Below, piece by piece: positions 1 through 64,000 of a stretch of 64,000 nt of DNA. How positions within the stretch are numbered: position 1 is the first letter of the stretch; each line of letters opens with the position of its first letter. The stretch comes from Pseudomonadota bacterium. GTDB lineage: Bacteria; Pseudomonadota; Alphaproteobacteria; SHVZ01. The stretch lies in contig JACQAG010000003.1 in assembly GCA_016195085.1 (NCBI GenBank), positions 1 through 64,000 of the forward strand, given 5' to 3'. Made by a program: the position numbers and the translations under genes. The notes below the pieces were generated by a model. It had not been told where the DNA came from. It ran no database searches and saw only the letters and a list, made by a program, of their open reading frames with translations.

Positions 1-129
1 GCTTGAATCACCAAGCTGGCGCCATGTCAAGTAATAGCCCTCTATCTACATGGACACAAAAGCAGCTGAAAAGCCGCAGACAGTCAAACAGCTCAAGCGC
101 TTATCGCAAAACACAGGGTAAAGTTCGGA

Positions 130-1293
130 CTAGGTGGTCTCGGTCGGCTTCAGGCGCACGAGCTGCAGGCGGCCGCCCTGGCCGGTGAGTGCGATGCGGC
201 CGCGCTTCAGGGCGAGCGCATAGTCACCGAACACGGCGCGGCGCCAGCCGGTGAGGGCGGGGACCGCGGCATCGTCGACGGCGGCGATGGCCTCCAAGTC
301 CTCGGCGCTCGCCACCAGCTTCTGCGCCACCTCGTGGGTCTCGCATTGCAGCTTGAGGAGCACCTTCAAGAGCTCCACCAGGGGCTGGCGCCCCGGGGGA
401 ACCGAGGGGCGCTCGCCTTCGGTGATCGCCGGCGGCGGCCGATCCCGTCCTTCGGCGATTGCCGTCAGCATGTCCTGGCCCAACCGGCTCTCGGCGAAAC
501 CGGTTGGAATCAGCCGGCAGCGCGCCAAGTCGGCGACGTTGGCGGGGGCCTGGGCCGCCACCTCCAGCAACACCTCGTCGCGCACGATGCGCTGGCGGGG
601 CACGTTGCGGCGCTGCGCCTCGACCTCGCGCCAGGCGGCGAGCGATGCGAGCATCGCCAGGAAGCGCGGGTTGCTGGAGCGGGGCTTCAGGCGGCGCCAA
701 GCGTGGCTGGGCTCGAGGCGATAGGTCTCCGGATTGCGCAACACCGCCAGCTCCTCGGCAAGCCAGGCCGCGCGGCCGCTCTCCGCCATGCGCAGCGAAA
801 GCTTGTCGTAGATGGTCCTGAGGTAGGTCACGTCGGCCAGCGCATAGCCCAGCTGCCGCTCGGTCAGCGGCCGCCTCGACCAGTCGGTGAAGCGCGAGGA
901 CTTGTCGATGCGGGCGCCGGTGAGCTTGCCGGCAAGCGTCTCGTAGCTCACCTGATCCCCGAAGCCGCAAACCATCGCCGCGACCTGGCTGTCGAAGATC
1001 GGGCTCGGCACCTCGCCGGTCATGTGGAAGAAGATCTCGACGTCCTGCCGGGCGGCGTGGAAGACCTTCACCACATCGGCCGCCCGCAGCAGCTCTAGCA
1101 GCGGCGCGAGGTCGATTCCCGGTGCGAGCGCATCGATCGCATGCGCCTCCTCCGGCCCCGCCAGCTGCACCAGGCAGAGCAGCGGCCAATAGGTCTTGTC
1201 GCGGAGAAACTCGGTGTCGATGGCGACGAAGGGGGCGTTGCTGAGCCGGTGGCAGAGCGCCGCCAGCTCCGCATTGTCGGCTATGGGAGACAT
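130..1293 (-). CDS. rnd: Ribonuclease D
   Basis: 3'-5' exoribonuclease that trims tRNA precursors and other structured RNAs in the cytoplasm. The 387-residue product has the DEDD exonuclease core: Asp/Glu in the motif FVAIDTEF near the N-terminus, a second Asp in FHAARQDVEIF, and Tyr/Asp in YALADVTYL. A C-terminal HRDC-like region follows (about residues 200-290). Length is normal for the family. An open frame extends 23 codons upstream, but the ATG at 1293 gives the usual short N-terminus. The gene is monocistronic as far as can be seen, divergent from the lipoprotein gene that starts near 1434. Confidence 0.93.
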   Translation of the reverse strand: MSPIADNAELAALCHRLSNAPFVAIDTEFLRDKTYWPLLCLVQLAGPEEAHAIDALAPGIDLAPLLELLRAADVVKVFHAARQDVEIFFHMTGEVPSPIFDSQVAAMVCGFGDQVSYETLAGKLTGARIDKSSRFTDWSRRPLTERQLGYALADVTYLRTIYDKLSLRMAESGRAAWLAEELAVLRNPETYRLEPSHAWRRLKPRSSNPRFLAMLASLAAWREVEAQRRNVPRQRIVRDEVLLEVAAQAPANVADLARCRLIPTGFAESRLGQDMLTAIAEGRDRPPPAITEGERPSVPPGRQPLVELLKVLLKLQCETHEVAQKLVASAEDLEAIAAVDDAAVPALTGWRRAVFGDYALALKRGRIALTGQGGRLQLVRLKPTETT

Positions 1294-1433
1294 GGACGGA
1301 GAGCTATACAGCCATCCCCGGCAGGGGCAAAGCCGCCCGCTCCTGGCCACCGTCCCGCGCAACTTTCTGACCCATATTTGCCAATTGAAGAAAGTTCATT
1401 TAAAGTCCGGCGCAATTGGGGAGGGGCTGGCGC

Positions 1434-2120
1434 GTGCGCGGAGTGTTGGCACGAACTGCAATCGTCGTGGGGGGGCTGGCCGGCGTGAGCGGCTGTGGCG
1501 TGGTGCCGCCGATCGTCAGCATCGCCTCCTATGCGATCGATGGATTTTCCTTGGTGGCCAGCGGCAAGACGCTGACCGATCACGCTATTTCAGTGGTGGC
1601 TGCGAGCGACTGCGCGCTTTGGCGCATCTTCAGCACCGGCCCGATATGCGTGGAGGACGCCCAGATCGCCGCCGCCGACGCGGCCGCCTCGCCGTTCGTG
1701 CCGGCCGCGCCGCGGCAGGGCCGGGCCGGCGACGGCGACGGCGATGCCGATCCCATCCTGCTGGCCGCGCCCGCGCCAAGCGCATCTCCGCCGGCGGCCA
1801 CCCAGCCGGAGCCGGCAAAACCGGCGACCCGGGTCGTGGGGCTGCACTATCTCGTGCTGGCCAGCTTCCGCGATGCGAAGCCGGCCGAACAGCTCGCCGA
1901 CGTGCATCGCAATCTCGGCGCCTCGCTCAAGGAGGCGGAGGTCGATGGCAAGCGCTGGTATCGCGTCGTGGTCGGCCCGGCGCCGATCGCCCAGCTTGTG
2001 CCCGTGCAAAAGTCGATGGGTGGCGTCGGCATCGAGCGGCCATGGCTCGTGGGCGCCGGCGAGGCCGTCCCGGCACCGAACTTCACCACGCTTGCGTTGA
2101 ATTTGAACGCCGGCCGCTAG
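1434..2120 (+). CDS. SPOR-like domain lipoprotein (hypothetical)
   Basis: The N-terminus is a lipoprotein signal: a short basic start, a hydrophobic stretch and the lipobox VSGC, so the mature protein is predicted to be lipid-anchored in the envelope. A low-complexity Ala/Pro/Asp linker follows (middle third). The C-terminal ~75 residues (HYLVLASFRD...WYRVVVGP) resemble a SPOR fold, which in other proteins binds denuded peptidoglycan glycan strands. I chose the GTG at 1434 because a GGGGAGGGG purine run lies about 9 bases upstream; a TTG at 1416 is the alternative. SPOR assignment is by pattern only, and the exact role is unknown. Confidence 0.7.
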   Translation: MRGVLARTAIVVGGLAGVSGCGVVPPIVSIASYAIDGFSLVASGKTLTDHAISVVAASDCALWRIFSTGPICVEDAQIAAADAAASPFVPAAPRQGRAGDGDGDADPILLAAPAPSASPPAATQPEPAKPATRVVGLHYLVLASFRDAKPAEQLADVHRNLGASLKEAEVDGKRWYRVVVGPAPIAQLVPVQKSMGGVGIERPWLVGAGEAVPAPNFTTLALNLNAGR

Positions 2121-2148
2121 CCGGAATCTTCACACTAAATTCAATAGA

Positions 2149-2898
2149 TTAGTGTCCCGCGATCCGCCGCTGGCGGCTCGGCTTTTTCCGCTTGTCCCGG
2201 TAGAGCCCGGCATCCGCGTCCTGCAGCAGCTCATCGGGACGCTGCCCCGGGCGATAGGCGGCGACGCCGATGCTGGCCTGTAGCGGCAGAACCGTCCCCT
2301 GCCAGGCGATGAGCTGCCCGTTCAAGAGCTTCGAGAGGTCGCGCGCCCGGGTAAAGCCGCGCTCGGCGGTCGTCTCCGGCATGAGCACTGCGAACTCGTC
2401 GCCGCCGAGTCGGGCGACGCAGTCGCTGGGGCGGACATGGCCGTTCAGCATGGCGGCGGCATGGGCCAAGACCTCGTCGCCGGCCGCGTGGCCGTGGATG
2501 TCGTTGATCGCCTTGAAGCCGTCGAGATCGATCATCAGGAGCACCCCGCCCTTGCCGCTGCGCTTGGACTCGGCCAGCGCGCGCTTGAGCTCGATCATGA
2601 AGCCGCGGCGGTTCTTGATCTGGGTCAGCTCGTCGGTAACCGAGAGGCTTTCCAGATAGTCGATGCGCTGGCGCTGCTGCTCCAGCTTGCGCTCGGCCTC
2701 CTCGATCGCCCTCAGGGCCAGTTGGATGACGCCCTCGTCCAGCCGGGCCAAGGCCAGCCCGCTCGCCTCGGCGAGCTGGGTTGCGCGCCGGGCGAGCAAG
2801 CCGATATTGCGCGGCGTCTCCGGCGCCAGGGGGGCGCTCGCGAGGTCGACCGTCGTCTTGCTGCGTTTGCTGAAAACCGTCATCGCTGCCGTAACCAT
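2149..2898 (-). CDS. Diguanylate cyclase (GGDEF domain)
   Basis: Makes cyclic di-GMP from two GTP. The 249-residue protein has an N-terminal helical region of about 90 residues, likely coiled coil (EEAERKLEQQRQRIDYLESL), then one GGDEF domain with the intact motif RLGGDEFAVLMPE. An RxxD inhibitory site (RPSD) sits five residues before GGDEF, so product inhibition is expected. There is no membrane segment or recognisable sensor, so the signal presumably acts through the N-terminal helix. It converges on the SPOR lipoprotein gene; its TAA lies in a 7-bp inverted repeat (2132-2155). ATG 2898 was used; ATG 2883 is possible. Confidence 0.9.
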   Translation of the reverse strand: MVTAAMTVFSKRSKTTVDLASAPLAPETPRNIGLLARRATQLAEASGLALARLDEGVIQLALRAIEEAERKLEQQRQRIDYLESLSVTDELTQIKNRRGFMIELKRALAESKRSGKGGVLLMIDLDGFKAINDIHGHAAGDEVLAHAAAMLNGHVRPSDCVARLGGDEFAVLMPETTAERGFTRARDLSKLLNGQLIAWQGTVLPLQASIGVAAYRPGQRPDELLQDADAGLYRDKRKKPSRQRRIAGH

Positions 2899-3074
2899 TC
2901 CCGTGGAGAGAGATCCCCTTGGGCTGGTGCCAGCAATGCCCGTGCCGCGGATAACTTATTGAAATCGCAAATGAACCCGTGGAGACAGGCGACCAGCGCT
3001 CGGCACTATTTGCCGACCCTTCAGAAACTGCCGAGTGCCCCTTCACGCCAAACTCGCCGCCGACTCGTCCCGGC

Positions 3075-4043
3075 TCAGACCACCCGGTCCGGCGGCTCGC
3101 GGCCGGCAAAGACCGCATCCAGATTGTCGAGCGCGCGAAAGCCCATCGCGTCCCGCGTCTCCCGGGTGGCGCTGCCGAGATGGGGCAAGAGGAAGGTGTT
3201 GGCGAGATCGCGGTAGCCTGGATGGATGCAGGGCTCGCCTTCGTAGACGTCGAGGCCCGCCGCGGCGATGCGGCCGGAACGGAGTGCCGTGATCAAGGCC
3301 TCGTCATCGACGATGCCGCCGCGGGCGGTATTGACCACGATGGCGCCCTCCGGCAAGAGCGCGATGCGCCTGCTATCCAGAAGCCGGGCGGTCTCGGCCG
3401 TCGCCGGGCAATGCAGCGATAGAAAATCGGCGTGACGCAGCAGCTCGTCCGGGTCGGCATGGAAGATGGCGCCCGCCTCCAGATCGGCCGGCAGCCGGCG
3501 GCGATTGCTGTAGTGCACGGTCATGTCGAAGCCGCGGGCGTGCCGGGCAACCGCGCGGCCGATGCGGCCCATGCCGAGGACCGCCAATCGCTTGCCGGTC
3601 ATGTGGGTGCCGAGCATGCCGGTGGGCGCCCAGGCGCCCCACCGGTTCTCGCGGACCAGGCGCTCGCCCTCATGCGCGCGCCGCGCCGCCCCCAGCATCA
3701 ACAGGATCGCCACGTCCGCCGTGGCATCGGTCAGGACATCCGGGGTGTTGGTGACCAGGAGCGACCGTGCCCGTGCCGCCGCCACGTCGATGTGGTCGTA
3801 GCCGACGGAGAAGGTGGCAATGGCGCGGATGCTCAGGGGCAGCCTCGCCAGGGCCGCGGCATCGAGCCGTTCGGTCGGCGTGACCAGCAGCGCATCGGCG
3901 TCCTGAGCCAGCGCCGGCAGCGCGTCCGGCTGGATCAGCTCGTCGGCGGGATTGAGCCTGGCGTCGTAATCGCGGCTGAGGCGGCGCTCGACCGCTTCGG
4001 GCAATCTTCGGGTGACAAGCACGGTCGGCTTGGTCGATGGCAT
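3075..4043 (-). CDS. D-2-hydroxyacid dehydrogenase (glyoxylate/hydroxypyruvate reductase type)
   Basis: NAD(P)-dependent reduction of glyoxylate, hydroxypyruvate or a related 2-keto acid. The 322-residue protein matches the D-isomer-specific 2-hydroxyacid dehydrogenase fold. The Rossmann motif GMGRIG is at about residue 155, the catalytic Arg is in NTARGGIVDD, the Glu in DVYEGEP, and the His in LPHLGSATRETRDAM. The family is usually annotated as D-glycerate dehydrogenase or glyoxylate reductase; substrate cannot be fixed from sequence. It stands alone, divergent from the EipB gene across about 175 bases. Confidence 0.9.
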   Translation of the reverse strand: MPSTKPTVLVTRRLPEAVERRLSRDYDARLNPADELIQPDALPALAQDADALLVTPTERLDAAALARLPLSIRAIATFSVGYDHIDVAAARARSLLVTNTPDVLTDATADVAILLMLGAARRAHEGERLVRENRWGAWAPTGMLGTHMTGKRLAVLGMGRIGRAVARHARGFDMTVHYSNRRRLPADLEAGAIFHADPDELLRHADFLSLHCPATAETARLLDSRRIALLPEGAIVVNTARGGIVDDEALITALRSGRIAAAGLDVYEGEPCIHPGYRDLANTFLLPHLGSATRETRDAMGFRALDNLDAVFAGREPPDRVV

Positions 4044-4219
4044 GTCCGGTTCTTGGCTGTGGGAACGGTGATGGGGGGGATCGATGCCCCGATACTACCG
4101 TGCCAAAGTGAAGCATGACATAATCCTGCGACGATGGATCGCGCCACCAATGCGGGTATCAAGGGTTGAGGATCGCTGCCTCCGACCCCCGCCAGAGGGC
4201 ACGATCGGAGGATCATTCG

Positions 4220-5062
4220 ATGGTGCATTGGGCTCATCCAGCCGGAAGACGGGTCGGTCCCGTCGTCCTCGGCCTGCTCCTAGCCGTGCCGCTTGCCGTG
4301 GCCGCACCTCCGGCCGTCGCGATCGACATCATGCCGCATCGGGCCCTCTACAGCCTGTCCCTCGGAGCCGCCAAGAGCGCCAGCGGCGTCGCCGACGCCC
4401 GCGGCTCGATGCTGCTCGAATGGGGCGATAGCTGCGATGGCTGGACCATCGAGCAGCGCTACAAGCTGACGGTCCTCTACACGGAAAACGGCGAAGCCGA
4501 GCTCTCCGTCAGCTTCACCACCTGGGAAAGCAGGGACGGTCTGCGCTACCGCTTCTTCGTGCGCAAGCTCAGGGACGGCGACGTCACCGACGAGTTGCGT
4601 GGCCGGGCGTCGCTGAGCGGCCCGGGCGAGGCCGGCTCGGCCGCCTTCACCCAGCCCGAGCAGCAGGAGATTCCGTTGCCTGCCGGGGCCATCTTCCCGA
4701 CCGAGCACACGATTGAGATCATCCGCGCGGCCGAAGCGGGCAAGCGGTTCCTCTCACGCAGCGTCTTCGATGGCGGCGAGCTCGAGGGTCCCTCGGAGAT
4801 CACCGCCGCCATCGGCGGTCGGCTGCCTGCCGCCGCACCCGATGCGGTGGCGCCGGCGAAGGCCGAGCCGTTCAAACGGCCGTCCTGGCCGGTCCGTCTC
4901 GCCTACTACAAGCAGGGCAGCAACGGTTCCGAGCCCGACTACGAGGTCGGGATGCGGCTTCACGACAATGGCGTCGCCGATGGATTGGCTCTCGACTACG
5001 GCGATTTCTCGGTCAAGGCGCGCCTGACCGAGATCGAGGCGTTGCCGCGCCCGAGCTGCTGA
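4220..5062 (+). CDS. eipB: EipB-family cell envelope integrity protein (DUF1849)
   Basis: Periplasmic beta-rich protein of the EipB/DUF1849 family, which supports envelope integrity in alphaproteobacteria such as Brucella. The N-terminus has a signal peptide (GLLLAVPLAVAAPPAVA). The mature start IMPHRALYSLSL, the GDSCDGW motif and a Cys as the last residue fit the family. EipB has a conserved disulfide between an early Cys and a C-terminal Cys, and both are present here. The ATG at 4220 has GGAG 9 bases upstream; earlier in-frame codons lack such a site. The gene converges on dinB with a 9-base gap. Confidence 0.85.
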   Translation: MVHWAHPAGRRVGPVVLGLLLAVPLAVAAPPAVAIDIMPHRALYSLSLGAAKSASGVADARGSMLLEWGDSCDGWTIEQRYKLTVLYTENGEAELSVSFTTWESRDGLRYRFFVRKLRDGDVTDELRGRASLSGPGEAGSAAFTQPEQQEIPLPAGAIFPTEHTIEIIRAAEAGKRFLSRSVFDGGELEGPSEITAAIGGRLPAAAPDAVAPAKAEPFKRPSWPVRLAYYKQGSNGSEPDYEVGMRLHDNGVADGLALDYGDFSVKARLTEIEALPRPSC

Positions 5063-5071
5063 AACCCGTCC

Positions 5072-6346
5072 TCAACGCCGGAAGCGCGTGGGTGGGGCGA
5101 GCCCGCGCCCCTTGCCGATGGCGCCGTCTCCGTGCTTCGCCCTCAAGACGTCCATCGTCTGCTCGGCCCGCGCTCGCTTCGCCTGCGCCGCATCGAAGAG
5201 ACTGGGCGGGTCTGCCGCATCGGCGGGCTGCATATCGTCGGTGCCGATGCCGATGAGCCGGTAACGCGCGCCGTCGGCGGCCCGCTCGAGGAGCGGCAGT
5301 GCGGCGCGGTAGAGGGTGTCGGCAAGCTGCGAGGGCGCCTCCAGCCGGTGCTGACGGGTGATGATGCGAAAGCCGTCCGTCTTGAGCTTGAGGGTGACCA
5401 CGCTGCCGGCAAGCTCCGCCTCCTTCAGCCGATGCGACAGGCGTTCGGCCAGATGCCAGAGGCGGCGGGAGAGCTCGGCCATCTCGGCGATGTCCTCATC
5501 GAAGGTGGTCTCGACCGAGATGCTCTTGGTCTCGCGGTCGGCGACGACCTGGCGATCGTCGATGCCGCGGGCGAAGCGCGCCAGGCGGCGGCCGATCGAT
5601 CCGTAGCGCCGGGCGAGATCCTCCTCCTCGCGGTCCTGCAGCTGGCCGATGGTCGCGATGCCGTCGCCGGCCAGGCGTCGGCGCAGCTTCTCGCCGACCC
5701 CCCAGATGAGCCCGACCGGCCGCGGCGCCAGGAACGATCGCGCCTCCTCGCGGCCGATGACGCCGAAGCCGCGCGGCTTGTCGAGATCGGAAGCGACCTT
5801 GGCCAGGAACTTGTTGTAGCTGAGGCCGATCGAAACGGTGATGCCGATCTCCCGCTCGATCTTGAGCGCCAGCAGCGCCAGCGTGCGGGCCGGGATGCCG
5901 CCATGCACCTCGACGGTGCCGGTCATATCGAGGAAGGCTTCGTCGATGGAAAGCGGCTCGACCAGCGGGGTCGTCGTTTCCATCATCCGACGCACCCGAT
6001 GACCCACGTCTTGATAGTGATCCATGTCGGGAGGGATGACGACCGCCTCCGGGCAGGCCTTGAGCGCCTTGAACATCGGCATCGCCGAGCGTACGCCGTA
6101 GATGCGCGCCACGTAGCAGCAGGCGAGAACCACGCCGCGATGCCTGCCGCCGACGATGACGGGCCGGTCGGCAAGGTCGGGGTGCCGCTGCTTCTCGCAG
6201 CTCGCATAGAAGGCGTCGCAATCGATATGCGCGATCGACAGGCGACCCAGCTCGCAATGGACGATGGCGCGCGGCGAACCGCAGGACGAGCAGCGGCCGG
6301 TCGGCTGATCGTCGAGGCGGCCGCAGTCCCGGCACAGCGCCGTCAT
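5072..6346 (-). CDS. dinB: DNA polymerase IV (Y-family) with N-terminal zinc-ribbon-like segment
   Basis: Error-prone translesion polymerase. The product is 424 residues from the ATG at 6346. Residues 1-35 carry two CxxC pairs (CRDC...CSSC), an extension seen in a subset of alphaproteobacterial DinB proteins. The catalytic acidic residues are visible in HIDCDAFYASCE and in LSIDEAFLDMTG, followed by the HhH region (FLAPRPVGLIWGVG) and little-finger domain. A possible beta-clamp contact (PSLFD) lies near the C-terminus. The start sits 4 bases after the ROK kinase stop on the same strand, so the two are probably co-transcribed. Confidence 0.93.
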   Translation of the reverse strand: MTALCRDCGRLDDQPTGRCSSCGSPRAIVHCELGRLSIAHIDCDAFYASCEKQRHPDLADRPVIVGGRHRGVVLACCYVARIYGVRSAMPMFKALKACPEAVVIPPDMDHYQDVGHRVRRMMETTTPLVEPLSIDEAFLDMTGTVEVHGGIPARTLALLALKIEREIGITVSIGLSYNKFLAKVASDLDKPRGFGVIGREEARSFLAPRPVGLIWGVGEKLRRRLAGDGIATIGQLQDREEEDLARRYGSIGRRLARFARGIDDRQVVADRETKSISVETTFDEDIAEMAELSRRLWHLAERLSHRLKEAELAGSVVTLKLKTDGFRIITRQHRLEAPSQLADTLYRAALPLLERAADGARYRLIGIGTDDMQPADAADPPSLFDAAQAKRARAEQTMDVLRAKHGDGAIGKGRGLAPPTRFRR

Positions 6347-6350
6347 GCTT

Positions 6351-7256
6351 TCACCCTCGCTCCATCGGCCAAAGCCACGCCGCCCCGCGCACGCCGCTCG
6401 AATCGCCGTGCAGCGGCGGCACCAGCCGCGTCCGTGCATCGTCGGAGAACAGATGGCGCTGCCAAAGCGGCGGCACCGAATGATAGAGCCGCTCGAGCCG
6501 AGAAAGGCCGCCGCCCAGCACGATCACCTCCGGATCGATAATGTTGATGACATGGGCCAAGGCCCGGGCAAGCCGCTCCTCGTAGCGCAAGAGCGTGGCC
6601 TCGGCCGCCTCGTCGCCCGCTTCGGCAGCCGTGACGATCGCCTCGCCGCTGAGGCATTGACCGGTTGCGGCCTCGTGGTCGCGCACCAGTGCGGGACCGG
6701 ACAGAAACGTCTCGATGCAGCCGAGCTGGCCGCAATAGCAGCGCCCGCCCGGCCGCTCTGCCTCGGTCGCCCAGGGCAACGGATTGTGGCCCCATTCGCC
6801 GGCAATCGCGTTCGCCCCCGTGACCGGTCTGCCGCCGATGACGATGCCGCCCCCCACCCCGGTGCCGAGGATCACGCCGAAGACCGGGTCGGCGCCGGCC
6901 GCCGCCCCGTCGGTCGCCTCGGAGACGGCAAAGCAATTGGCGTCGTTGGCCAGGCGCACCGGACGGTCGAGGGCCTCGGCCAAGTCGCGATCGAACGGCT
7001 TGCCGATGAGCCAGACCGAGTTGGCGTTCTTGATGAGCCCGGTCTTGGGCGAGATCGCACCTGGAATGCCGACCCCGACGCTGCAGGTCTGCCCGAGCTC
7101 GGATTCCACTTCGCGGACCAGGCCCACGACCGCCGCGACGGTCCGTTCATAGCTTCCGACCGGGCTGGGGCGCCTGCGTCTCAGGCGGACCCGGCCATCG
7201 TCCTCGAGGAGGATTACCTCGATCTTGGTTCCGCCGAGGTCGATGCCGATACGCAA
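6351..7256 (-). CDS. ROK-family sugar kinase (fructokinase/glucokinase type)
   Basis: Cytoplasmic ATP-dependent hexose kinase. The 301-residue protein has the N-terminal phosphate loop GIDLGGTKIE, the central GTGVGGGIVIGG loop and the ROK zinc-binding signature around CYCGQLGCIE, so a metal-stabilised fold is expected. There is no DNA-binding helix-turn-helix, so it is an enzyme and not a ROK repressor. Substrate (fructose, mannose, glucose or N-acetylglucosamine) is not determinable. Translation starts at TTG 7256 with AGGGGAA close upstream. It is divergent from divK and upstream of dinB. Confidence 0.9.
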   Translation of the reverse strand: MRIGIDLGGTKIEVILLEDDGRVRLRRRRPSPVGSYERTVAAVVGLVREVESELGQTCSVGVGIPGAISPKTGLIKNANSVWLIGKPFDRDLAEALDRPVRLANDANCFAVSEATDGAAAGADPVFGVILGTGVGGGIVIGGRPVTGANAIAGEWGHNPLPWATEAERPGGRCYCGQLGCIETFLSGPALVRDHEAATGQCLSGEAIVTAAEAGDEAAEATLLRYEERLARALAHVINIIDPEVIVLGGGLSRLERLYHSVPPLWQRHLFSDDARTRLVPPLHGDSSGVRGAAWLWPMERG

Positions 7257-7390
7257 AATAGTTCCCCTATTCAGGTGCTGGCCAAGGCCAATTCACGGCC
7301 GAGGATATGGTTCCACTTTCCCGCAGCCTCGGCTAGGATCACCATGACCTTTCCAGCCTCTGCCGCAGCGGCCCTTTGACCACCGGATCA

Positions 7391-7759
7391 ATGACCCAGA
7401 AGACCGTTCTCATCGTCGAGGACAATGAGCTGAACATGAAGCTCTTCAACGACTTGTTGGAGGCTCATGGGTACAATGTAATTCAAACACGGGACGGATT
7501 GGAGGCGCTCAAGCTGGCAAGGCAGCACCACCCGGATCTGATCTTGATGGACATTCAGCTGCCCGAGGTCTCGGGGCTGGAAGTCACCAAGTGGCTCAAG
7601 GAAGATGATCGACTGAAATCAATCCCGGTCATCGCCGTCACGGCATTTGCCATGAAGGGCGATGAGGAGCGGATTCGCGACGGCGGCTGCGAGGCCTATA
7701 TCGCCAAGCCGATCTCGGTCGCCACCTTCCTGCAGACCGTGCAACGTTTTCTCAGTTAG
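7391..7759 (+). CDS. divK: Single-domain response regulator DivK
   Basis: Receiver-only regulator of 122 residues. It has the acidic pair ED, the phospho-acceptor Asp in [13 protein letters not shown], Thr/Ala in [14 protein letters not shown] and the Lys in YIAKPIS. In Caulobacter and relatives DivK signals through DivJ/PleC to the DivL-CckA-CtrA cell-cycle pathway. The adjacent pleD, starting 3 bases after the stop, is the classic partner and strongly supports this assignment over a generic CheY-like protein. ATG 7391 gives the standard N-terminus [13 protein letters not shown]; an upstream TTG at 7376 is unlikely. Confidence 0.93.
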
Positions 7760-7762
7760 CCC

Positions 7763-9151
7763 ATGCCGGGACGCGTTCTCGTCGTCGACGACGTCACGCC
7801 CAACGTCAAGTTGCTGGAGGCGAAGCTCGGCGCCGAGTACTTCGAGGTGCTGGCGGCGAGCAATGGCGCGGAAGCGATCGAGATCGCGCGCAAGGAAGCT
7901 CCCGACATCATCCTGCTCGACATCATGATGCCGGGAATGGATGGGTTCGAAGTGTGCCGGCGCCTCAAGGCCGATGCCGCCACCCAGCATATTCCCATCA
8001 TCATGGTCACCGCCTTGAGCGACGTTGCCGATCGGGTGCGCGGGCTTGAGGCCGGGGCCGACGATTTCCTCACCAAGCCGGTCCGAGACATCGCGCTTTT
8101 CGCCCGGGTGCGCTCGCTCGTTCGCCTGAAGATGCTCATGGACGAGTGGCGTTCGCGCGAGCAGACCTCCGCCAGCTTCGGCGTGCTGCCGCCCGATCCC
8201 ATCCTCCAGGAGGAGGACTACGGCCGGGCTCGGGTGCTCATCTGCGAGGATAGCCCGATCGAGATCACCAATATGCGCGAGGTTCTGTCGCGCGACGGCA
8301 ATCAGCTCGCCTTCGTCGCCAGCATGCGCCAAGCGCTCGAGGCGATGGCGCGGCAGGACTTCGACCTGGTGGTGGCGGAGCTCAACGTCGGCGAGGACGA
8401 CGCGCTGCGGCTGTGCTCGCAGCTTCGCTCCAACGAGCCGACCCGGCACACGCCGATTCTGCTGATCGGCGAAGAAGAGCAGACCCAGCGCCTGACCAAG
8501 GGTCTCGACCTCGGCGCCAACGACTACGTGATCAAGCCGATCGATCGCAACGAGCTGTTGGCGCGGGTGCGCACGCAGCTTCGCCGCCGGCGCTATCAGG
8601 ACCGGCTGCGCGCCAACTATCAGCGCAGCCTTGCCGTCGCCCTCATCGATCAGCTGACCGGCGTCTACAACCGCAACTATCTGCTGATCCACCTCTCAGG
8701 CCTGATGCAGCGCACGATGGCGAGCGGCAAGCCCTTGGCCATGCTGCTGGTGGATGTGGACTACTTCAAGCAGGTGAACGACACCCACGGGCATGCCGCG
8801 GGCGACCAGGTGCTGCGCGAGCTGGCGACCCGGATGAGCCATTTCACCCGCAACTTCGACACGGTCGCGCGCTATGGCGGCGAGGAGTTCGTGGTGGTGA
8901 TGCCGGACACCAATCCGGACCTGGCGATGCTGGTGGCCGAGCGGCTCCGCCAGCGTATCGAGGACGTGCCGGTGATCCTGCGCGACACTGGGGCCGCGGT
9001 CACCGTTTCGGTGAGCATCGGAGTGGCGCACGCGCTCGGCACCGGCGACACGCCCGACGAGCTGGTCAAGCGCGCCGATCAGGCGCTCTACGCCGCCAAG
9101 CGCCAGGGGCGCAATCGCGTCCGGCTGTTCCAGCCTTCGACGGCAGCCTAG
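7763..9151 (+). CDS. pleD: PleD: dual-receiver diguanylate cyclase
   Basis: Response-regulator diguanylate cyclase that makes c-di-GMP during the polar/cell-cycle programme. Of 462 residues, 1-120 form a complete receiver (phospho-acceptor Asp in IILLDIMMPGMDG, Lys in FLTKPV). About 150-275 form a second receiver that has Glu where the acceptor Asp would be (LVVAELNVG) but keeps the Lys (VIKPID), fitting its known adaptor role. About 290-455 are the GGDEF domain with GGEEF. An RxxD inhibitory site (RNFD) lies five residues before GGEEF. It is an operon partner of divK. Confidence 0.95.
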   Translation: MPGRVLVVDDVTPNVKLLEAKLGAEYFEVLAASNGAEAIEIARKEAPDIILLDIMMPGMDGFEVCRRLKADAATQHIPIIMVTALSDVADRVRGLEAGADDFLTKPVRDIALFARVRSLVRLKMLMDEWRSREQTSASFGVLPPDPILQEEDYGRARVLICEDSPIEITNMREVLSRDGNQLAFVASMRQALEAMARQDFDLVVAELNVGEDDALRLCSQLRSNEPTRHTPILLIGEEEQTQRLTKGLDLGANDYVIKPIDRNELLARVRTQLRRRRYQDRLRANYQRSLAVALIDQLTGVYNRNYLLIHLSGLMQRTMASGKPLAMLLVDVDYFKQVNDTHGHAAGDQVLRELATRMSHFTRNFDTVARYGGEEFVVVMPDTNPDLAMLVAERLRQRIEDVPVILRDTGAAVTVSVSIGVAHALGTGDTPDELVKRADQALYAAKRQGRNRVRLFQPSTAA

Positions 9152-9169
9152 GCGCCGCCTCGTCCGACC

Positions 9170-9337
9170 CTATTTAATCTTGGCTTCCTTGAACGCGACG
9201 TGCTTGCGCGCGATCGGGTCGTACTTCTTGAATTCGAGCTTTTCCGTGCTGTTACGCGGGTTCTTCTTGGTCACGTAGTAGAAGCCCGTGTCCGCAGTGC
9301 TCTGCAGCTTGATCAGAATCGTGGTCGGCTTGGCCAT
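9170..9337 (-). CDS. rpmG: 50S ribosomal protein L33
   Basis: Ribosomal large-subunit protein of 55 residues beginning [13 protein letters not shown] and ending KEAKIK. It has no cysteine, so it is the zinc-independent type without CxxC pairs. The longer open frame upstream is not coding; ATG 9337 gives the standard length. It converges on pleD with 18 bases between the stops, the usual neighbourhood of divK-pleD in alphaproteobacteria. Confidence 0.96.
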
Positions 9338-9540
9338 GGGTGTCGCTCTCAGCCTCGGTCCGGAGGCGCTGGAGAATAGCCAGGGCCGCCCTCCTGTCAA
9401 GCTTTGGCCCCGGCCCATGCCGCAGCCGGGCCGGATTCCCGTGGCATTCGAAAGCCCTGGGCGTATATCCGTGGCCGCGAGCCCTGTATAGTCTCGCCCG
9501 CTTCGATCGCACCAATCGGCTCAAGGATCCGCCTCCCCCC

Positions 9541-10422
9541 GTGTCCGTCGCCAGCATGACCGGATTTGCCCGCGCCGAGGGAACCGCCGCCGATCTCACC
9601 TGGGTCTGGGAATTGAAATCCGTGAACGGCCGCACGCTTGACGTGCGCTGCCGGCTGCCCCCCGGGCTGGACCGGCTGGAGCCGGTCGTGAGAGCGGGAA
9701 TCGGCAAACCGCTGAAGCGGGGCAATGTCTCGGTCAACCTCGCCATCCAGCGCGCCAGCGGCCAGGCGCCGCTCGCCATCAACCGGGCGGCACTCGACCG
9801 GGTGCTGGCCTTGCAGAGCGAGCTTTCCGGCCTCGTCGACTCCGCGCCTCCGCGGCTGGAAGCCCTCCTCGCGGTTCCTGGCGTGGTCGAGCGCGGCTCG
9901 GGAGACGGATTGGCCGATCCGGGACTGGATCGGGAGCTGGTCGAGGGGTTCTCGCGCGCGCTCGCCCAGCTCGTCGGCGCCAGGCTGGAGGAGGGTGCGC
10001 GCCTCGTCGTCGTGCTGAATGGCCAGCTGGCGGAGATCGAGCGGCTGATGACGGCGGCCGGCGCCTTGGTCCAGCAGAAGCCGGAGGCGATGCGCGAGCG
10101 CCTTGCGAGCCAGCTGGCGCAGCTCTTGGAGGCGAAGCCGCCGGTCTCCGAAGAACGGCTGGCGCAGGAATTGGCGCTGCTCGCGGTCAAGGGCGATGTG
10201 CGCGAGGAGCTGGATCGCCTGGGCTCGCACCTGGCCCAGGCGCGTGAGCTCCTGGCCGCTGGCGGGGCGGTCGGCCGGCGCCTCGATTTCCTCTGCCAAG
10301 AGTTCAACCGCGAGGCCAATACGCTCTGCTCGAAATCGACCGAAGTCGGGTTGACGCGCTTGGGGCTCGACCTCAAGACCGTGATCGACCAGCTGCGCGA
10401 GCAAGTGCAAAACCTCGAGTGA
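9541..10422 (+). CDS. yicC: YicC-family endoribonuclease
   Basis: YicC/YloC family protein, 293 residues. It has the characteristic N-terminal SMTGFARAEG, a middle SVNGRTLDVRCRLP segment and the C-terminal signature RRLDFLCQEFNREANTLCSKS. YicC has RNA-cleaving activity in E. coli and is usually linked with guanylate kinase, as here. The GTG at 9541 places four residues before SMTGFA, the normal spacing; the long upstream open frame is not supported. Its TGA overlaps or adjoins the gmk start, so the two are translationally coupled. Confidence 0.92.
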   Translation: MSVASMTGFARAEGTAADLTWVWELKSVNGRTLDVRCRLPPGLDRLEPVVRAGIGKPLKRGNVSVNLAIQRASGQAPLAINRAALDRVLALQSELSGLVDSAPPRLEALLAVPGVVERGSGDGLADPGLDRELVEGFSRALAQLVGARLEEGARLVVVLNGQLAEIERLMTAAGALVQQKPEAMRERLASQLAQLLEAKPPVSEERLAQELALLAVKGDVREELDRLGSHLAQARELLAAGGAVGRRLDFLCQEFNREANTLCSKSTEVGLTRLGLDLKTVIDQLREQVQNLE

Positions 10423-10427
10423 CGCGG

Positions 10428-11066
10428 ATGCCCGGCTTCGCCATCTCACGACGCGGCTTGATGCTGGTCTTGTCCTCGCCCTCGGGGGCGGGAAAGACCT
10501 CGATTGCGCGTCGGCTGCTGGCATCAGACCCGGCCATCCAACTCTCGGTCTCGGTGACCACGCGCCCGAAGCGCCCTGGCGAGGTTGCCGGCAAGGACTA
10601 CCATTTCATCGAGCGAACCGAATTCGACCTGATGGTGAATCGACGCCAGCTCTTGGAGCACGCCAAGGTGTTCGACCATTACTACGGCACGCCGCGGGCT
10701 CCGGTGGAGGCGGCCCTGGCCTCGGGGCGCGACATGCTGTTCGACATCGACTGGCAGGGCACGCAACAGCTGGCGCAGAACGCCCGCGACGACTTGGTGA
10801 GTGTCTTCATCCTGCCGCCGTCGACGGCAGAGCTCGAGCGCCGCCTGCTCGCCCGCGCGCAGGACAGCCCGAGCGTCGTCGCCCGTCGCATGGCCAAGGC
10901 CTCCGATGAAATGAGCCACTGGGCCGAGTACGACTACATCATCCTCAACACCGAGCTCGAACGCAGCGTCGCCAGCGTCCTGACGATCCTTTCCGCCGAA
11001 CGCCTGCGCCGGCAGCGACAGATCGGCCTGACCGATTTCGTGAAGGGGCTGCGCGAGGGGCGTTAG
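10428..11066 (+). CDS. gmk: Guanylate kinase
   Basis: Phosphorylates GMP to GDP in the cytoplasm. The 212-residue protein has the P-loop [10 protein letters not shown], the GMP-binding [11 protein letters not shown] and KDYHFI segments, and the lid region [17 protein letters not shown] at 10419 overlapping the yicC stop is an alternative start three codons earlier; the ATG at 10428 is preferred because it is canonical and leaves a GAG at suitable spacing. The stop converges with rsmA, overlapping by 4 bases. Confidence 0.95.
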
Positions 11067-11935
11067 GGTGCGGCCGCCGCCTTCCGCCGCGCCTCCAGAC
11101 CCCGCGCCAGCCGGCAGAACTGCTCGACCGACAGCATTTCCGCCCTGAGCGTCGGCTCGATGCCGGCGGATGCCAGCAACGCCTCCGCATCGCCGAGGGC
11201 GCGCAGGCTCTGCCGCAGCATCTTGCGGCGCTGACCAAAGGCGGCGGCCGTCACCGTCTCCAGCAGCTCTTGATCGGCTGCCGCGGCCGGCTTCGAAGGC
11301 GGGCGGAGCTGGACCAAGGTGGATGTGACCTTGGGCGGAGGGGTGAAGGCGCGCGCCGGGATATCGAAGAGCTGACGCACCTCGGCCCGCCATTGCGCCA
11401 GAATGGATAGCCGCCCATAGGCGCCGGTGCCCGCTCGGGCGGCGAGCCGCTGCGCCACCTCCTTCTGGAACAAGAGGGTCAGGCTCTCGAAGGCATCGAT
11501 GTGGCCAAGCCAGCCGATCAGCAACGGCGTTGCCACGTTGTAGGGAAGGTTTGCAACGACGCGCCGCGGAGCCGGGCCAAGGGCGGCAGCGTCCACGGCG
11601 AGCGCGTCGCCCTCGATCAGGCTGAGCCGGCCATGCGCGGCCTCGACCAAGGGCGCCAGCGCCGCGATGGCGCGCCGGTCGCGCTCGATGGCAACGACCC
11701 GTGCGGCGCCGGCAGCGAGCAGAGCGCGGGTCAGCCCCCCGGGGCCGGGCCCCACCTCGATGGTGGTGCCGGAGCCGAGATCGCCCGCAGCCCGCGCGAT
11801 CCGGCCGGTCAAGTTGAGGTCGAGGAGAAAATTCTGTCCGAGCGCTCGTCTGGCGCTCAACCCATGCTCGCGAATGACTTCGCGCAGCGGCGGCAGCTTG
11901 GCGAGCGCCTCGCGCTCAGCCTCGGATGGCGACAC
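11063..11935 (-). CDS. rsmA: 16S rRNA (adenine1518/1519-N6) dimethyltransferase
   Basis: KsgA/RsmA dimethylates two adenines near the 3' end of 16S rRNA during ribosome assembly. It has the opening LGQNFLLD, the SAM motif [10 protein letters not shown], the NLPY catalytic motif ([13 protein letters not shown]) and a C-terminal helical domain. The GTG at 11935 was chosen: it gives 290 residues, overlaps the end of pdxA by 20 bases and precedes the conserved [13 protein letters not shown]. It is the last gene of the lptF-lptG-lptD-surA-pdxA-rsmA run. Confidence 0.93.
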
Positions 11936-12965
11936 GCGGCCTGTGCTCGACCGAAGCCTGCCCACGACGGCGGTTTTCCGCCATCGAGGCGGCCAAGCGG
12001 ATTGCCGCAAGCAGGCTCTCGGCATTGGCAGTGCCGGTGCCGGCAATGTCAAAGGCGGTGCCGTGATCGGGGGAGGTGCGCACGAAGGGCAATCCCAGCG
12101 TGACGTTGACGCCGCCAAAGAAATCCAACGTCTTCAACGGGATGAGCGCTTGGTCGTGATACATGCACAAGGCCGCGTCATAGTGCCGGCGGGCCTCGGC
12201 ATGGAACATGGCGTCGGGCGGCAACGGCCCCATGGCGTCGATGCCGTGACGCTGCAGCTCGGCCACCGCCGGGGCGACGATGTCGATGTCCTCGCGGCCC
12301 AGCGCGCCGCCTTCGCCGGCGTGGGGATTGAGGCCGGCGACACCCAGCCTGGGCGCCTCGATCCCAAAGCTCAGCCGGAGACCCTCGGCGGCAATCCGGC
12401 CGATCTCGACGATCTTCCGGGTCGTCAGCGATTGGATCGCTTGGCGGAGCGACACATGGATGCTGACCGGCACCACCCGAAGCTCGGGAGAAGCCAGCAT
12501 CATCACCGGGGTCGGCGGGGTTCCCCCGGGCGCCGCGAGCTCGGCCAGGTATTCGGTGTGCCCGGGATGGCGAAAGCCCGACTGGTACAGCACCTGCTTG
12601 TTGATCGGGTTGGTTACCATCGCCGCCGCAACCCCGGCGGTGACAAGGTCCACGGCGCGGGCGATCGAGGCCAGCACCGCGGCGGCATTCTGAGGGTCAG
12701 GCCGGCCGGGGACGGAGGGACGCGCCAGCGCCAGCGGCAGGACCGGCAGGGCTCGAGCGAAAACCGCATGGGCGCGCTCGGGCGCCTCGATCGCCTCCAC
12801 CGAAGCGGCCATTCCGGTTCGACGCGCCAGATCTGCCAACCGCGCGGGGTCGTCCAAGACGAAAAACACCGGCAGGTCCGGCGTTCGTCGCAGCCATGCC
12901 TTGAGCGTGATCTCGCCGCCGATCCCGGCGGGCTCGCCCATGGTGACGGCGAGCGGCAGCGCCAT
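11916..12965 (-). CDS. pdxA: 4-hydroxythreonine-4-phosphate dehydrogenase
   Basis: NAD-dependent enzyme of the DXP-dependent pyridoxal 5'-phosphate pathway. The product is 349 residues starting [19 protein letters not shown], a hallmark of PdxA. Metal-binding His motifs are visible, notably [11 protein letters not shown] and [10 protein letters not shown]. An upstream open extension is rejected because ATG 12965 gives the standard N-terminus and begins one base after the surA stop region. The surA-pdxA-rsmA order is conserved across proteobacteria. Confidence 0.95.
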
Positions 12966-12966
12966 A

Positions 12967-14286
12967 TCAGCCGCGCACATCCAGAAATGCGCCGCGGCGC
13001 AGATCGCGCATATAGCGCCGCACGATGACGCTGAGCTTGCCCCTAAACAGCTGCTCGTGGACGTCGTCGCGACTCGGCGCATTGGAGGATGCCGCGCTGC
13101 GTTCGCACACCATGAGCACGGCCACACCCGTCGGCATGCGCACGGCGGGGCTGACCTTGCCGGGCTTCAGATCCGCGACAACGGCCCGCAGTCCGGGGTT
13201 GAGCTCGCCGATCTTGAACCGACCGAGCGCGCTCGGCGCCGGGGATTTTGCGGCTTCCGCCAACCGATCCATGTCCTCGCAGCTCTTCGCTTGTTGGGCG
13301 ATGGCCTCAACCTCTTTGCTCTTCGCCTCGACCGCCTCCGGGCCGCTGCTGGCCTCGACCGGCAGCAGCACCTGCGTGAGGCGCACGACGGCGTCATCGG
13401 GTTGTGCTGCGAGGATCGTCCGCTGGTCGCGCAGTTGAACAATTTGGAAGCCGTTGAGGGTGCGGATCGGATTGGACACCTCTCCCGGTTTCATGTCGTG
13501 CAGCGCCTGCATGATCACCGGCTCGATCTGGTCCTCCAGGATCCAGCCGACCTCGCCGCCGATCGCGGCGCTTGCGGCGGCGGACATCTGCCTTGCCACG
13601 GCGGAGAAGTTCCCGCCGCCGCGAATCTGCTCGGCCAGCTGCTGCGCGCTCTGCCGGACCTCGTCTTCGCGCCGAGGTTCGTCCACGGGCAGCAGGATCT
13701 CCGCGATGTTGTATTCGGGAAGGTTCTGCGAGCGCTCGATATTGGCTATGACCTCGTCGACCTCGTCCTCGCCGACCTGGACCGAAGGGGTGAGCTGCTG
13801 CCGCACCACCTTCGTCCAAGCGACGGACGCGCGCAGCTGGGTCATCACCGCATTCTTGTCGAGGCCTCTGTCCGCCAGCATGGATTCGAACGAATCCGCG
13901 GCCATGTTGTTGGATCCCTCGATCCGGTGCACCGCGTCGGTCAAATCCTGCTCAGTGACGGCGATATTGAGACGTTTTGCCTCCTGCAGTTGCAGACGCT
14001 CGTCGATCAGGTTGCGCAGCACCTGCAAGGAAATGCGCTGACGCTCCTGGCGGGTGTCGGGTATGCCGCTGGTCACCATCACCAGCCGCAGTCGGCTATC
14101 CAGGTCGCGCGCGGAGATGGCTTCGTCGTTGACGACGGCGGCGATCCGGAGCTCATCCTGCGCGCCGGCGTCGCGCGGCGGGATCCCGGCCAGCAGCAGG
14201 GCGCCCAGAACCATCGCCTGGCCATATCGGCCGGTACAAATGCCAAGTCTTCGGGCGCTCATGAGCGCGGCTCCCTCTTCGGACAA
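12967..14286 (-). CDS. surA: SurA-like periplasmic peptidyl-prolyl isomerase/chaperone
   Basis: Periplasmic chaperone for outer-membrane beta-barrels, here directly downstream of the barrel protein LptD. The 439-residue product has a signal peptide ending near DAGAQDE, a SurA N-terminal helical domain (about residues 45-190: VVNDEAISARDLDSRL, NLIDERLQLQEAKRL), a parvulin-like domain (about 190-300: EILLPVD, GGEVGWI, NPIRTLNGFQIVQL) and a more diverged C-terminal section. ATG 14262 (MSARRLG) would give a tidier signal peptide and is an alternative start. Confidence 0.9.
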   Translation of the reverse strand: MSEEGAALMSARRLGICTGRYGQAMVLGALLLAGIPPRDAGAQDELRIAAVVNDEAISARDLDSRLRLVMVTSGIPDTRQERQRISLQVLRNLIDERLQLQEAKRLNIAVTEQDLTDAVHRIEGSNNMAADSFESMLADRGLDKNAVMTQLRASVAWTKVVRQQLTPSVQVGEDEVDEVIANIERSQNLPEYNIAEILLPVDEPRREDEVRQSAQQLAEQIRGGGNFSAVARQMSAAASAAIGGEVGWILEDQIEPVIMQALHDMKPGEVSNPIRTLNGFQIVQLRDQRTILAAQPDDAVVRLTQVLLPVEASSGPEAVEAKSKEVEAIAQQAKSCEDMDRLAEAAKSPAPSALGRFKIGELNPGLRAVVADLKPGKVSPAVRMPTGVAVLMVCERSAASSNAPSRDDVHEQLFRGKLSVIVRRYMRDLRRGAFLDVRG

Positions 14287-14358
14287 GCGGTCCCTCCTAC
14301 GAGACTGGTAGCTCTCGGCGGCAATCGAGACAACACTTTCGTTTTGGCCCCGTCGGGT

Positions 14359-16590
14359 TCAGTTCCCGATTGCCGGACCGCGCGCGTCGACTTCGCCCAG
14401 ATACTTGAAATACATCCGGAAGAACAGCGTGTTGTCGGGCTTGAGCGTGCCGTTGGTGGTGAACCGGCGGCTGTAGTCGACGGCGAAGACGAAGCACTCG
14501 TCCGAATAGGCGATCCTGAGGGCCAAAGCGCGGGTCTGGCCTTCGGCCGCCGTCAGGTCGCGCACGATCGAGCCCGAGGTGGACCAGTACTGGCCGAGGC
14601 GCAGGCTGGCGCTTGTGGAAATCTCGCGGACCTGGTTGAGGGTCGGTAGGTCCGCGTTGCGAGCCGCCTGGACATAGGTAACCGCCAGCCTGAAGGAGCT
14701 GGGGCCGCCGACGACGGCAACTTCGTTGCGGCGGAACGCGAGATTCTTGCGGTCCAGGCGGAAGCGATAGGCGAGGTCGAGATAGCTGCTGGGCGAGACG
14801 ATGAGCCGGCCGACATAGTCGGAAAGGTTGCCATAGGCGCCGGTGCCGAGGGTGAATGCGGGATCGCGCTGCAGGCTGTAGCTTTGACCGAGGAAGAACG
14901 AGCTCCGCGCGCCGCCGTCGCCGTAAAGCCCGAAGTCGGCTCCGTAATCAATGCGTTGACCGGTTGCCAGGCGGTCGGTCCCGGCAAAACGGTTCGGCCG
15001 GAAGAGGTTGGTGTCGTCGAGCTCGAAGGCGAGGCTGTCCTCGTTTGGTATCTTTGCTGGGTTGCCGCCGACCGGTGCGGCCACGAACTGCGCGATCGGC
15101 TCGATGACCTCGCGCAGCCCGCCGCCGCTGCGCACCCAGGGATAACGCCAATTGAACGCCAGCTGCGGCATCGCCCGGCCGGTCGCGCCATTGAGGCTCG
15201 GGCGTGCCGAGCCGGATGGGTTGGGCACGTCATTGACGTAATAGGCATCCGTATAGAGGAACGCGGAGAGGCTATAGATCTCTCCCGACGGTGCCGTATA
15301 GGGCAGCGACCAGCCGCTGGTGAGCCCCAATCGGCGGCTGTCGGCGCCGACGTCGCGGCTGAGCGACAATGCGTTGGCGTTCACGGTGAACCGTCCGCCA
15401 TAGGGATCGGGCTGCCCCTGGAAGGAATACAAGGCGTAGGGAGCCACGAGCGGGGTCTGGCTGCGATTTTGGTTGGCGCGCAGATCCTCGAAGGCAAAGG
15501 CGTTCACCGCCGCATAGTTGCGGTCCTGGAAGCCTTCGGCGAAGGCGCGGCTGGTGAGCACCTCGGGATTGCCCAGGCGGTAGCGGGCGAGATACAGCCG
15601 GTCGGTGGAGCGCTGCACCTGCATTCCGGCGCGCCAGATGTCGTTGATGTCCATGCGCGCCAAGGCGTCGACATTTCCTTGGAAATTCTTCGAGCCGATC
15701 TTGACGCCGTTCTCGCGCTCATCGACCCACGCGCCGCTGCCTTTTAGATCGATGTCGGCATTGCCGAAGCGCTGGCGGTATTGGCCGATCAGCATCGATC
15801 CGTCCGCGGTGTAGATGACGGGCTCCAGCATGACGTCGCGATTGAGATCGAGCCCCCAGTAGTAAGGGACCCCGATAATCTCGCCGACATCGCTGCCGCG
15901 GGCGATCCGCGGCGCCAGGATGCCGGAGCGCTGCCGGACGGTCGGATCGGGGTGGCGGAAATAAGGCAGGTAGGCGACGGGTATGCCGAACATCTCCAGA
16001 GTGGCGTCGTCATACTCGATGTCGCGCGCCTCCTCGTCGTGGACGATCCTGACCGCCTTGATCTGCCACAGGGGCGGCGCGCTCGGATTGTCCGGGCAGA
16101 GTGCGCAAGGGGAAAAGACGCCGCGGCTCATCTCCTTGCGGTTGCCATCGACCCGCCTTGCCATGTTTCCGGCGAGGCGGCTGTTGTCGTTGAGGAGCGC
16201 GCGTATGTTCTGGATGATGCCGTCGCGCATATTGTCGGTGAGCTCGAGATAGTCGGCGAACAGCACTTCGCCGGTCGGCTCGAGCAGGCTCACATGGCCG
16301 GAAGCGGTCACCGTGTCGGTCTTCTCGTTGTAGCTCACGGTATCGGCCAGCAGAACGCGATCGCCCTGGGAAATCTCGACGCTTCCGGTCGCCGCGACGG
16401 CGCCCAGCTCCTGATAGTGCGTCACCTGGTCGGCGCTGAGCAGGACCGGCAGGTTGAGATTCTGCGGCGCCAGCCGCAACTGCGGCGTCGGGATGTTCAG
16501 CCGCTGCGCTTCAGCGGATACGGTCGTCAGGACCCAAGCAAGGCACGCGGTCGCCAGCAACCTCCCGATCCACCCCCCCATCGGGCTCAT
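14359..16590 (-). CDS. lptD: LPS-assembly outer-membrane protein LptD
   Basis: Outer-membrane beta-barrel that inserts lipopolysaccharide in the outer leaflet with LptE. The 743-residue protein has a signal peptide ending at AEAQ, an N-terminal periplasmic OstA/LptA-like domain (about residues 50-180: LLSADQVTHYQE, VSYNEKTDTVTASGHV), then the barrel (RQRSGILAPRIARGSDVGEIIGVPYYW onward). It has a Cys pair (SPCALCPDN) as in relatives. The ATG overlaps the lptG stop as ATGA, so the two are translationally coupled. Confidence 0.94.
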   Translation of the reverse strand: MSPMGGWIGRLLATACLAWVLTTVSAEAQRLNIPTPQLRLAPQNLNLPVLLSADQVTHYQELGAVAATGSVEISQGDRVLLADTVSYNEKTDTVTASGHVSLLEPTGEVLFADYLELTDNMRDGIIQNIRALLNDNSRLAGNMARRVDGNRKEMSRGVFSPCALCPDNPSAPPLWQIKAVRIVHDEEARDIEYDDATLEMFGIPVAYLPYFRHPDPTVRQRSGILAPRIARGSDVGEIIGVPYYWGLDLNRDVMLEPVIYTADGSMLIGQYRQRFGNADIDLKGSGAWVDERENGVKIGSKNFQGNVDALARMDINDIWRAGMQVQRSTDRLYLARYRLGNPEVLTSRAFAEGFQDRNYAAVNAFAFEDLRANQNRSQTPLVAPYALYSFQGQPDPYGGRFTVNANALSLSRDVGADSRRLGLTSGWSLPYTAPSGEIYSLSAFLYTDAYYVNDVPNPSGSARPSLNGATGRAMPQLAFNWRYPWVRSGGGLREVIEPIAQFVAAPVGGNPAKIPNEDSLAFELDDTNLFRPNRFAGTDRLATGQRIDYGADFGLYGDGGARSSFFLGQSYSLQRDPAFTLGTGAYGNLSDYVGRLIVSPSSYLDLAYRFRLDRKNLAFRRNEVAVVGGPSSFRLAVTYVQAARNADLPTLNQVREISTSASLRLGQYWSTSGSIVRDLTAAEGQTRALALRIAYSDECFVFAVDYSRRFTTNGTLKPDNTLFFRMYFKYLGEVDARGPAIGN

Positions 16591-17681
16591 CCGTCTTCGA
16601 CGTGCAGCAAGACGGCGAGGCCGAACAGCATCGCCACGGTCGCCGGCGTCCAGGCCGCCAGCTCCACCGGCAGGCGCGCCGACAGGCCGAGGGCAAATAC
16701 CAGATCGGACAGGAAGTAGATGAGAAAGCCGGTGAAGATACCGGTGGCGGCGACCGCCAGGGTCCCGCCTCGGCGGATCATGCGCAGCGAGAACACCGCG
16801 GCGATCAGCACCATGGCCGCGAGCAGGGCTGGGCTCGCCAGCAGCGAGTGCAGGTATAGCCGGTGCCGCGTCCCCGAGAAGCCCGCCCGCTCGAGCACGT
16901 CGATGAACGCCGGCAGGTCCCAGAACGACATGGTCTCGGGCGCAGCGAAGCTGTCCTGGATGTTCTCGACGGTGAGATCGGTCACCAGATTATAGTGGTC
17001 GTGATGCACCGGGGGATGGTCGCCCAGCACGATATCGGCGTCGTCGATCAGCCAGTACCCGCCATCGAGACGCGCCTGCTTGGCATCGATACGCCCGATA
17101 TAACGGTCCTGGCCCTCGAACAGATAAACCGTGATATCGAACAGCTGCATATTCTGCTGGGCCACCCCCTGGGCGTGGACGATCGAGTGGTCCGGGCCAT
17201 TTGCCTGCCGGAGCCACAGGCCGGTCTCGGAGACGGCGAGCAGGCTGGTGCGGCCGCGGAAGATCTGGCTCTCCAGCGCCTCGTAACGCTGGGTCATGAC
17301 GGAGGCGACCGGATTGAAGATCGTCATCCGGAACACGCCGATGAGAAGCGCCACCACCAGCGCCGGAAACAGGAACTGCCAGACCGATACGCCGGCGGCC
17401 CGGGCGACCACCAGCTCCTGGGTTCGGGTCAAGCGCCAATAGGTCAGCATCGCGCCGAACAGCACCGCAAATGGCAGCATGGTTTGCGCGGTGTTCGGCA
17501 GCTTCAACAGCGCCATCTCGATGTTGACCGCGAAGCTCGCCTGCTCGCGCGTGGCGGTACGGCGCAGCAGCTCGATCAGGTCGAAGACGAAGATCAGGGC
17601 CAAAAGCGAGGTGAACACCGTGGCGAAGGAGCTGAAGAACCGCTTGCCGATATAGGTGGTGAGGGTCTTGGAAAGACGCAT
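16587..17681 (-). CDS. lptG: LPS export ABC transporter permease LptG
   Basis: Inner-membrane permease of the LptB2FG complex that extracts LPS and passes it to the periplasmic bridge. The 364-residue protein has the YjgP/YjgQ layout: TM helices at the N-terminus (FFSSFATVFTSLLALIFVFDLIELL), a periplasmic beta-jellyroll in the middle (ETGLWLRQANGPDHSIVHAQ) and three TM helices near the C-terminus. It is 7 bases downstream of lptF and overlaps lptD by 4 bases. Confidence 0.95.
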   Translation of the reverse strand: MRLSKTLTTYIGKRFFSSFATVFTSLLALIFVFDLIELLRRTATREQASFAVNIEMALLKLPNTAQTMLPFAVLFGAMLTYWRLTRTQELVVARAAGVSVWQFLFPALVVALLIGVFRMTIFNPVASVMTQRYEALESQIFRGRTSLLAVSETGLWLRQANGPDHSIVHAQGVAQQNMQLFDITVYLFEGQDRYIGRIDAKQARLDGGYWLIDDADIVLGDHPPVHHDHYNLVTDLTVENIQDSFAAPETMSFWDLPAFIDVLERAGFSGTRHRLYLHSLLASPALLAAMVLIAAVFSLRMIRRGGTLAVAATGIFTGFLIYFLSDLVFALGLSARLPVELAAWTPATVAMLFGLAVLLHVEDG

Positions 17682-17688
17682 TGGCGCG

Positions 17689-18810
17689 CTATTCCGCCGG
17701 AACCGGCTCCGCCACCGTCCGGCGGCGGCGGCGCGGCGCCAGGATGAGGTAGACGCTGGCGATGCTGGGCAGGATCACGCTCGCATACATGAGCGGCACC
17801 ATGCCGAGCTCGCGCGTGGCGAGATGGGTGGCGCCGAGATTGAGCGCCTGGCTGGCGATCACGGCCAGAACCGCGCCCAGGATGCGGTCTAGCTGACCGC
17901 GTCGATTGAACTCGCCGGTCAAGAGCGCGGCGAGCGCGATGAGCGCGTAGGAGAGGCAGAAGAGGGGCGTGACGATCCGCTGATGCGCCTCGGCGATGAA
18001 CTTGTTGTACATCGTGGGATCGGTCTGCGGCGAGACATCGGGGCTGAGCAGCTCGCCGAGGAAGCGCTCCCTGGGCTCGCGCCAGCGCAGAGCGGCGGAA
18101 TTCGGCTGCAATCTGCCGAGGTCGACGATGTAGCGGTCGAAGTAGAGCACGCGGGCAGAGCTGCCCTCGCGCTGCTCCTGCCGGTTGCCGTTGATCAGGA
18201 GTACGCGCGGGCCTTCGGCGGTCCGCACCAGCGCGCCCCGCTCGGCGACCATCGTCACCGGCGCCCGCTGGTCGCGTCCGTCATAAACCAGCAGGCCCAC
18301 GAGCTCGCCCGACTCCGAGCGCTGGCGCACATAGACCGTGAGGTTCTCCGATATCGTGCTGAAGACGCCCTCGCGCAGGATGGCGTTCGTGTATTCGTTG
18401 CGGATCTGATAGGTCAGCTCCTTGAAGCCGCCATGGGACAAAGGCGCGACGTAGAGGCTGAGCACGTAGCCGATGAGGGTCGCGCCCAGCGCCACGATCA
18501 AGGCGGGCAGCGCCAGCGTGCCGGGCGACACGCCCGAGGCGCGCATGACCACGAGCTCGCTATCCATGGTCATCTTGTTGTAGGTGAACGCGACGGCGGA
18601 AAACGTCGCCACCGGCAGAACCAAGGAGAAAAAATCCGGAAGCAGCAGCACCGCCATGTAGAGAAAGGTCGAGAGCGGAACGCCGCGGTTGACGATGTAG
18701 TCGATGAACCGCAACGCCTGAGTGAGCCAGATGGCGCAGGTCACCGAAGTCAGCACGAACAGGAGCGCCGTCAGCATCTGATACAGCGGATAGCGAATCA
18801 TCCAGCGCAC
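17689..18810 (-). CDS. lptF: LPS export ABC transporter permease LptF
   Basis: Second permease of LptB2FG. The conserved motif RYPLYQ...CAIWLTQALRF marks the first TM segment, the middle holds the periplasmic jellyroll (SENLTVYVRQRS), and the C-terminus holds the last TM helices. A TTG at 18849 would add 13 residues; I prefer the GTG at 18810 because GGAG lies 6 bases upstream and family members begin only a few residues before the RY. The start position is uncertain, the identity is not. It is the first gene of the six-gene LPS/outer-membrane operon. Confidence 0.9.
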   Translation of the reverse strand: MRWMIRYPLYQMLTALLFVLTSVTCAIWLTQALRFIDYIVNRGVPLSTFLYMAVLLLPDFFSLVLPVATFSAVAFTYNKMTMDSELVVMRASGVSPGTLALPALIVALGATLIGYVLSLYVAPLSHGGFKELTYQIRNEYTNAILREGVFSTISENLTVYVRQRSESGELVGLLVYDGRDQRAPVTMVAERGALVRTAEGPRVLLINGNRQEQREGSSARVLYFDRYIVDLGRLQPNSAALRWREPRERFLGELLSPDVSPQTDPTMYNKFIAEAHQRIVTPLFCLSYALIALAALLTGEFNRRGQLDRILGAVLAVIASQALNLGATHLATRELGMVPLMYASVILPSIASVYLILAPRRRRRTVAEPVPAE

Positions 18811-18931
18811 GGCGTGCTCCACAATATCAAGGCGGGGGCGCGACCCCAACCCGGGCGCTAAGCTACACTAGCCCTCGCCGGTCCGCCTCAACAATGGCCG
18901 TTGCGGCCGATCCGGCCGGAATGCGGCCGGC

Positions 18932-20737
18932 TCACGCGGCGGTCGCGGGCGCCCTGATGCGAAAAGCCGGCAGGCGAATCGTCGCAGTCGTGCCGCTTCC
19001 TGGCGAGCTCTCCAAAATCAGGTCGCCGCCATGGCGCTCCATGAGCCGCTTGGCGATCGGCAGTCCGAGCCCGGTTCCCGGCGTCTGTCGGCGCTGGGCG
19101 CCGGGGACCTGGCCGAACGGCTCGAGGGCGCGTTTGACGTCCGACGGCGATATACCGATGCCGGTGTCCTTCACCACGATGCTGGCGCCGCCATGCAGGT
19201 CGATGGCCGCCGAAATCGCGATCCGCCCGCCGGCCGGCGTGAACTTGATGGCGTTGAATAGGAGATTGAGGATGACACGCCCGATCGCCTCGGCATCGAC
19301 AGCGACAAGGAATGGCGGCGCCGGCGGGGTGACTTGGAGCGTGAGGTTGCCCGCTCTGAGCTGGGGCTCCAGGACCGTGCAGCAGTCCCGGATCAGGGCC
19401 ATCGGGTCATGCAGCGCTTCCTCAAGGTCGTATTTTCCGGCTTCGATCTTGGCAATGTCGAGCAGGTTGTTGACTAGGCCGAGGAGGCGCGACCCAGCCT
19501 CCGCGATGGTGCCGGCAAATTCGATGTAGCGCGGCTCACCGATCGGCCCGCAAGTCTGCTGACGGATCATGTCGGCGAAGCCAAGCATGGCATTCAAGGG
19601 CGTACGCAGCTCGTGGCTGATCGTCGCCACGAAGCCCGACTTGGCGTTGCTGGCGGCCTCGGCGCGCCGACGCGCCGCCTCCGCCGCCTCATGTGCGGCG
19701 GCAAGCTCGCGCTCCCAGACTTCGCGTACGCCGAGCATGCGCCATAGCAAGAACACCACCGCCCAGGTGGCGACGATCGCCACCGCCACCAGCACGGCGC
19801 CGTCGCGCGCGGCGATGCGCCATTCGGAGAGGATGGCGCTCTCCGACATCGAGACCGTGAGCACCAGCGGCAAGTCGCGAAACAGGCGGATGCTGACGAC
19901 CCGCCCGAAACCGTCGATGCTATCGAAGGTTCGGAAGGTCCCCGATCGGCCGGAGGAAACATATTCGCGGAATAGCGGCTCGTCGGCGATCGACGATCCG
20001 ATCAGCGCATCGAAGCTCGGATGCCGCGCCAGCAGCCGGCCGTCTCGAAGGAACAGGCTGACCACGCCCTTCGCCTGCACGTCGATCGAGCGGTACAATC
20101 TCTGGAAATACTCGGCATTCAGGCTCCCGATGATCACGCCGGCAAAATGCGACTCGCGGGTCTCCAGCCGCCGGCTCACTCCGATCGTCCAGTCGCCGGG
20201 CTGCGCAGACAGGATCAACAGTCCGACGAAAAGCCCATGGGCCGGGTCGGCGCGGTGGACGGTGAAGGCTTCGAGATCCGCGTAGTTTCGCTTCGGCGGC
20301 GTATAGGACTCGCCGCTGATAAGCACGCTTCCTGCCGCATCGGTCATCTCGATCCGCTGCAATGTCGGCGACATGCGCTGGATCTGCGAGAGTTGCGCCT
20401 GCGCCCTGACGAGGTCGCCAGGAAAGGTGATGCCGGGCGTCGTCGGGTCATCGTCGAGCGCTCTGAGGCCGAGATCGAGGCGGGTGAAGGTTTGGACGGC
20501 GTGCTCTTCAAGGGCCTCGGCCAATGTCTCGGTGGCGCGTCCGGCATCGGTCAGCGCGCGCTCTTGGGCGCTGCGCAGGTCGAGGATGAGGAGGCTCATG
20601 ATGGCGAGGTTGGTGGCGATGCCGAGCGCCACGATCAACCAGCGCAGCTTCGCCGCCGATCGCACCTGAAGGAGGCCAGGCGTCCCCTCCTGGCGCGCAC
20701 TCCTCGTCGGCGCGGCGTCCTCTCGATTTGCGTACAT
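18932..20737 (-). CDS. Membrane sensor histidine kinase
   Basis: About 600-residue hybrid-free histidine kinase. It has a TM helix near residues 32-50, a periplasmic double-Cache-like sensor region (about 55-310), a second TM (about 318-340), a short coiled coil, a HisKA domain with SHELRTPLNAMLGF near residue 375, then the ATPase domain with N box NLLFNAIKFT, G1 DTGIGIS and G2 GTGLGLPI. No receiver domain and no adjacent response regulator are present, so the partner lies elsewhere. An in-frame GTG at 20758 is an alternative start. The Cache assignment is from layout, and the ligand is unknown. Confidence 0.87.
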   Translation of the reverse strand: MYANREDAAPTRSARQEGTPGLLQVRSAAKLRWLIVALGIATNLAIMSLLILDLRSAQERALTDAGRATETLAEALEEHAVQTFTRLDLGLRALDDDPTTPGITFPGDLVRAQAQLSQIQRMSPTLQRIEMTDAAGSVLISGESYTPPKRNYADLEAFTVHRADPAHGLFVGLLILSAQPGDWTIGVSRRLETRESHFAGVIIGSLNAEYFQRLYRSIDVQAKGVVSLFLRDGRLLARHPSFDALIGSSIADEPLFREYVSSGRSGTFRTFDSIDGFGRVVSIRLFRDLPLVLTVSMSESAILSEWRIAARDGAVLVAVAIVATWAVVFLLWRMLGVREVWERELAAAHEAAEAARRRAEAASNAKSGFVATISHELRTPLNAMLGFADMIRQQTCGPIGEPRYIEFAGTIAEAGSRLLGLVNNLLDIAKIEAGKYDLEEALHDPMALIRDCCTVLEPQLRAGNLTLQVTPPAPPFLVAVDAEAIGRVILNLLFNAIKFTPAGGRIAISAAIDLHGGASIVVKDTGIGISPSDVKRALEPFGQVPGAQRRQTPGTGLGLPIAKRLMERHGGDLILESSPGSGTTATIRLPAFRIRAPATAA

Positions 20738-20914
20738 CTGGTGGCACCGGACCGACACGAACGGGCCCTGGCGCTTGCCCCCTCAATCCCCTGACGAGCT
20801 CCCTGGAAGAGCCCCGAAGCGGCCAATCTTGTCTAATTATTCGGCCATTGCCTAGCGCGGCTGGGCTCTCGCGGTCGCCGGGCGTTCATCCGGCGTTTAT
20901 GTCAAGCGACCGCC

Positions 20915-22060
20915 TCAGTGCCGGCGAGCGTTCCAGGTGAACAGCGAGGTGAGCGCAAAGTTCCATAAGGCTCCCACGCTCGCTCCGGCGAGACCGGCGA
21001 TCCACCATGACCCGGTCCGCTCGAACAACTGATCGGCGACGGCGACGCTGGCAACGGCACCGATGCTGCATACCAGGGCAAAGGAGCCAAGGCCGCGGAG
21101 CATCGCCCAGCCGCGAAGCCTCCGGTCGCTGTAGGTCAGCCAATTGTTGAGGAAGAAGTTGGAAACCATGGCGACGCCGGTGGCGACGGCTTGCGCCCAA
21201 TCGAAGCCGAGCGTGGTGGCAAGCAGAACCGCCTTCAAGCTCACGAGATGGACGGCAAGGCCCGTCGCCCCGACCATGGCGAAGAGCACCAACCGGACCG
21301 GCACGAAGCGCCCGATCAGCTTGTCGGCGAGGAGAACGAAGTACTCGTAGATGACCAGCGCGTCGAGCTTGCTCTCGCCGTGGCGACGCTCGCGGAACTC
21401 ATAGGGGAGCTCGTGTACGGCAAGCGGCCTTTCGGAGGCCGCGAGGATGTCGATGAGGATCTTCCAGCCGACGCCCGTCAGGCGACCGACGACGGCATCG
21501 AACACCTCGCGGCGGAGCATGAAATAACCGCTTGCGGGGTCGCTGAGCTCCGCCTTCAGGATCGTGCGGCCGGCGCCGGCAGCGGCCCGGCTCATGAACC
21601 GGCGCCAAGGCGAGAGACTCGTGCCGCTTCCGCCGGCGATATAGCGGCTGCCGACGACCACGTCAGCCGCCCGGCTTTGCAGGATCTCGAGCATGCGCGG
21701 CAGCATCGCTTCGTCATGCTGCAGATCGGCGTCCATGACCGCCACGAAGGGTGCCGAGCTCGCGAGGATCCCTTCGATGCAGGCAGAGGACAGTCCTCTG
21801 CGGTCGATGCGCTTGAGGCAGCGGATTTGCCGATCGCGCTGCGCGCGCGAGCGGATGTGCTCGGCGGTTCCATCGGGCGAATCGTCGTCGACGAAGATCA
21901 CTTCCCATGCGGCGCCGGCAAGCGCCGCGCCGAGCCCGTCGAGCAGCGGATCGATGTTGGCGCGCTCGTTGAACGTCGGAATGACGATGCTGAGCTGGAG
22001 AGCTCCATCTTCGGCTTGGTTGGATCGAGTTGCGGCGACGGATCGCACGAGTGCGGTCAT
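20915..22060 (-). CDS. Fused polyprenyl-phosphate glycosyltransferase (GT2) and GtrA flippase domain
   Basis: The N-terminal ~245 residues are a DPM1-like GT2 enzyme (SIVIPTFNERANI, FVDDDSPDGTAE, the DADLQHDE metal site) that would charge undecaprenyl phosphate with a sugar. Residues ~250-380 form a four-TM GtrA-like domain (FAMVGATGLAVHL, SNFFLNNWLTY, NFALTSLFTWN) thought to flip the lipid-linked sugar. The ATG at 22060 overlaps the stop of the large upstream membrane protein as ATGA. This fusion equals GtrB plus GtrA of the Gtr O-antigen modification systems; the same two parts are separate genes at 26036-27459. The sugar is unknown. Confidence 0.88.
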   Translation of the reverse strand: MTALVRSVAATRSNQAEDGALQLSIVIPTFNERANIDPLLDGLGAALAGAAWEVIFVDDDSPDGTAEHIRSRAQRDRQIRCLKRIDRRGLSSACIEGILASSAPFVAVMDADLQHDEAMLPRMLEILQSRAADVVVGSRYIAGGSGTSLSPWRRFMSRAAAGAGRTILKAELSDPASGYFMLRREVFDAVVGRLTGVGWKILIDILAASERPLAVHELPYEFRERRHGESKLDALVIYEYFVLLADKLIGRFVPVRLVLFAMVGATGLAVHLVSLKAVLLATTLGFDWAQAVATGVAMVSNFFLNNWLTYSDRRLRGWAMLRGLGSFALVCSIGAVASVAVADQLFERTGSWWIAGLAGASVGALWNFALTSLFTWNARRH

Positions 22061-23964
22061 GAGCTGGGAGCGACGGTCGACTGCTGCCGATCGCAAAACG
22101 GTTCCGTCGGAAACTGCGCCATCCAGTCCCTACCGAGCCCGATGGTATAAGGCGAACGCGCCGTGATGGTCCAGCCGCCGGCGCCGTGCTCCAGCATTAC
22201 CGCCTCGGGACCATCGGAGGCCAGCCCTATCCGGGCAGCACAGGTGACGATCGCCTTCTCGATACCGCGCGCCGGAAGCTCGGCGAGCGCTTTCGCCCCG
22301 CCTTCGCTGACGAGGGTAAATGCCAGCTCGCTGCGGCGCGGCGCGGTCAGCGCCAGGTAGCCGCGCAGATTGAGCAGCACCGTTCCATTGTCTCCAGGCG
22401 CGATCAGCGCCACCTGGTCGCCGTCGCGGAGCCGCTCGGCAAAGCGCTTGGCGAGGTCCCACAGCACCGGTTGCGGCATGGCGAGATCGAAGCGCACTTT
22501 CTTCAGGAAGATCAGCGGCGCCAGGAGCGTGACGGCGACCGCGAGCCGAGCCGCCCACGGGCTGACGCCCGGCCTGAGCCGGATCGGATAGGCCCGGTAG
22601 AACTCGCGAGCGCCTAAGGTCAGCGCCAGCATCATCAGCAACGACAGATGCGAGTTATAGCGGAAATAGGAATGCGCCTGGCGCCCGTCATCGTCGCCGA
22701 AATGCGCGACATAGGTGAAGACGAGGAAGGCGTTGAAGGCGAGAAAGGTGATCAGCACCAGCGCCAGTGCGCGCGATCCCTCCGACCACTCGCGTCGTCG
22801 CCGCCAAAGGAGAAAGCCGAGGGGCCCGGCTGCGATCAGGCAAACGAACAGGAACGACCGGTGCAAGATGATCGAGCCCATGCTGGCGAGGATTTCGGGG
22901 ATGGCATCGGATTGCCACTCCGAGAGCGGCAGGAGCTTGAGCTCGCTTTCATGGAAGTGGCCGAACACGTAGATCCGCCAGAGCGCGTAGAACAGGGCCG
23001 CCGGCAGCATGGCGAGGCCGAGGTGGCGCCAGGCCCGCAGTGTTTGGACGCGCGGGTCGGCGAGCGCCAACAAGCCAAGACCGCCGGCAAGACTCCCGAA
23101 CAGCGCGACGTTTGACTGGCGAATGTTGATGAAGGCGAGGAGGACCGCGCTCATCAGCCAGAGCTCGCGAGCCGCCGATCGCCGCTCCGCCCAGGCATCA
23201 AGAGCCCGCAGGCCAAGCCAAGCTGCGAGTGCCAGCGTCACCTCGGTGGTGGGCTCGCCCATGCTCGCCAGCGCCACTTTCGGCATGAATCCGGGATTGG
23301 CAAGAGTCGTCAACGCAAGTCCGAACGCCAACGCCACCCAGCCGGGCGGGCCCTGCGAGGCCTCAGGCGTGAGCAAGCGGGCAAGGAGCAGGGCGAAAGC
23401 GAGCTGGGCGAACACATTGAAATGCACGAGGCCGCCGGCGGGAAGGCCCGGCGTGATCAGGGAGGCGAGAAAGACTTCGAGCTGTTGGTTATAGGGGAGC
23501 GCCGGGAAGATCGAGATCGTCGCCACCGCATCGCGATCGGGCAACGCCGCGTGATCCACCAGAAAGGCCGCATTGGGCAGGAGATTGAGGAAGGTGTCGG
23601 GCAGGGCCGGACGCACGGTGATGATGATCGCCAGGAGCGGCAGCGCCAGCACGACCAGGCGGCCGAGGGCGGCCAGGTCAGAGGATCCGGGCCGCATGCC
23701 CGGAGCGGCGAGCGTCGCCATCGCCGCCCCGACCAGGGCCCATGCCGGCAGCTCCATCGACCAGGGCACGGCGATGCCCCAGAGCGTCAGCACCAGGCAG
23801 GCGATCCCCCAGCCGGCGAAAAGGCGCACCTCGAGCCGGACGGACGCGGGCGCGACGCCGCCGCCCAAAAGGGCAAGGACGGCGGTCGCAAACACGCTAC
23901 CGGCGAAGGCCCAGAGATCGGCCAAGCTCGGCAGCAGCAGGGCGAGGAGCTGTGAGGTCGGCAT
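22057..23964 (-). CDS. Large polytopic membrane protein, putative GT-C glycosyltransferase (GtrC-like)
   Basis: 635 residues with about ten or more TM helices and a soluble C-terminal ~100 residues (DQVALIAPGDNGTVLLNLRGYLAL...). There is no named family I can assign. It is a paralogue of the protein at 27456: both share LLPNA in the first periplasmic loop, a PAxPYxxxLxxF segment, an LPLSEW/LPIAEW motif and a closing FRYNSH/WRYSTH motif. Its coupling (ATGA overlap) to a GT2-GtrA fusion suggests it is the acceptor-specific transferase of a Gtr-type three-component system. That function is inference from context and topology. Confidence 0.7.
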   Translation of the reverse strand: MPTSQLLALLLPSLADLWAFAGSVFATAVLALLGGGVAPASVRLEVRLFAGWGIACLVLTLWGIAVPWSMELPAWALVGAAMATLAAPGMRPGSSDLAALGRLVVLALPLLAIIITVRPALPDTFLNLLPNAAFLVDHAALPDRDAVATISIFPALPYNQQLEVFLASLITPGLPAGGLVHFNVFAQLAFALLLARLLTPEASQGPPGWVALAFGLALTTLANPGFMPKVALASMGEPTTEVTLALAAWLGLRALDAWAERRSAARELWLMSAVLLAFINIRQSNVALFGSLAGGLGLLALADPRVQTLRAWRHLGLAMLPAALFYALWRIYVFGHFHESELKLLPLSEWQSDAIPEILASMGSIILHRSFLFVCLIAAGPLGFLLWRRRREWSEGSRALALVLITFLAFNAFLVFTYVAHFGDDDGRQAHSYFRYNSHLSLLMMLALTLGAREFYRAYPIRLRPGVSPWAARLAVAVTLLAPLIFLKKVRFDLAMPQPVLWDLAKRFAERLRDGDQVALIAPGDNGTVLLNLRGYLALTAPRRSELAFTLVSEGGAKALAELPARGIEKAIVTCAARIGLASDGPEAVMLEHGAGGWTITARSPYTIGLGRDWMAQFPTEPFCDRQQSTVAPSS

Positions 23965-24315
23965 GGTCCCTAGGAGGAGAGGTCGGCAACCCGTCGCCCC
24001 TGGCCGGCGGCGGCTTCTGCCGGCCCAGGATTCGCATCGAAAGCCCGGACTGATGGGTTCCGGGGCAGGGGAGGCTCCAACGGGAGCGTTGCTTATACGA
24101 GGCTAGGCCGGCTGTCCATGCGCGTCCGCACGCAGATCTGGCCAGCCAGCCCGATGCAGCCTGCTTTGCCATGCCGGCCGGTCTCGGATGCGCGATCACT
24201 GCCGGGCAAAGCCGCGATCCTGTTAATCTTCCGGTTGAATTCGCCGGCGCGTGGCGAGCGGCATCGCCGTCGAAGCGATTCGATCGCCTGGCGATTCTGG
24301 CGCACGCAAAAGCGC
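23965..24315. other. Intergenic region, 351 bases, no gene seen
   Basis: This gap lies between two minus-strand membrane-protein genes. I see no convincing coding frame, RNA gene or strong hairpin. It is slightly richer in A/T around 24230-24245 and 24090-24105 than the genes beside it, so it may hold the promoter of the 22057-23964 gene, but no clear -35/-10 pair can be defended. Confidence 0.4.
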
Positions 24316-25896
24316 TTACCGCCGCGTCAGCCGATAGAGCTTGAATCTCGGCTGCTCGAAGATCGCTTCGATCCCCTCGCTGCGGGCGAGCACGAACGGG
24401 TCGTGATCGAGGAGGCAGATGTAGTCGAACTGCGCCAGCGCCGCCATGAGCTCTGGGCTCAGCACCGCTCCCCGCACGAGGCTGTCCCAAACGAAATCCG
24501 GTCGTACCGCATCGGCGAGCGCCTGGCTGGCAGGAGCGAGCCGCACGGGCTGTTGCGTGGGTGCGGCGAACAAGGTTGGAACGAGCGCATCCTTCGCCGT
24601 GACCCACTGCGTCGGCAGGTGCAGGATCGGCACCGTTCCGGTGCGCAAATGTGCCGCCGATGGCGGGAATCCCACGGCGACACGGCTTCCCGGAAGGACG
24701 AGCTCGAATGCCGGCGACAATGCCGCATAGATCCGGTCCGCATGCCGCCAGTGCTCGATGATGACGGCCATGCGCGTGACGAAGAGTAGGCTGGCGCCAG
24801 CGAAGATGAGCTGCCGCATCGCCCGCGACATCGCCTCCGTCGGCTCGCTCGCCGCGACCAGCGCCAGAACCAGCACGATGGGAATGCGCCGATCGACGTT
24901 GGCGGCCGTCATCATCATGCTCGGCATCAGGAGGTAAGCCGCGGTCAGCGCCGCCAAGGGCGCGATCATGGCCGGGGCGATGCGGATCAGGCCTTTCCAG
25001 CAGCCGACGGCGAAGGCGGCGAGCAGCAGGGCGAAGCTCGCGACGTCGAAGGCGCGGTTGTAGTTGTCGAGCACGGTGAAGATGAGGTCGAGTTTCCTCG
25101 AGGGATTGGCAAACACCCACGCGCCCTCGCCATGGGGCGAGAGCATGAAGAGGATCAACGGCGGGATTCCCGGCGCCGCCGCAATCGCCAGGCTGCGCAG
25201 AATTGCCGCCCATCCTCGGTTCGGCTCGCGCACGATCCGACCGAGCTCATAGCCCAGGACCAGGACGGCATAGACCGCGAAGGCGAAGAGATGGGCAAAG
25301 TAGAGGGCAACGCCAAAAGCAGTTGAGATCAGGATCTTCAACAACGCCCAGCGCCTGGTTTCGGGCACGGATATCCAGATGGCGAAGGCGAGGAGGCATA
25401 ACCCTGCGCCGAACAGATAGTTGAGTAGACCGAGGAAGAGGATGCGATCGTAGAGGAACAGGAACGCGATCAGCGGCCAGAGCGAGGAGCGGCGCCAGAG
25501 CGCCCGGTGCAACAGCATCGATCCGCCGGCAAGGAGGGCGAAGGCGGCGCCAATGAAGGCGCGACCGGCCCACTCGAGCGGCATGAGCCGGGCGAGGCCG
25601 GGCACCACCAGATCCATGGCCAGGTTGGCAACCGGCTGCCAGTTCACCTCATAGAAACGCTGCAGTGCGGCTGAGGAGGGAAGGCTCGCCAGCACATGCA
25701 TGCGGGCGAGGTGGTTGGGATAGTCCTGAATGGGCAAGGTGCGCACGAGCGCCAGCGGCGCCAGCGCCAGGCAGAGCGCGGCAAGGAAGCAGGCGATCGC
25801 GAGCAGCGCATTGCCGGGATCCCCGGACAAAGGTGTTGGCGTTCGGATTGGTTCGGTGCCTGGCTTCAATATTCGCATCCGCAAGTTCGGGCCCAT
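24316..25896 (-). CDS. Polytopic membrane protein, putative GT-C type glycosyltransferase
   Basis: 526 residues with a first TM, then a periplasmic loop containing IQDYPNHLARMH, then roughly nine further TM helices and a soluble C-terminal domain (about residues 400-526). The acidic loop after TM1 is the layout of GT-C enzymes that use lipid-linked sugars, but I recognise no named family. It lies in the surface-glycan region, same strand as the Gtr-like pair downstream and divergent from the GT2 gene at 26036. Function is inferred from topology and neighbours. ATG 25878 is an alternative start. Confidence 0.65.
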   Translation of the reverse strand: MGPNLRMRILKPGTEPIRTPTPLSGDPGNALLAIACFLAALCLALAPLALVRTLPIQDYPNHLARMHVLASLPSSAALQRFYEVNWQPVANLAMDLVVPGLARLMPLEWAGRAFIGAAFALLAGGSMLLHRALWRRSSLWPLIAFLFLYDRILFLGLLNYLFGAGLCLLAFAIWISVPETRRWALLKILISTAFGVALYFAHLFAFAVYAVLVLGYELGRIVREPNRGWAAILRSLAIAAAPGIPPLILFMLSPHGEGAWVFANPSRKLDLIFTVLDNYNRAFDVASFALLLAAFAVGCWKGLIRIAPAMIAPLAALTAAYLLMPSMMMTAANVDRRIPIVLVLALVAASEPTEAMSRAMRQLIFAGASLLFVTRMAVIIEHWRHADRIYAALSPAFELVLPGSRVAVGFPPSAAHLRTGTVPILHLPTQWVTAKDALVPTLFAAPTQQPVRLAPASQALADAVRPDFVWDSLVRGAVLSPELMAALAQFDYICLLDHDPFVLARSEGIEAIFEQPRFKLYRLTRR

Positions 25897-26035
25897 CCAA
25901 ACGCCGCCGCCGCGCTCGCGATGCGCGCCGCCGGCCCGACCCGATCGGCCAGGCGCCGCCGGCTTAGCATGGAAATGCGAAGAAATTCGACTTGTGAGCG
26001 TTCGTAGCCTCCTCCATGTTGAGCCGAGGCCGGCA

Positions 26036-27043
26036 ATGAACGAATCATCTCCCTCGAATCGACCGCAGTCCCAGCCCCCACTCGCCGCGGGCGAGCACCC
26101 AGCCGCGGAGCGGCTTGCCCAGCGTCATCAAATCGCCGTGCTCATCCCATGTCGGGACGAGGCACGGACGATCGGCGCCGTCATCGCCGATTTTCGCAAG
26201 TCGCTGCCCGGCTCGGACATCTACGTCTACGACAACGGGTCCAGCGACGGCACCGCCGAGCACGCGCAGACCGCCGGCGCGTTGGTGCGCCACGAGCCTC
26301 TCCGCGGCAAGGGCAATGTCGTCCGCCGGATGTTTGCCGACGTGGAGGCGGAGGTCTATGTGCTCGTCGACGGCGACGACACTTACGATGCCGCCAGCGC
26401 GCCGGCGTTGATCCAGGCATTGCTGTCGGGGCCGCTCGACATGGTGAACGCCGCGCGCGTTCCTGTCGGCGTGGGCGCATACCGGCCTGGCCATCGCCTC
26501 GGCAACAGGGCGCTGACGCAGATCGTGGCCTGGGTGTTCGGCGACCGCTTCAGCGACATGCTATCGGGCTATCGCGTCATGTCGCGACGGTTCGTCAAGA
26601 GCTTCCCGGCTCTCTCCAGCGGCTTTGAGATCGAAACCGAGCTCACCGTGCATGCGCTCGAGCTCGGCATTTCAATCAGCGAGATGCCCGCACCCTATCG
26701 TGCCCGGCCGGAGGGATCGGCGAGCAAGCTGCGCACCGTCAGCGACGGCATCAGGATCTTGCGACTGATCGTCACCTTGGTGAAGGAGGAGCGGCCGTTC
26801 TCGTTCTTCGCGACGATCGCCGCCGGGCTCGCTTCCGTCTCGATCATCTTGGCATGGCCGGTCCTTCTAACCTATCTCGCGACCGGGCTCGTGCCTCGCC
26901 TGCCGACCGCCGTGCTCTCGACCGGGCTCATGCTGCTCGCCTCGCTCAGCCTTGCCTGCGGACTCATCCTCGACAGCACCGCACGAGCCCGCAAGGAGAT
27001 GAAGCGCCTCAGCTACCTTGCCTTGCCCGCGCCGCATCCGTGA
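26036..27043 (+). CDS. GT2 family glycosyltransferase (GtrB-like)
   Basis: 335 residues: a GT-A fold GT2 domain (IAVLIPCRDEARTI, VYDNGSSDGTAE, the metal motif LVDGDDTYD, SGYRVMSRRF) followed by two TM helices at the C-terminus (about 255-320). This is the architecture of polyprenyl-phosphate sugar synthases of the GtrB type. ATG 26036 was chosen; the open frame extends upstream, but that part has no family similarity. Its TGA overlaps or adjoins the start of the gtrA-like gene, supporting a shared pathway with it and the membrane protein at 27456. Confidence 0.9.
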   Translation: MNESSPSNRPQSQPPLAAGEHPAAERLAQRHQIAVLIPCRDEARTIGAVIADFRKSLPGSDIYVYDNGSSDGTAEHAQTAGALVRHEPLRGKGNVVRRMFADVEAEVYVLVDGDDTYDAASAPALIQALLSGPLDMVNAARVPVGVGAYRPGHRLGNRALTQIVAWVFGDRFSDMLSGYRVMSRRFVKSFPALSSGFEIETELTVHALELGISISEMPAPYRARPEGSASKLRTVSDGIRILRLIVTLVKEERPFSFFATIAAGLASVSIILAWPVLLTYLATGLVPRLPTAVLSTGLMLLASLSLACGLILDSTARARKEMKRLSYLALPAPHP

Positions 27044-27057
27044 TCCTTCCCGACCGA

Positions 27058-27459
27058 ATGCAGCCGCCGCTCGTGCTCGTTCAGCTTTTCCGCTTCGCCG
27101 CGGTGGGCGCGGTCGGCTTCTTCGTCGACGCCGCGGTCTTGTATCTGCTGATCTACGGCGCCGGGCTCGGGCCGTTGCTGGCGCGGTTGCCTTCCTTCCT
27201 TGCCGCCTCGGCGGTCACCTGGATCGCCAATCGGACATGGACCTATGGCGGCGCGCATCCCGGCAGCATGGCAGCGCAGTGGGGGCGCTTCGTGCTGGTG
27301 AACGGCATCGGCGGCATCCTCAACTACGCCATCTACGCGCTGTGCTTGGCCGCTGAGCCGTTTCGCAGCCATCCCGTGCTCGCCGTGGCCGTCGGATCGT
27401 TGAGCGGCCTTGCCTGCAACTTCGCCGCCTCGCGGCGGTTCGTCTTCGGGCGGGGTTGA
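27058..27459 (+). CDS. GtrA-family membrane protein
   Basis: Small four-TM protein of 133 residues (FRFAAVGAVGFFVDAAVLYLL, ASAVTWIANRTWTY, NGIGGILNYAIYAL, NFAASRRFVFG). GtrA proteins are proposed flippases for undecaprenyl-phosphate sugars made by a GtrB-type enzyme. It is sandwiched between such a GT2 and a large membrane protein. ATG 27058 is used; a GTG at 27040 overlapping the GT2 stop as GTGA is equally possible. Its stop overlaps the next start as TTGA. Confidence 0.9.
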   Translation: MQPPLVLVQLFRFAAVGAVGFFVDAAVLYLLIYGAGLGPLLARLPSFLAASAVTWIANRTWTYGGAHPGSMAAQWGRFVLVNGIGGILNYAIYALCLAAEPFRSHPVLAVAVGSLSGLACNFAASRRFVFGRG

Positions 27460-29321
27460 CCGCATTGGGCGGGCAGTTCCTGCTGTTCTGGCCCGGATGG
27501 GACGGACTCCTCGGCGTCGCCGCGTCGGTTGCGGTGTTTCTCGGCTTTGCCGCGATCGGCTCGCGAGCCGGCAAGAGACGTTTCGCGGCCGCCGATGTCG
27601 TGGTCGGCTGGGGGGTCGGCGCGGGAGCGGTGACGCTTCTCGGCACGCTGAGCCATGGGCCGCTGACGCTCTGGGGTGGCGGATTGGCGGCCGTGGCGAT
27701 CCTGGCGGCGGGCTGGCAGATCCGCCGCGGCGAGGCGATCGCCGGGGCCTGGCTGTGGCCCATCCTCGCGCTCATGCTGCCGCTCTTGCTGCTGGTGGCG
27801 GGCTCGGGCTTCACCAATTGGGATGATTTCACCCATTGGCTGCCGAATGCCGGCTATCTCTATCGCTTCGATGCCTTTCCCCGGGCCGATCTGCCGCCGA
27901 GCCCGTCGGTATCGCCGGCCTATCCCTACGGCCTCCCGCTCTGGAGCTTCTTCGTATCGGAGATTTCGGGGCGCTTCGTCGAGCGTGCAGGCGCGCTCGC
28001 CAATGTGCTGCTGCTCGGCGCCTTCGCCGCAATCTTGGCCGCCCTCATCGCCGAGCACGCCGGTATCGTGGAGACCCGCAGGACGCGCTGGGGTATCGCC
28101 GCCCTGGGACTTCTCGGCGCGAGCGCGCTCAATCCGGGGTTTGCTCCGAGCTTCGCCATCACCGCCTGGAGCGACAGCGCCACGTCGGTCGCGCTTGGCA
28201 CGACCGGCGTGCTTGGCTGGCGGCTCTTGGAGCATTTGCGCGATCGCGACCGCGAGGCCGCGCGCATCCTCGCCTGGCAATTCGGCTTCGCTGCCACGGC
28301 GTTGGTCAACCTTCGTCAGGCGAACCCGGTGCTGCTGGTCCTTCTCATGATCGGCATCGGTCTCATCGTCCTGCGCGACCCGGAGCAGCGGCCGGCCCCA
28401 TTCCTCAGGCTGCTGCCGATCATGCTGGGCCCACCCTTGTTGCTGACCCTCGCCTGGCGCCACTATGTCGCCGGCAACATTCCGGGTGGCGAGTTTCATT
28501 TCCTGCCGATCGCCGAATGGCGGCTGGCCGAGCTGCCCAAGATCCTGGACGGCGCCTTCCGGCAGAGCTATCCGAAGGCCTACTATTACGAGATGCTGGC
28601 CTTGAGCGCGCTCGGGCTGGCCGGCCTGTGGCGGCCGCATACCGCCTTCGCTCGGCTTGCGGCCCTCGTTGCCGTGGTCTTCCTCGGCTATGTCGGGTTT
28701 CTGCTATTCGCCTATGTGGCCGCAGCCTTTCCGGCGGTCGAAGCCGAGCGGGCCGCCTCCTTCTGGCGCTACAGCACCCATGCCGCACTTCTGGGAATGG
28801 CGGCGGCGGTCTACGGCCTCACGCAGCTCTGGAGCCGATGGCGGCGGCGGCGGGAATGGCCCACCGAGCCGGCAGGGATCGCGCTGGCGACGCTGGTTCC
28901 GCTCATGGTCCTGGTCTTTCCGTCCGCCTTGGTGCGCCCGGTCAGACCGGAAGAAGCCTTCATCCGCGGCATCGGCCATGAGCTCGCCGACTCGCTTCCC
29001 GCCGGAGCCAAGCTCGCCGTCATCCTGCCCGATGGGCTGGTCCATTACATGCTGAACTACGAGCTGATGCGGCTCGGGCGCGAGGATCGGGGGCTCAGCG
29101 CCTCGATGTATGTCGACGATTTCATGGGCGCGGAGATGCGGCAACGCCGGCTCATCGGCCTCGCCTCCGACGCCACGCTCCGCTACGCCTTCACCCTTGG
29201 CCGCTACCCTGAAGGTGTTCAGGCGCTGTCGGGCGATCTTGCCGCCAACGAGGCTGCCCTCTATGTGCGGGAGCCATCGGCCTGGCGGCTTGCCAGGCGC
29301 TGGCAGCGGCCGGCCCGCTAA
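27456..29321 (+). CDS. Large polytopic membrane protein, putative GT-C glycosyltransferase (GtrC-like)
   Basis: 621 residues, about twelve TM helices, soluble C-terminal ~100 residues. The first periplasmic loop has NWDDFTHWLPNAGYLYR, whose acidic pair could be the GT-C metal/acceptor site. It is clearly paralogous to the minus-strand protein at 22057-23964, with the same loop, the same LPxxEW motif and the same C-terminal layout, though it is considerably diverged. Start is TTG 27456 in a TTGA overlap with gtrA. Together with the two genes before it, it forms a GtrB-GtrA-GtrC-like set. Function inferred from context. Confidence 0.72.
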   Translation: MTALGGQFLLFWPGWDGLLGVAASVAVFLGFAAIGSRAGKRRFAAADVVVGWGVGAGAVTLLGTLSHGPLTLWGGGLAAVAILAAGWQIRRGEAIAGAWLWPILALMLPLLLLVAGSGFTNWDDFTHWLPNAGYLYRFDAFPRADLPPSPSVSPAYPYGLPLWSFFVSEISGRFVERAGALANVLLLGAFAAILAALIAEHAGIVETRRTRWGIAALGLLGASALNPGFAPSFAITAWSDSATSVALGTTGVLGWRLLEHLRDRDREAARILAWQFGFAATALVNLRQANPVLLVLLMIGIGLIVLRDPEQRPAPFLRLLPIMLGPPLLLTLAWRHYVAGNIPGGEFHFLPIAEWRLAELPKILDGAFRQSYPKAYYYEMLALSALGLAGLWRPHTAFARLAALVAVVFLGYVGFLLFAYVAAAFPAVEAERAASFWRYSTHAALLGMAAAVYGLTQLWSRWRRRREWPTEPAGIALATLVPLMVLVFPSALVRPVRPEEAFIRGIGHELADSLPAGAKLAVILPDGLVHYMLNYELMRLGREDRGLSASMYVDDFMGAEMRQRRLIGLASDATLRYAFTLGRYPEGVQALSGDLAANEAALYVREPSAWRLARRWQRPAR

Positions 29322-29338
29322 CCCCGGAAAGAGTTCCG

Positions 29339-30406
29339 ATGCCCAGCGGCGACATCGCCCATCGCAACAATCTTGACCTGCTGCGACTGGTCTTCGCGAT
29401 CACCGTCTTTCTGGTGCATGGATATGTGCTGTCGGGAAAACCCGAATTGAGCCTGCTCGGCACGGTGCTGTCGACGGACATCGCGGTGAAGTCATTTTTC
29501 GTCGTGAGCGGGTTGCTGATCTTCCGGAGCTACGAACGATCGAGCGGCCTCTTTTCCTATGCCGCGAAGCGAGCGCGGAGGATCTATCCCGCCTATGTCG
29601 CCTCGGTCCTGTTCTTTGCCGCGGTGCTCTACGCCGTCAGCGAGGCTTCGCCCGGCGCCTATTTCTCGGTGGCCTGGCTCAACTATGCGGCGTGGAACCT
29701 GGTGTTCCTCAACTTCCTCGATCCCCGGCTCCCGGGCGTGTTCGTCCACAATGCCTGGCAGGAGGTCAACGGCGCGCTATGGACGCTCAAAGTCGAAGTC
29801 ATGTTCTACGCCGCGGTGCCGTTGATAATATTCATATTTCGACGTATAGGTGTGCTCGTCTCGATCGTGTTCCTCTATATCTCGTCCGTTGCCTACGCCT
29901 ATGGGATGCTTCTTCTCTCAGGCCAATACGGGTCTCCGCTGCTCGCCACCTTGGCGCATCAACTTCCAGGGCAAATAAGTTACTTTGTTAGCGGCGCTTT
30001 TATTTATTATTACTTCGATATGTTAAAGAACATCATGCCGCAGGCGGCGATGGCGGCCATGGTTTTGCTCATCGTGGACAGCGTATCCGGCATTCATGTT
30101 TTTGAGCCCTTCGCCTTGGCAATCTTGATATCGACCGCCGCTTTTTACGTTTATTTGGGGAATTTCGGAAAATATGGAGATTTCTCTTTTGGTGTTTACA
30201 TCATTCACTTTCCGATCTTGCAGGCTCTCGTGCAGCTCGGGCTCTTCGACTATTCGCCTTACGGCGCGCTCGCCTTGGCAGCGGGGTTGGTTGGAGGCGG
30301 CGCCTTTCTCCTGTGGCGTCTGGTGGAAGAGCCCTTCCTCGCCCGCGCGTCCCACTACATCGCGGCAACGGAGCCGGGCCGGGATGCTCCCAGAGCGGCC
30401 TCCTAA
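29339..30406 (+). CDS. Acyltransferase 3 family membrane protein (OafA/YrhL type)
   Basis: 355 residues, about ten TM helices. The family motif near the start (NNLDLLRLVFAITVFLVHGY) contains the catalytic His, followed by FFVVSGLLIFRSY and RARRIYPAYV, as in enzymes that O-acetylate or acylate surface polysaccharide. A GGAAAGAG site precedes the ATG. The middle of the gene (about 29820-30230) is conspicuously AT-rich with codons such as ATA, TTA and TAT, unlike both ends, which hints at acquisition or recombination. Its TAA overlaps the PAP2 gene's stop on the other strand. Confidence 0.88.
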   Translation: MPSGDIAHRNNLDLLRLVFAITVFLVHGYVLSGKPELSLLGTVLSTDIAVKSFFVVSGLLIFRSYERSSGLFSYAAKRARRIYPAYVASVLFFAAVLYAVSEASPGAYFSVAWLNYAAWNLVFLNFLDPRLPGVFVHNAWQEVNGALWTLKVEVMFYAAVPLIIFIFRRIGVLVSIVFLYISSVAYAYGMLLLSGQYGSPLLATLAHQLPGQISYFVSGAFIYYYFDMLKNIMPQAAMAAMVLLIVDSVSGIHVFEPFALAILISTAAFYVYLGNFGKYGDFSFGVYIIHFPILQALVQLGLFDYSPYGALALAAGLVGGGAFLLWRLVEEPFLARASHYIAATEPGRDAPRAAS

Positions 30407-31185
30407 AGCGGGGCGGAGGATGACCGGATCGCCGAAGGAGATGGCGCCTCCGGCCGCAGCCGGTAGCCGCGGCGCGCTGCAGCCCAACCGAGTACGACGG
30501 CACCCAACGCGCCGAGATAGAGCCCGGCCAACGCGTCGCTGAGATAATGCTGGGTGATCACGACGCGGGATGCGGTCACGGCAAGGGCGAAGACGAGGTA
30601 GACCGGCCACGGCCGCGGCCACAGCACATACAGCGCCATCGCCAAGGCGCCGGCGGTGGTGGCGTGGCCGGAGGGAAACGACCAGAGATCGGCCGTGGTC
30701 GCCAACGGGTGAAAGCCGTGGAAATCTGCAGCGAACAGCAGTTTGGGCCGCGCCCGGCCGACGGCGATCTTGACGACATCGGCGGCAAGTCCGGTCCCGG
30801 CAACCGCTGCGAAGATATAGCCTGCCTGCAGCAATCTCTGCCGCCAGCGTTCGCGGATGGCCTCGTCCGTGCGGGTGCGGCGGATCCAGAGCGCGGCGAG
30901 TCCGACGACGCCGCTCGGAAACAGGTACCACCGCGCCTCGCCCAGGCGCGTGATCCACTGGAAGACCGGAACGACCGGGCCCGCATGCTCGCGCAGCAGC
31001 AGCGCCAGCGGCCGATCCAAGGCCAGCATGGCGGAGAGGATGATCGCGGCCGTGACCGCGGTCAGGGCGAGGAAGAGCCGGAATGCCCGTGCGTGCTCCG
31101 CTCCGTCCCTGAGCGCGACCGGCCAGAACCAGCGGAGCGACGCGGTCTCTAGGGCGCCTGACCGTAAAGTCTGAGGCTGATCCAT
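30403..31185 (-). CDS. PAP2-family membrane phosphatase
   Basis: 260 residues with five to six TM helices and the three PAP2 catalytic motifs in order: KIAVGRARP, SFPSGHATT and SRVVITQHYLSDAL. Such proteins dephosphorylate lipid phosphates, for example undecaprenyl pyrophosphate or lipid A phosphate, on the periplasmic face. ATG 31185 lies inside the 3' end of the ArnT-like gene (37-base overlap on the same strand), so the two are probably co-expressed. The much longer open frame upstream is an accidental frame across that gene. Confidence 0.9.
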   Translation of the reverse strand: MDQPQTLRSGALETASLRWFWPVALRDGAEHARAFRLFLALTAVTAAIILSAMLALDRPLALLLREHAGPVVPVFQWITRLGEARWYLFPSGVVGLAALWIRRTRTDEAIRERWRQRLLQAGYIFAAVAGTGLAADVVKIAVGRARPKLLFAADFHGFHPLATTADLWSFPSGHATTAGALAMALYVLWPRPWPVYLVFALAVTASRVVITQHYLSDALAGLYLGALGAVVLGWAAARRGYRLRPEAPSPSAIRSSSAPL

Positions 31186-32846
31186 TCCCCTCTGGAATAG
31201 TTGAAGCCCTCGAGGCTGTCGAGCACGCGGTAGGGCGTGCCGGCGGCATCGATGGCGCGCCGGAAGGCGCCATCCTCGCGGTCGCGGACCAGCGCCAGGT
31301 GGTCGTTCGCGGCGGCGAGATGCCGGGCGGCTGCCTCGGCGTCGAGGAACTTGAGGCGCGTGCCCACCAGAAACACGAGACTGGGCTCCGTGTAGCCGAC
31401 ACTGGCGATCGCGGCCGCACCCTCGGCCGAGCGGTTGTGGCGGGCAACGCTCTCTGCGGCGGCGCGGCTCACCCACAGCCCATCCAGCCGGGGAAGGACA
31501 TGACCGAAGGTCCCGGCCAGGATCATGGCGGCACCGAGGAGCGCTATCGCCGAGGCCATCCGCCATCGCTTCCGGTACGCCAGGGTCGCGACCGCACCGG
31601 CGAGTGCGGTGGCAAGGAGAGCCAGTACGATTACGGCGGCGCCCACGGTGCTGTGGAGCAGCATCGCGAGACCGAGCGGGGCTGCGGCGATTGCCAGGGA
31701 TATCACCAGCCACAGGGTGCCGATGGCCCGAGGCCAACGGTGCTCCAGCGGGGTCAAGGCACCGGCCGCCGCGCGCTGCACGAGATCTGCCGACAGCAAC
31801 GCCAGCGCCGGATAGGTGGGCAGCACATAGCTCGGCAGCTTGGTCGGGACCAGCTCGAACATGACCCAGGCGGGAATGAGCCAGGCCAGGCAGAAGCGGA
31901 CGGAAGGCTCGAGACGGCGCTGCCAGGCATGGATCAGTGCCGGCCAGGCGAAGAGCGAGGCCGGCCAGAACGCCAGCATCATCAAGACGAGGTAGTAGCC
32001 CGGCGGCGCGCCGTGGCCTTCCTGTCCCGAAACCAGCTTCGGCAAGAGATCGGTGGTCACGGCATCGGCAATGAACCCGCCATCGGTGGCGAAGCTGACG
32101 GCAATGAACCAGGGGGCCGCGATCGCGGCGGCGAGCGGCACGCCGATGATCGGCCGGAGCCGGCGCCAGAGGCCCCAGTCGCGATCCGTGACGGCGAGCG
32201 CCAGCAAGGTCAGGAGGCTGACCGCCGGTATCACCGGCCCCTTGATCAGGATCGCAACACCTTCGGCCGCCCAGAACATCAGAACCGGTCCGAGACGGCG
32301 CGGCGCTCCGCGGCGCGCTTCGAGATAGATCCGGCCGAGCGCTCCTTGCGAGGCGACGGCCGTCGCCAACAGGCACGCATCGGTATGCGCCTGCCTGGCG
32401 ACGACCGCGAACAGCACCGAGGCGCCGAGAAAGCCGGTAGCCAGCAGAGCCGAGCGAGGCTCGAACAGGCGGCTGCCGGCGGTGTAGGTCAGCATGAGCG
32501 CCGCCAGCGCGCCCAGGAGCGAGGGTAGGCGATAAGGCCAGATCGCGGCCCCGGGAAAGAGGCCCGTGGCCCAGACCGAAGCCGCCTCCAGCCAATAGAT
32601 TCCGACTGGCTTCTTGTGGCGGGGCTCCTCTTGAAAGCGGATGCGGACGAAATCGCCCGTTTCCAGCATCTGCTTGGCCGCCTGTGCATAGCGCGATTCA
32701 TCGCGGTCGACCGGCGGCAGGCTGAGAATGCCCGGCGCCAGCGCCAGCCAGCCAAGCACGAGAATGACGAGATAGGGGAGCGGGCCCCGCGTGGAGCTGG
32801 GCAGGGGCAAGAGCGGCCTCGCGAGGGGTCGAGCGGGTTCGAGCAT
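31149..32846 (-). CDS. ArnT-like glycosyltransferase (GT39/GT83-type, lipid-linked sugar donor)
   Basis: 565-residue GT-C protein with about 11-13 TM helices. The first periplasmic loop carries VDRDESRYAQAAKQMLETGDFVRIRF, the canonical ArnT/PMT acidic motif, followed by HKKPVGIYWLEA. ArnT itself moves 4-amino-arabinose from an undecaprenyl carrier to lipid A; the actual sugar here cannot be read from sequence. ATG 32846 gives a basic N-terminus just before TM1; the longer frame upstream has no similarity. It is paired with the PAP2 phosphatase, consistent with lipid A or polyprenyl phosphate remodelling. Confidence 0.88.
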   Translation of the reverse strand: MLEPARPLARPLLPLPSSTRGPLPYLVILVLGWLALAPGILSLPPVDRDESRYAQAAKQMLETGDFVRIRFQEEPRHKKPVGIYWLEAASVWATGLFPGAAIWPYRLPSLLGALAALMLTYTAGSRLFEPRSALLATGFLGASVLFAVVARQAHTDACLLATAVASQGALGRIYLEARRGAPRRLGPVLMFWAAEGVAILIKGPVIPAVSLLTLLALAVTDRDWGLWRRLRPIIGVPLAAAIAAPWFIAVSFATDGGFIADAVTTDLLPKLVSGQEGHGAPPGYYLVLMMLAFWPASLFAWPALIHAWQRRLEPSVRFCLAWLIPAWVMFELVPTKLPSYVLPTYPALALLSADLVQRAAAGALTPLEHRWPRAIGTLWLVISLAIAAAPLGLAMLLHSTVGAAVIVLALLATALAGAVATLAYRKRWRMASAIALLGAAMILAGTFGHVLPRLDGLWVSRAAAESVARHNRSAEGAAAIASVGYTEPSLVFLVGTRLKFLDAEAAARHLAAANDHLALVRDREDGAFRRAIDAAGTPYRVLDSLEGFNYSRGEWISLRLYGQAP

Positions 32847-33036
32847 GCCCGAACCAGGGACACCCTGTTCGCAAGCCCGGCCGCTTCGCAAGCAGAAAAG
32901 CCCGGCCCCCCGCGCGGGTGCTTGGCCCGGGCAATCGGCGCCACTATCATTGACACCACCCACCGTTGCCCCTATCCCCAGATTCAACCGTCCATCAGCC
33001 CGTTTGCGGCAAGGCCGGAGCCCCCCGGAGGAAGCC

Positions 33037-34557
33037 ATGCGCATCTCGTTCAGCAAACTAGAACTGCCCGTGAAGGGCGCTTTCGTCGTCGGCGCCTACG
33101 AGGGCAAGAAGCTCGCCGCCACCGCCCAGAAACTGGATCGCCGCACCCGCGGCGCACTGACGCGCGCCATGGCGGCGAGCCGGTTCACCGGCAAGGCGAA
33201 GCAGACGCTGTCGATCCTGGCGCCTTCGGGGGTGCGGTTGAACCGGATCGTCATCTTGGGCCTGGGCAAGGATCCAGGCAGCGCCAAAGGCAAGGACAAT
33301 GCGGTCGATGAAGAGGCGGTGCTGGTTCGACTCGAGGCGCTGGGCGGGGCGCTCTACGCCGATCTGGCCCGTTCGGGCGAGAGCGACGTCACCGTCGCCC
33401 TCGATATCGAGGGCCCGGAAGCGGCGCATTGTGCCGTGCATGTCGCCTTCGGCGCTCGGCTCCGGTCCTATCGCTTCGACAAATACAAGACCAAGCAGAA
33501 GCCGGAGGATCGGCCCACGCTCGCGCGCCTCACCGTCCTCGTCGATGATTTCGCCACGGCGCGGAAGCTCTGGCCGACCCATGAGCGGTACGCGGAGTCC
33601 ATCGAGTTCACCCGCGATCTCGTCTCCGAGCCCGGCAACATCATCTTTCCCAAGAGCCTGGCCGAGCAGTGCAAGAAGCTGGGCGAGGTGGGCGTCGCGG
33701 TCGAGGTGCTAGGCATCAAGGAGATGACCAAGCTCGGCATGGGGGCACTCCTCGGCGTCGGCCAAGGCAGCGCGCAGGAAAGCCAGCTCGTGGTCATGCA
33801 GTGGAAGGGTGCCGATGCGAAGACGAAGCCCATCGCCTTCGTCGGCAAGGGTGTCACCTTCGACACCGGCGGCATCTCGATCAAGCCAGCCCAGAACATG
33901 GAAGACATGAAGTGGGACATGGGTGGGTCCGGCACCGTGATCGGCCTCATGCGCCAGCTGGCCCAGCGCAAGGCGCGGGTCAATGCCGTCGGCATCGTCG
34001 GCCTGGTCGAGAACATGCCGTCCGCCACGGCGCAGCGGCCTGGCGACATCGTCAAGACCATGTCCGGGCAGACCGTGGAGGTGATCAACACCGACGCCGA
34101 GGGGCGTCTGGTTCTGGCCGACGCGCTTTGGTACTGCCAGGATCGCTTCAAGCCGCAATTCATGATCGACCTCGCCACGCTGACCGGTGCCATCATCATT
34201 TCGCTCGGCCATGAGCATGCCGGCCTGTTCTCCAACGACGACGAGCTGGCCGACCGGCTCATCGCGTCGGGCAAGGCGACGGGCGAGACCGTGTGGCGCA
34301 TGCCCTTGGGCGAGGCCTACGACAAGGCGATCGACTCCGATGCGGCCGACATGAAGAACGTCGGCAACCGCGCCGGCGGCAGCATCACCGCGGCGCAGTT
34401 CATCCAGCGCTTCGTCAACAAGCTCCCCTGGGCGCATCTCGACATCGCCGGCATGGCCTGGTCGTCCAAGGACAAGCCCACGGTGCCGAAGGGGGCGACC
34501 GCGTTCGGGGTGCGTCTCCTGGATCGGCTGGTGGCGAAGTACTACGAGGCGAGCTGA
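33037..34557 (+). CDS. pepA: Leucyl aminopeptidase (M17)
   Basis: Cytosolic hexameric metallo-aminopeptidase removing N-terminal residues from peptides. The 506-residue product has the metal/catalytic motifs VGKGVTFDTGGISIKP, KWDMGGSGTV and the signature NTDAEGRLVLADAL. ATG 33037 is preceded by a strong ribosome-binding site (GGAGGAA, 33027-33033), which decides against the longer upstream frame. It is divergent from the ArnT-like gene and followed by holC, a common pair in proteobacteria. Confidence 0.96.
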   Translation: MRISFSKLELPVKGAFVVGAYEGKKLAATAQKLDRRTRGALTRAMAASRFTGKAKQTLSILAPSGVRLNRIVILGLGKDPGSAKGKDNAVDEEAVLVRLEALGGALYADLARSGESDVTVALDIEGPEAAHCAVHVAFGARLRSYRFDKYKTKQKPEDRPTLARLTVLVDDFATARKLWPTHERYAESIEFTRDLVSEPGNIIFPKSLAEQCKKLGEVGVAVEVLGIKEMTKLGMGALLGVGQGSAQESQLVVMQWKGADAKTKPIAFVGKGVTFDTGGISIKPAQNMEDMKWDMGGSGTVIGLMRQLAQRKARVNAVGIVGLVENMPSATAQRPGDIVKTMSGQTVEVINTDAEGRLVLADALWYCQDRFKPQFMIDLATLTGAIIISLGHEHAGLFSNDDELADRLIASGKATGETVWRMPLGEAYDKAIDSDAADMKNVGNRAGGSITAAQFIQRFVNKLPWAHLDIAGMAWSSKDKPTVPKGATAFGVRLLDRLVAKYYEAS

Positions 34558-34598
34558 ACGCCGGCGGCGGCCGAGGCGCCGGCTGCAAGCTCGGAGCC

Positions 34599-35045
34599 AT
34601 GACCGAGGTCAGCTTCTACCACCTGACCACCCGGCCCTTGGAATGGGCGCTGCCGCGTCTCTTGGAGAAGGTGGTGGCGACGGGCAAGCGGGCGGTCGTC
34701 ATGGCGGGCTCGGAGGAACGGGTCGAGGCGCTCAACGCGCAGCTCTGGACCTATGACCCGGCCTCGTTCCTTCCCCATGGCAGTGTGCGCGACGGCACAC
34801 CCGAAGAGCAGCCGATCTGGCTCACCCGGGCGGAAGAAAACCCGAACGGTGCCTCGATCCTGGTGCTGACCGACGGCGTGGCCTCGCCCGGGATCGGCGG
34901 CTTCGAGCGCTGCCTCGACCTCTTCGATGGAAACGATGCCGGCCAGCTCGCCGCCGCCCGCGAGCGCTGGGCCGTCGCCAAGGCGGCGGGCCATGCCGTC
35001 ACCTATTGGCGGCAAACCGCCGCCGGCGGCTGGGAAAAGGGTTAA
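34599..35045 (+). CDS. holC: DNA polymerase III subunit chi
   Basis: Clamp-loader accessory subunit linking the replisome to SSB. The 148-residue product starts MTEVSFYHLTTRPLEWALPRLLEK, typical of HolC, with conserved LWTYDPASFLPHG and PIWLT segments and FDGND near the C-terminus. It begins 41 bases after pepA, its usual neighbour, and is probably in the same transcript. The upstream extension of the frame runs through pepA and is not coding. Confidence 0.93.
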   Translation: MTEVSFYHLTTRPLEWALPRLLEKVVATGKRAVVMAGSEERVEALNAQLWTYDPASFLPHGSVRDGTPEEQPIWLTRAEENPNGASILVLTDGVASPGIGGFERCLDLFDGNDAGQLAAARERWAVAKAAGHAVTYWRQTAAGGWEKG

Positions 35046-35173
35046 CGGGACTAAACCAAAGTAAATAAAGGCTTACTAGCTCGGCCTCATACTTTCGACG
35101 GATGGTTCGGATGGTGCGGCCGCGGTTCTAATGCCGCCGGAGAGGAACCTCTTTCCCCGGAGACCGTATTGCC

Positions 35174-37309
35174 ATGAGCACTATCAAGCTTGCGTCCGTG
35201 TCGACCAGCACGGGCCTCCTCGGCCGGCTATCGGCCAATGCCCTGTTGAAATCCACCATCGCCGTCATGGCGGCGGTGATCGTCGCGATGCTGGCGGCGA
35301 ATACCTGGAGCTCCTGGCAGAGACTGACGGCGGCGGGGCGCATCCTCGCGGTAGCCGACGCTTCCGGCTACGCCTTCGTCGCGATGCATCGGATGCGCAC
35401 CGACCGCTCCTCGACCTTCCGATCGATCAACTCGGATGAGCTGCTCGACAAGGACATGCAATCCTATATCCGCACCGCCCGCGAGGCCGAGATGCCGGCC
35501 GCCAGGGCGGTCGCCGAGCTGGCGGCTTCGCTCGACTTCACCGACCGGGCAACCTTGGTGCCCGAGCTGCAGCGCACGATCACCGCTCTGGATGCCCTGC
35601 AGAAGGAGTCCTGGGACGCCTTCACCAAGCCGAAGTCGGCGCGCCGCTTGGCCATGGCCAAGGAGTACATGGACGAGGGGACGAAGTTTCTGGAGATACT
35701 CGACAAGCTCTCCCAGCGGCTGTTCGCCTCGATCAAGAACAGCGACGCTCTCGTCGACCAGATGATGGAGATGAAGCAGCTGGCATGGCAGGTCCGCAAT
35801 GCCGGCGGCGAGGCCTCGCTCATCATCTCGAATGGCCTCGTCAGCGGACGCCTTTCTCCTGAGGCCCAGCTGAAATACACCAGCTGGGTCGGCGCCTCCG
35901 AGGCCGCCTGGGCCGCACTCGAGGACATGGCGTTCGGCCGGGTGCTGCCGGCGCGGCTCGTGGACGCGATGGCCACCGCCAAGAAGGACTATTTCGGCCA
36001 GGACTATATTGCGACCCGCGATCGGATGCTGAACGCGCTGCTAAACGGCGAAAAGACCGAGTACACCGTCAACCAGTGGGCGCCGGTGACGGTCCCCCGG
36101 CTCACCACTCTGCAGACGGTGGCCGAAGGCGCCCTCGACGCCGCGAAGAACCACGCCCAAGGGCAGCGGTCGGCGGCCGAGCGCGACCTCGTCCTGCAGC
36201 TGACACTCCTCATCGGCGCGCTCGGCTTCGCGCTTGGCAGCATGATGGCGGTCAGCCGGCGCGTCATCGGTCCCTTGTCCCGCATCCGCGATGCCATGCT
36301 GAAAGTCGCCAGCGGCGATCTGGAGGCGGACGCCTCGTTCCCGGGTCGCCAGGACGAGATCGGTCAGCTCGCCGACGCCTTGGGCACCTTCAAGCAGAAT
36401 GCGGTCGAGAAGGCCCGCATCGAGACCGAGCAGCGCGAGCGGCATGCCCAGGCGGCGTCGCGTCAGCAGTCCGTGGACGCCGCCATCGTCGCCTTCGAAG
36501 GCCAGATGCGCGAGGCGCTCGACGCCTTGGGCGGCGCTTCGGGCGAGATGCGCAAGACCTCGGACGGGCTCTCCAGCACCTCCGATCAGACCAATCGTCA
36601 GGTCAAGACCGCGGCGGCCGCAGCCGAGGAAGCTTCGAACAACGTGCAGACCGTGGCCGCGGCCTCCGAGGAGCTGAGTGCCTCCATCGCCGACATCGGC
36701 CAGCAGGTCTCGCGCGCGGCCAGCATCGCCAGCCGCGCGGTCGGCGAGGCGAAGCAGACGGACTCGACCGTGCAGGGGTTGACGGAGACCGCCGGCCGCA
36801 TCGGCGAGGTGGTGAAGCTGATCAACGACATCGCCGGACAGACCAATCTGCTAGCGCTGAATGCGACCATCGAGGCGGCGCGTGCCGGCGAGGCAGGCAA
36901 GGGCTTCGCCGTGGTCGCGGCGGAAGTGAAGTCGCTCGCCAACCAGACCGCGAAGGCGACGGAGGACATCTCGGCGCAGATCACCGCCGTGCAGAACGTG
37001 ACCAAGGAGACGGCGGAGTCGATCAAGCGGATCGGCAGCACCATCGGCGAGGTCAGCACCGTCGCCACCTCGATCGCCTCGGCGGTGGAGCAGCAGGGTG
37101 CGGCCACCCAGGAGATCGCCCGCAACATCCAGCAGGCCTCGCGCCGCACGAGCGATGTGTCGGAGAACGTCGCGGGCGTGACCGCCGGCGCCGATGCCAC
37201 CGGCACCGCGGCGCATGGAGTGAAGTCGGCGGCCGAGGCCCTGGGTCAGCAGGCCGAGCGCCTCAGGAGCCAGGTCAGCGACTTCCTCGGCAAGATCCGC
37301 GCCGCCTGA
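35174..37309 (+). CDS. Methyl-accepting chemotaxis protein
   Basis: 711-residue transmembrane chemoreceptor. TM1 is at about residues 25-45, followed by a ~300-residue helical periplasmic sensor, TM2 at about 345-365, HAMP at about 366-420 ([24 protein letters not shown]) and a signalling domain to the end. The CheA/CheW-binding hairpin tip is intact ([34 protein letters not shown]). No C-terminal CheR/CheB-binding pentapeptide is evident. Ligand unknown. GGAGA lies upstream of the ATG. A hairpin terminator follows at 37319. Confidence 0.94.
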
Positions 37310-37318
37310 GCCAGGGTC

Positions 37319-37347
37319 CTGGGAGGGGGCCCCTCGCCCCCTCCCAG
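37319..37347. terminator. GC-rich hairpin between convergent genes
   Basis: A perfect 12-bp stem (CTGGGAGGGGGC paired with GCCCCCTCCCAG) with a 5-base loop lies 10 bases after the chemoreceptor stop and 20 bases beyond the permease stop on the other strand. It has no T-run on either side, so as an intrinsic terminator it is incomplete. It probably separates the two convergent transcripts by its stability. Confidence 0.6.
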
Positions 37348-37366
37348 AGCCGCTGGCGGTTAGCCG

Positions 37367-38668
37367 CTACCCGGCACCGCCGAGCCAGACGAACTTCACG
37401 ACGAACAAGACCGCCAGGATGGCGATCGCCGGCTTGATGTCGCCCAATCTGCCGGCCAGCAGCTTGATCGCCACATAGCTGATGAAGCCGAAGGCGATGC
37501 CATGGGCGATCGAGAAGGAGAGCGGCATGGTGATCACCGTCACCATCGCCGGCACGTACTCGGTCACATCCTCCCAATCGAGATCGCGCAGGCTCGCCGA
37601 CATCATGCAGGCGACGAAGAGCAGCGCCGGTGCGGTGGCGAAGGCCGGGATCGAGCCGGCCAACGGCGCTATGAACAGGCTGGCGAGGAACAGCACCGCC
37701 ACCACCAGCGCGGTCAATCCGGTACGCCCGCCCGCTTTCACCCCGGCCGCGCTCTCGATGTAGCTGGTGGTCGTCGAGGTGCCGAGCAACGCGCCGGCCA
37801 TGGCTGCGCCGCTGTCGCAGAGGAGCGCGCGGCCTATGCGCGGCAGCCGTCCGTCCTTGTCGAGCAGGCCCGCCCGCTGGGCGACGCCGATCAAGGTCCC
37901 GGTGTTGTCGAAGAGATCGACGAACAGGAATACGAACACGATGGAGACCAGTCCCAGATTGAGGGCGCCGGCAATGTCCATCTTGAACAGCGTGGGAGCG
38001 ATGCTGGGCGGGATTGATACGATCCCACCCCAGGGTGTGAGCCCCAGCACCATGGCAACCGCGCTGACCGCGAGGATGGCGATGATGATCGCCCCGGGCA
38101 CGCCCCGGTGGTCGAGCGCGATCATCAGCACAAACCCCAGAACGGCAAGCAGCACCTTGGACGAGTCGAGCGGAGCCAAGGTGACCAGGGTCACCGGATG
38201 GGCGGTGATGATGCCGGCATTCTCCAAGGCGATGATGCCGAGGAAGAGCCCGATGCCGGCGGAGATCGCCAGCTTGAGCGAGCGGGGAATGCTGTCGATG
38301 ATCCATTCGCGGATGGGCGTGGCGCTGATGATGAAGAACAGCACGCCCGACAGGAACACCGCGCCCAGTGCTATTTCCCAACTGTGGCCCATGCCCTTGA
38401 CCACGCCATAGGTGAAGTAGGCGTTGAGGCCCATGCCGGGCGCCAGAGCGATGGGGTAGTTGGCGATGAAAGCCATGGCCGCCGAGCCGATGGCTGCGGC
38501 AAGGCAGGTGGCGACGAACACGGCACCTCGGTCCATGCCCGCATCGGCCAGGATCAGCGGGTTGACGAAGATGATGTAGGCCATGGTGAGGAAGGTGGTC
38601 ATCCCCGCCACCACTTCGGTGCGCGTATCGGTTCGATTGGCTTTCAGGTCAAACAGCTGCTCCAGCAT
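37367..38668 (-). CDS. NCS2/AzgA-type purine permease (guanine/hypoxanthine)
   Basis: 433-residue membrane transporter with about 12-14 TM helices. The start FDLKANRTDTRTEVVAGMTTFLTMAYIIFVNP and the motifs APGMGLNAYFTYGVV and LFDNTGTLIGVAQRAGL are typical of the PbuG/AzgA/YicO branch, which moves guanine, hypoxanthine or adenine with protons. ATG 38668 follows GGAGGGG at good spacing; the ATG four codons earlier is less likely. A 20-base perfect palindrome lies in the upstream leader (38688-38707). Substrate is by family only. Confidence 0.92.
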   Translation of the reverse strand: MLEQLFDLKANRTDTRTEVVAGMTTFLTMAYIIFVNPLILADAGMDRGAVFVATCLAAAIGSAAMAFIANYPIALAPGMGLNAYFTYGVVKGMGHSWEIALGAVFLSGVLFFIISATPIREWIIDSIPRSLKLAISAGIGLFLGIIALENAGIITAHPVTLVTLAPLDSSKVLLAVLGFVLMIALDHRGVPGAIIIAILAVSAVAMVLGLTPWGGIVSIPPSIAPTLFKMDIAGALNLGLVSIVFVFLFVDLFDNTGTLIGVAQRAGLLDKDGRLPRIGRALLCDSGAAMAGALLGTSTTTSYIESAAGVKAGGRTGLTALVVAVLFLASLFIAPLAGSIPAFATAPALLFVACMMSASLRDLDWEDVTEYVPAMVTVITMPLSFSIAHGIAFGFISYVAIKLLAGRLGDIKPAIAILAVLFVVKFVWLGGAG

Positions 38669-38687
38669 GCTCCCCTCCACACCTTCC

Positions 38688-38707
38688 GGCGCATGGGCCC
38701 ATGCGCC
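38688..38707. promoter_or_regulatory. 20-base perfect palindrome upstream of purine permease
   Basis: GGCGCATGGG followed by its exact complement CCCATGCGCC, ending 19 bases before the permease start codon. It could be an operator for a dimeric regulator or a leader hairpin occluding translation. No regulator can be named. Confidence 0.4.
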
Positions 38708-38843
38708 TCTTCTGCGACTCTAGGGTCGGGGGCGGGGAGGTCAATGATTCGCTGGCAAAGCGGCTGCCGAGGCCCGATGTTGCGCCGCGGGATTGACGCC
38801 GCTATAACCCCGCGACCTTGACCGCCGCCGCCCGAGCGATTCC

Positions 38844-39266
38844 ATGGCCGTAGAACGCACGCTTTCGATCATCAAACCCGACGCAACCAAGCGCAACCTC
38901 ACGGGCAAGGTCAACGCCGTGATTGAGGCGGCGGGGCTCCGCATCCTGGCGCAGAAGCGGCTTCGGCTCAGCCGCGCCGAGGCCGAGTCGTTCTATGCGG
39001 TGCACAAGGCGCGGCCGTTTTTCGCCGACCTCTGCAGCTTCATGATCTCGGGGCCCGTGGTGGCCCAGGTGCTGGAAGGCGAGGGCGCGGTGCAGAAATA
39101 CCGCGACGTGATGGGGGCGACCGACCCGAAGAAGGCGGCGGACGGCACCATCCGCAAGCTTTATGCCGAATCGATCGAGGCCAACTCGGTGCACGGTTCG
39201 GACTCGCTCGCCAACGCCGCGAACGAGATTGCGTTCTTCTTTTCGGCTATCGAGATCGTCGGCTAG
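38844..39266 (+). CDS. ndk: Nucleoside diphosphate kinase
   Basis: Balances nucleoside triphosphate pools by transferring the gamma-phosphate through a phospho-histidine. The 140-residue product has the opening [15 protein letters not shown] and the active-site His in [19 protein letters not shown]. Length is standard. It is monocistronic in appearance, convergent with the small oxidase subunit gene that follows. Confidence 0.96.
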
Positions 39267-39302
39267 CCTCAAGGCCGGCCGATCTCGCCCGCGACGGGCG
39301 CC

Positions 39303-39419
39303 TCAGACAACGAAGATCGCGAGCAGGACGAGCACCAGGATGACGAAACCTGCAATATAGGTGCTGCCTTTTACGAAGGCATGCCAGGTCTCTACGTGAC
39401 GTTTGACTTCAGCATCCAT
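39303..39419 (-). CDS. aa3-type cytochrome c oxidase subunit IV (small, CtaH-like)
   Basis: A 38-residue protein below usual gene-calling size. It has a short charged N-terminus with the pattern HVETWHAFVKGS, then a single TM helix (residues ~20-38) ending in VV. This is the layout of bacterial aa3-type cytochrome oxidase subunit IV (PF07835 family), a single-helix inner-membrane subunit in alphaproteobacteria. A GGGGAACC purine-rich site lies just upstream of the ATG. No other oxidase subunit is adjacent, which is normal for this gene. Confidence 0.8.
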   Translation of the reverse strand: MDAEVKRHVETWHAFVKGSTYIAGFVILVLVLLAIFVV

Positions 39420-39489
39420 GGCGACGGTTCCCCGGGGTGGCTTCGCCATCCTATAACCCATCCGCAGCCACGAAGAAAAGGGTCGAGCG

Positions 39490-40284
39490 ATGGCCGATAG
39501 GGCGAACGATCCCGGCCTGTTCGAGGGGACGGCCGAGTACTACGCCCGCTTCCGCGGCAGCTACCCCTCCGCCTTCATTAACCTGGTCGCTCATTGCTGC
39601 CGGCTGGATCGCAACGGCCGTTTGCTCGATCTCGGCTGCGGCCCCGGCCTGCTTGCCATCCCCTTCGCGCGCTGGGCCAGGGAGGTGGTCGGGCTCGATC
39701 CGGAGCCGGAAATGCTGAGTGCCGCCGCCGCATCGGCGAAGGAAGCGGAGGTCTTCAACATCCGCTTCGTGCGCGGCAGCTCCCGCGAGCTGGGGCCGCA
39801 TCTAGGCCACTTCCGCCTGGTCACGATCGGGCGGGCCTTCCATTGGATGGACCGGGCGGCGACCCTGGCTTCCCTGCACGATCTCGTGATCCCGGGCGGC
39901 GCCGTCGCCATCATCGGCGAGGAGCGGGACCAGGATCCAAAATCCTGGCGCTCCATCATTCGCGAGGTGACGGATCGTCGCGGTGATCCGAAGAATGAGG
40001 GAACGCTGGAGCACGAGCGGCCGGGCTATGTCAGCCACGATCAGATTCTGGCGCGGTCCGCTTTCCGCGGCCCTGACTATCTCAGGTGGCCGTCGGCCCG
40101 GAGCTGGACCGTCGAAGAGATCATCGGCTATATCCGCTCGACTTCCACGGGTGCGCTTCGAAAGCGCGCCGGTACGACCGAAGCGTTCGAGGCCGAGGCG
40201 CGCCGGGCGCTCGCCGAAGCGGAGCCGTCCGGCCGGTTCATCGAGCGCTACCGCTTCAGCGCCAAGATCGGCTGGCGCGACTAG
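39490..40284 (+). CDS. Class I SAM-dependent methyltransferase
   Basis: 264-residue soluble protein. Motif I LLDLGCGPGLLAIPFA, the acidic residue at the end of beta-2 (VVGLDPEPEML) and the later TIGRAFHWMDR segment match the Methyltransf_11/25-like fold. The substrate is unknown: the FHWMD signature occurs in a group of uncharacterised small-molecule methyltransferases. It converges on purN with 13 bases between them. Confidence 0.85.
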   Translation: MADRANDPGLFEGTAEYYARFRGSYPSAFINLVAHCCRLDRNGRLLDLGCGPGLLAIPFARWAREVVGLDPEPEMLSAAAASAKEAEVFNIRFVRGSSRELGPHLGHFRLVTIGRAFHWMDRAATLASLHDLVIPGGAVAIIGEERDQDPKSWRSIIREVTDRRGDPKNEGTLEHERPGYVSHDQILARSAFRGPDYLRWPSARSWTVEEIIGYIRSTSTGALRKRAGTTEAFEAEARRALAEAEPSGRFIERYRFSAKIGWRD

Positions 40285-40297
40285 CTTCGCCTGACGC

Positions 40298-40954
40298 TCA
40301 GGCGTCGAGCCCGGGATTGACGAGCGCCGCCGCCGGCGTCACGGCGCCTTCGACGCTGACCCGGTCGCCCTCGATGCGCACCCGACCTTCCGCAAACATG
40401 CGCAGGGCCAGGGGATAGATCCTGTGCTCCTCGGCGAGCACGCGGGCGGACAGAGACTCCGGCGTGTCGTCGCCACGCACCGGGACCACGGCCTGGACCA
40501 CGATCGGTCCGGCGTCCATCTCATGGCGCACGACATGCACGGTGCACCCGGTGAAGCGGCAGCCCGATTCCAGCACGCGCTCGTGCACGTGCAGGCCTTT
40601 GAAGGCCGGAAGCAGGGCCGGGTGGATGTTGATCATGCGGTCGCGCCAGAGCTCGACGAACGCCGCCGTGAATAGCCGCATGAATCCGGCGAGGCAAACC
40701 AGCTCCGTCCCGGCATCCTGAAGCCGCCGATTGATCTCGGCATCGAATGACGCGCGGTCGGAATAGTTCCGATGCGGAACGACGAGGCTCGGGATGCCGG
40801 CCTCATCCGCGCGGGCGAGGCCGCCGGCCTCGGGGCGATTGGAGATCACCAGCACGATCTCCGCCGGGGCTTTGGGCCCGGCACAGGCATCGATGAGCGC
40901 CTGAAGGTTGCTGCCGCTGCCAGAGATCAGCACGGCCACCTTCAGCCGTCCCAT
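40298..40954 (-). CDS. purN: Phosphoribosylglycinamide formyltransferase
   Basis: Third step of de novo purine synthesis: transfers formyl from 10-formyl-THF to GAR. The 218-residue product has the N-terminal [14 protein letters not shown] phosphate loop, the catalytic Asn/His in [13 protein letters not shown] and the Asp in [16 protein letters not shown] 40954 lies 13 bases inside the end of purM, so the two are co-translated; the longer open frame is not coding. Confidence 0.95.
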
Positions 40955-42024
40955 GCCGCCTCCAGATTCTTGAAGACGACCGGCGGCGCTCCGGCCGGGC
41001 GCGGGGCGAGCGTGCCGATCTTGAGCACCGTCTCGCCGGCGGCCGCGAGGACTGTCGCCGCCGCCTCGGCTTCGGTTGCCGCCACGATCAGCACCATGCC
41101 GATGCCGCAGTTGAAGGTGCGCGCCATCTCTCTGGGCTCGATCCCGCCTGTGCGCTGCAGCCAGCGGAACACCGGCGGGATTTGCCAGGCGGCGAAATCC
41201 AGGTGCAGGCCGAGCGCATCGGGATAGCTGCGCGGCGGATTCTCGATCAAGCCGCCACCGGTGATGTGGGCGAGACCCTTGATCGCACCCTTGCCGGCTC
41301 GGATCGCCGCCAGGCACGGCTTGACGTAGATCCGCGTCGGCGCCAGCAAGGCACGAGCGAGAGTCTCACCGGCGGCGAACGGCGCCGGGGCGTCATAGGC
41401 GAAATCCGATGCCTCCACGACGCGGCGCACCAGCGAGAAGCCGTTCGAATGCAATCCCGAGGAGGCAAGGCCGAGCACGATGTCGCCGGCTTCGGCTTTG
41501 CTGCCATCGATCACCTGGTCGCGCTCGACCGCGCCCACGGAGAAGCCGGCGAGGTCGAAGTCCTTGGCGGCGTAGAGGCCGGGCATCTCCGCGGTCTCGC
41601 CGCCGATGAGCGCGCAGCCGGCCTGGCGGCAGCCTTCGGCGATGCCGGCGATGACCGCGCGCGCGGCCGGCACCTCGAGCCGCCCGGTGGCGAAGTAGTC
41701 GAGAAAGATCAGGGGCTCGGCCCCCTGCACCACGAGGTCGTTGACGCACATCGCCACCAGGTCGATCCCGACCGTGTCCAGGATCCCGGTGTCGATGGCA
41801 ATCTTGAGCTTGGTGCCGACGCCGTCGGTCGACGCAATGAGGATGGGATCCTTGTAGCCGGCCGCGCGCGGATCGAACGCGGCTCCGAACCCGCCGATCT
41901 CGCCATCGGCGCCGGGGCGCTTGGTCGAGCGGGTCAAGGGCTTGATCGCCTGAACCAGCGCCTCGCCGGCGTCGATGTCGACACCGGCCTTCCGGTAGTC
42001 GAGGCTGTTGCGACCGCGGGTTAT
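40942..42024 (-). CDS. purM: Phosphoribosylformylglycinamidine cyclo-ligase (start codon missing or non-canonical)
   Basis: AIR synthetase, fifth step of purine synthesis. The body is intact: [52 protein letters not shown]. The conserved N-terminal tail ([23 protein letters not shown]) is encoded in frame upstream of the first available TTG (41937), so true coding reaches at least position 42008. Yet no ATG, GTG or TTG is in frame between it and an upstream stop. An ATG at 42029-42027 is one base out of frame. The end given is the in-frame ATA; a one-base indel or non-canonical start is likely. Confidence 0.85.
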
Positions 42025-42092
42025 GGCATCCTCGTGGGGGCTGGGTTATATGTGTGCGGCGCCCGACAATAAATCATCGCGGACGGTTTGCA

Positions 42093-43280
42093 ATGGCGCT
42101 GGCCGGTGGCCGCCTTCGCTCGCTCTTTTGGTGCTTGCTGTTGGCAACCGCAGTGTGGTTGCCGGGCCCTATCCATGCGCAGATCGTGCCCGATCAGAGC
42201 GACGATCTGTTCACGGTCAGGAAGGTGCCGGTGGACGTGACCGCGGACACGGCGGCGGCTGCCAGCGTGCGGGCCCTGGCCGATGGCGAGCGGCTGGCGC
42301 TGCAGCGGCTCCTGGAGCGCTTGACCTCCCGCGCCGACGCCAAGCGCTGGCCGCGGCCGGACGATGCGCAGCTCGCGAGCTTGGTGCGGGCACTCGAGGT
42401 CGCCGACGAGCGGACCTCGACCGTGCGCTATCTCGCCAATCTGACCGTGCATTTCAATCGCCAGGCGGTCCGGCGAATGCTGAACGAGGCGGGTATCGGC
42501 CTCGTATCGGCACGCGCCCGGCCGGTCATCGTGCTGCCGGTCTATCGGCTGGCCGGAACATCGTCCTTGTGGGAGGACCCCAACCCCTGGCGGGCGACCT
42601 GGGCCGGCCATCCGCCCGGCGGAGGATTGGCGCCGGTGGTAGTGCCGATCGGCGATCTCGACGATGTGGCTGCGATCAATGCGGCTCAGGCTCTCGCCGG
42701 CGACGGCCAGCGCCTCGAGGCTATCGCCCGGCGATACGGCGCCGAGGGGACGGTCGTCGCCGTCGCCACCCTGGCGATCGATCAGGACAATGGCATGCCG
42801 CGCCTCGACCTGTCGGTGACCCGCTATTCCGGCGGTCGCGACAGCACCACGGTCACCTCGCTGACCGGCGTCAACCGCGATACCGTGGCGCCGCTGCTCG
42901 ATCGCGGCGTGGATCAGGTCTTGAGCGATCTGGACGAGGCGTGGAAGGCCGACAACGCCCTCCAGTCCGCGGGCGAGGAGCAGCGGCTGGTGGCAACGGT
43001 CGGCTATGAGGGCGTGACGGAATGGCTGGAGCTGCGTCGGCGCCTCGGCCAGATCGCGGCGGTCAGGCGGGTGGACATCGTCCAATTCGGCCCGCACGAA
43101 GCCCGCCTCAATATCACGTTCTTCGGCGAAAATGCGCAGTTGCGCCAGCTCATCGCCCAGGCCGGCATCGAGAGCTTGGAGCGCGAGGAGGATCTGCAGC
43201 TGCGCCTTGCTCCCGGCGCATCGAGCCTGTCGGCGTCGGGCGGCGGAGCGCCCGCGACCATACCCGTCCAGAAGCCGTGA
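42093..43280 (+). CDS. DUF2066 domain-containing periplasmic protein
   Basis: 395 residues with a signal peptide (LFWCLLLATAVWLPGPIHAQ), then a DUF2066-like body (VPVDVTADTAAAASVRALADGERLALQRLLERL) with no TM helix. DUF2066 proteins have no established function but are often beside purM and an AI-2E permease, as here. ATG 42093 is preferred over 42054 because it gives a clean signal peptide. It is divergent from purM and overlaps the next gene as GTGA. Confidence 0.85.
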   Translation: MALAGGRLRSLFWCLLLATAVWLPGPIHAQIVPDQSDDLFTVRKVPVDVTADTAAAASVRALADGERLALQRLLERLTSRADAKRWPRPDDAQLASLVRALEVADERTSTVRYLANLTVHFNRQAVRRMLNEAGIGLVSARARPVIVLPVYRLAGTSSLWEDPNPWRATWAGHPPGGGLAPVVVPIGDLDDVAAINAAQALAGDGQRLEAIARRYGAEGTVVAVATLAIDQDNGMPRLDLSVTRYSGGRDSTTVTSLTGVNRDTVAPLLDRGVDQVLSDLDEAWKADNALQSAGEEQRLVATVGYEGVTEWLELRRRLGQIAAVRRVDIVQFGPHEARLNITFFGENAQLRQLIAQAGIESLEREEDLQLRLAPGASSLSASGGGAPATIPVQKP

Positions 43281-43840
43281 TCCCTCGCGCCATCGCCGTG
43301 AGCTTGCCCAATCTGGTCACGCTGGTGCGCCTGCTCTGCGCACCGGTCGGCGTGTATCTGATGTTGAGCGGCAGCTGGACCGAGGCGTTCTGGGTGTTCC
43401 TGGCGGCGGCCTTGAGCGACGGCATCGACGGGTTGCTCGCTCGCTGGTTGCAAGCCGACACCATGCTGGGCCGCTATCTCGATCCCTTGGCCGACAAGAC
43501 GTTGCTGGTCAGCGTCTACATCACCCTCAGCCAAGCAGGCCAGCTGCCGTTGTGGCTGGTGGTGCTCGTCGTCTCCCGCGACATGCTGATCATGGGTGGC
43601 GTCCTTCTCTTGCACATGGTCGGGCAACCGCCGCGCATGGCTCCCTTGCTGGTGAGCAAGGCCAACACGGTGGCGCAGATCGCGCTCGCCGGCATCGTGC
43701 TCGCCGACCTCGCCTTCCGCTTCCAGCTCGACGGCTCGATCCTGACGGGCATGATCGCATTGGTCGGGGTCAGCACCTCCGTCTCGGCGGCGGCCTATCT
43801 CGTCACCTGGGGCCGGCAACTGCTCGCGATCGAGTCATGA
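43277..43840 (+). CDS. CDP-alcohol phosphatidyltransferase family protein
   Basis: 187 residues, about five TM helices. The full catalytic signature DGLLAR-(8 residues)-G-(3)-D-(3)-D is present (DGIDGLLARWLQADTMLGRY then LDPLADK). The family makes phosphatidylglycerophosphate or cardiolipin from CDP-diacylglycerol; PgsA-like or Cls-like roles cannot be separated by sequence alone. GTG 43277 overlaps the DUF2066 stop, and the end overlaps the AI-2E gene as ATGA. Confidence 0.9.
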   Translation: MIPRAIAVSLPNLVTLVRLLCAPVGVYLMLSGSWTEAFWVFLAAALSDGIDGLLARWLQADTMLGRYLDPLADKTLLVSVYITLSQAGQLPLWLVVLVVSRDMLIMGGVLLLHMVGQPPRMAPLLVSKANTVAQIALAGIVLADLAFRFQLDGSILTGMIALVGVSTSVSAAAYLVTWGRQLLAIES

Positions 43841-44913
43841 CCTGGCGGCAAAGGCTGCTCGTCTGGCTGGCCGGCTTCGCCGGAGCGGTCTTCGTCGTCT
43901 ACGAGTTGAGAAACGTGCTGCTGCCCTTCGTCGCCGGCATGGCGATCGCCTATCTGCTCGACCCGGTCGTCGACCGGCTGGAGCGGTGGCGGCTCGGGCG
44001 GACGCCGGCGAGCGTGCTGGCGCTGGTCGCCTTCCTGCTGGCGGCACTCGGCTCCCTGCTGCTGATCGTGCCGGTGATCGAGGCGCAAATCGTCGGATTG
44101 TTGGCACGGCTGCCCCAGCTCATCCAACGCGGCCGCGAACTGCTGGCGCCCGTCATCGAGGCAGCGCTCGCGCGCCTCGGCGAGGAGGACGGAAGGAAAC
44201 TGCCGGAGCTCGCCAGCGGCTATGTCGGAGACGCCGCCCGCCTGGCGCTGGGCGCGGTCGTGGGATTGCTCTCGGGCGGTGCGGCGGTCGCCAACATCCT
44301 TTCGTTGCTGTTCATCATGCCGATCGTCTCCTTCTATCTGCTGCGCGATTGGGACCACATGATCGGGCGCATCGACGGCTGGCTGCCGCGCGCCAACGCC
44401 GAGACCATCCGTGCGCAGGCGCGGGAGATCGACGCGACGCTTTCGGGCTTCGTGCGCGGCCAGTCGCTGGTTTGCCTGGCGCTGGCCGGCTGGTATGCGA
44501 TGGGCCTCAGCCTCGCCGGCCTGGATTTCGGCGTGCTCATCGGCGTATTCGTCGGTCTGCTCTCCTTCATCCCCTTGGTCGGCGCGCTCGTGGGCGGGGT
44601 GCTCTCGGTCGGGCTCGGCCTCATCCAGTTCGATCGCTGGACCGATGTCGCGTTGGTGGCCGGCGTCTTTGCCGTCGGCCAAGTGCTGGAGGGCCATGTG
44701 CTGGCGCCTCGGCTCATCGGCGACAAGGTGGGGCTGCATCCGGTCTGGATCATGTTCGCCTTGCTCGCCGGCGGCGCCCTTGCCGGCTTCCTGGGCGTGC
44801 TCCTGGCGGTACCGGCGGCGGCCGTCATCGGCGTCTTGGCCAGGTTCGCTCTCGCGCGCTATCTCGAGAGTCCGTTTTACCGCGAGCCGGCGCGACCGGA
44901 TGATGGCGGATGA
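43837..44913 (+). CDS. AI-2E family transporter (PerM-like permease)
   Basis: 358 residues with about eight TM helices. It has the family pattern: two N-terminal TMs, a helical amphipathic region (QIVGLLARLPQLIQRGRELL), then LSLLFIMPIVSFYLLRDW, GFVRGQSLVCLALAGWYAMGL and the C-terminal GHVLAPRLIGDKVGLHPVW. Members export varied substrates, including Na+/H+ or quorum signals; the role here is unknown. It overlaps its neighbours by 4 bases on both sides. Confidence 0.9.
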   Translation: MTWRQRLLVWLAGFAGAVFVVYELRNVLLPFVAGMAIAYLLDPVVDRLERWRLGRTPASVLALVAFLLAALGSLLLIVPVIEAQIVGLLARLPQLIQRGRELLAPVIEAALARLGEEDGRKLPELASGYVGDAARLALGAVVGLLSGGAAVANILSLLFIMPIVSFYLLRDWDHMIGRIDGWLPRANAETIRAQAREIDATLSGFVRGQSLVCLALAGWYAMGLSLAGLDFGVLIGVFVGLLSFIPLVGALVGGVLSVGLGLIQFDRWTDVALVAGVFAVGQVLEGHVLAPRLIGDKVGLHPVWIMFALLAGGALAGFLGVLLAVPAAAVIGVLARFALARYLESPFYREPARPDDGG

Positions 44914-45590
44914 CGCCGAAGCCGGCGGCGCAGCTCGTCCTCGATCTCGGCCATCGTCCGGCATTCGGGCTCGACGATTTCCTGGTGGCCGACCCGAACC
45001 GCGAGGCGGTGGCCTGGCTCGACCGATGGCCCGATTGGCCGGCGCCGGCGCTGGCGCTCTATGGCCCCGCCGGATCGGGCAAGAGCCATCTGGCGGAGGT
45101 CTGGCGGAGCCGGAGCCGGGCGCTTGGCTTTCGGCCGAGCGATCTCGAGGTCGCACGCGTGCCGGAGCTCGCTCACGCCGGTGCGGTCGTGCTCGACCCC
45201 ATGGAGGGAGCGTTCGAGGAGCGGGCGCTGCTGCACCTCTACAACACCCTGGCGGAGCGCCGCGGGCATTTGCTGCTGGTCGCCCGCGAGCCGCCTTCGC
45301 GCTGGCCGGTCGGGCTCGCCGATCTCAAGTCGCGCCTGGGGGCGCTTCCGGCCGTGGCGGTGGGTGCCCCCGACGACACGCTGCTTGCAGCGGTCATGGT
45401 GAAACTGTTCAATGACCGGCAGCTCCATGTCGAGGCGGAGCTGGTGCGCTACCTGCTCCTGCGCCTGGAGCGGTCCTTCGCTGCGATCAGGGCGGCGGTG
45501 GCCAGCCTCGACCAATCGGCCCTGGAGCAGCAGCGGCCGGTGAACGTGGCGCTGGCACGGGAAATGTTGGGCCGGCTACAAGGCCCATAG
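44910..45590 (+). CDS. hdaA: DnaA regulatory inactivator HdaA-like protein
   Basis: 226-residue DnaA-homologous AAA+ protein without the DNA-binding domain IV. The N-terminal QLVLDL is the sliding-clamp-binding motif used by Hda to promote DnaA-ATP hydrolysis after replication starts. Walker A is YGPAGSGKSHL; Walker B reads AVVLDPME, diverged as in alphaproteobacterial HdaA. It follows the AI-2E permease in an ATGA overlap, the usual alphaproteobacterial neighbourhood. Confidence 0.9.
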   Translation: MTPKPAAQLVLDLGHRPAFGLDDFLVADPNREAVAWLDRWPDWPAPALALYGPAGSGKSHLAEVWRSRSRALGFRPSDLEVARVPELAHAGAVVLDPMEGAFEERALLHLYNTLAERRGHLLLVAREPPSRWPVGLADLKSRLGALPAVAVGAPDDTLLAAVMVKLFNDRQLHVEAELVRYLLLRLERSFAAIRAAVASLDQSALEQQRPVNVALAREMLGRLQGP

Positions 45591-45604
45591 AGCGGAGGGA
45601 ATGC

Positions 45605-46381
45605 ATGGATCTGGGGATCGGCGGCAAGACTGCGCTGGTGTGCGCGGCGAGCAGGGGGCTGGGCAAAGGCTGCGCCTTGGCGCTGGCGGCGGAGGGCGCC
45701 CATGTGGTGATCACCGCCCGCGGTGCGGATGCCCTGGAAGCGACCGCAGCCGAGATCCGCGGCAAGGGCGGCAAGGCCACGACCGTGGTCGGCGACATCA
45801 CCACGCCCGAGGGCAGGGCAAAGGCGCTCGCCGCTTGCCCCAATCCCGACATCCTCGTCAACAACGCCGGCGGTCCGCCGCCCGGCGATTTCCGGCAATG
45901 GAGCCGGGAGGATTGGGTGAAGGCGCTCGACGCCAACATGCTGACCCCGATCGAGCTGATCAAGGCAACGCTGGACGGAATGATCCAGCGTCGCTTCGGA
46001 CGGATCGTCAACATCACCTCCTCGTCGGTTCGGGCGCCGATCCCGCATCTCGGGCTTTCGAACGGTGCGCGCACCGGATTGACCGGGTTCGTCGCCGGCA
46101 TCGCCCGCCAGAGCGCGCGGCACAACGTCACCATCAACGGTCTCTTGCCCGGCCCCTTCGCCACCGACCGGCTGCGTTCGACCACGGCGGCCTCGGCCAA
46201 GCAGCTCGGCCGCAGCTTCGAGGACGTCTATGCCGAGCGCATGCAGCAGAACCCGTCCGGCCGCTACGGCACCATCGAGGAGTTCGGCGCCGCCTGCGCC
46301 TTCCTATGCAGCCAGCATGCGGGCTACATCACCGGCCAGAACCTGCTCATCGACGGCGGCGGGGTCAACAGCTCGATCTAA
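45605..46381 (+). CDS. SDR-family protein lacking the catalytic Tyr/Lys (FabG-like)
   Basis: 258 residues with a Rossmann fold of the short-chain dehydrogenase family (DILVNNAGG, INGLLPGPFATDR, FLCSQHAGYITGQNLLIDGGG). The nucleotide motif reads CAASRGLG instead of TGxxxGxG. The catalytic site reads LGLSNGAR where YxxSKAA is expected, so the Tyr and Lys are absent. This matches a recognised BKR-like SDR-like subgroup of atypical members, so an ordinary oxidoreductase role should not be assumed. GGAGGGA precedes the ATG. It is upstream of the dienelactone hydrolase fusion. Confidence 0.85.
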   Translation: MDLGIGGKTALVCAASRGLGKGCALALAAEGAHVVITARGADALEATAAEIRGKGGKATTVVGDITTPEGRAKALAACPNPDILVNNAGGPPPGDFRQWSREDWVKALDANMLTPIELIKATLDGMIQRRFGRIVNITSSSVRAPIPHLGLSNGARTGLTGFVAGIARQSARHNVTINGLLPGPFATDRLRSTTAASAKQLGRSFEDVYAERMQQNPSGRYGTIEEFGAACAFLCSQHAGYITGQNLLIDGGGVNSSI

Positions 46382-46420
46382 GGCGCACCGTCCGTCAGAC
46401 ACAACCCGGGAGGTCCATCC

Positions 46421-47650
46421 ATGACAGGCAAATACGTCACCGTCCGCGCCAAGGACGGCGGCAGCTTCAAGGCCTACGTGGCGACGCCGGAGAAGGGCAG
46501 CGGCCCCGGAATCGTCCTCCTGCAGGAGATCTTCGGCATCAACCGCTATATGCGCGATGTCGCCGACTACTATGCCGAAGAAGGCTATGTGGTGCTGACG
46601 CCGGATCTGTTCTGGCGGATGGAGCCGGGCCTGGAGCTGGACGACAGCCAGATGGAGAAGGCCTTCGCGCTCTATCAGAAGTTCGACGTGGCGAAATCGG
46701 TCGAGGATATCGCCGGGTCCGTCGCCACGTTGCGCGCGCTGCCGGAGTGCAAGGGCAAGGTCGGCGCGCTCGGCTTCTGCCTGGGCGGCAAGCTCGCCTA
46801 TCTCGCCGCCGCCGAGGCCGGCGTCGATTGCGCGGTCGGCTACTACGGTGTCGCGATCGAGCAGGACCTCGGTCTCGCCGCCAAGATCAAGGGTCCGCTG
46901 GTCCTGCATTTTGCCGGCGAGGACAAATATGTGCCGCCGGCGGCGGTGGAGACGATCAAGACCGCCTTCGCCGGGCGCGATGACGTCGAGATCTATGTCT
47001 ATCCCGGCGTCGATCACGCCTTCTCCCGCACCGGCGGCCATGCCTACGACAAGCCGGCGGCGATGATGGCGCATTCGCGCTCGATCTCGTTGTTCCGCCG
47101 CGTCATGGGGCCGCATCTCGACCTGAGCGCCCTGTGGGAGCGGCACACCTATTATGAGTTCGGCCAGCGCGACGTCGATGCAACCATGGCAACGATGGTG
47201 CCGCAGCCTTACGTCAACCACATGCCGACCATGACCGGCGGTGTCGGCTACAAGGATCTATCGCGCTTCTACAAGAACCATTTCATCCCGAAGACACCGG
47301 CCGATACCAAGCTCATTCCGATCTCGCGAACGATAGGGTCGGATCGGATCGTGGACGAGATGCTGTTCTGCTTCACCCACGACATCGAGATCGACTGGAT
47401 GCTGCCTGGCCTCAAGCCGACCGGCAAATATGTCGAGATCCCGCTGGTGGCGATCGTCTGCTTCCGCGGCGGCAAGCTCTACAACGAGCACATCTACTGG
47501 GACCAGGCCTCCGTGCTGGTGCAGATCGGCGCGCTCAATCCGAAGGGTCTGCCGGTGGCCGGGATCGACACGGCGAAGAAGCTGGTCGATGAGTCGCTGC
47601 CCTCCAACACGCTGATGGCGCGTTGGACGGAAAGCGCGCCGAAGACGTGA
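46421..47650 (+). CDS. Dienelactone hydrolase fused to SnoaL/NTF2-like domain
   Basis: 409 residues. Residues 1-230 are a dienelactone hydrolase (carboxymethylenebutenolidase) with triad Cys120 (GFCLGG), Asp168 (AGEDKYV) and His199 (GVDHAFS). Residues ~235-400 are an NTF2-like alpha+beta domain (YYEFGQRDVDATMATM, VDEMLFCFTHDIEIDWM, GGKLYNEHIYWDQASVL) of the SnoaL type. Typical dienelactone hydrolases end near 230-240, so this is a genuine two-domain fusion that could hydrolyse a lactone and isomerise or cyclise the product. GGGAGG precedes the ATG. Domain roles are inferred. Confidence 0.88.
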   Translation: MTGKYVTVRAKDGGSFKAYVATPEKGSGPGIVLLQEIFGINRYMRDVADYYAEEGYVVLTPDLFWRMEPGLELDDSQMEKAFALYQKFDVAKSVEDIAGSVATLRALPECKGKVGALGFCLGGKLAYLAAAEAGVDCAVGYYGVAIEQDLGLAAKIKGPLVLHFAGEDKYVPPAAVETIKTAFAGRDDVEIYVYPGVDHAFSRTGGHAYDKPAAMMAHSRSISLFRRVMGPHLDLSALWERHTYYEFGQRDVDATMATMVPQPYVNHMPTMTGGVGYKDLSRFYKNHFIPKTPADTKLIPISRTIGSDRIVDEMLFCFTHDIEIDWMLPGLKPTGKYVEIPLVAIVCFRGGKLYNEHIYWDQASVLVQIGALNPKGLPVAGIDTAKKLVDESLPSNTLMARWTESAPKT

Positions 47651-47680
47651 GGCAATAACGCCGTCTTGGAGGAGAGGGAC

Positions 47681-48421
47681 ATGAAGATCAAGGGCACGGT
47701 GGCGCTGGTCACGGGCGCCAATCGCGGCATCGGTCGCGCCTTCGTCGAGGCGCTGATCGCCAAAGGGGCAGCGCGCGTCTACGCTGCCGCGCGCGATCCG
47801 AGCCGGCTTGCCGATCTGGTGGCGAGCCACAAGGGCAAGGTCGAGCCGGTCAAGCTCGATATCACCCGTGCCGATGAGATCCAGGCGGCGGCGAAGAAGT
47901 GCGCGGAGGTGTCGCTCTTGGTCAACAATGCCGGCATCAACCTGCAGGCGGGCTTCGTCGCCTCGGCCGATCTCTCGCGCGCACGCGCCGAGATGGAGAC
48001 GAACTATTTCGGTCCGCTCGCCATGTGCCGGGCCTTCGCCCCGATCCTCAAGGCCAATGGCGGCGGCGCCATCGTCAACATGTTGTCGATCCTGGCCCGC
48101 GTCAATCTGCCGATGTACGGCTCGCTGTCCGCCTCCAAGGCGGCGGCCTTGTCGATGACCCAGGGGGTGCGCGCCGAGCTCGCCCAGCAGGGGACGCTCG
48201 TCATCGGCATCATGCCCGGAGCCTGCGACACGGAGATGGAGCGCAACTTTCCCCCGCCCAAGCTCGCCCCGGCCGAAGCCGCCCGTGCCGCGCTGGACGC
48301 GGTCGAAGCGGGAGCCGAGGATGTCTATCCCGGCGACATGGCGGCAGGCATCTCCCAGGGACTGGCCGCCGATCCGAAGGCGATCGAGAAGGACTTCGCC
48401 AAGTATCTGCCGAGCGCCTAG
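47681..48421 (+). CDS. SDR-family oxidoreductase with displaced catalytic tyrosine
   Basis: 246 residues with a normal nucleotide motif (TGANRGIG) and NNAG. In the active site the sequence is MYGSLSASKAAA: the Lys is present, but Leu (codon CTG) stands at the YxxxK tyrosine position, with a Tyr three residues earlier. Relatives of this type usually read YSASKAA. It may therefore be inactive or use the shifted Tyr. ATG 47681 follows a GGAGGAGAGGGA site. It is third in the run with the first SDR and the hydrolase fusion. Confidence 0.87.
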   Translation: MKIKGTVALVTGANRGIGRAFVEALIAKGAARVYAAARDPSRLADLVASHKGKVEPVKLDITRADEIQAAAKKCAEVSLLVNNAGINLQAGFVASADLSRARAEMETNYFGPLAMCRAFAPILKANGGGAIVNMLSILARVNLPMYGSLSASKAAALSMTQGVRAELAQQGTLVIGIMPGACDTEMERNFPPPKLAPAEAARAALDAVEAGAEDVYPGDMAAGISQGLAADPKAIEKDFAKYLPSA

Positions 48422-48471
48422 GGGCCTAATCGAGAAGTTCGCCGGACAAGGCGGCTCCTGCACTTTGATGG

Positions 48472-48570
48472 TGCGTCCTTCGACAAGCTCAGGATGAGGG
48501 GGATTGTGCGTCGCAGAAAGACCGGAGTGGCAGAAAGAAAAGCCTCGTCCTGAGCTTGTCGAAGGACGCA
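48472..48570. repeat. Inverted repeat, 28-base arms (dispersed palindromic element)
   Basis: Arms at 48472-48499 and 48543-48570 are reverse complements with a single mismatch in 28 bases, separated by 43 bases. The arm core (CCTTCGACAAGCTCAGGA) is a sequence often seen as a dispersed palindromic repeat in high-GC bacterial genomes. It lies in the 200-base gap between a plus-strand SDR gene and the minus-strand VOC gene, where it could also act as a bidirectional terminator. Confidence 0.85.
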
Positions 48571-48622
48571 TGGCAGCGGTCCAATACTTCGGCATATACC
48601 GACGAACTTCCCGATCAATACG

Positions 48623-49117
48623 CTAGACGCGGGCCTTGGCTCCTGTTCGCGAGCGCTGCTGGCGCTTGCGCTGTGTCGCCGCCTTTTTGGTTGCGGACCG
48701 TTGGCGCGCGGCTCGCGCGCGGCGCTCGCCATAATGCATGCCTTCGAGCTTGAGCCCGTCGGGGTCGAGAAAGAACACCGCATAGTAGTCGTCGTAGTAC
48801 TCGCCGGCAGGATCGACGATCGTGGTCCCGAGCGCCTCGAGGAATGCCTGCAACGCATCGACGTCCTTGCGGCTCGCCAAGCGGAAGGCATAGTGGTGAA
48901 TGCCGACATCGCCGATGCGATGCTTTTTCCGGCGGCCCTTGGCATCGGCGGCGCCGATCCAGAAAAGCGTCTTGCCGTTCGCCCACCCCATGGCATCGGC
49001 GTATTCGGCCTCGACGTCGAAACCGAGGAATGCCATGAGGCGGCTATAGAACGCCTTCGAGGTCTGATAGTTGCCGACCCTGATGGAAAGATGATCGATC
49101 CCGGTCACGCGCACCAT
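48623..49117 (-). CDS. VOC-family protein with basic C-terminal tail
   Basis: 164 residues. Residues 1-128 form a vicinal-oxygen-chelate (glyoxalase/bleomycin-resistance) domain: ITGIDHLSIRV-like opening with His9, GIHHYAFRLASRKDVDAL in the middle and DPDGLKLEGMHYGE at the end, which supply the metal-binding His/Glu set. The last ~35 residues are almost entirely Arg/Lys/Ala/Gln, an unusual basic tail that could bind nucleic acid or be disordered. It starts 29 bases after the selenoprotein-like gene on the same strand, so the two are probably co-transcribed. Confidence 0.83.
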   Translation of the reverse strand: MVRVTGIDHLSIRVGNYQTSKAFYSRLMAFLGFDVEAEYADAMGWANGKTLFWIGAADAKGRRKKHRIGDVGIHHYAFRLASRKDVDALQAFLEALGTTIVDPAGEYYDDYYAVFFLDPDGLKLEGMHYGERRARAARQRSATKKAATQRKRQQRSRTGAKARV

Positions 49118-49146
49118 CTTGCACTCCGCTTTCTCATGCCCCTTGT

Positions 49147-49689
49147 CTACTTGACCAAGCAGAATCCCTGCGCCTCGACGCCGAGCGCCGGATTGAACTT
49201 GCTGCGGAAATTCTCGAGCGCGACCGCCGCCGTGAGCTCGACGATCTCAGCCTCGGTGTAATGCTGCTTCAGCCGGCCGAAGAAGGCATCGTCGATCTTC
49301 TGGCCGGTGATCGTCATCCGCTCGGCATAGTCAAGGGCGACCCGCTCCGGCTCGGTGAACAGCCGGCTGTCGCGCCAGGTCGCCACCTCCGCCAGTTTCG
49401 CCTCGCCGCCGTCGCTTTCCATCACACGGATGGAATTGATGTCAATTCAGAATGGGCAGCCATTGATCGAGGCGACGCGGAGATAGATGAGCGGCAGCAG
49501 CGCCTGCGGAAGTCGCCCCGACTGGGCGATGGAGGCGCTCAAAAGCTTGGCGGCGCGCAGGATCGGCGGGCAATGGGCCATGACCTTGGTCGGGTTCAAC
49601 AGGTCGCCGAATATCTCGCGTTCCTTCTTGAACGTCTCCGCCAAGGTCGGGTCGCCGCCGTCATCGTCGATTTCGCTCACCCGTGGCAT
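49147..49689 (-). CDS. Carboxymuconolactone decarboxylase/AhpD-like protein with in-frame UGA (probable selenoprotein, CxxU)
   Basis: AhpD-like alpha-helical protein, 180 residues if UGA (49449-49447) is read through. Upstream half: MPRVSEIDDDG... to LRVASINGCPF (80 residues); downstream half continues in the same frame with IDINSIRV... to GFCLVK. Family members read NGCPFC-IDINS here, so UGA replaces exactly the second Cys of the redox CxxC. No other stop or frameshift interrupts the 543 bases. AAGGTGG precedes the ATG at 49689. A hairpin at 49417-49435 matches bacterial SECIS spacing. A nonsense mutation is the alternative. Role: probable thiol/selenol peroxidase or reductase. Confidence 0.78.
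49417..49449 (-). promoter_or_regulatory. Putative bacterial SECIS element with its UGA codon
   Basis: On the minus strand, UGA (49449-49447) is followed by 11 bases, then a perfect 7-bp stem (UUCCAUC paired with GAUGGAA, 49435-49429 with 49423-49417) closing a 5-base loop CGUGU. The loop begins 18 bases after UGA, inside the distance seen in bacterial selenocysteine insertion elements, and contains GU as SelB-binding loops do. A bulged U as in the E. coli element is not evident. SelB/SelC are not in this window. Confidence 0.6.
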
Positions 49690-49758
49690 TGTTCCACCTT
49701 CCGTTCCGATAGTGACGATATAGTGCGTTTTCCGATTCGAAGAAAGGAGTGCGGAGCC

Positions 49759-51330
49759 ATGCGCGCTTGGATCTTCGTTGTTGCGCCGATGCTGCTCGCC
49801 AGCGTTGCCGGCTCGGCGGAGCCGCCGAAGGTGCTGCGCTATGCGCCGGCCGCCGACTTGACCTCGTTGGACGCGCAGACGAACGGCGCGCTGGTGACCG
49901 CCGAATACGGCATGATGGTCTATGACACGCTGTTTTCCATGGATGCCACCCTGGTGCCTCGCCCGCAGATGATCGAGGCCTACACGGTGGCGCCGGACGG
50001 TCTCAGCTACGCCCTCACGCTCCGCGCGGGCCTCAAATTCCATGACGGCGCGCCGGTCACCAGCGCCGATGTGATCCCCTCGATCCGTCGCTGGATGAAG
50101 CGCGATCCGTTGGGGCGGAAAATGGACGCGGCTCTCGCCGCCTTCGAGGCCGACGGTTCCGGCGGCTTCCGGATGACGTTCAAGACCCGCTTTCCCTTTG
50201 TCGAAATGGCATTGGCCTGGACCGGGTCAGGCATGGCCGCGATCCTGCCCCGGGCAAGCGCTGAGACCGATGCCTTCAAGCCCGTCACCCAGTCGGTCGG
50301 CTCCGGCCCGTTTCGGTTCCTGCCCGAGCTCTGGCGCATCGGCAACTCCGCCGCCTGGGAGCGAAACCCCGACTATATGCCGCGCGCCGAGCCGCCGAAC
50401 GGGCTCGCCGGCGGCAAAGTGGCGAAGCTCGACCGCATCGAGCTCAAATATCTTCCCGACGCCGGCACCCGCGCCAATGCGCTGAAGGCGGGCGAGATCG
50501 ATCTCATCGACCTCTTGCCGGTCGATCTGGTGGCCGTGCTGCGCCCGGACCGGAATATCGTCGTGGACCGGCTTTCGCCCTTCGGCGGCGAGGGCGTCAT
50601 CCGCATGAACCACCTGCAGCCGCCATTCGACAATCTGAAGGCAAGGCAGGCATTGGCCCTCACCGTAGTGCAGGCGGAATTCATGGGTGCCGCCTATGGC
50701 GATCCCGCCTGGTGGGAGCCGAGCTGCTTCTCCTGGTTCGTCTGCGGTTCTCAGAACGGCACCGCGGCGGGGTCCGAGCCTTATCGCCAGCAGGATCTCG
50801 CCCGCGCCAAGGAGCTGCTGGCGGAGTCCGGCTATCGGGGCGAGCCGATCGTGATCGTGACCGCCGCCGATGTGCCCTCGCAATATGCGATGGCGCAGGT
50901 GGCCGCCGCCAATCTCCGCAAGATCGGTGCCGCCGTCGACCTGCAGATCGTCGATTTCGGCCAGGTGATGGTGCGGCGGGAGAACCGCAATCCGCCCGCC
51001 GCCGGCGGCTGGAACCTGATCGTGCTCGGCTTCAACGGCATGTTCCTCTCCTCGCCGATCACCAACCCGGCGATCGATTCCCGCTGCGGCGAGGCGCTGT
51101 TCGGTTGGCCATGCGACGAGACGGTGGAGCGGCTGCGCACCGAGTATATGAACGAGGCCGATGCCGAGAGGCGCCGGCCGATCCTGGAGGCGCTGTCGCG
51201 GGCCGCCTGGGCCTCGCTACCCTCGGTGCTGACCGGGATGTACTACAACGCCTATGCTTGGCGCAGCGACGTCAAAGACTTGCTCCACGCCACCCAACTC
51301 GTGTTCTGGAACGTCGACAAGGTGCGATGA
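49759..51330 (+). CDS. ABC transporter substrate-binding protein, family 5 (peptide/opine type)
   Basis: 523-residue periplasmic binding protein with signal peptide (IFVVAPMLLASVAGSAE). The family-5 signatures are LRYAPAADLTSLDAQ, YDTLFSMDATLVPRPQMIEAYTVAPDGLSY and FHDGAPVTSADVIPSIRRW. No permease or ATPase genes sit beside it, so it is an orphan that may serve another transporter. ATG 49759 follows GGAG. It is divergent from the AhpD-like gene across a 69-base gap. Confidence 0.92.
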   Translation: MRAWIFVVAPMLLASVAGSAEPPKVLRYAPAADLTSLDAQTNGALVTAEYGMMVYDTLFSMDATLVPRPQMIEAYTVAPDGLSYALTLRAGLKFHDGAPVTSADVIPSIRRWMKRDPLGRKMDAALAAFEADGSGGFRMTFKTRFPFVEMALAWTGSGMAAILPRASAETDAFKPVTQSVGSGPFRFLPELWRIGNSAAWERNPDYMPRAEPPNGLAGGKVAKLDRIELKYLPDAGTRANALKAGEIDLIDLLPVDLVAVLRPDRNIVVDRLSPFGGEGVIRMNHLQPPFDNLKARQALALTVVQAEFMGAAYGDPAWWEPSCFSWFVCGSQNGTAAGSEPYRQQDLARAKELLAESGYRGEPIVIVTAADVPSQYAMAQVAAANLRKIGAAVDLQIVDFGQVMVRRENRNPPAAGGWNLIVLGFNGMFLSSPITNPAIDSRCGEALFGWPCDETVERLRTEYMNEADAERRRPILEALSRAAWASLPSVLTGMYYNAYAWRSDVKDLLHATQLVFWNVDKVR

Positions 51331-51336
51331 CCCCGG

Positions 51337-52185
51337 TCACGCCGCCATCCAAGCGCGCACCGTCTTGACCCAAGGGCTCTCCCGGCGGCCGCCGTCGATG
51401 CTGATCTGGAAATGGTCGAAGCCTTCGAACACCTGATGCTCGACGCGGCATTTCTCTCGCTTGAGAGCCTCGACCATGGGCATGCCGGTGGTCATGACGT
51501 GATCCAGATCGCGGCTGCCCCAGGCGATGTAGAACGGCACGGCGTTGCCGGCGACATGGCTGATTGGGCTCGCCTGAGCCGCGTCCTCGGGCCGGGCGAG
51601 CAGGTCTTTGCCGCGTTTCTCCAGATCGCCCAGCTCGAACTTGAAGGTGGCGCTCACCGGAAAGCAGGCGCGGAGCGCGGCTAGCGGCACGCCGGCAGCC
51701 GCTAGCAGGTCCCGGCGCAAGGCAGCGAGGCTGGCAAGATGCCCGCCGGCGGAGTGTCCGCCAATGAACAGGCGCTCCGGGCTGCCGCCATAGCGCGCGA
51801 TATTTCCATGCACCCAGGCGAGGGCCGCGACCGAGTCTTCGAGAGGTGCGGGGAACCGCACCTGGGGCAACAGCCGATAAGAGACGGAGACGAAGATCGC
51901 CGGCAGATCGGTGAATGAGGGGGCCATGTACCCCATCCATTCCTTGTAGCCGTTCGACCAGCCGCCGCCATGGAGGAACACCAGCACGGGCAGATCGCGG
52001 AGCCCGGTTGCCTCGGGCAGATAGAGATCGAGGCGCTGCCAATAGTCTTCCCCATAGGCGATATCGAGGGCCACGCGGCTGGAGCGGGCTACTTGGCGCG
52101 ATCGCTCCAGGATCTCGGCGGCATAGGCCTGTGCTGCCGGCCCCATCTTTTCCTGCGACTGCACCGGCAGACTGTCGAACGCCAT
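51337..52185 (-). CDS. Alpha/beta hydrolase (esterase/kynurenine formamidase-like)
   Basis: 282-residue hydrolase of the BD-FAE/alpha-beta hydrolase 3 type. It has the oxyanion loop HGGGWSNG, nucleophile Ser in GGHSAGGHLAS, acid Asp in WGSRDLDHV and catalytic His in FEGFDHFQ. No signal peptide. Substrate is not determinable; such proteins often cleave arylformamides or short esters. An AGGAAGAGG site precedes the ATG. It converges on the solute-binding protein gene. Confidence 0.88.
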   Translation of the reverse strand: MAFDSLPVQSQEKMGPAAQAYAAEILERSRQVARSSRVALDIAYGEDYWQRLDLYLPEATGLRDLPVLVFLHGGGWSNGYKEWMGYMAPSFTDLPAIFVSVSYRLLPQVRFPAPLEDSVAALAWVHGNIARYGGSPERLFIGGHSAGGHLASLAALRRDLLAAAGVPLAALRACFPVSATFKFELGDLEKRGKDLLARPEDAAQASPISHVAGNAVPFYIAWGSRDLDHVMTTGMPMVEALKREKCRVEHQVFEGFDHFQISIDGGRRESPWVKTVRAWMAA

Positions 52186-52240
52186 GAAGCCTCTTCCTTT
52201 GCTCGGCCCGCTCGACCGTCGGCGGGCGCCGCCTTCGCCC

Positions 52241-52522
52241 CTAACGCACCTCGACGTCGTCCCAGAACCCGAAGCGCTGGGCGACCTGCTTCATCTTGGG
52301 GAGCGGCGCCTCGTAGGACCAGGCGGCGCGTTCGTGGCGTGCCCCATCGATCACCACGTCGTAGAACTGCACGCCATGCGGGCAGGCGTGATCCGACTCC
52401 GTCTTCGGGGCCTTCTTCAGCCATTCGGTACGCACCGCGGCGCTGGGGAAATAGTGATAGCCGCCGCACTCGACGATGTCGGCGCTCTCGGCGACCACGT
52501 GACCGTTCAGGACTGCCTTCAT
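52241..52522 (-). CDS. DUF427 domain-containing protein
   Basis: 93-residue protein wholly made of a DUF427 fold (KAVLNGHVVAESADIVECGGYHYFP, HACPHGVQFYDVVIDG, AAWSYEAP). Members have no settled function. ATG 52522 has AAGGAGG upstream, which rejects the 20-residue longer frame. It lies 70 bases downstream of the acyl-CoA ligase on the same strand. Confidence 0.88.
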   Translation of the reverse strand: MKAVLNGHVVAESADIVECGGYHYFPSAAVRTEWLKKAPKTESDHACPHGVQFYDVVIDGARHERAAWSYEAPLPKMKQVAQRFGFWDDVEVR

Positions 52523-52592
52523 GCCGGATCCTCCTTCGCTAACCCAGTCTAGGATGTGGGGCCTGGGCCGACGCCCCGTCAAGGGAGAGAAA

Positions 52593-54320
52593 TCATGACG
52601 GCGCGCTCGGCGCCGTCGCCGTCGTCTGCCGCTTGGCCGCCTCCTCGGCGATCAGTTCCTTCTTCGACAGCTTGCCGATGAGAGTTTTCGGCAAAGCGTC
52701 GCGGAACTCGATTTCGCGCGGCATCTCGATCGACGACAACCGCTCCTTCAAGAACGCCTTCAAGGTCTCTGCGTCGAGAACCGCACCGGTCTTGAGCTTG
52801 CAGAACGCCTTCGGACTCTGGCCGCGATAGCTGTCGGGGACGCCGATGACGGTCGCTTCCTCCACCGCCGGATGCTGGTAGATCGCCTCTTCGATGTTGC
52901 GGGGGTAGACGTTGTAGCCGCCGCAAAGGATGAGATCCTTGATGCGGTCGACGATGAAGACATAGCCGTCCTCGTCCATGCGGCCGACATCGCCGGTGCG
53001 CAGGAGCCCGTCGATGAAGACCTGGGCGGTCGCCTCCGGTTGCCGCCAGTATCCCGCCATCACCTGCGGGCCGCCGATGCAAATCTCGCCGCGATCGCCC
53101 AGCGGCACCACGCGGTGCGGGTCCTCGAGATCCCTAAGCTCGACCCTGGTGCCGGGGAACGGCAAGCCGATGGAGCCTTCCTTGTTCAGCCCATAGAGCG
53201 GGTTGCAATTGCTGACCGGCGAGGTCTCGGTCAAACCGTAGCCCTCCACCAGCTTGCAGCCGGTCAAGGCCTCGAAGCGCTGCTTTACCTCCAACGGCAG
53301 GGGCGCCCCGCCGGAGAGGCAGTTTTCGATCGAGGCGAGGTCGTAGCGTCCGTCGGCATTGGCTGTATTGATGGCGGTGTACATCGTCGGCACGCCGGCC
53401 ATGAAGGTCGGGCGCTTCTTGTGGATGGTGCGGAGCACCGTCTTGATCTCGAAGCGCGGCAGCATGATGATCGCGCCGCCCAGCGCGATGCCGACATTCA
53501 TCAGCACCGTCATGGCGAAGACATGGAAGAACGGCAGCACCGACAGGAGGCGGACCCGCCCATACTCGACGCGGGTGAACCAGAGCCGGCATTGCTCGAC
53601 ATTGGCGGAGAGGTTGCGGTGGGTCAGCATCGCCCCCTTGGGCGTGCCGGTGGTGCCGCCGGTGTACTGCAAGACCGCGACCGCCGTGGCCGGATCGATT
53701 GCGACCGGCGCATAAGCGCCGTCATTGGCGATGAGGTCGGCAAAGCGCACATGCCCGGGACCCGCGGCAATGCGCGCGAGGTCGTGGCGCCGAACCCAGG
53801 GAAACAGCAGGCGCTTCAGCCCCGGCAGCGCATCGGCCATGGAGCACACGACGATGGTCTCGAGCGCGCTCTGGCCTCGCTGCTGCGCCAGCTTCGGATA
53901 AAGCACCTCGAGGTCGAGCGTCACCATGATGCGCGACTGGCTGTCGTCGATCTGCTTTTTCGTCTCCGGGGGAGCATAGAGCGGATTGAAATTGACCACG
54001 GTGCCGCCCGCCTTGAGCACCGCGTAGTAGCAGATGACGGAATAGGGGCAGTTCGGAAGATAGAGCCCGACCTGCACGCCGGGTCCGACGCCGAGCGCCT
54101 GGAATCCCTTCGTCGCCCGGGCGACCAGCCGGCCGAGCTCGGCATAGGTGATGATGCGATCGAGGAAGTCGATCGCCGGGAGATGGCCGAAGCGCTCGAC
54201 CGAGCGGTCGAGGAGCTCACCCAGGCTCACCGACGGGATCGGCGCATCCCAGCTGATGTCCGGCGGGTAATGCGGGCTCAGATCCGCGCCGCCTGCGGCA
54301 ATGGAGAGGTGCGGGGTCAC
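52593..54320 (-). CDS. Long-chain fatty acid-CoA ligase (AMP-binding)
   Basis: 575-residue adenylate-forming enzyme that activates fatty acids to acyl-CoA. It shows the P-loop-like YTGGTTGTPKGAMLTHRNL, the GYGLTETSPV motif, the TGDVGRMDEDGYVFIVDRIKDLI hinge and the C-terminal lysine region ETLKAF...LPKTLIGKLSKKEL. GTG 54320 is the start. Exact chain-length preference cannot be read. It follows the BASS-like transporter gene by 19 bases on the same strand. Confidence 0.92.
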   Translation of the reverse strand: MTPHLSIAAGGADLSPHYPPDISWDAPIPSVSLGELLDRSVERFGHLPAIDFLDRIITYAELGRLVARATKGFQALGVGPGVQVGLYLPNCPYSVICYYAVLKAGGTVVNFNPLYAPPETKKQIDDSQSRIMVTLDLEVLYPKLAQQRGQSALETIVVCSMADALPGLKRLLFPWVRRHDLARIAAGPGHVRFADLIANDGAYAPVAIDPATAVAVLQYTGGTTGTPKGAMLTHRNLSANVEQCRLWFTRVEYGRVRLLSVLPFFHVFAMTVLMNVGIALGGAIIMLPRFEIKTVLRTIHKKRPTFMAGVPTMYTAINTANADGRYDLASIENCLSGGAPLPLEVKQRFEALTGCKLVEGYGLTETSPVSNCNPLYGLNKEGSIGLPFPGTRVELRDLEDPHRVVPLGDRGEICIGGPQVMAGYWRQPEATAQVFIDGLLRTGDVGRMDEDGYVFIVDRIKDLILCGGYNVYPRNIEEAIYQHPAVEEATVIGVPDSYRGQSPKAFCKLKTGAVLDAETLKAFLKERLSSIEMPREIEFRDALPKTLIGKLSKKELIAEEAAKRQTTATAPSAPS

Positions 54321-54339
54321 CGCTCTTGGCTCCGAACCC

Positions 54340-55338
54340 TCATGGACGCTCCCCCATGCCGTGCTTTCCGGGCCTCCTACCCTCTGGCGAGGCTGCGGTC
54401 AACGCCGCGCCGCGCCCAGCCAGCCTTCGGTAGACGGGAGCGAGCAGGATCGGGAGCGCGTAGATCGGCAGTTGCATCGCCGCGAAGAATAGCATCAGCT
54501 CCGGGGTGGCAGCGCTGCCGAGATTGGCCCAGACCACCGCCATGTTGCGGTTGCCGCCGGCGAGCCCGATGGTGGCGGCCGCGAGCGGCGTCATCCAGCA
54601 GAAGGCGAGATAGCTCAACGCCTGGAAGCCGAGGCTGGCAGCGAAAGCGGTCGCCGCATAAATCAGCACCGCCCCGGGCTCGGCCGCAATGAGCGGGCCG
54701 ACGCCATCCATGGCCGCGATCGCGAAGAGGTGCAGCAGCACCACATTGCAGCCGCCGATCACACTCTCCCGACGCTGCAGCCGGTCGGCGCCGATGGAGC
54801 GGCGGAGAAGGGCGGCAACGAGCCCGGCACCGAGGATGAACAGCGCCAACCTTGCCATCAGCGGCACGATGCCGACGCCAATGGCCACGCCGATGAGACC
54901 GAGGGCCAAGGGCGGCAGAACCAAGGGCATGAGAAAGGTCGAGCCGATGACCGCGAGCAAGGCGAGCGCGCCGTCGAGGCCCAGCAGCATGGCGATGGCG
55001 GGGGAGCTGGAGAGCGGCGGCGAGGCCGCCCACAGCACCAGCGCGTTGCCGAGCGCTTGCGGCAGGCCGAGGAAGTTCGCGGCGAGCTCGGCCAGAACCG
55101 GGCTCGCCAGCAGGATCCACGCCGGCACCAGCAGGAGGCGCTCGGGGCGACGGGCATGGCCGACGAGCACCGCTGGATCCGTGCCCAGGAACGCCGCGAC
55201 CGTGAGCACGAAGACGAGGGCGGGCAAGCCCGGGCGCATGAGATGTGCCAGCTCCGGCAGCGCGATGCCGACGAGGAGCCCCGCCGCCATCAGCACCGTG
55301 CCGCGGCGTTGCAGGAGAGCAAGGAAGCGCTCGATCAT
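54340..55338 (-). CDS. BASS-like (bile acid:sodium symporter superfamily) membrane transporter
   Basis: 333 residues, about ten TM helices. The repeated halves and the segment LAGGNRNMAVVWA resemble the SBF/BASS fold of sodium-coupled organic anion transporters, though conservation is weak and an uncharacterised relative is equally fair. ATG 55338 overlaps the preceding ABC ATPase stop as ATGA, tying it to that operon; ATG 55350 is an alternative. Confidence 0.65.
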   Translation of the reverse strand: MIERFLALLQRRGTVLMAAGLLVGIALPELAHLMRPGLPALVFVLTVAAFLGTDPAVLVGHARRPERLLLVPAWILLASPVLAELAANFLGLPQALGNALVLWAASPPLSSSPAIAMLLGLDGALALLAVIGSTFLMPLVLPPLALGLIGVAIGVGIVPLMARLALFILGAGLVAALLRRSIGADRLQRRESVIGGCNVVLLHLFAIAAMDGVGPLIAAEPGAVLIYAATAFAASLGFQALSYLAFCWMTPLAAATIGLAGGNRNMAVVWANLGSAATPELMLFFAAMQLPIYALPILLAPVYRRLAGRGAALTAASPEGRRPGKHGMGERP

Positions 55339-56312
55339 GCGAGATGGCATGCGGCGCGGTGCTGGCTCGCGACTTCGCGGAGCGCCGGCGTTTCCGCCCG
55401 GCAGATTGCCTCCGCCTTCGGGCAACGCGAGGCGTAGGGACAGCCGGCCACGGGCGGGGCCACGGCATCGAGGGGGGTGGCCGCCAGCCTCTGGCCGCGG
55501 CGGTCGCGCCGACGCTCTCCCGGCACGAGGCTGGGCACGGCGGCGATCAGCGCCTCGGTGTAGGGATGGCGCGGGTTGGCGAACAGCGTGTCGGCGGCGG
55601 CCTCTTCGACGATGCTGCCGCGGTACATGACCGCGACCGTCTCGGCCACATGCTCGACCACGGCGAGGTTATGGCTGATGAAAAGGTAGGTGACGCCGTG
55701 GCGCCGGCTCAGATCCAGCATGAGGTTCAAGACCTGGGCCTGCACCGAGACGTCGAGAGCCGAGACCGGCTCGTCGGCAACAATCAAGGCCGGTCGGGTG
55801 ATGAGTGCGCGGCTGATGGCGATGCGCTGACGCTGGCCGCCGGAGAATTCGTGGGGATAGCGCTCGGCCGCATCCGCCGGCATGCCGACCGCTTCTAGAA
55901 CCTCGGCGACCCGGTCGCGACGTTCGCCGCCGCCGACCGACGGCAAAGCGTCCAAGGGCTCGGCGACGATGCGGCCGACCCGATGCCTGGGGTCGAGGGA
56001 GCCATAGGGATCCTGAAACACCATCTGGAAGTCGCGGCGGCGCCGCCGGAGCTCGCTTTGGCTCAAGCGGAAGAGATCCTCGCCCTTGAGCTTGACCGTG
56101 CCGGCGTCGGGCTCGTCCAGCGCCATGACCAGGCGCGCCAGAGTCGACTTGCCGGAGCCGGACTCGCCGACGATGCCGAAGCTGCGGCCGGACTCGACCG
56201 TGAGGCTGACATGGTCGACAGCGGTCAGCCGCGGGGCCCTCGAGAACGGGCTGGCGCGCGGCAGCTTGAAGCGCCGAACCAACCCTTCGGCCGCGAGCAA
56301 GGGCTGGCTCAC
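55335..56312 (-). CDS. Dipeptide/oligopeptide ABC transporter ATP-binding protein (OppF-like)
   Basis: 325-residue ATPase with Walker A GESGSGKST, the Q-loop FQDPYGSLDP, signature SGGQRQR, Walker B IVADEP, switch His ISHN and the C-terminal oligopeptide-ATPase extension (Cys-rich GCPYASRCPKAEAIC) that in relatives binds an iron-sulfur cluster. GTG 56312 overlaps the OppD-like stop as GTGA. It is fifth of five genes in the importer operon. Confidence 0.93.
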   Translation of the reverse strand: MSQPLLAAEGLVRRFKLPRASPFSRAPRLTAVDHVSLTVESGRSFGIVGESGSGKSTLARLVMALDEPDAGTVKLKGEDLFRLSQSELRRRRRDFQMVFQDPYGSLDPRHRVGRIVAEPLDALPSVGGGERRDRVAEVLEAVGMPADAAERYPHEFSGGQRQRIAISRALITRPALIVADEPVSALDVSVQAQVLNLMLDLSRRHGVTYLFISHNLAVVEHVAETVAVMYRGSIVEEAAADTLFANPRHPYTEALIAAVPSLVPGERRRDRRGQRLAATPLDAVAPPVAGCPYASRCPKAEAICRAETPALREVASQHRAACHLA

Positions 56313-57289
56313 GGGGCATTCTCCCCGGCGCGAAGGCAGAGCGCCCGGTGGTCGGTCCCGAGCGCATGCCAAGGCGGTTCGCCCGCACGGCAGGGCTCGA
56401 TCGCCAGACGGCACCGATCGGCAAAGGCGCAGCCTTTGGCGAGGGAAGACGGCTCGGGAACCGTGCCGGGAATGGCGACGAGCCGGCTGCCGCGGGCCAC
56501 ACCGGCCCGCGGCAGAGCCCCGAACAAGGCGGCGGTGTAAGGGTGGCCGCGCCGCTCGTAGAGCTCGACCGTGGGGCCGCTCTCGACGACGCGGCCGGCA
56601 TACATGACCAGCACCCGGTCGGTCACGTCATAGATGACGCCGAGATCGTGGCTGATGAGGATGAGGGCCATGCCCGAATCCTCAACGAGGTCGTGAATGA
56701 GGTCGAGGATCTGCGCCTGCACGGTCACATCAAGGGCCGTGGTCGGCTCATCGGCGATGAGGATGTCCGGAGCGCAGGCGAGGGCGATCGCGATCATCAC
56801 CCGCTGGCGCTGTCCGCCGGAGAGCTGGTGCGGGTATTGGGCGAGCCTGGAGCGCGGCTCCGGCAGGCGCACGCGGTCGATGAGGCGCTCGGCTTCGGCC
56901 AAGGCCGCACTCTCGGCCATGCCGCGATGCAGGACCAGGCTCTCGGCGATCTGCGCGCCCACGGTCTGCACCGGATTGAGCGCCGTCATCGGCTCCTGGA
57001 AGACCATGGCGATGCGGTCGCCGCGGAGGCGGCAGAGCCGCTCCTCGCTGGCGGCCAGCAAATCCTCGCCTTCGAAACGGACACGACCGGAGGCAACCGC
57101 GCGCTCCGGCAGCAAGCCCATGATGGCGAGCGCGGTCAGGCTCTTGCCGCTGCCGGACTCGCCGACGATGCCCAGGATGTCGCCGCGCTCGAGCGTGAAG
57201 TCGACCTCCCGCACCAGCGACACGAGCCCACGGCTCGCGGGGATGCGGACCGCCAGCGTCTCGACCGTGAGCAGGGGATTCGCGGCCAT
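56309..57289 (-). CDS. Dipeptide/oligopeptide ABC transporter ATP-binding protein (OppD-like)
   Basis: 326-residue ATPase: Walker A GESGSGKSL, Q-loop FQEPMTALNP, signature LSGGQRQR, Walker B ILIADEP, switch ISHD, and the C-terminal Cys motif (GCAFADRCRLAIEPC). It pairs with the OppF-like protein as a heterodimer. ATG 57289 overlaps the permease stop by one base (TGATG). Confidence 0.93.
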   Translation of the reverse strand: MAANPLLTVETLAVRIPASRGLVSLVREVDFTLERGDILGIVGESGSGKSLTALAIMGLLPERAVASGRVRFEGEDLLAASEERLCRLRGDRIAMVFQEPMTALNPVQTVGAQIAESLVLHRGMAESAALAEAERLIDRVRLPEPRSRLAQYPHQLSGGQRQRVMIAIALACAPDILIADEPTTALDVTVQAQILDLIHDLVEDSGMALILISHDLGVIYDVTDRVLVMYAGRVVESGPTVELYERRGHPYTAALFGALPRAGVARGSRLVAIPGTVPEPSSLAKGCAFADRCRLAIEPCRAGEPPWHALGTDHRALCLRAGENAP

Positions 57290-58131
57290 CAGCGTCGCCG
57301 CATCAGCCTGGGATCGAGGGCATCGCGGAGCCCGTCGCCCAGGAGGTTGAGGCCGAGCACGACCGTTACGATGGCGAGGCCTGGATAAACCGCCAGCATC
57401 GGCGCACGGAACATGAAGCTCTGGGCCTCGTTCAGCATCCGCCCCCAGCTCGCCTCGGGAGGCTGGGTCCCAAGCCCGAGATAGCTCAAGCCGGCTTCGG
57501 CCAGCACCGCCAGCGCGAACTGGATGGTCGCCTGCACGATCAGCACATTGGCGATGTTCGGCAAGACATGCTCGAGGGTGATCTTGAGCTTGCCCTTGCC
57601 GGCGGCGCGCGCCGCCAGGATGAAATCCCGGGCCCAGATCGCATTGGCCGCACCGCGGGTGACGAAGGCGAAGACCGGGATGTTGAAGATGCCGATCGCC
57701 AGCATGGAATTGATCATGCCGGGGCCGAGGATGGCGGTGATCAGGATCGCCGACAGAATCGCGGGAAAGGCGAAGGTGAAGTCGGAGGCGCGCATGATCG
57801 CGTCCTCGATCCAGCCGCGGATGGCCGAGGCGGCGAGGCCCAGCATGACGCCGGCGGCGATGCCGATGCCGACCGCGACCACGCCGACCAGGATCGAGTT
57901 GCGCGAGCCAATGAGGATCATCGAAAAGACGTCGCGGCCGAAATGATCCGTGCCGAACCAGTGAGCCGCCGAGGAAGCGGCCAGGCGCTGGGTCACGTTG
58001 ACGGCGAGCGGCGGGTAGGGAGTCCAGAGGAGCGAGAGCGCGGCCGCCGCCAGCACCAGCCCGCTCAGCACGGCGCCGATGAGGAAGTTGCGCTGGCCGA
58101 GGCAGCGCCGCATCAGGCTCGGCTGGCTCAC
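57289..58131 (-). CDS. ABC transporter permease (OppC/DppC-like)
   Basis: 280-residue inner-membrane permease with an N-terminal TM, a GTDHFGRDVFSMILIGSRNS segment typical of DppC/OppC and the EAA-type loop RDFILAARAAGKGKL. GTG 58131 overlaps the preceding permease stop as GTGA. It forms the channel with the OppB-like partner. Confidence 0.93.
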   Translation of the reverse strand: MSQPSLMRRCLGQRNFLIGAVLSGLVLAAAALSLLWTPYPPLAVNVTQRLAASSAAHWFGTDHFGRDVFSMILIGSRNSILVGVVAVGIGIAAGVMLGLAASAIRGWIEDAIMRASDFTFAFPAILSAILITAILGPGMINSMLAIGIFNIPVFAFVTRGAANAIWARDFILAARAAGKGKLKITLEHVLPNIANVLIVQATIQFALAVLAEAGLSYLGLGTQPPEASWGRMLNEAQSFMFRAPMLAVYPGLAIVTVVLGLNLLGDGLRDALDPRLMRRR

Positions 58132-59075
58132 GACCGGCCCCTGAGCCTGGGGTCGATCGCGGCATAGAGGAGGTCGACCACGAAATTGATGGTCACCACC
58201 ATGGTGGCCAGCAGCACCACCACGTCCTTGACCACGATGAGATCGCGCTGGTTGATCGACTGGAAGATGAGCCGGCCGAGCCCGGGAAGCGTGAACACGT
58301 TCTCGATGACGATGGTGCCGGCGAGAAGATTGGCGAATTGCAGGCCCATGATGGTGACGACCGGAATGAAGGCGTTGCGGAGCACGTGGCGCCTCAAGGT
58401 CTGGCTCTTGGAGAGGCCCTTGGCCCGGGCGGTGCGCACGAAGTCCTCGCGCAGGATCTCCAGGACCGCCGATCGCGTCACCCGCGCCAGGATCGCCGCC
58501 TGCACCACGGCCAAGGCCACGGCCGGCAGGACCAGCGATTTCAGCGCCGGCAAGAGGCCGGCAGACCAGCCCGGAAAGCCGCCGGCCGGCAGCCATCCCA
58601 GGCCGACGGCGAAGAACAGGATCATGAGGATGGCGAACCAGAAGTTCGGCACGGCGATGCCGATCTGGGTCGCGACCATGATGCCGTAGTCGCCGATGGT
58701 GTTGTGGCGGGCGGCGGCGTAGAGGCCGAGGCTGAGCGCGATCGCGGTGGTGAGCGCCATGGCAATCAGCGCCAAGGGCAAGGTCACGACCAGCCGCTCG
58801 CCGATGAGCTCGGCCACGGCCGAGCCATAGGTGTAGCTGGTGCCGAGCTTGAAGGTGACGAGGCTGCCGACCCAGTCGAGGTAGCGCTCGACCGGCGGAC
58901 GATCGAGACCGAGGCGGTCGCGGAGCGCGTGCAAGGCATCGGCCGGCGCGTCGGGGCCGAGCATCACCAAGGCCGGATCCCCCGGCAGCACCTCGAGCAC
59001 GAGGAAGACCACGAGCGAGGCTGCGACCAAGGTGGCGAAGAACGTCAGCAGGCGGCGAATGAGGAAGGCGGTCAT
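58128..59075 (-). CDS. ABC transporter permease (OppB/DppB-like)
   Basis: 315-residue permease with the DppB N-terminus (FLIRRLLTFFATLVAASLVVFLVLEVLPGDPA) and the EAA-like loop EDFVRTARAKGLSKSQ. It lies 208 bases after the binding-protein gene, with the double-hairpin element in that gap, so its mRNA level may be set apart from that of the binding protein. Confidence 0.93.
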   Translation of the reverse strand: MTAFLIRRLLTFFATLVAASLVVFLVLEVLPGDPALVMLGPDAPADALHALRDRLGLDRPPVERYLDWVGSLVTFKLGTSYTYGSAVAELIGERLVVTLPLALIAMALTTAIALSLGLYAAARHNTIGDYGIMVATQIGIAVPNFWFAILMILFFAVGLGWLPAGGFPGWSAGLLPALKSLVLPAVALAVVQAAILARVTRSAVLEILREDFVRTARAKGLSKSQTLRRHVLRNAFIPVVTIMGLQFANLLAGTIVIENVFTLPGLGRLIFQSINQRDLIVVKDVVVLLATMVVTINFVVDLLYAAIDPRLRGRS

Positions 59076-59125
59076 ATCGAAGTAATTTGGGTATGGCGCC
59101 GGCTGGCCTGCAATTGCCTAGCGCA

Positions 59126-59228
59126 GGCCCCCACCCCGACCCTCCCCCGCGGTCGCGGGGGAGGGGGGATGACTTGGCTCATTGCTCCCTCCCCCACGTC
59201 TCCGTGGGGGAGGGGTGGGGTGGGGGCC
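59126..59228. repeat. Compound palindrome: outer stem enclosing two hairpins
   Basis: The outer arms (GGCCCCCACCCC at 59126 and GGGGTGGGGGCC ending at 59228) are complementary. Inside are two further hairpins: CTCCCCCGCGGTCGCGGGGGAG (about 59142-59163) and CTCCCCCACGTCTCCGTGGGGGAG (about 59188-59212). Together they could form a cloverleaf-like structure. The sequence type recurs as a dispersed repeat in high-GC alphaproteobacteria. Its place between the binding-protein and permease genes suggests an mRNA-processing or attenuation role. Confidence 0.85.
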
Positions 59229-59283
59229 TCTGGAACATTGAGGGCTCGGCTAAAGCTGCCGTACTTCGAAGCGGGCGGATCCG

Positions 59284-60771
59284 CTACTGCGTCCACGCCA
59301 CCTCGGTCAGATCGTTGGCCTGGACCGGGCTGTTTTCCCATAGGCCGGTCAGATTGGCGTTCCACACGCCGATCTTCGGCAGCATGAACAGGAACACGCA
59401 GACGGAATCGTCGGCCAGCATGCGCTGGGCGTCCTGGAGCGCCTTGTTGCGCCCTTCGTCGGTCGGCGCCACCAGCGCCTGGTCGATCAGCGCCTTGAAT
59501 TCCGGCTTGCCGTACTGGAAGTAGTAGTTCGGGTCGGCGTAGATGTTGATGTCGAAGGCCTCGGTGTGGGAGATGATGGTCAGGTCGTATTGCTTGCCCT
59601 TGAAGACCTGCTCCAGCCATTGCGGGAACTGGATCGACTCGATCGTGGTCTTGACGCCGACCTGGCTCAGCATCGCCTGGATGAGCTCGCCCGAGCGCTG
59701 GGCATAGGCCGGCGGCGGCAGCCGGAGGCTCAGGGACAGGTTGCTCTGCCCGGCCTCCTTCAAGAGCGCCTTCGCCTTCTCCGGGTTGTAGGGATATGTC
59801 CCGGTCAGATCGATGTAGGCCGGGTGGTTCGGGGAAAAATGGCTGCCGATCGGCGTGCCGAATCCCGACATAGCGCCCTGGATGACCGCGTTGCGGTCGA
59901 TGGCGTGGGCCAAGGCGCGCCGCACGCGGACGTCGTCGAAGGGCGGCTTCTTGTTGTTGATGGAGACGATGGTCTTACCTTCGGTGTTGCCGATGGCCAC
60001 CTTCAGCTTCGGCTCGCGCTTCAGCCGGTCGATGGCATCGGTGCCGCCGATATTGGGAAAGGCATCGATGTCGCCGGCGAGCATCGCGGCGATCGCCGCC
60101 TGCTGATCAGGCACGAAGCGGAACGTCGCCTTGTTGAGCTTGATGTTGGCCGCGTTCCAATGCGCGGGGTTCTTCTCCACCTCGATCCTGTCGCCCTTGT
60201 TCCAGCGGACGAACTTGAACGGGCCGGTGCCCACCGCCTGGTTCTTGGCTTCCGGAATGATGCCGGGCGCCATCACCACGGTCTCGCCGAGGCCGAGGAG
60301 ATAGGGCACCAGGCCCAGGGGGTGAGCGAGCTTGACGACGACGGTGTTGGGATCGGGTGTCTCCACCTTCATCCCGGCGTCGGTCAGCATCGATTTCTTG
60401 GGATTACTGCTCTCGGCGGAGACGGCGCGGGCAAGCGAGGTCGCGACCGCGGCCGAGGTGAGCTCGGTGCCGTCATGGAACTTGACCCCGCGGCGGAGCT
60501 TGAAGGTGTAGGCGAGGCCGTCGGCCGACAGGTTCCACTCGCTCGCCAGGCTCGGCACCACGCGGCTGGCGCGGTCGATCCGGGTCAGCCCCTCATAGAC
60601 ATTGGTGTAGAGAACTTCCTTGATCGCGGCGGCCGGGCTCAGCATGAGGTCGAGATGCGGCGGCTCGAGCACCATGCCGAGCACGATCGCGTCCTTCTCA
60701 GCCCGGGCGCCCACGGCGGTCATGACCGTCGTCGCCAGCGCCGCCGTGAACAGCATCGTCCGCTTCATCAT
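59284..60771 (-). CDS. ABC transporter substrate-binding protein, family 5 (first gene of importer operon)
   Basis: 495-residue periplasmic receptor with signal peptide (MLFTAALATTVMTAVGARAE). Family-5 signatures are LYTNVYEGLTRIDRASRVVPSLASEWNLS, FHDGTELTSAAVATSLARAV and the C-terminal ADPNYYFQYGKPEF. GGAGACA precedes the tandem ATG. It is divergent from the amidase gene across ~215 bases. Substrate unknown; linkage to amidase/ligase genes hints at an amide or modified peptide. Confidence 0.93.
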   Translation of the reverse strand: MMKRTMLFTAALATTVMTAVGARAEKDAIVLGMVLEPPHLDLMLSPAAAIKEVLYTNVYEGLTRIDRASRVVPSLASEWNLSADGLAYTFKLRRGVKFHDGTELTSAAVATSLARAVSAESSNPKKSMLTDAGMKVETPDPNTVVVKLAHPLGLVPYLLGLGETVVMAPGIIPEAKNQAVGTGPFKFVRWNKGDRIEVEKNPAHWNAANIKLNKATFRFVPDQQAAIAAMLAGDIDAFPNIGGTDAIDRLKREPKLKVAIGNTEGKTIVSINNKKPPFDDVRVRRALAHAIDRNAVIQGAMSGFGTPIGSHFSPNHPAYIDLTGTYPYNPEKAKALLKEAGQSNLSLSLRLPPPAYAQRSGELIQAMLSQVGVKTTIESIQFPQWLEQVFKGKQYDLTIISHTEAFDINIYADPNYYFQYGKPEFKALIDQALVAPTDEGRNKALQDAQRMLADDSVCVFLFMLPKIGVWNANLTGLWENSPVQANDLTEVAWTQ

Positions 60772-60986
60772 TGTCTCCGCTCCTCGTCAGACCGACGGCA
60801 CGCTTGCGGCCGGGGCGGCGGCAAGGTGCAAAAGAAGGTGGGACGCGATGGTCGCCGATCCATCCGGTCCTGTCTAGCGGCCGCGATTCGAGCCAGGAGC
60901 AAGCTTGCCCGGACGGGATGGCAGAGGGCGTCGCCATCGCGTAACCTCTGGTCGTCAAGAGACGTGTCATCGACCTTACCAGCCCC

Positions 60987-62405
60987 TTGAGCGAGCCCCC
61001 TTTGACTCTGCTTCACGACCTCGCCGCCCGCGATCTCCTGGAAGCCTATCGCCAGAAAACGCTCTCGCCTTTCGAGGCGGTCCGGGCCGTGCTGGACCGG
61101 ATCCAGCGATGGGAGCCGTCGCTGAACGCCACCTACAAGCTCGATCCCGATCAGGCGCTATCCGGCGCCAAGGCGGCCGAAGCGCGCTGGCAGAAGGGTG
61201 AAGCCGTGGGGCCGCTCGACGGCGTGCCGGTGATGATCAAGGAGAACATCGCAACCAAAGGCGTGCCGGTGCCGCTTGGAACCGCCGCCAGCGAGCTCAA
61301 GCCCGCAGCCCAGGATGCGCCGCCTGCCGCCCGGCTGAGAGAGGCCGGCGCCATCATCCTCGGCAAGACGACGATGCCCGATTACGGCATGTTGTCGTCG
61401 GGCCTGTCGAGCTTTCATCCGCTGACCCGCAATCCCTGGGACTTAACCCGGAACCCCGGCGGCTCCAGCGCCGGTGCGGGTGCAGGTGCCGCCGCCGGCT
61501 ACGGCCCCTTGCATCTCGGCACCGATATCGGCGGCTCGGTTCGGCTCCCGGCCGGCTGGTGCGGCATCTTCACCTTGAAGCCGAGCCTCGGCCGGATTCC
61601 GATCGATCCGCCCTATATCGGCCGCGTCGCCGGACCGATGACGCGGAGTGTGGGCGATTCCGCGCTGATGATGAGCGTGCTGTCGCTGCCCGACGCAAGC
61701 GACCATATGAGCCTCCCCTATCAGAAGCAGGACTGGCTGAAGCTCGACCGGGATCTCAGCGGGCTCAAGCTCGGCCTCCTCATGGATGCGGGCTGCGGCT
61801 TTCCCCCCGAGCCGGAGGTGCGCCAGGCGGTCGAAGCCGCCGCCAGGAGCTTCGAGGCGGCGGGTGCGGTGGTCGAGCCGATGCGGCCCTTCCTCTCCAA
61901 GGCGATGCTGGACGGGCTCGACAATTTCTGGCGCATGCGCGCCTGGTTGGATCTGTCGGCGCTGGCACCGGATCGGCGGGCGAAGGTCCTGCCGTTCATC
62001 GCCGATTGGGCGGGAGCGGCGGCATCGCTCACCGGCGTCGAGGTATTCACGGGCTTCAGCCAGATCATGGTCATGCGCCAAGCCGCCAACGCCGCCTGCC
62101 GGCCTTACGATTACGTGCTGTCGCCGACCGCGCCGATGCCTGCCTATGCAGCCGAGCTGCCGTCGCCCACCAACGACTCCAAGCGGCCCTTCGAGCACAT
62201 CGGCTTCACCGTTTCCTTCAACATGTCCGAGCAGCCGGCCGCGTCGATCAATTGCGGCTACACCGAGTCGGGACTGCCGATCGGGCTGCAGATCGTGGGC
62301 AGGCGCTTCGATGATCTGGGCGTTCTGCAGATCGCGCGGGCCTACGAGAAGATCCGCTCCGAGCAGCGCCCCTGGCCGGAACCGCCGAACGCCAGACATG
62401 GTTGA
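60987..62405 (+). CDS. Amidase (amidase signature family)
   Basis: 472-residue Ser-Ser-Lys amidase: Lys85 in PVMIKENIATKG, cis-Ser region PGGSSAGAGAG (around 160) and nucleophile Ser184 in GTDIGGSVRLPAG. It hydrolyses a C-N amide bond of an unidentified substrate; it is not GatA, since no GatB/GatC is nearby. Start is TTG 60987. It is first of three plus-strand genes and divergent from the importer operon; its end overlaps the GS-like gene. Confidence 0.9.
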   Translation: MSEPPLTLLHDLAARDLLEAYRQKTLSPFEAVRAVLDRIQRWEPSLNATYKLDPDQALSGAKAAEARWQKGEAVGPLDGVPVMIKENIATKGVPVPLGTAASELKPAAQDAPPAARLREAGAIILGKTTMPDYGMLSSGLSSFHPLTRNPWDLTRNPGGSSAGAGAGAAAGYGPLHLGTDIGGSVRLPAGWCGIFTLKPSLGRIPIDPPYIGRVAGPMTRSVGDSALMMSVLSLPDASDHMSLPYQKQDWLKLDRDLSGLKLGLLMDAGCGFPPEPEVRQAVEAAARSFEAAGAVVEPMRPFLSKAMLDGLDNFWRMRAWLDLSALAPDRRAKVLPFIADWAGAAASLTGVEVFTGFSQIMVMRQAANAACRPYDYVLSPTAPMPAYAAELPSPTNDSKRPFEHIGFTVSFNMSEQPAASINCGYTESGLPIGLQIVGRRFDDLGVLQIARAYEKIRSEQRPWPEPPNARHG

Positions 62406-63723
62406 GACGGCGATGAAGCGCGAAGAGCTGATCATGGTCTGCACCTGCGACATCGCCGGGCAGGTCCGCGGCAAAGGCTTTCCGGCGAAGGCCTTGCCGG
62501 GGCGGCGCGCGCGAGGCGTCGGTTGGGTTCCCACCAACAGCATGATCAGCACTTTCGGCCCGATCGGCGATACGCCCTTCGGCGCCTTGGGCGATCTCAT
62601 GCTGGTGCCGGACCCGGCCACCGAGGTCAGGGTCGATTTCGGCGACGAGAGCGCCGTCGAGCATTTCTTCCTGGGCGACATCAACGAGACCGACGGCCGG
62701 CCCTGGTCGTGCTGCCCGAGGCACTTCCTCAAACGCGGGTTGGATGCCTTGGACCGGGCGGTGGGCGTGCGCCTCTTCGCCGCGTTCGAGCAGGAGTTCG
62801 CCTACACCGGGGTCGAGGACCGTCCAGGATCGGCCTATAGCCTCGATGCCGTGCGTCGCCAGGGCCGGTTCGGGGAGGTGTTCCTCAGGGCGCTCCGCGC
62901 CGCCGGGGTCGAGCCGGATACGTTCATGGCCGAATACGGGCCGCGGCAATTCGAGGTGACCTGCGAGCCTTCGACTGGCGTCACCGCGGCCGATCACGCC
63001 GTCGTGGTGAGAGAGATGGCGCGCGCCACTGCGCACCGCCTGGGCCACCGGGCGAGCTTCACCCCGATCGCGCACCCCGAAGCGGTCGGCAACGGCGTCC
63101 ACATCCACATGAGCCTTCGCGACCGCCTCGGGCGGCCGGTCACCTATGACCCGAAGCGCGCCTATGGCCTGACACAAACGGCCGAGCATTTCATGGCCGG
63201 CGTTATCCATCATATGGCCGCACTTTGCGCGGTGACCGCACCCAGCCTCATCTCCTACATCCGCCTCACGCCCAACCGCTGGGCTCCGACCTTCGCCAAC
63301 ATCGCGATCGGCGACCGGGAAGCGAGCATCCGGGTCTGCCCGATCTTCGCCGGCGGGTCGGAGGCGGCGAAGCAGTTCAATCTCGAATTTCGTCCCGCCG
63401 ATGCCGCCGCCAGCCCGTACCTGGCCTTGGGTGCGGTGGTGCATGCCGGGGTCGATGGCATCGCCAAGAAGCGGAGGCTGCCGAAGCCAGCGGCGAAGGG
63501 ACCCGCCAAGATGACGAAGCGCCAGCTCAAGGCCGCCGGCATCAAGCCGTTGCCGGGCTCGCTCGCCGCCGCTCTCGATGCGCTCGAGGCAACACCGGAG
63601 GCGGCCGATTGGTTCGGACCGGTGTTCCTCGATCTGTATCTCAGGCATAAGCGCTCGGAGATCAAGCTCCTGGACGGCACCGATGCGGCCGAGCAGTGCC
63701 GCCGCTACGCCGAGGTCTACTGA
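62398..63723 (+). CDS. Glutamine synthetase-like gamma-glutamyl ligase
   Basis: 441-residue protein of the GS-I/GlnT-like superfamily: N-terminal beta-Grasp part, then catalytic EQEFAY, GPRQFEVTCEPS, NGVHIHMSL and FANIAIGDREASIRVCP. It probably ligates glutamate to an amine rather than making glutamine, as the residues of housekeeping GlnA are only partly kept. A Lys-rich insertion (about residues 360-385) precedes the C-terminal helices. ATG 62413 is an alternative start. It overlaps the amidase by 8 bases. Confidence 0.88.
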   Translation: MVETAMKREELIMVCTCDIAGQVRGKGFPAKALPGRRARGVGWVPTNSMISTFGPIGDTPFGALGDLMLVPDPATEVRVDFGDESAVEHFFLGDINETDGRPWSCCPRHFLKRGLDALDRAVGVRLFAAFEQEFAYTGVEDRPGSAYSLDAVRRQGRFGEVFLRALRAAGVEPDTFMAEYGPRQFEVTCEPSTGVTAADHAVVVREMARATAHRLGHRASFTPIAHPEAVGNGVHIHMSLRDRLGRPVTYDPKRAYGLTQTAEHFMAGVIHHMAALCAVTAPSLISYIRLTPNRWAPTFANIAIGDREASIRVCPIFAGGSEAAKQFNLEFRPADAAASPYLALGAVVHAGVDGIAKKRRLPKPAAKGPAKMTKRQLKAAGIKPLPGSLAAALDALEATPEAADWFGPVFLDLYLRHKRSEIKLLDGTDAAEQCRRYAEVY

Positions 63724-63730
63724 GGAGGCG

Positions 63731-64000
63731 ATGGCTCAAGGCATCGCCGAAGGGAGCGATCGGCTCCTCGCCGCCGACGAACCGCCCGCAGTGACCATCC
63801 TGCGCGAGGACGGAGGCTCGCCCTTCTTCCTTACCGCCGATCATGCCGGCAAGACTCTGCCGCGGCGCATGGGCGGGCTCGGGCTGCCGGAAGGCGAGCT
63901 CGAGCGGCACATCGCCTGGGATATCGGCATTGCCGGCACCTCGCGCCTTCTGGCCGATAGGCTCGACGCCTTCCTCATCCTGCAGACCTATTCGCGGCTG
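63731..64000 (+). CDS. N-formylglutamate amidohydrolase (partial, cut by window edge)
   Basis: The first 90 residues are visible and run off the window. They include PFFLTADHAGKTLPRRMGGLGL and the following HIAWDIGIAGTSRLLADRL, which match the N-formylglutamate deformylase/HutG-like family (FGase). A strong GAGGAGG ribosome-binding site lies 2-8 bases upstream of the ATG. It is third in the amidase - GS-like - FGase run. The enzyme releases formate from N-formylglutamate or related N-formyl amides; actual substrate unknown. Confidence 0.85.
   Translation, partial: MAQGIAEGSDRLLAADEPPAVTILREDGGSPFFLTADHAGKTLPRRMGGLGLPEGELERHIAWDIGIAGTSRLLADRLDAFLILQTYSRL

Follow-up and report, generated by a model that had tools for sequence, protein, structure and literature searches.

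We have identified, on the minus strand of a 64,000-nucleotide stretch of bacterial DNA (here called the window), a gene at positions 49147..49689 that encodes an AhpD-like protein of the carboxymuconolactone decarboxylase (CMD) fold, 180 residues long, and whose internal UGA codon 81 is almost certainly decoded as selenocysteine (Sec). Judging from sequence evidence, we put the probability of this reading at about 0.96, because the reading frame, the Sec machinery of the genome, the presence of TGA throughout the clade and a covarying SECIS hairpin all point the same way. The first-pass annotation of this DNA had proposed a CxxU selenoprotein in which UGA is read as Sec. That proposal is supported by the sel genes, by the distribution of TGA and Cys among relatives and by the hairpin.

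The gene runs from an ATG at 49689 to a TAG at 49149-49147 and consists of 80 codons, the TGA (49449-49447), another 99 codons and the terminal stop. With TGA written as U, its translation reads MPRVSEIDDDGG...SINGCPF-U-IDINSIRV...AQGFCLVK-stop, and neither a further stop nor a frameshift is present between 49689 and 49147. A Shine-Dalgarno-like sequence, GGAAGGTGG, is read directly just 5´ of the ATG (49690..49710, minus strand). When aligned with relatives, the TGA occupies the position of the second Cys of the CxxC motif, giving the CxxU motif NGCPF-U-IDIN. These observations bear out what was originally noticed, namely two halves of 80 and 99 residues lying in one frame, separated by a single TGA exactly at the second CxxC Cys, with no other lesion and with a ribosome-binding site. 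The coordinates given for the gene were also correct, and we add the minus strand, left unstated at that time.

The close clade comprises 85 sequences: 80 loci from a scan of GTDB genomes, four from a search of the class, and the window gene itself. The 84 close homologues are 56-78% identical and belong to Alpha-, Beta- and Gammaproteobacteria and to Rokubacteria; in the GTDB scan, Reyranella, Enhydrobacter, Vineibacter and other Alphaproteobacteria are among the taxa bearing them. Without exception, all 85 sequences have TGA at codon 81 and exactly one internal stop. In the distant sequences, on the other hand, the same position is occupied by Cys (TGC/Cys in 30 of 30), and this residue is confined to relatives of at most 41% identity; a survey of 386 genomes of the class and 399 of the phylum turned up no close-clade member with Cys. 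The homologue alignment, recommended by the first-pass annotation as a check, shows this codon in two states only, TGA or Cys.

Could the gene be a pseudogene, created by a chance nonsense mutation at the codon of the second Cys and now decaying in both halves? In favour of this, the frame is broken at this point, and TGC stands there in relatives outside the clade. However, the TGA is common to all 85 close sequences, none of which has another lesion, residues 3´ of it are invariant across the clade, the SECIS hairpin covaries and the Sec machinery is present, which leaves this explanation with an almost negligible probability. The recurrence of TGA at exactly that codon in 85 of 85 sequences is far beyond chance, as had been argued for its placement from the window alone. 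The same conservation rules out a sequencing error.

In a maximum-likelihood tree, a single branch (95/79; 94% of bootstrap trees) separates the Sec sequences from the rest. Beside them stand the nearest 23 Cys sequences, and other Cys paralogues lie further out. In a tree rooted at midpoint only, this arrangement points to an ancestor with Cys and one change from Cys to Sec. The selB gene was found in five of five class genomes with the TGA form (four of the five come from one family and are not independent), as against 54 of 386 genomes overall and three of ten with the Cys family. In six other genomes of the family to which the window belongs (G001-G006), no close homologue of the window gene was found, and loss, incompleteness or horizontal transfer may account for its absence. 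Within the same family, selB is present in three of the four other genomes searched (G002-G004, not G006). Some of the homologues come from metagenome-assembled genome (MAG) records with implausible names such as Klebsiella pneumoniae, Asaia and Rhizobium (L049, L050, L054 and others). Their genes group with those of Reyranella or with betaproteobacterial ones, and the labels look wrong.

Eleven nucleotides past the UGA begins a bacterial SECIS (bSECIS) hairpin, UUCCAUC-CGUGU-GAUGGAA (49417..49435, minus strand). The published bSECIS model specifies a loop of 3-9 nt, a stem of 4-16 bp, a G among the first two loop nucleotides, a distance of 16-37 nt from UGA to loop and a minimum free energy (MFE) of -7.5 kcal/mol or lower (PMC13188914). 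All these features are found here: the stem has 7 bp, the 5 nt loop CGUGU carries G at position 2, the distance from UGA to loop is 18 nt, and the MFE of -9.2 (47 nt) or -7.6 (34 nt) is within the limit. Compared with shuffled sequences, the folding energy of the single sequence is unremarkable (z 0.32 for 47 nt and -1.4 for 34 nt), and the case for a SECIS element therefore rests on covariation. Among 47 distinct sequences, 97.3% of stem cells are paired and five of the seven pairs display double changes. Covariation scores 0.368, compared with an average of 0.119 after shuffling, and the real value was reached in none of 500 shuffles. When the pairing partner is slid by 1-3 columns, pairing falls to 32-54%. 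The encoded amino acids vary along with the pairs within NSxRVxE (I...M, V...T, S...L, A...V), as would be expected if pairing of the RNA is what has been selected.

Twelve sequences (L106, L029, L096, L098, L101, L104, L107, L109, L110, L114, L116 and L119), from Rokubacteria and a Vineibacter/Reyranella group, use an alternative stem, GCAUC(A/C)-loop-(U/G)GAUGC, which has the same loop position and is 100% paired. The sole homologue without a hairpin, locus L113 (1676-2164), retains the TGA and has a deletion of about 50 nt right after it, which removes the hairpin; this MAG locus is likely decayed or misassembled. Rfam returned no match in the window, a result that carries no weight against a gene-specific bSECIS.

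The source genome is a 4.81 Mb draft in 95 contigs, 95.9% complete. A search of it for selA, selB, selC and selD, likewise recommended at the outset, located all four on contig C84, so that SelA, SelB, SelD and tRNA-Sec are all present. The gene for tRNA-Sec lies at 53863-53954 (77.8 bits with the covariance model, anticodon tca by ARAGORN), selB at 51923-53800 (432 bits), selA at 49776-51104 (540.6 bits) and selD at 41562-42467 (292.5 bits), the three protein scores being over their cut-offs. Two weaker hits of the tRNA-Sec model, also above cut-off, are tRNA-Ser according to ARAGORN. The search for other selenoproteins in the genome went family by family. The gene for the alpha subunit of formate dehydrogenase, fdhA, contains a TGA in frame at the canonical position, NQARV-U-HGPTVASLAP (2514-2516 of locus L025, which spans C84:42000-58000), and the Sec machinery thus has another, orthodox client. 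Genes of the sel system flank the fdh cluster: selD precedes it, and selA, a SEL1/TPR-like gene, selB and tRNA-Sec follow.

Near-cognate tRNAs are known to read through UGA in bacteria, and codon 81 might be read in this manner without selenium, for example by a tRNA for Trp or Cys, or under a reassigned genetic code. Yet TGA serves as an ordinary stop codon for selA, selB and several genes of the window, which rules out a global reassignment of UGA. Moreover, reading without selenium needs no covarying bSECIS-type hairpin, whereas one is kept in all homologues but one, and all class genomes searched that carry the TGA form also have selB. We consider such selenium-free decoding very improbable and retain decoding as Sec.

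With regard to protein family, the window protein matches the Pfam CMD model (PF02627) at 38.7 bits, against a gathering score of 23, and has CxxU at the CxxC site of the CMD/AhpD-like domain, as the pfam02627 form of CxxU selenoproteins does. TIGR01926 scores 36-49 bits on the clade, under its cut-off of 81.8, and we file the gene under the broader pfam02627 CxxU kind; TIGR00778 is below cut-off in most members scanned. The best NCBIfam match, NF053654, yields 119.8-156.3 bits in eight members against a cut-off of 310, which excludes membership, and no NCBIfam subfamily model is above cut-off for the window protein. An AlphaFold2 model is all-helical with a mean pLDDT of 78.9, low in the tails. 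Its best PDB match by fold is the AhpD-like protein PA0269 (TM 0.90 by target), followed by Atu0492 and Bmp8, and sequence searches agree on PA0269 as the best PDB match.

Both M. tuberculosis AhpD and PA0269 employ a proton relay of five residues, which in the former are Glu118, Cys130, His132, Cys133 and His137; the Glu stands 12 residues before the first Cys, His or Tyr before the second Cys, and His four after (PMC3141380). In the Sec clade, the first relay Cys persists, Sec stands in for the second, and the other three of these five residues are replaced. The relay Glu has become Ala or Pro in 81 of 85 sequences, the His/Tyr has become Phe in all 85, and the last His is Asn in all 84 that could be aligned. 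The loss cannot be put down to Sec, as the Glu and the His are missing from the nearest Cys family as well. A C-terminal Cys177 is shared by the 85 Sec and the 23 Cys sequences, and H39, E159 and R162, invariant in the Sec clade, are replaced in most Cys relatives. Taken together, the lack of an NCBIfam model above cut-off, the loss of three of five relay residues and the invariant C-terminal Cys indicate that the subfamily is probably not a classical AhpD. The AhpD/carboxymuconolactone decarboxylase assignment of the first-pass annotation consequently holds for the CMD match and the AhpD-like fold, but probably does not extend to an AhpD peroxidase, the relay Glu and His being missing.

We propose that SelB, acting on the hairpin just past UGA81, would deliver Sec-tRNA-Sec, and that the ribosome would then read through UGA81 to yield the 180-residue protein, in which Cys78-x-x-Sec81 would form a redox pair where an alpha helix begins. 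This pair most likely carries out thiol/selenol redox chemistry. The first-pass annotation took the replaced residue for the resolving Cys, but Sec usually is the attacking residue; ionised at neutral pH, Sec81 would attack an oxidised or electrophilic substrate, most likely a peroxide or a disulfide. A Cys78-Sec81 selenenylsulfide would form next and be reduced by a cellular thiol donor. Cys177 lies on the C-terminal tail, which is modelled with low confidence; as a candidate third redox residue it may resolve the intermediate or pass electrons. Sec needs no base for its activation, which fits a site devoid of the relay, yet the relay is equally dispensable in the Cys family. Reduction of peroxide or disulfide is the default expectation.

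Other functions have been considered, none of which affects the decoding of UGA81 as Sec. A bona fide Sec-containing AhpD, working as alkylhydroperoxidase or adaptor with a proton relay, would be expected to match CMD in Pfam, to have an AhpD-like fold closest in the PDB to PA0269 and to carry CxxU at the AhpD CxxC position, as this protein does. Given the replacement of three of five relay residues, TIGR01926 scores under cut-off throughout and TIGR00778 scores under it in most members, and no conserved peroxiredoxin neighbour among the neighbours sampled, this function is conceivable, if unlikely. A selenol reductive dehalogenase is another candidate. The protein would then be a Sec relative of the CMD debrominase Bmp8, with chemistry like that of the selenoprotein deiodinases. 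Bmp8, which we take to use a deiodinase-like thiol mechanism, aligns over nearly the full length (profile E 3e-16) and resembles the model in fold (Foldseek E 5e-5 to 8e-5). Nevertheless, Bmp8 is surpassed in sequence and fold similarity by the AhpD-like proteins PA0269 and Atu0492, and no conserved halogen-related gene context was seen in the neighbourhoods sampled, making the dehalogenase quite improbable. It is also improbable that the clade would be an unnamed Sec-only CMD subfamily, without relay and with the invariant C-terminal Cys, whose selenol chemistry is something other than peroxide reduction, such as deiodinase-like dehalogenation as in Bmp8.

Gene neighbourhood gave no functional clue: serA, ECH, GreA, MOSC, ABC binding proteins and others are found beside the homologues, varying by lineage. 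Neighbours in the window are SDRs, a dienelactone hydrolase-domain protein, an ABC binding protein and a VOC protein. The gene for the last (glyoxalase/VOC family, 48623..49117, minus strand) lies 29 nt downstream of the selenoprotein gene and is possibly co-transcribed with it; this adjacency is not conserved beside homologues. Inverted copies of a repeat-like sequence (TCCTTCGACAAGCTCAGGATGAGG / CCTCGTCCTGAGCTTGTCGAAGGA) are located in intergenic DNA beside the VOC gene, at 48470-48570.

The window gene is a well-supported addition to the CxxU AhpD-like/CMD selenoproteins already known since the Sargasso Sea survey of 2005. New beyond the known kind are the occurrence of Sec in every copy found, the position of the window protein outside all NCBIfam subfamily models, the altered surroundings of the active site and the two solutions for the SECIS stem. 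The presence of Sec in 85 of 85 close sequences, and of Cys in none, suggests that selenium is hard to replace in this protein. Two stem registers with one loop position offer a natural test of SelB recognition. In this genome, and in dozens of others of Reyranella-type, betaproteobacterial or rokubacterial affiliation, standard annotation likely splits the gene or labels it a pseudogene.

CxxU selenoproteins of the AhpD-like (COG2128) and CMD (pfam02627) types were described from the Sargasso Sea (PMC1088965) and in the GOS survey (PMC2398784), as the first-pass annotation had noted for AhpD-like selenoproteins in metagenomic surveys, and AhpD-like CxxU selenoproteins are listed in reviews of 2022 and 2026 (PMC9312934, PMC13188914). 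Two forms have been published, AhpD-like 1 (COG2128/YciW, TIGR01926) and AhpD-like 2 or CMD-like (pfam02627), the latter reported to be more abundant in non-marine samples (PMC2398784). With the published proteins the window protein shares the superfamily, Sec in place of the second Cys and a bacterial SECIS just 3´ of the UGA, the clade having been compared with the two forms by model scores and published descriptions. According to the GOS table, both AhpD-like families have more Cys homologues than Sec forms (PMC2398784), whereas every close relative found here has Sec. NF053654 (GroundWater_YciW, 'YciW-related (seleno)protein'), which covers residues 1-175 of 179 with E 5e-37, represents a related family; the window clade scores far under its curated equivalog cut-off of 310.

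Of proteins with known structure, PA0269 from Pseudomonas aeruginosa (2O4D, 2IJC, 7XW1) has the same all-helical AhpD-like fold and aligns with residues 42-172. It has Cys instead of Sec and keeps Glu36, Tyr50 and His55 (PMC3141380), which correspond to Ala/Pro, Phe and Asn in the Sec clade, and it has no counterparts of the N-terminal ~30 residues and the C-terminal QGFC tail of the window protein. The debrominase Bmp8 (6OHI, 6OHJ) is similar in length and fold and has CxxC at the same place, but with 22% identity to the window protein it is further away than PA0269. Closest among Cys proteins is a family of 23 sequences, 33-41% identical, with the pattern CxxC-x3-N ... QGFC/QGLC. It has CxxC/U-x3-N, Cys177 and the missing AhpD Glu and His in common with the Sec clade, and differs from it in having Cys at position 81 and in the replacement, in most members, of H39, E159 and R162. 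The two groups provide a ready comparison of Sec and Cys.
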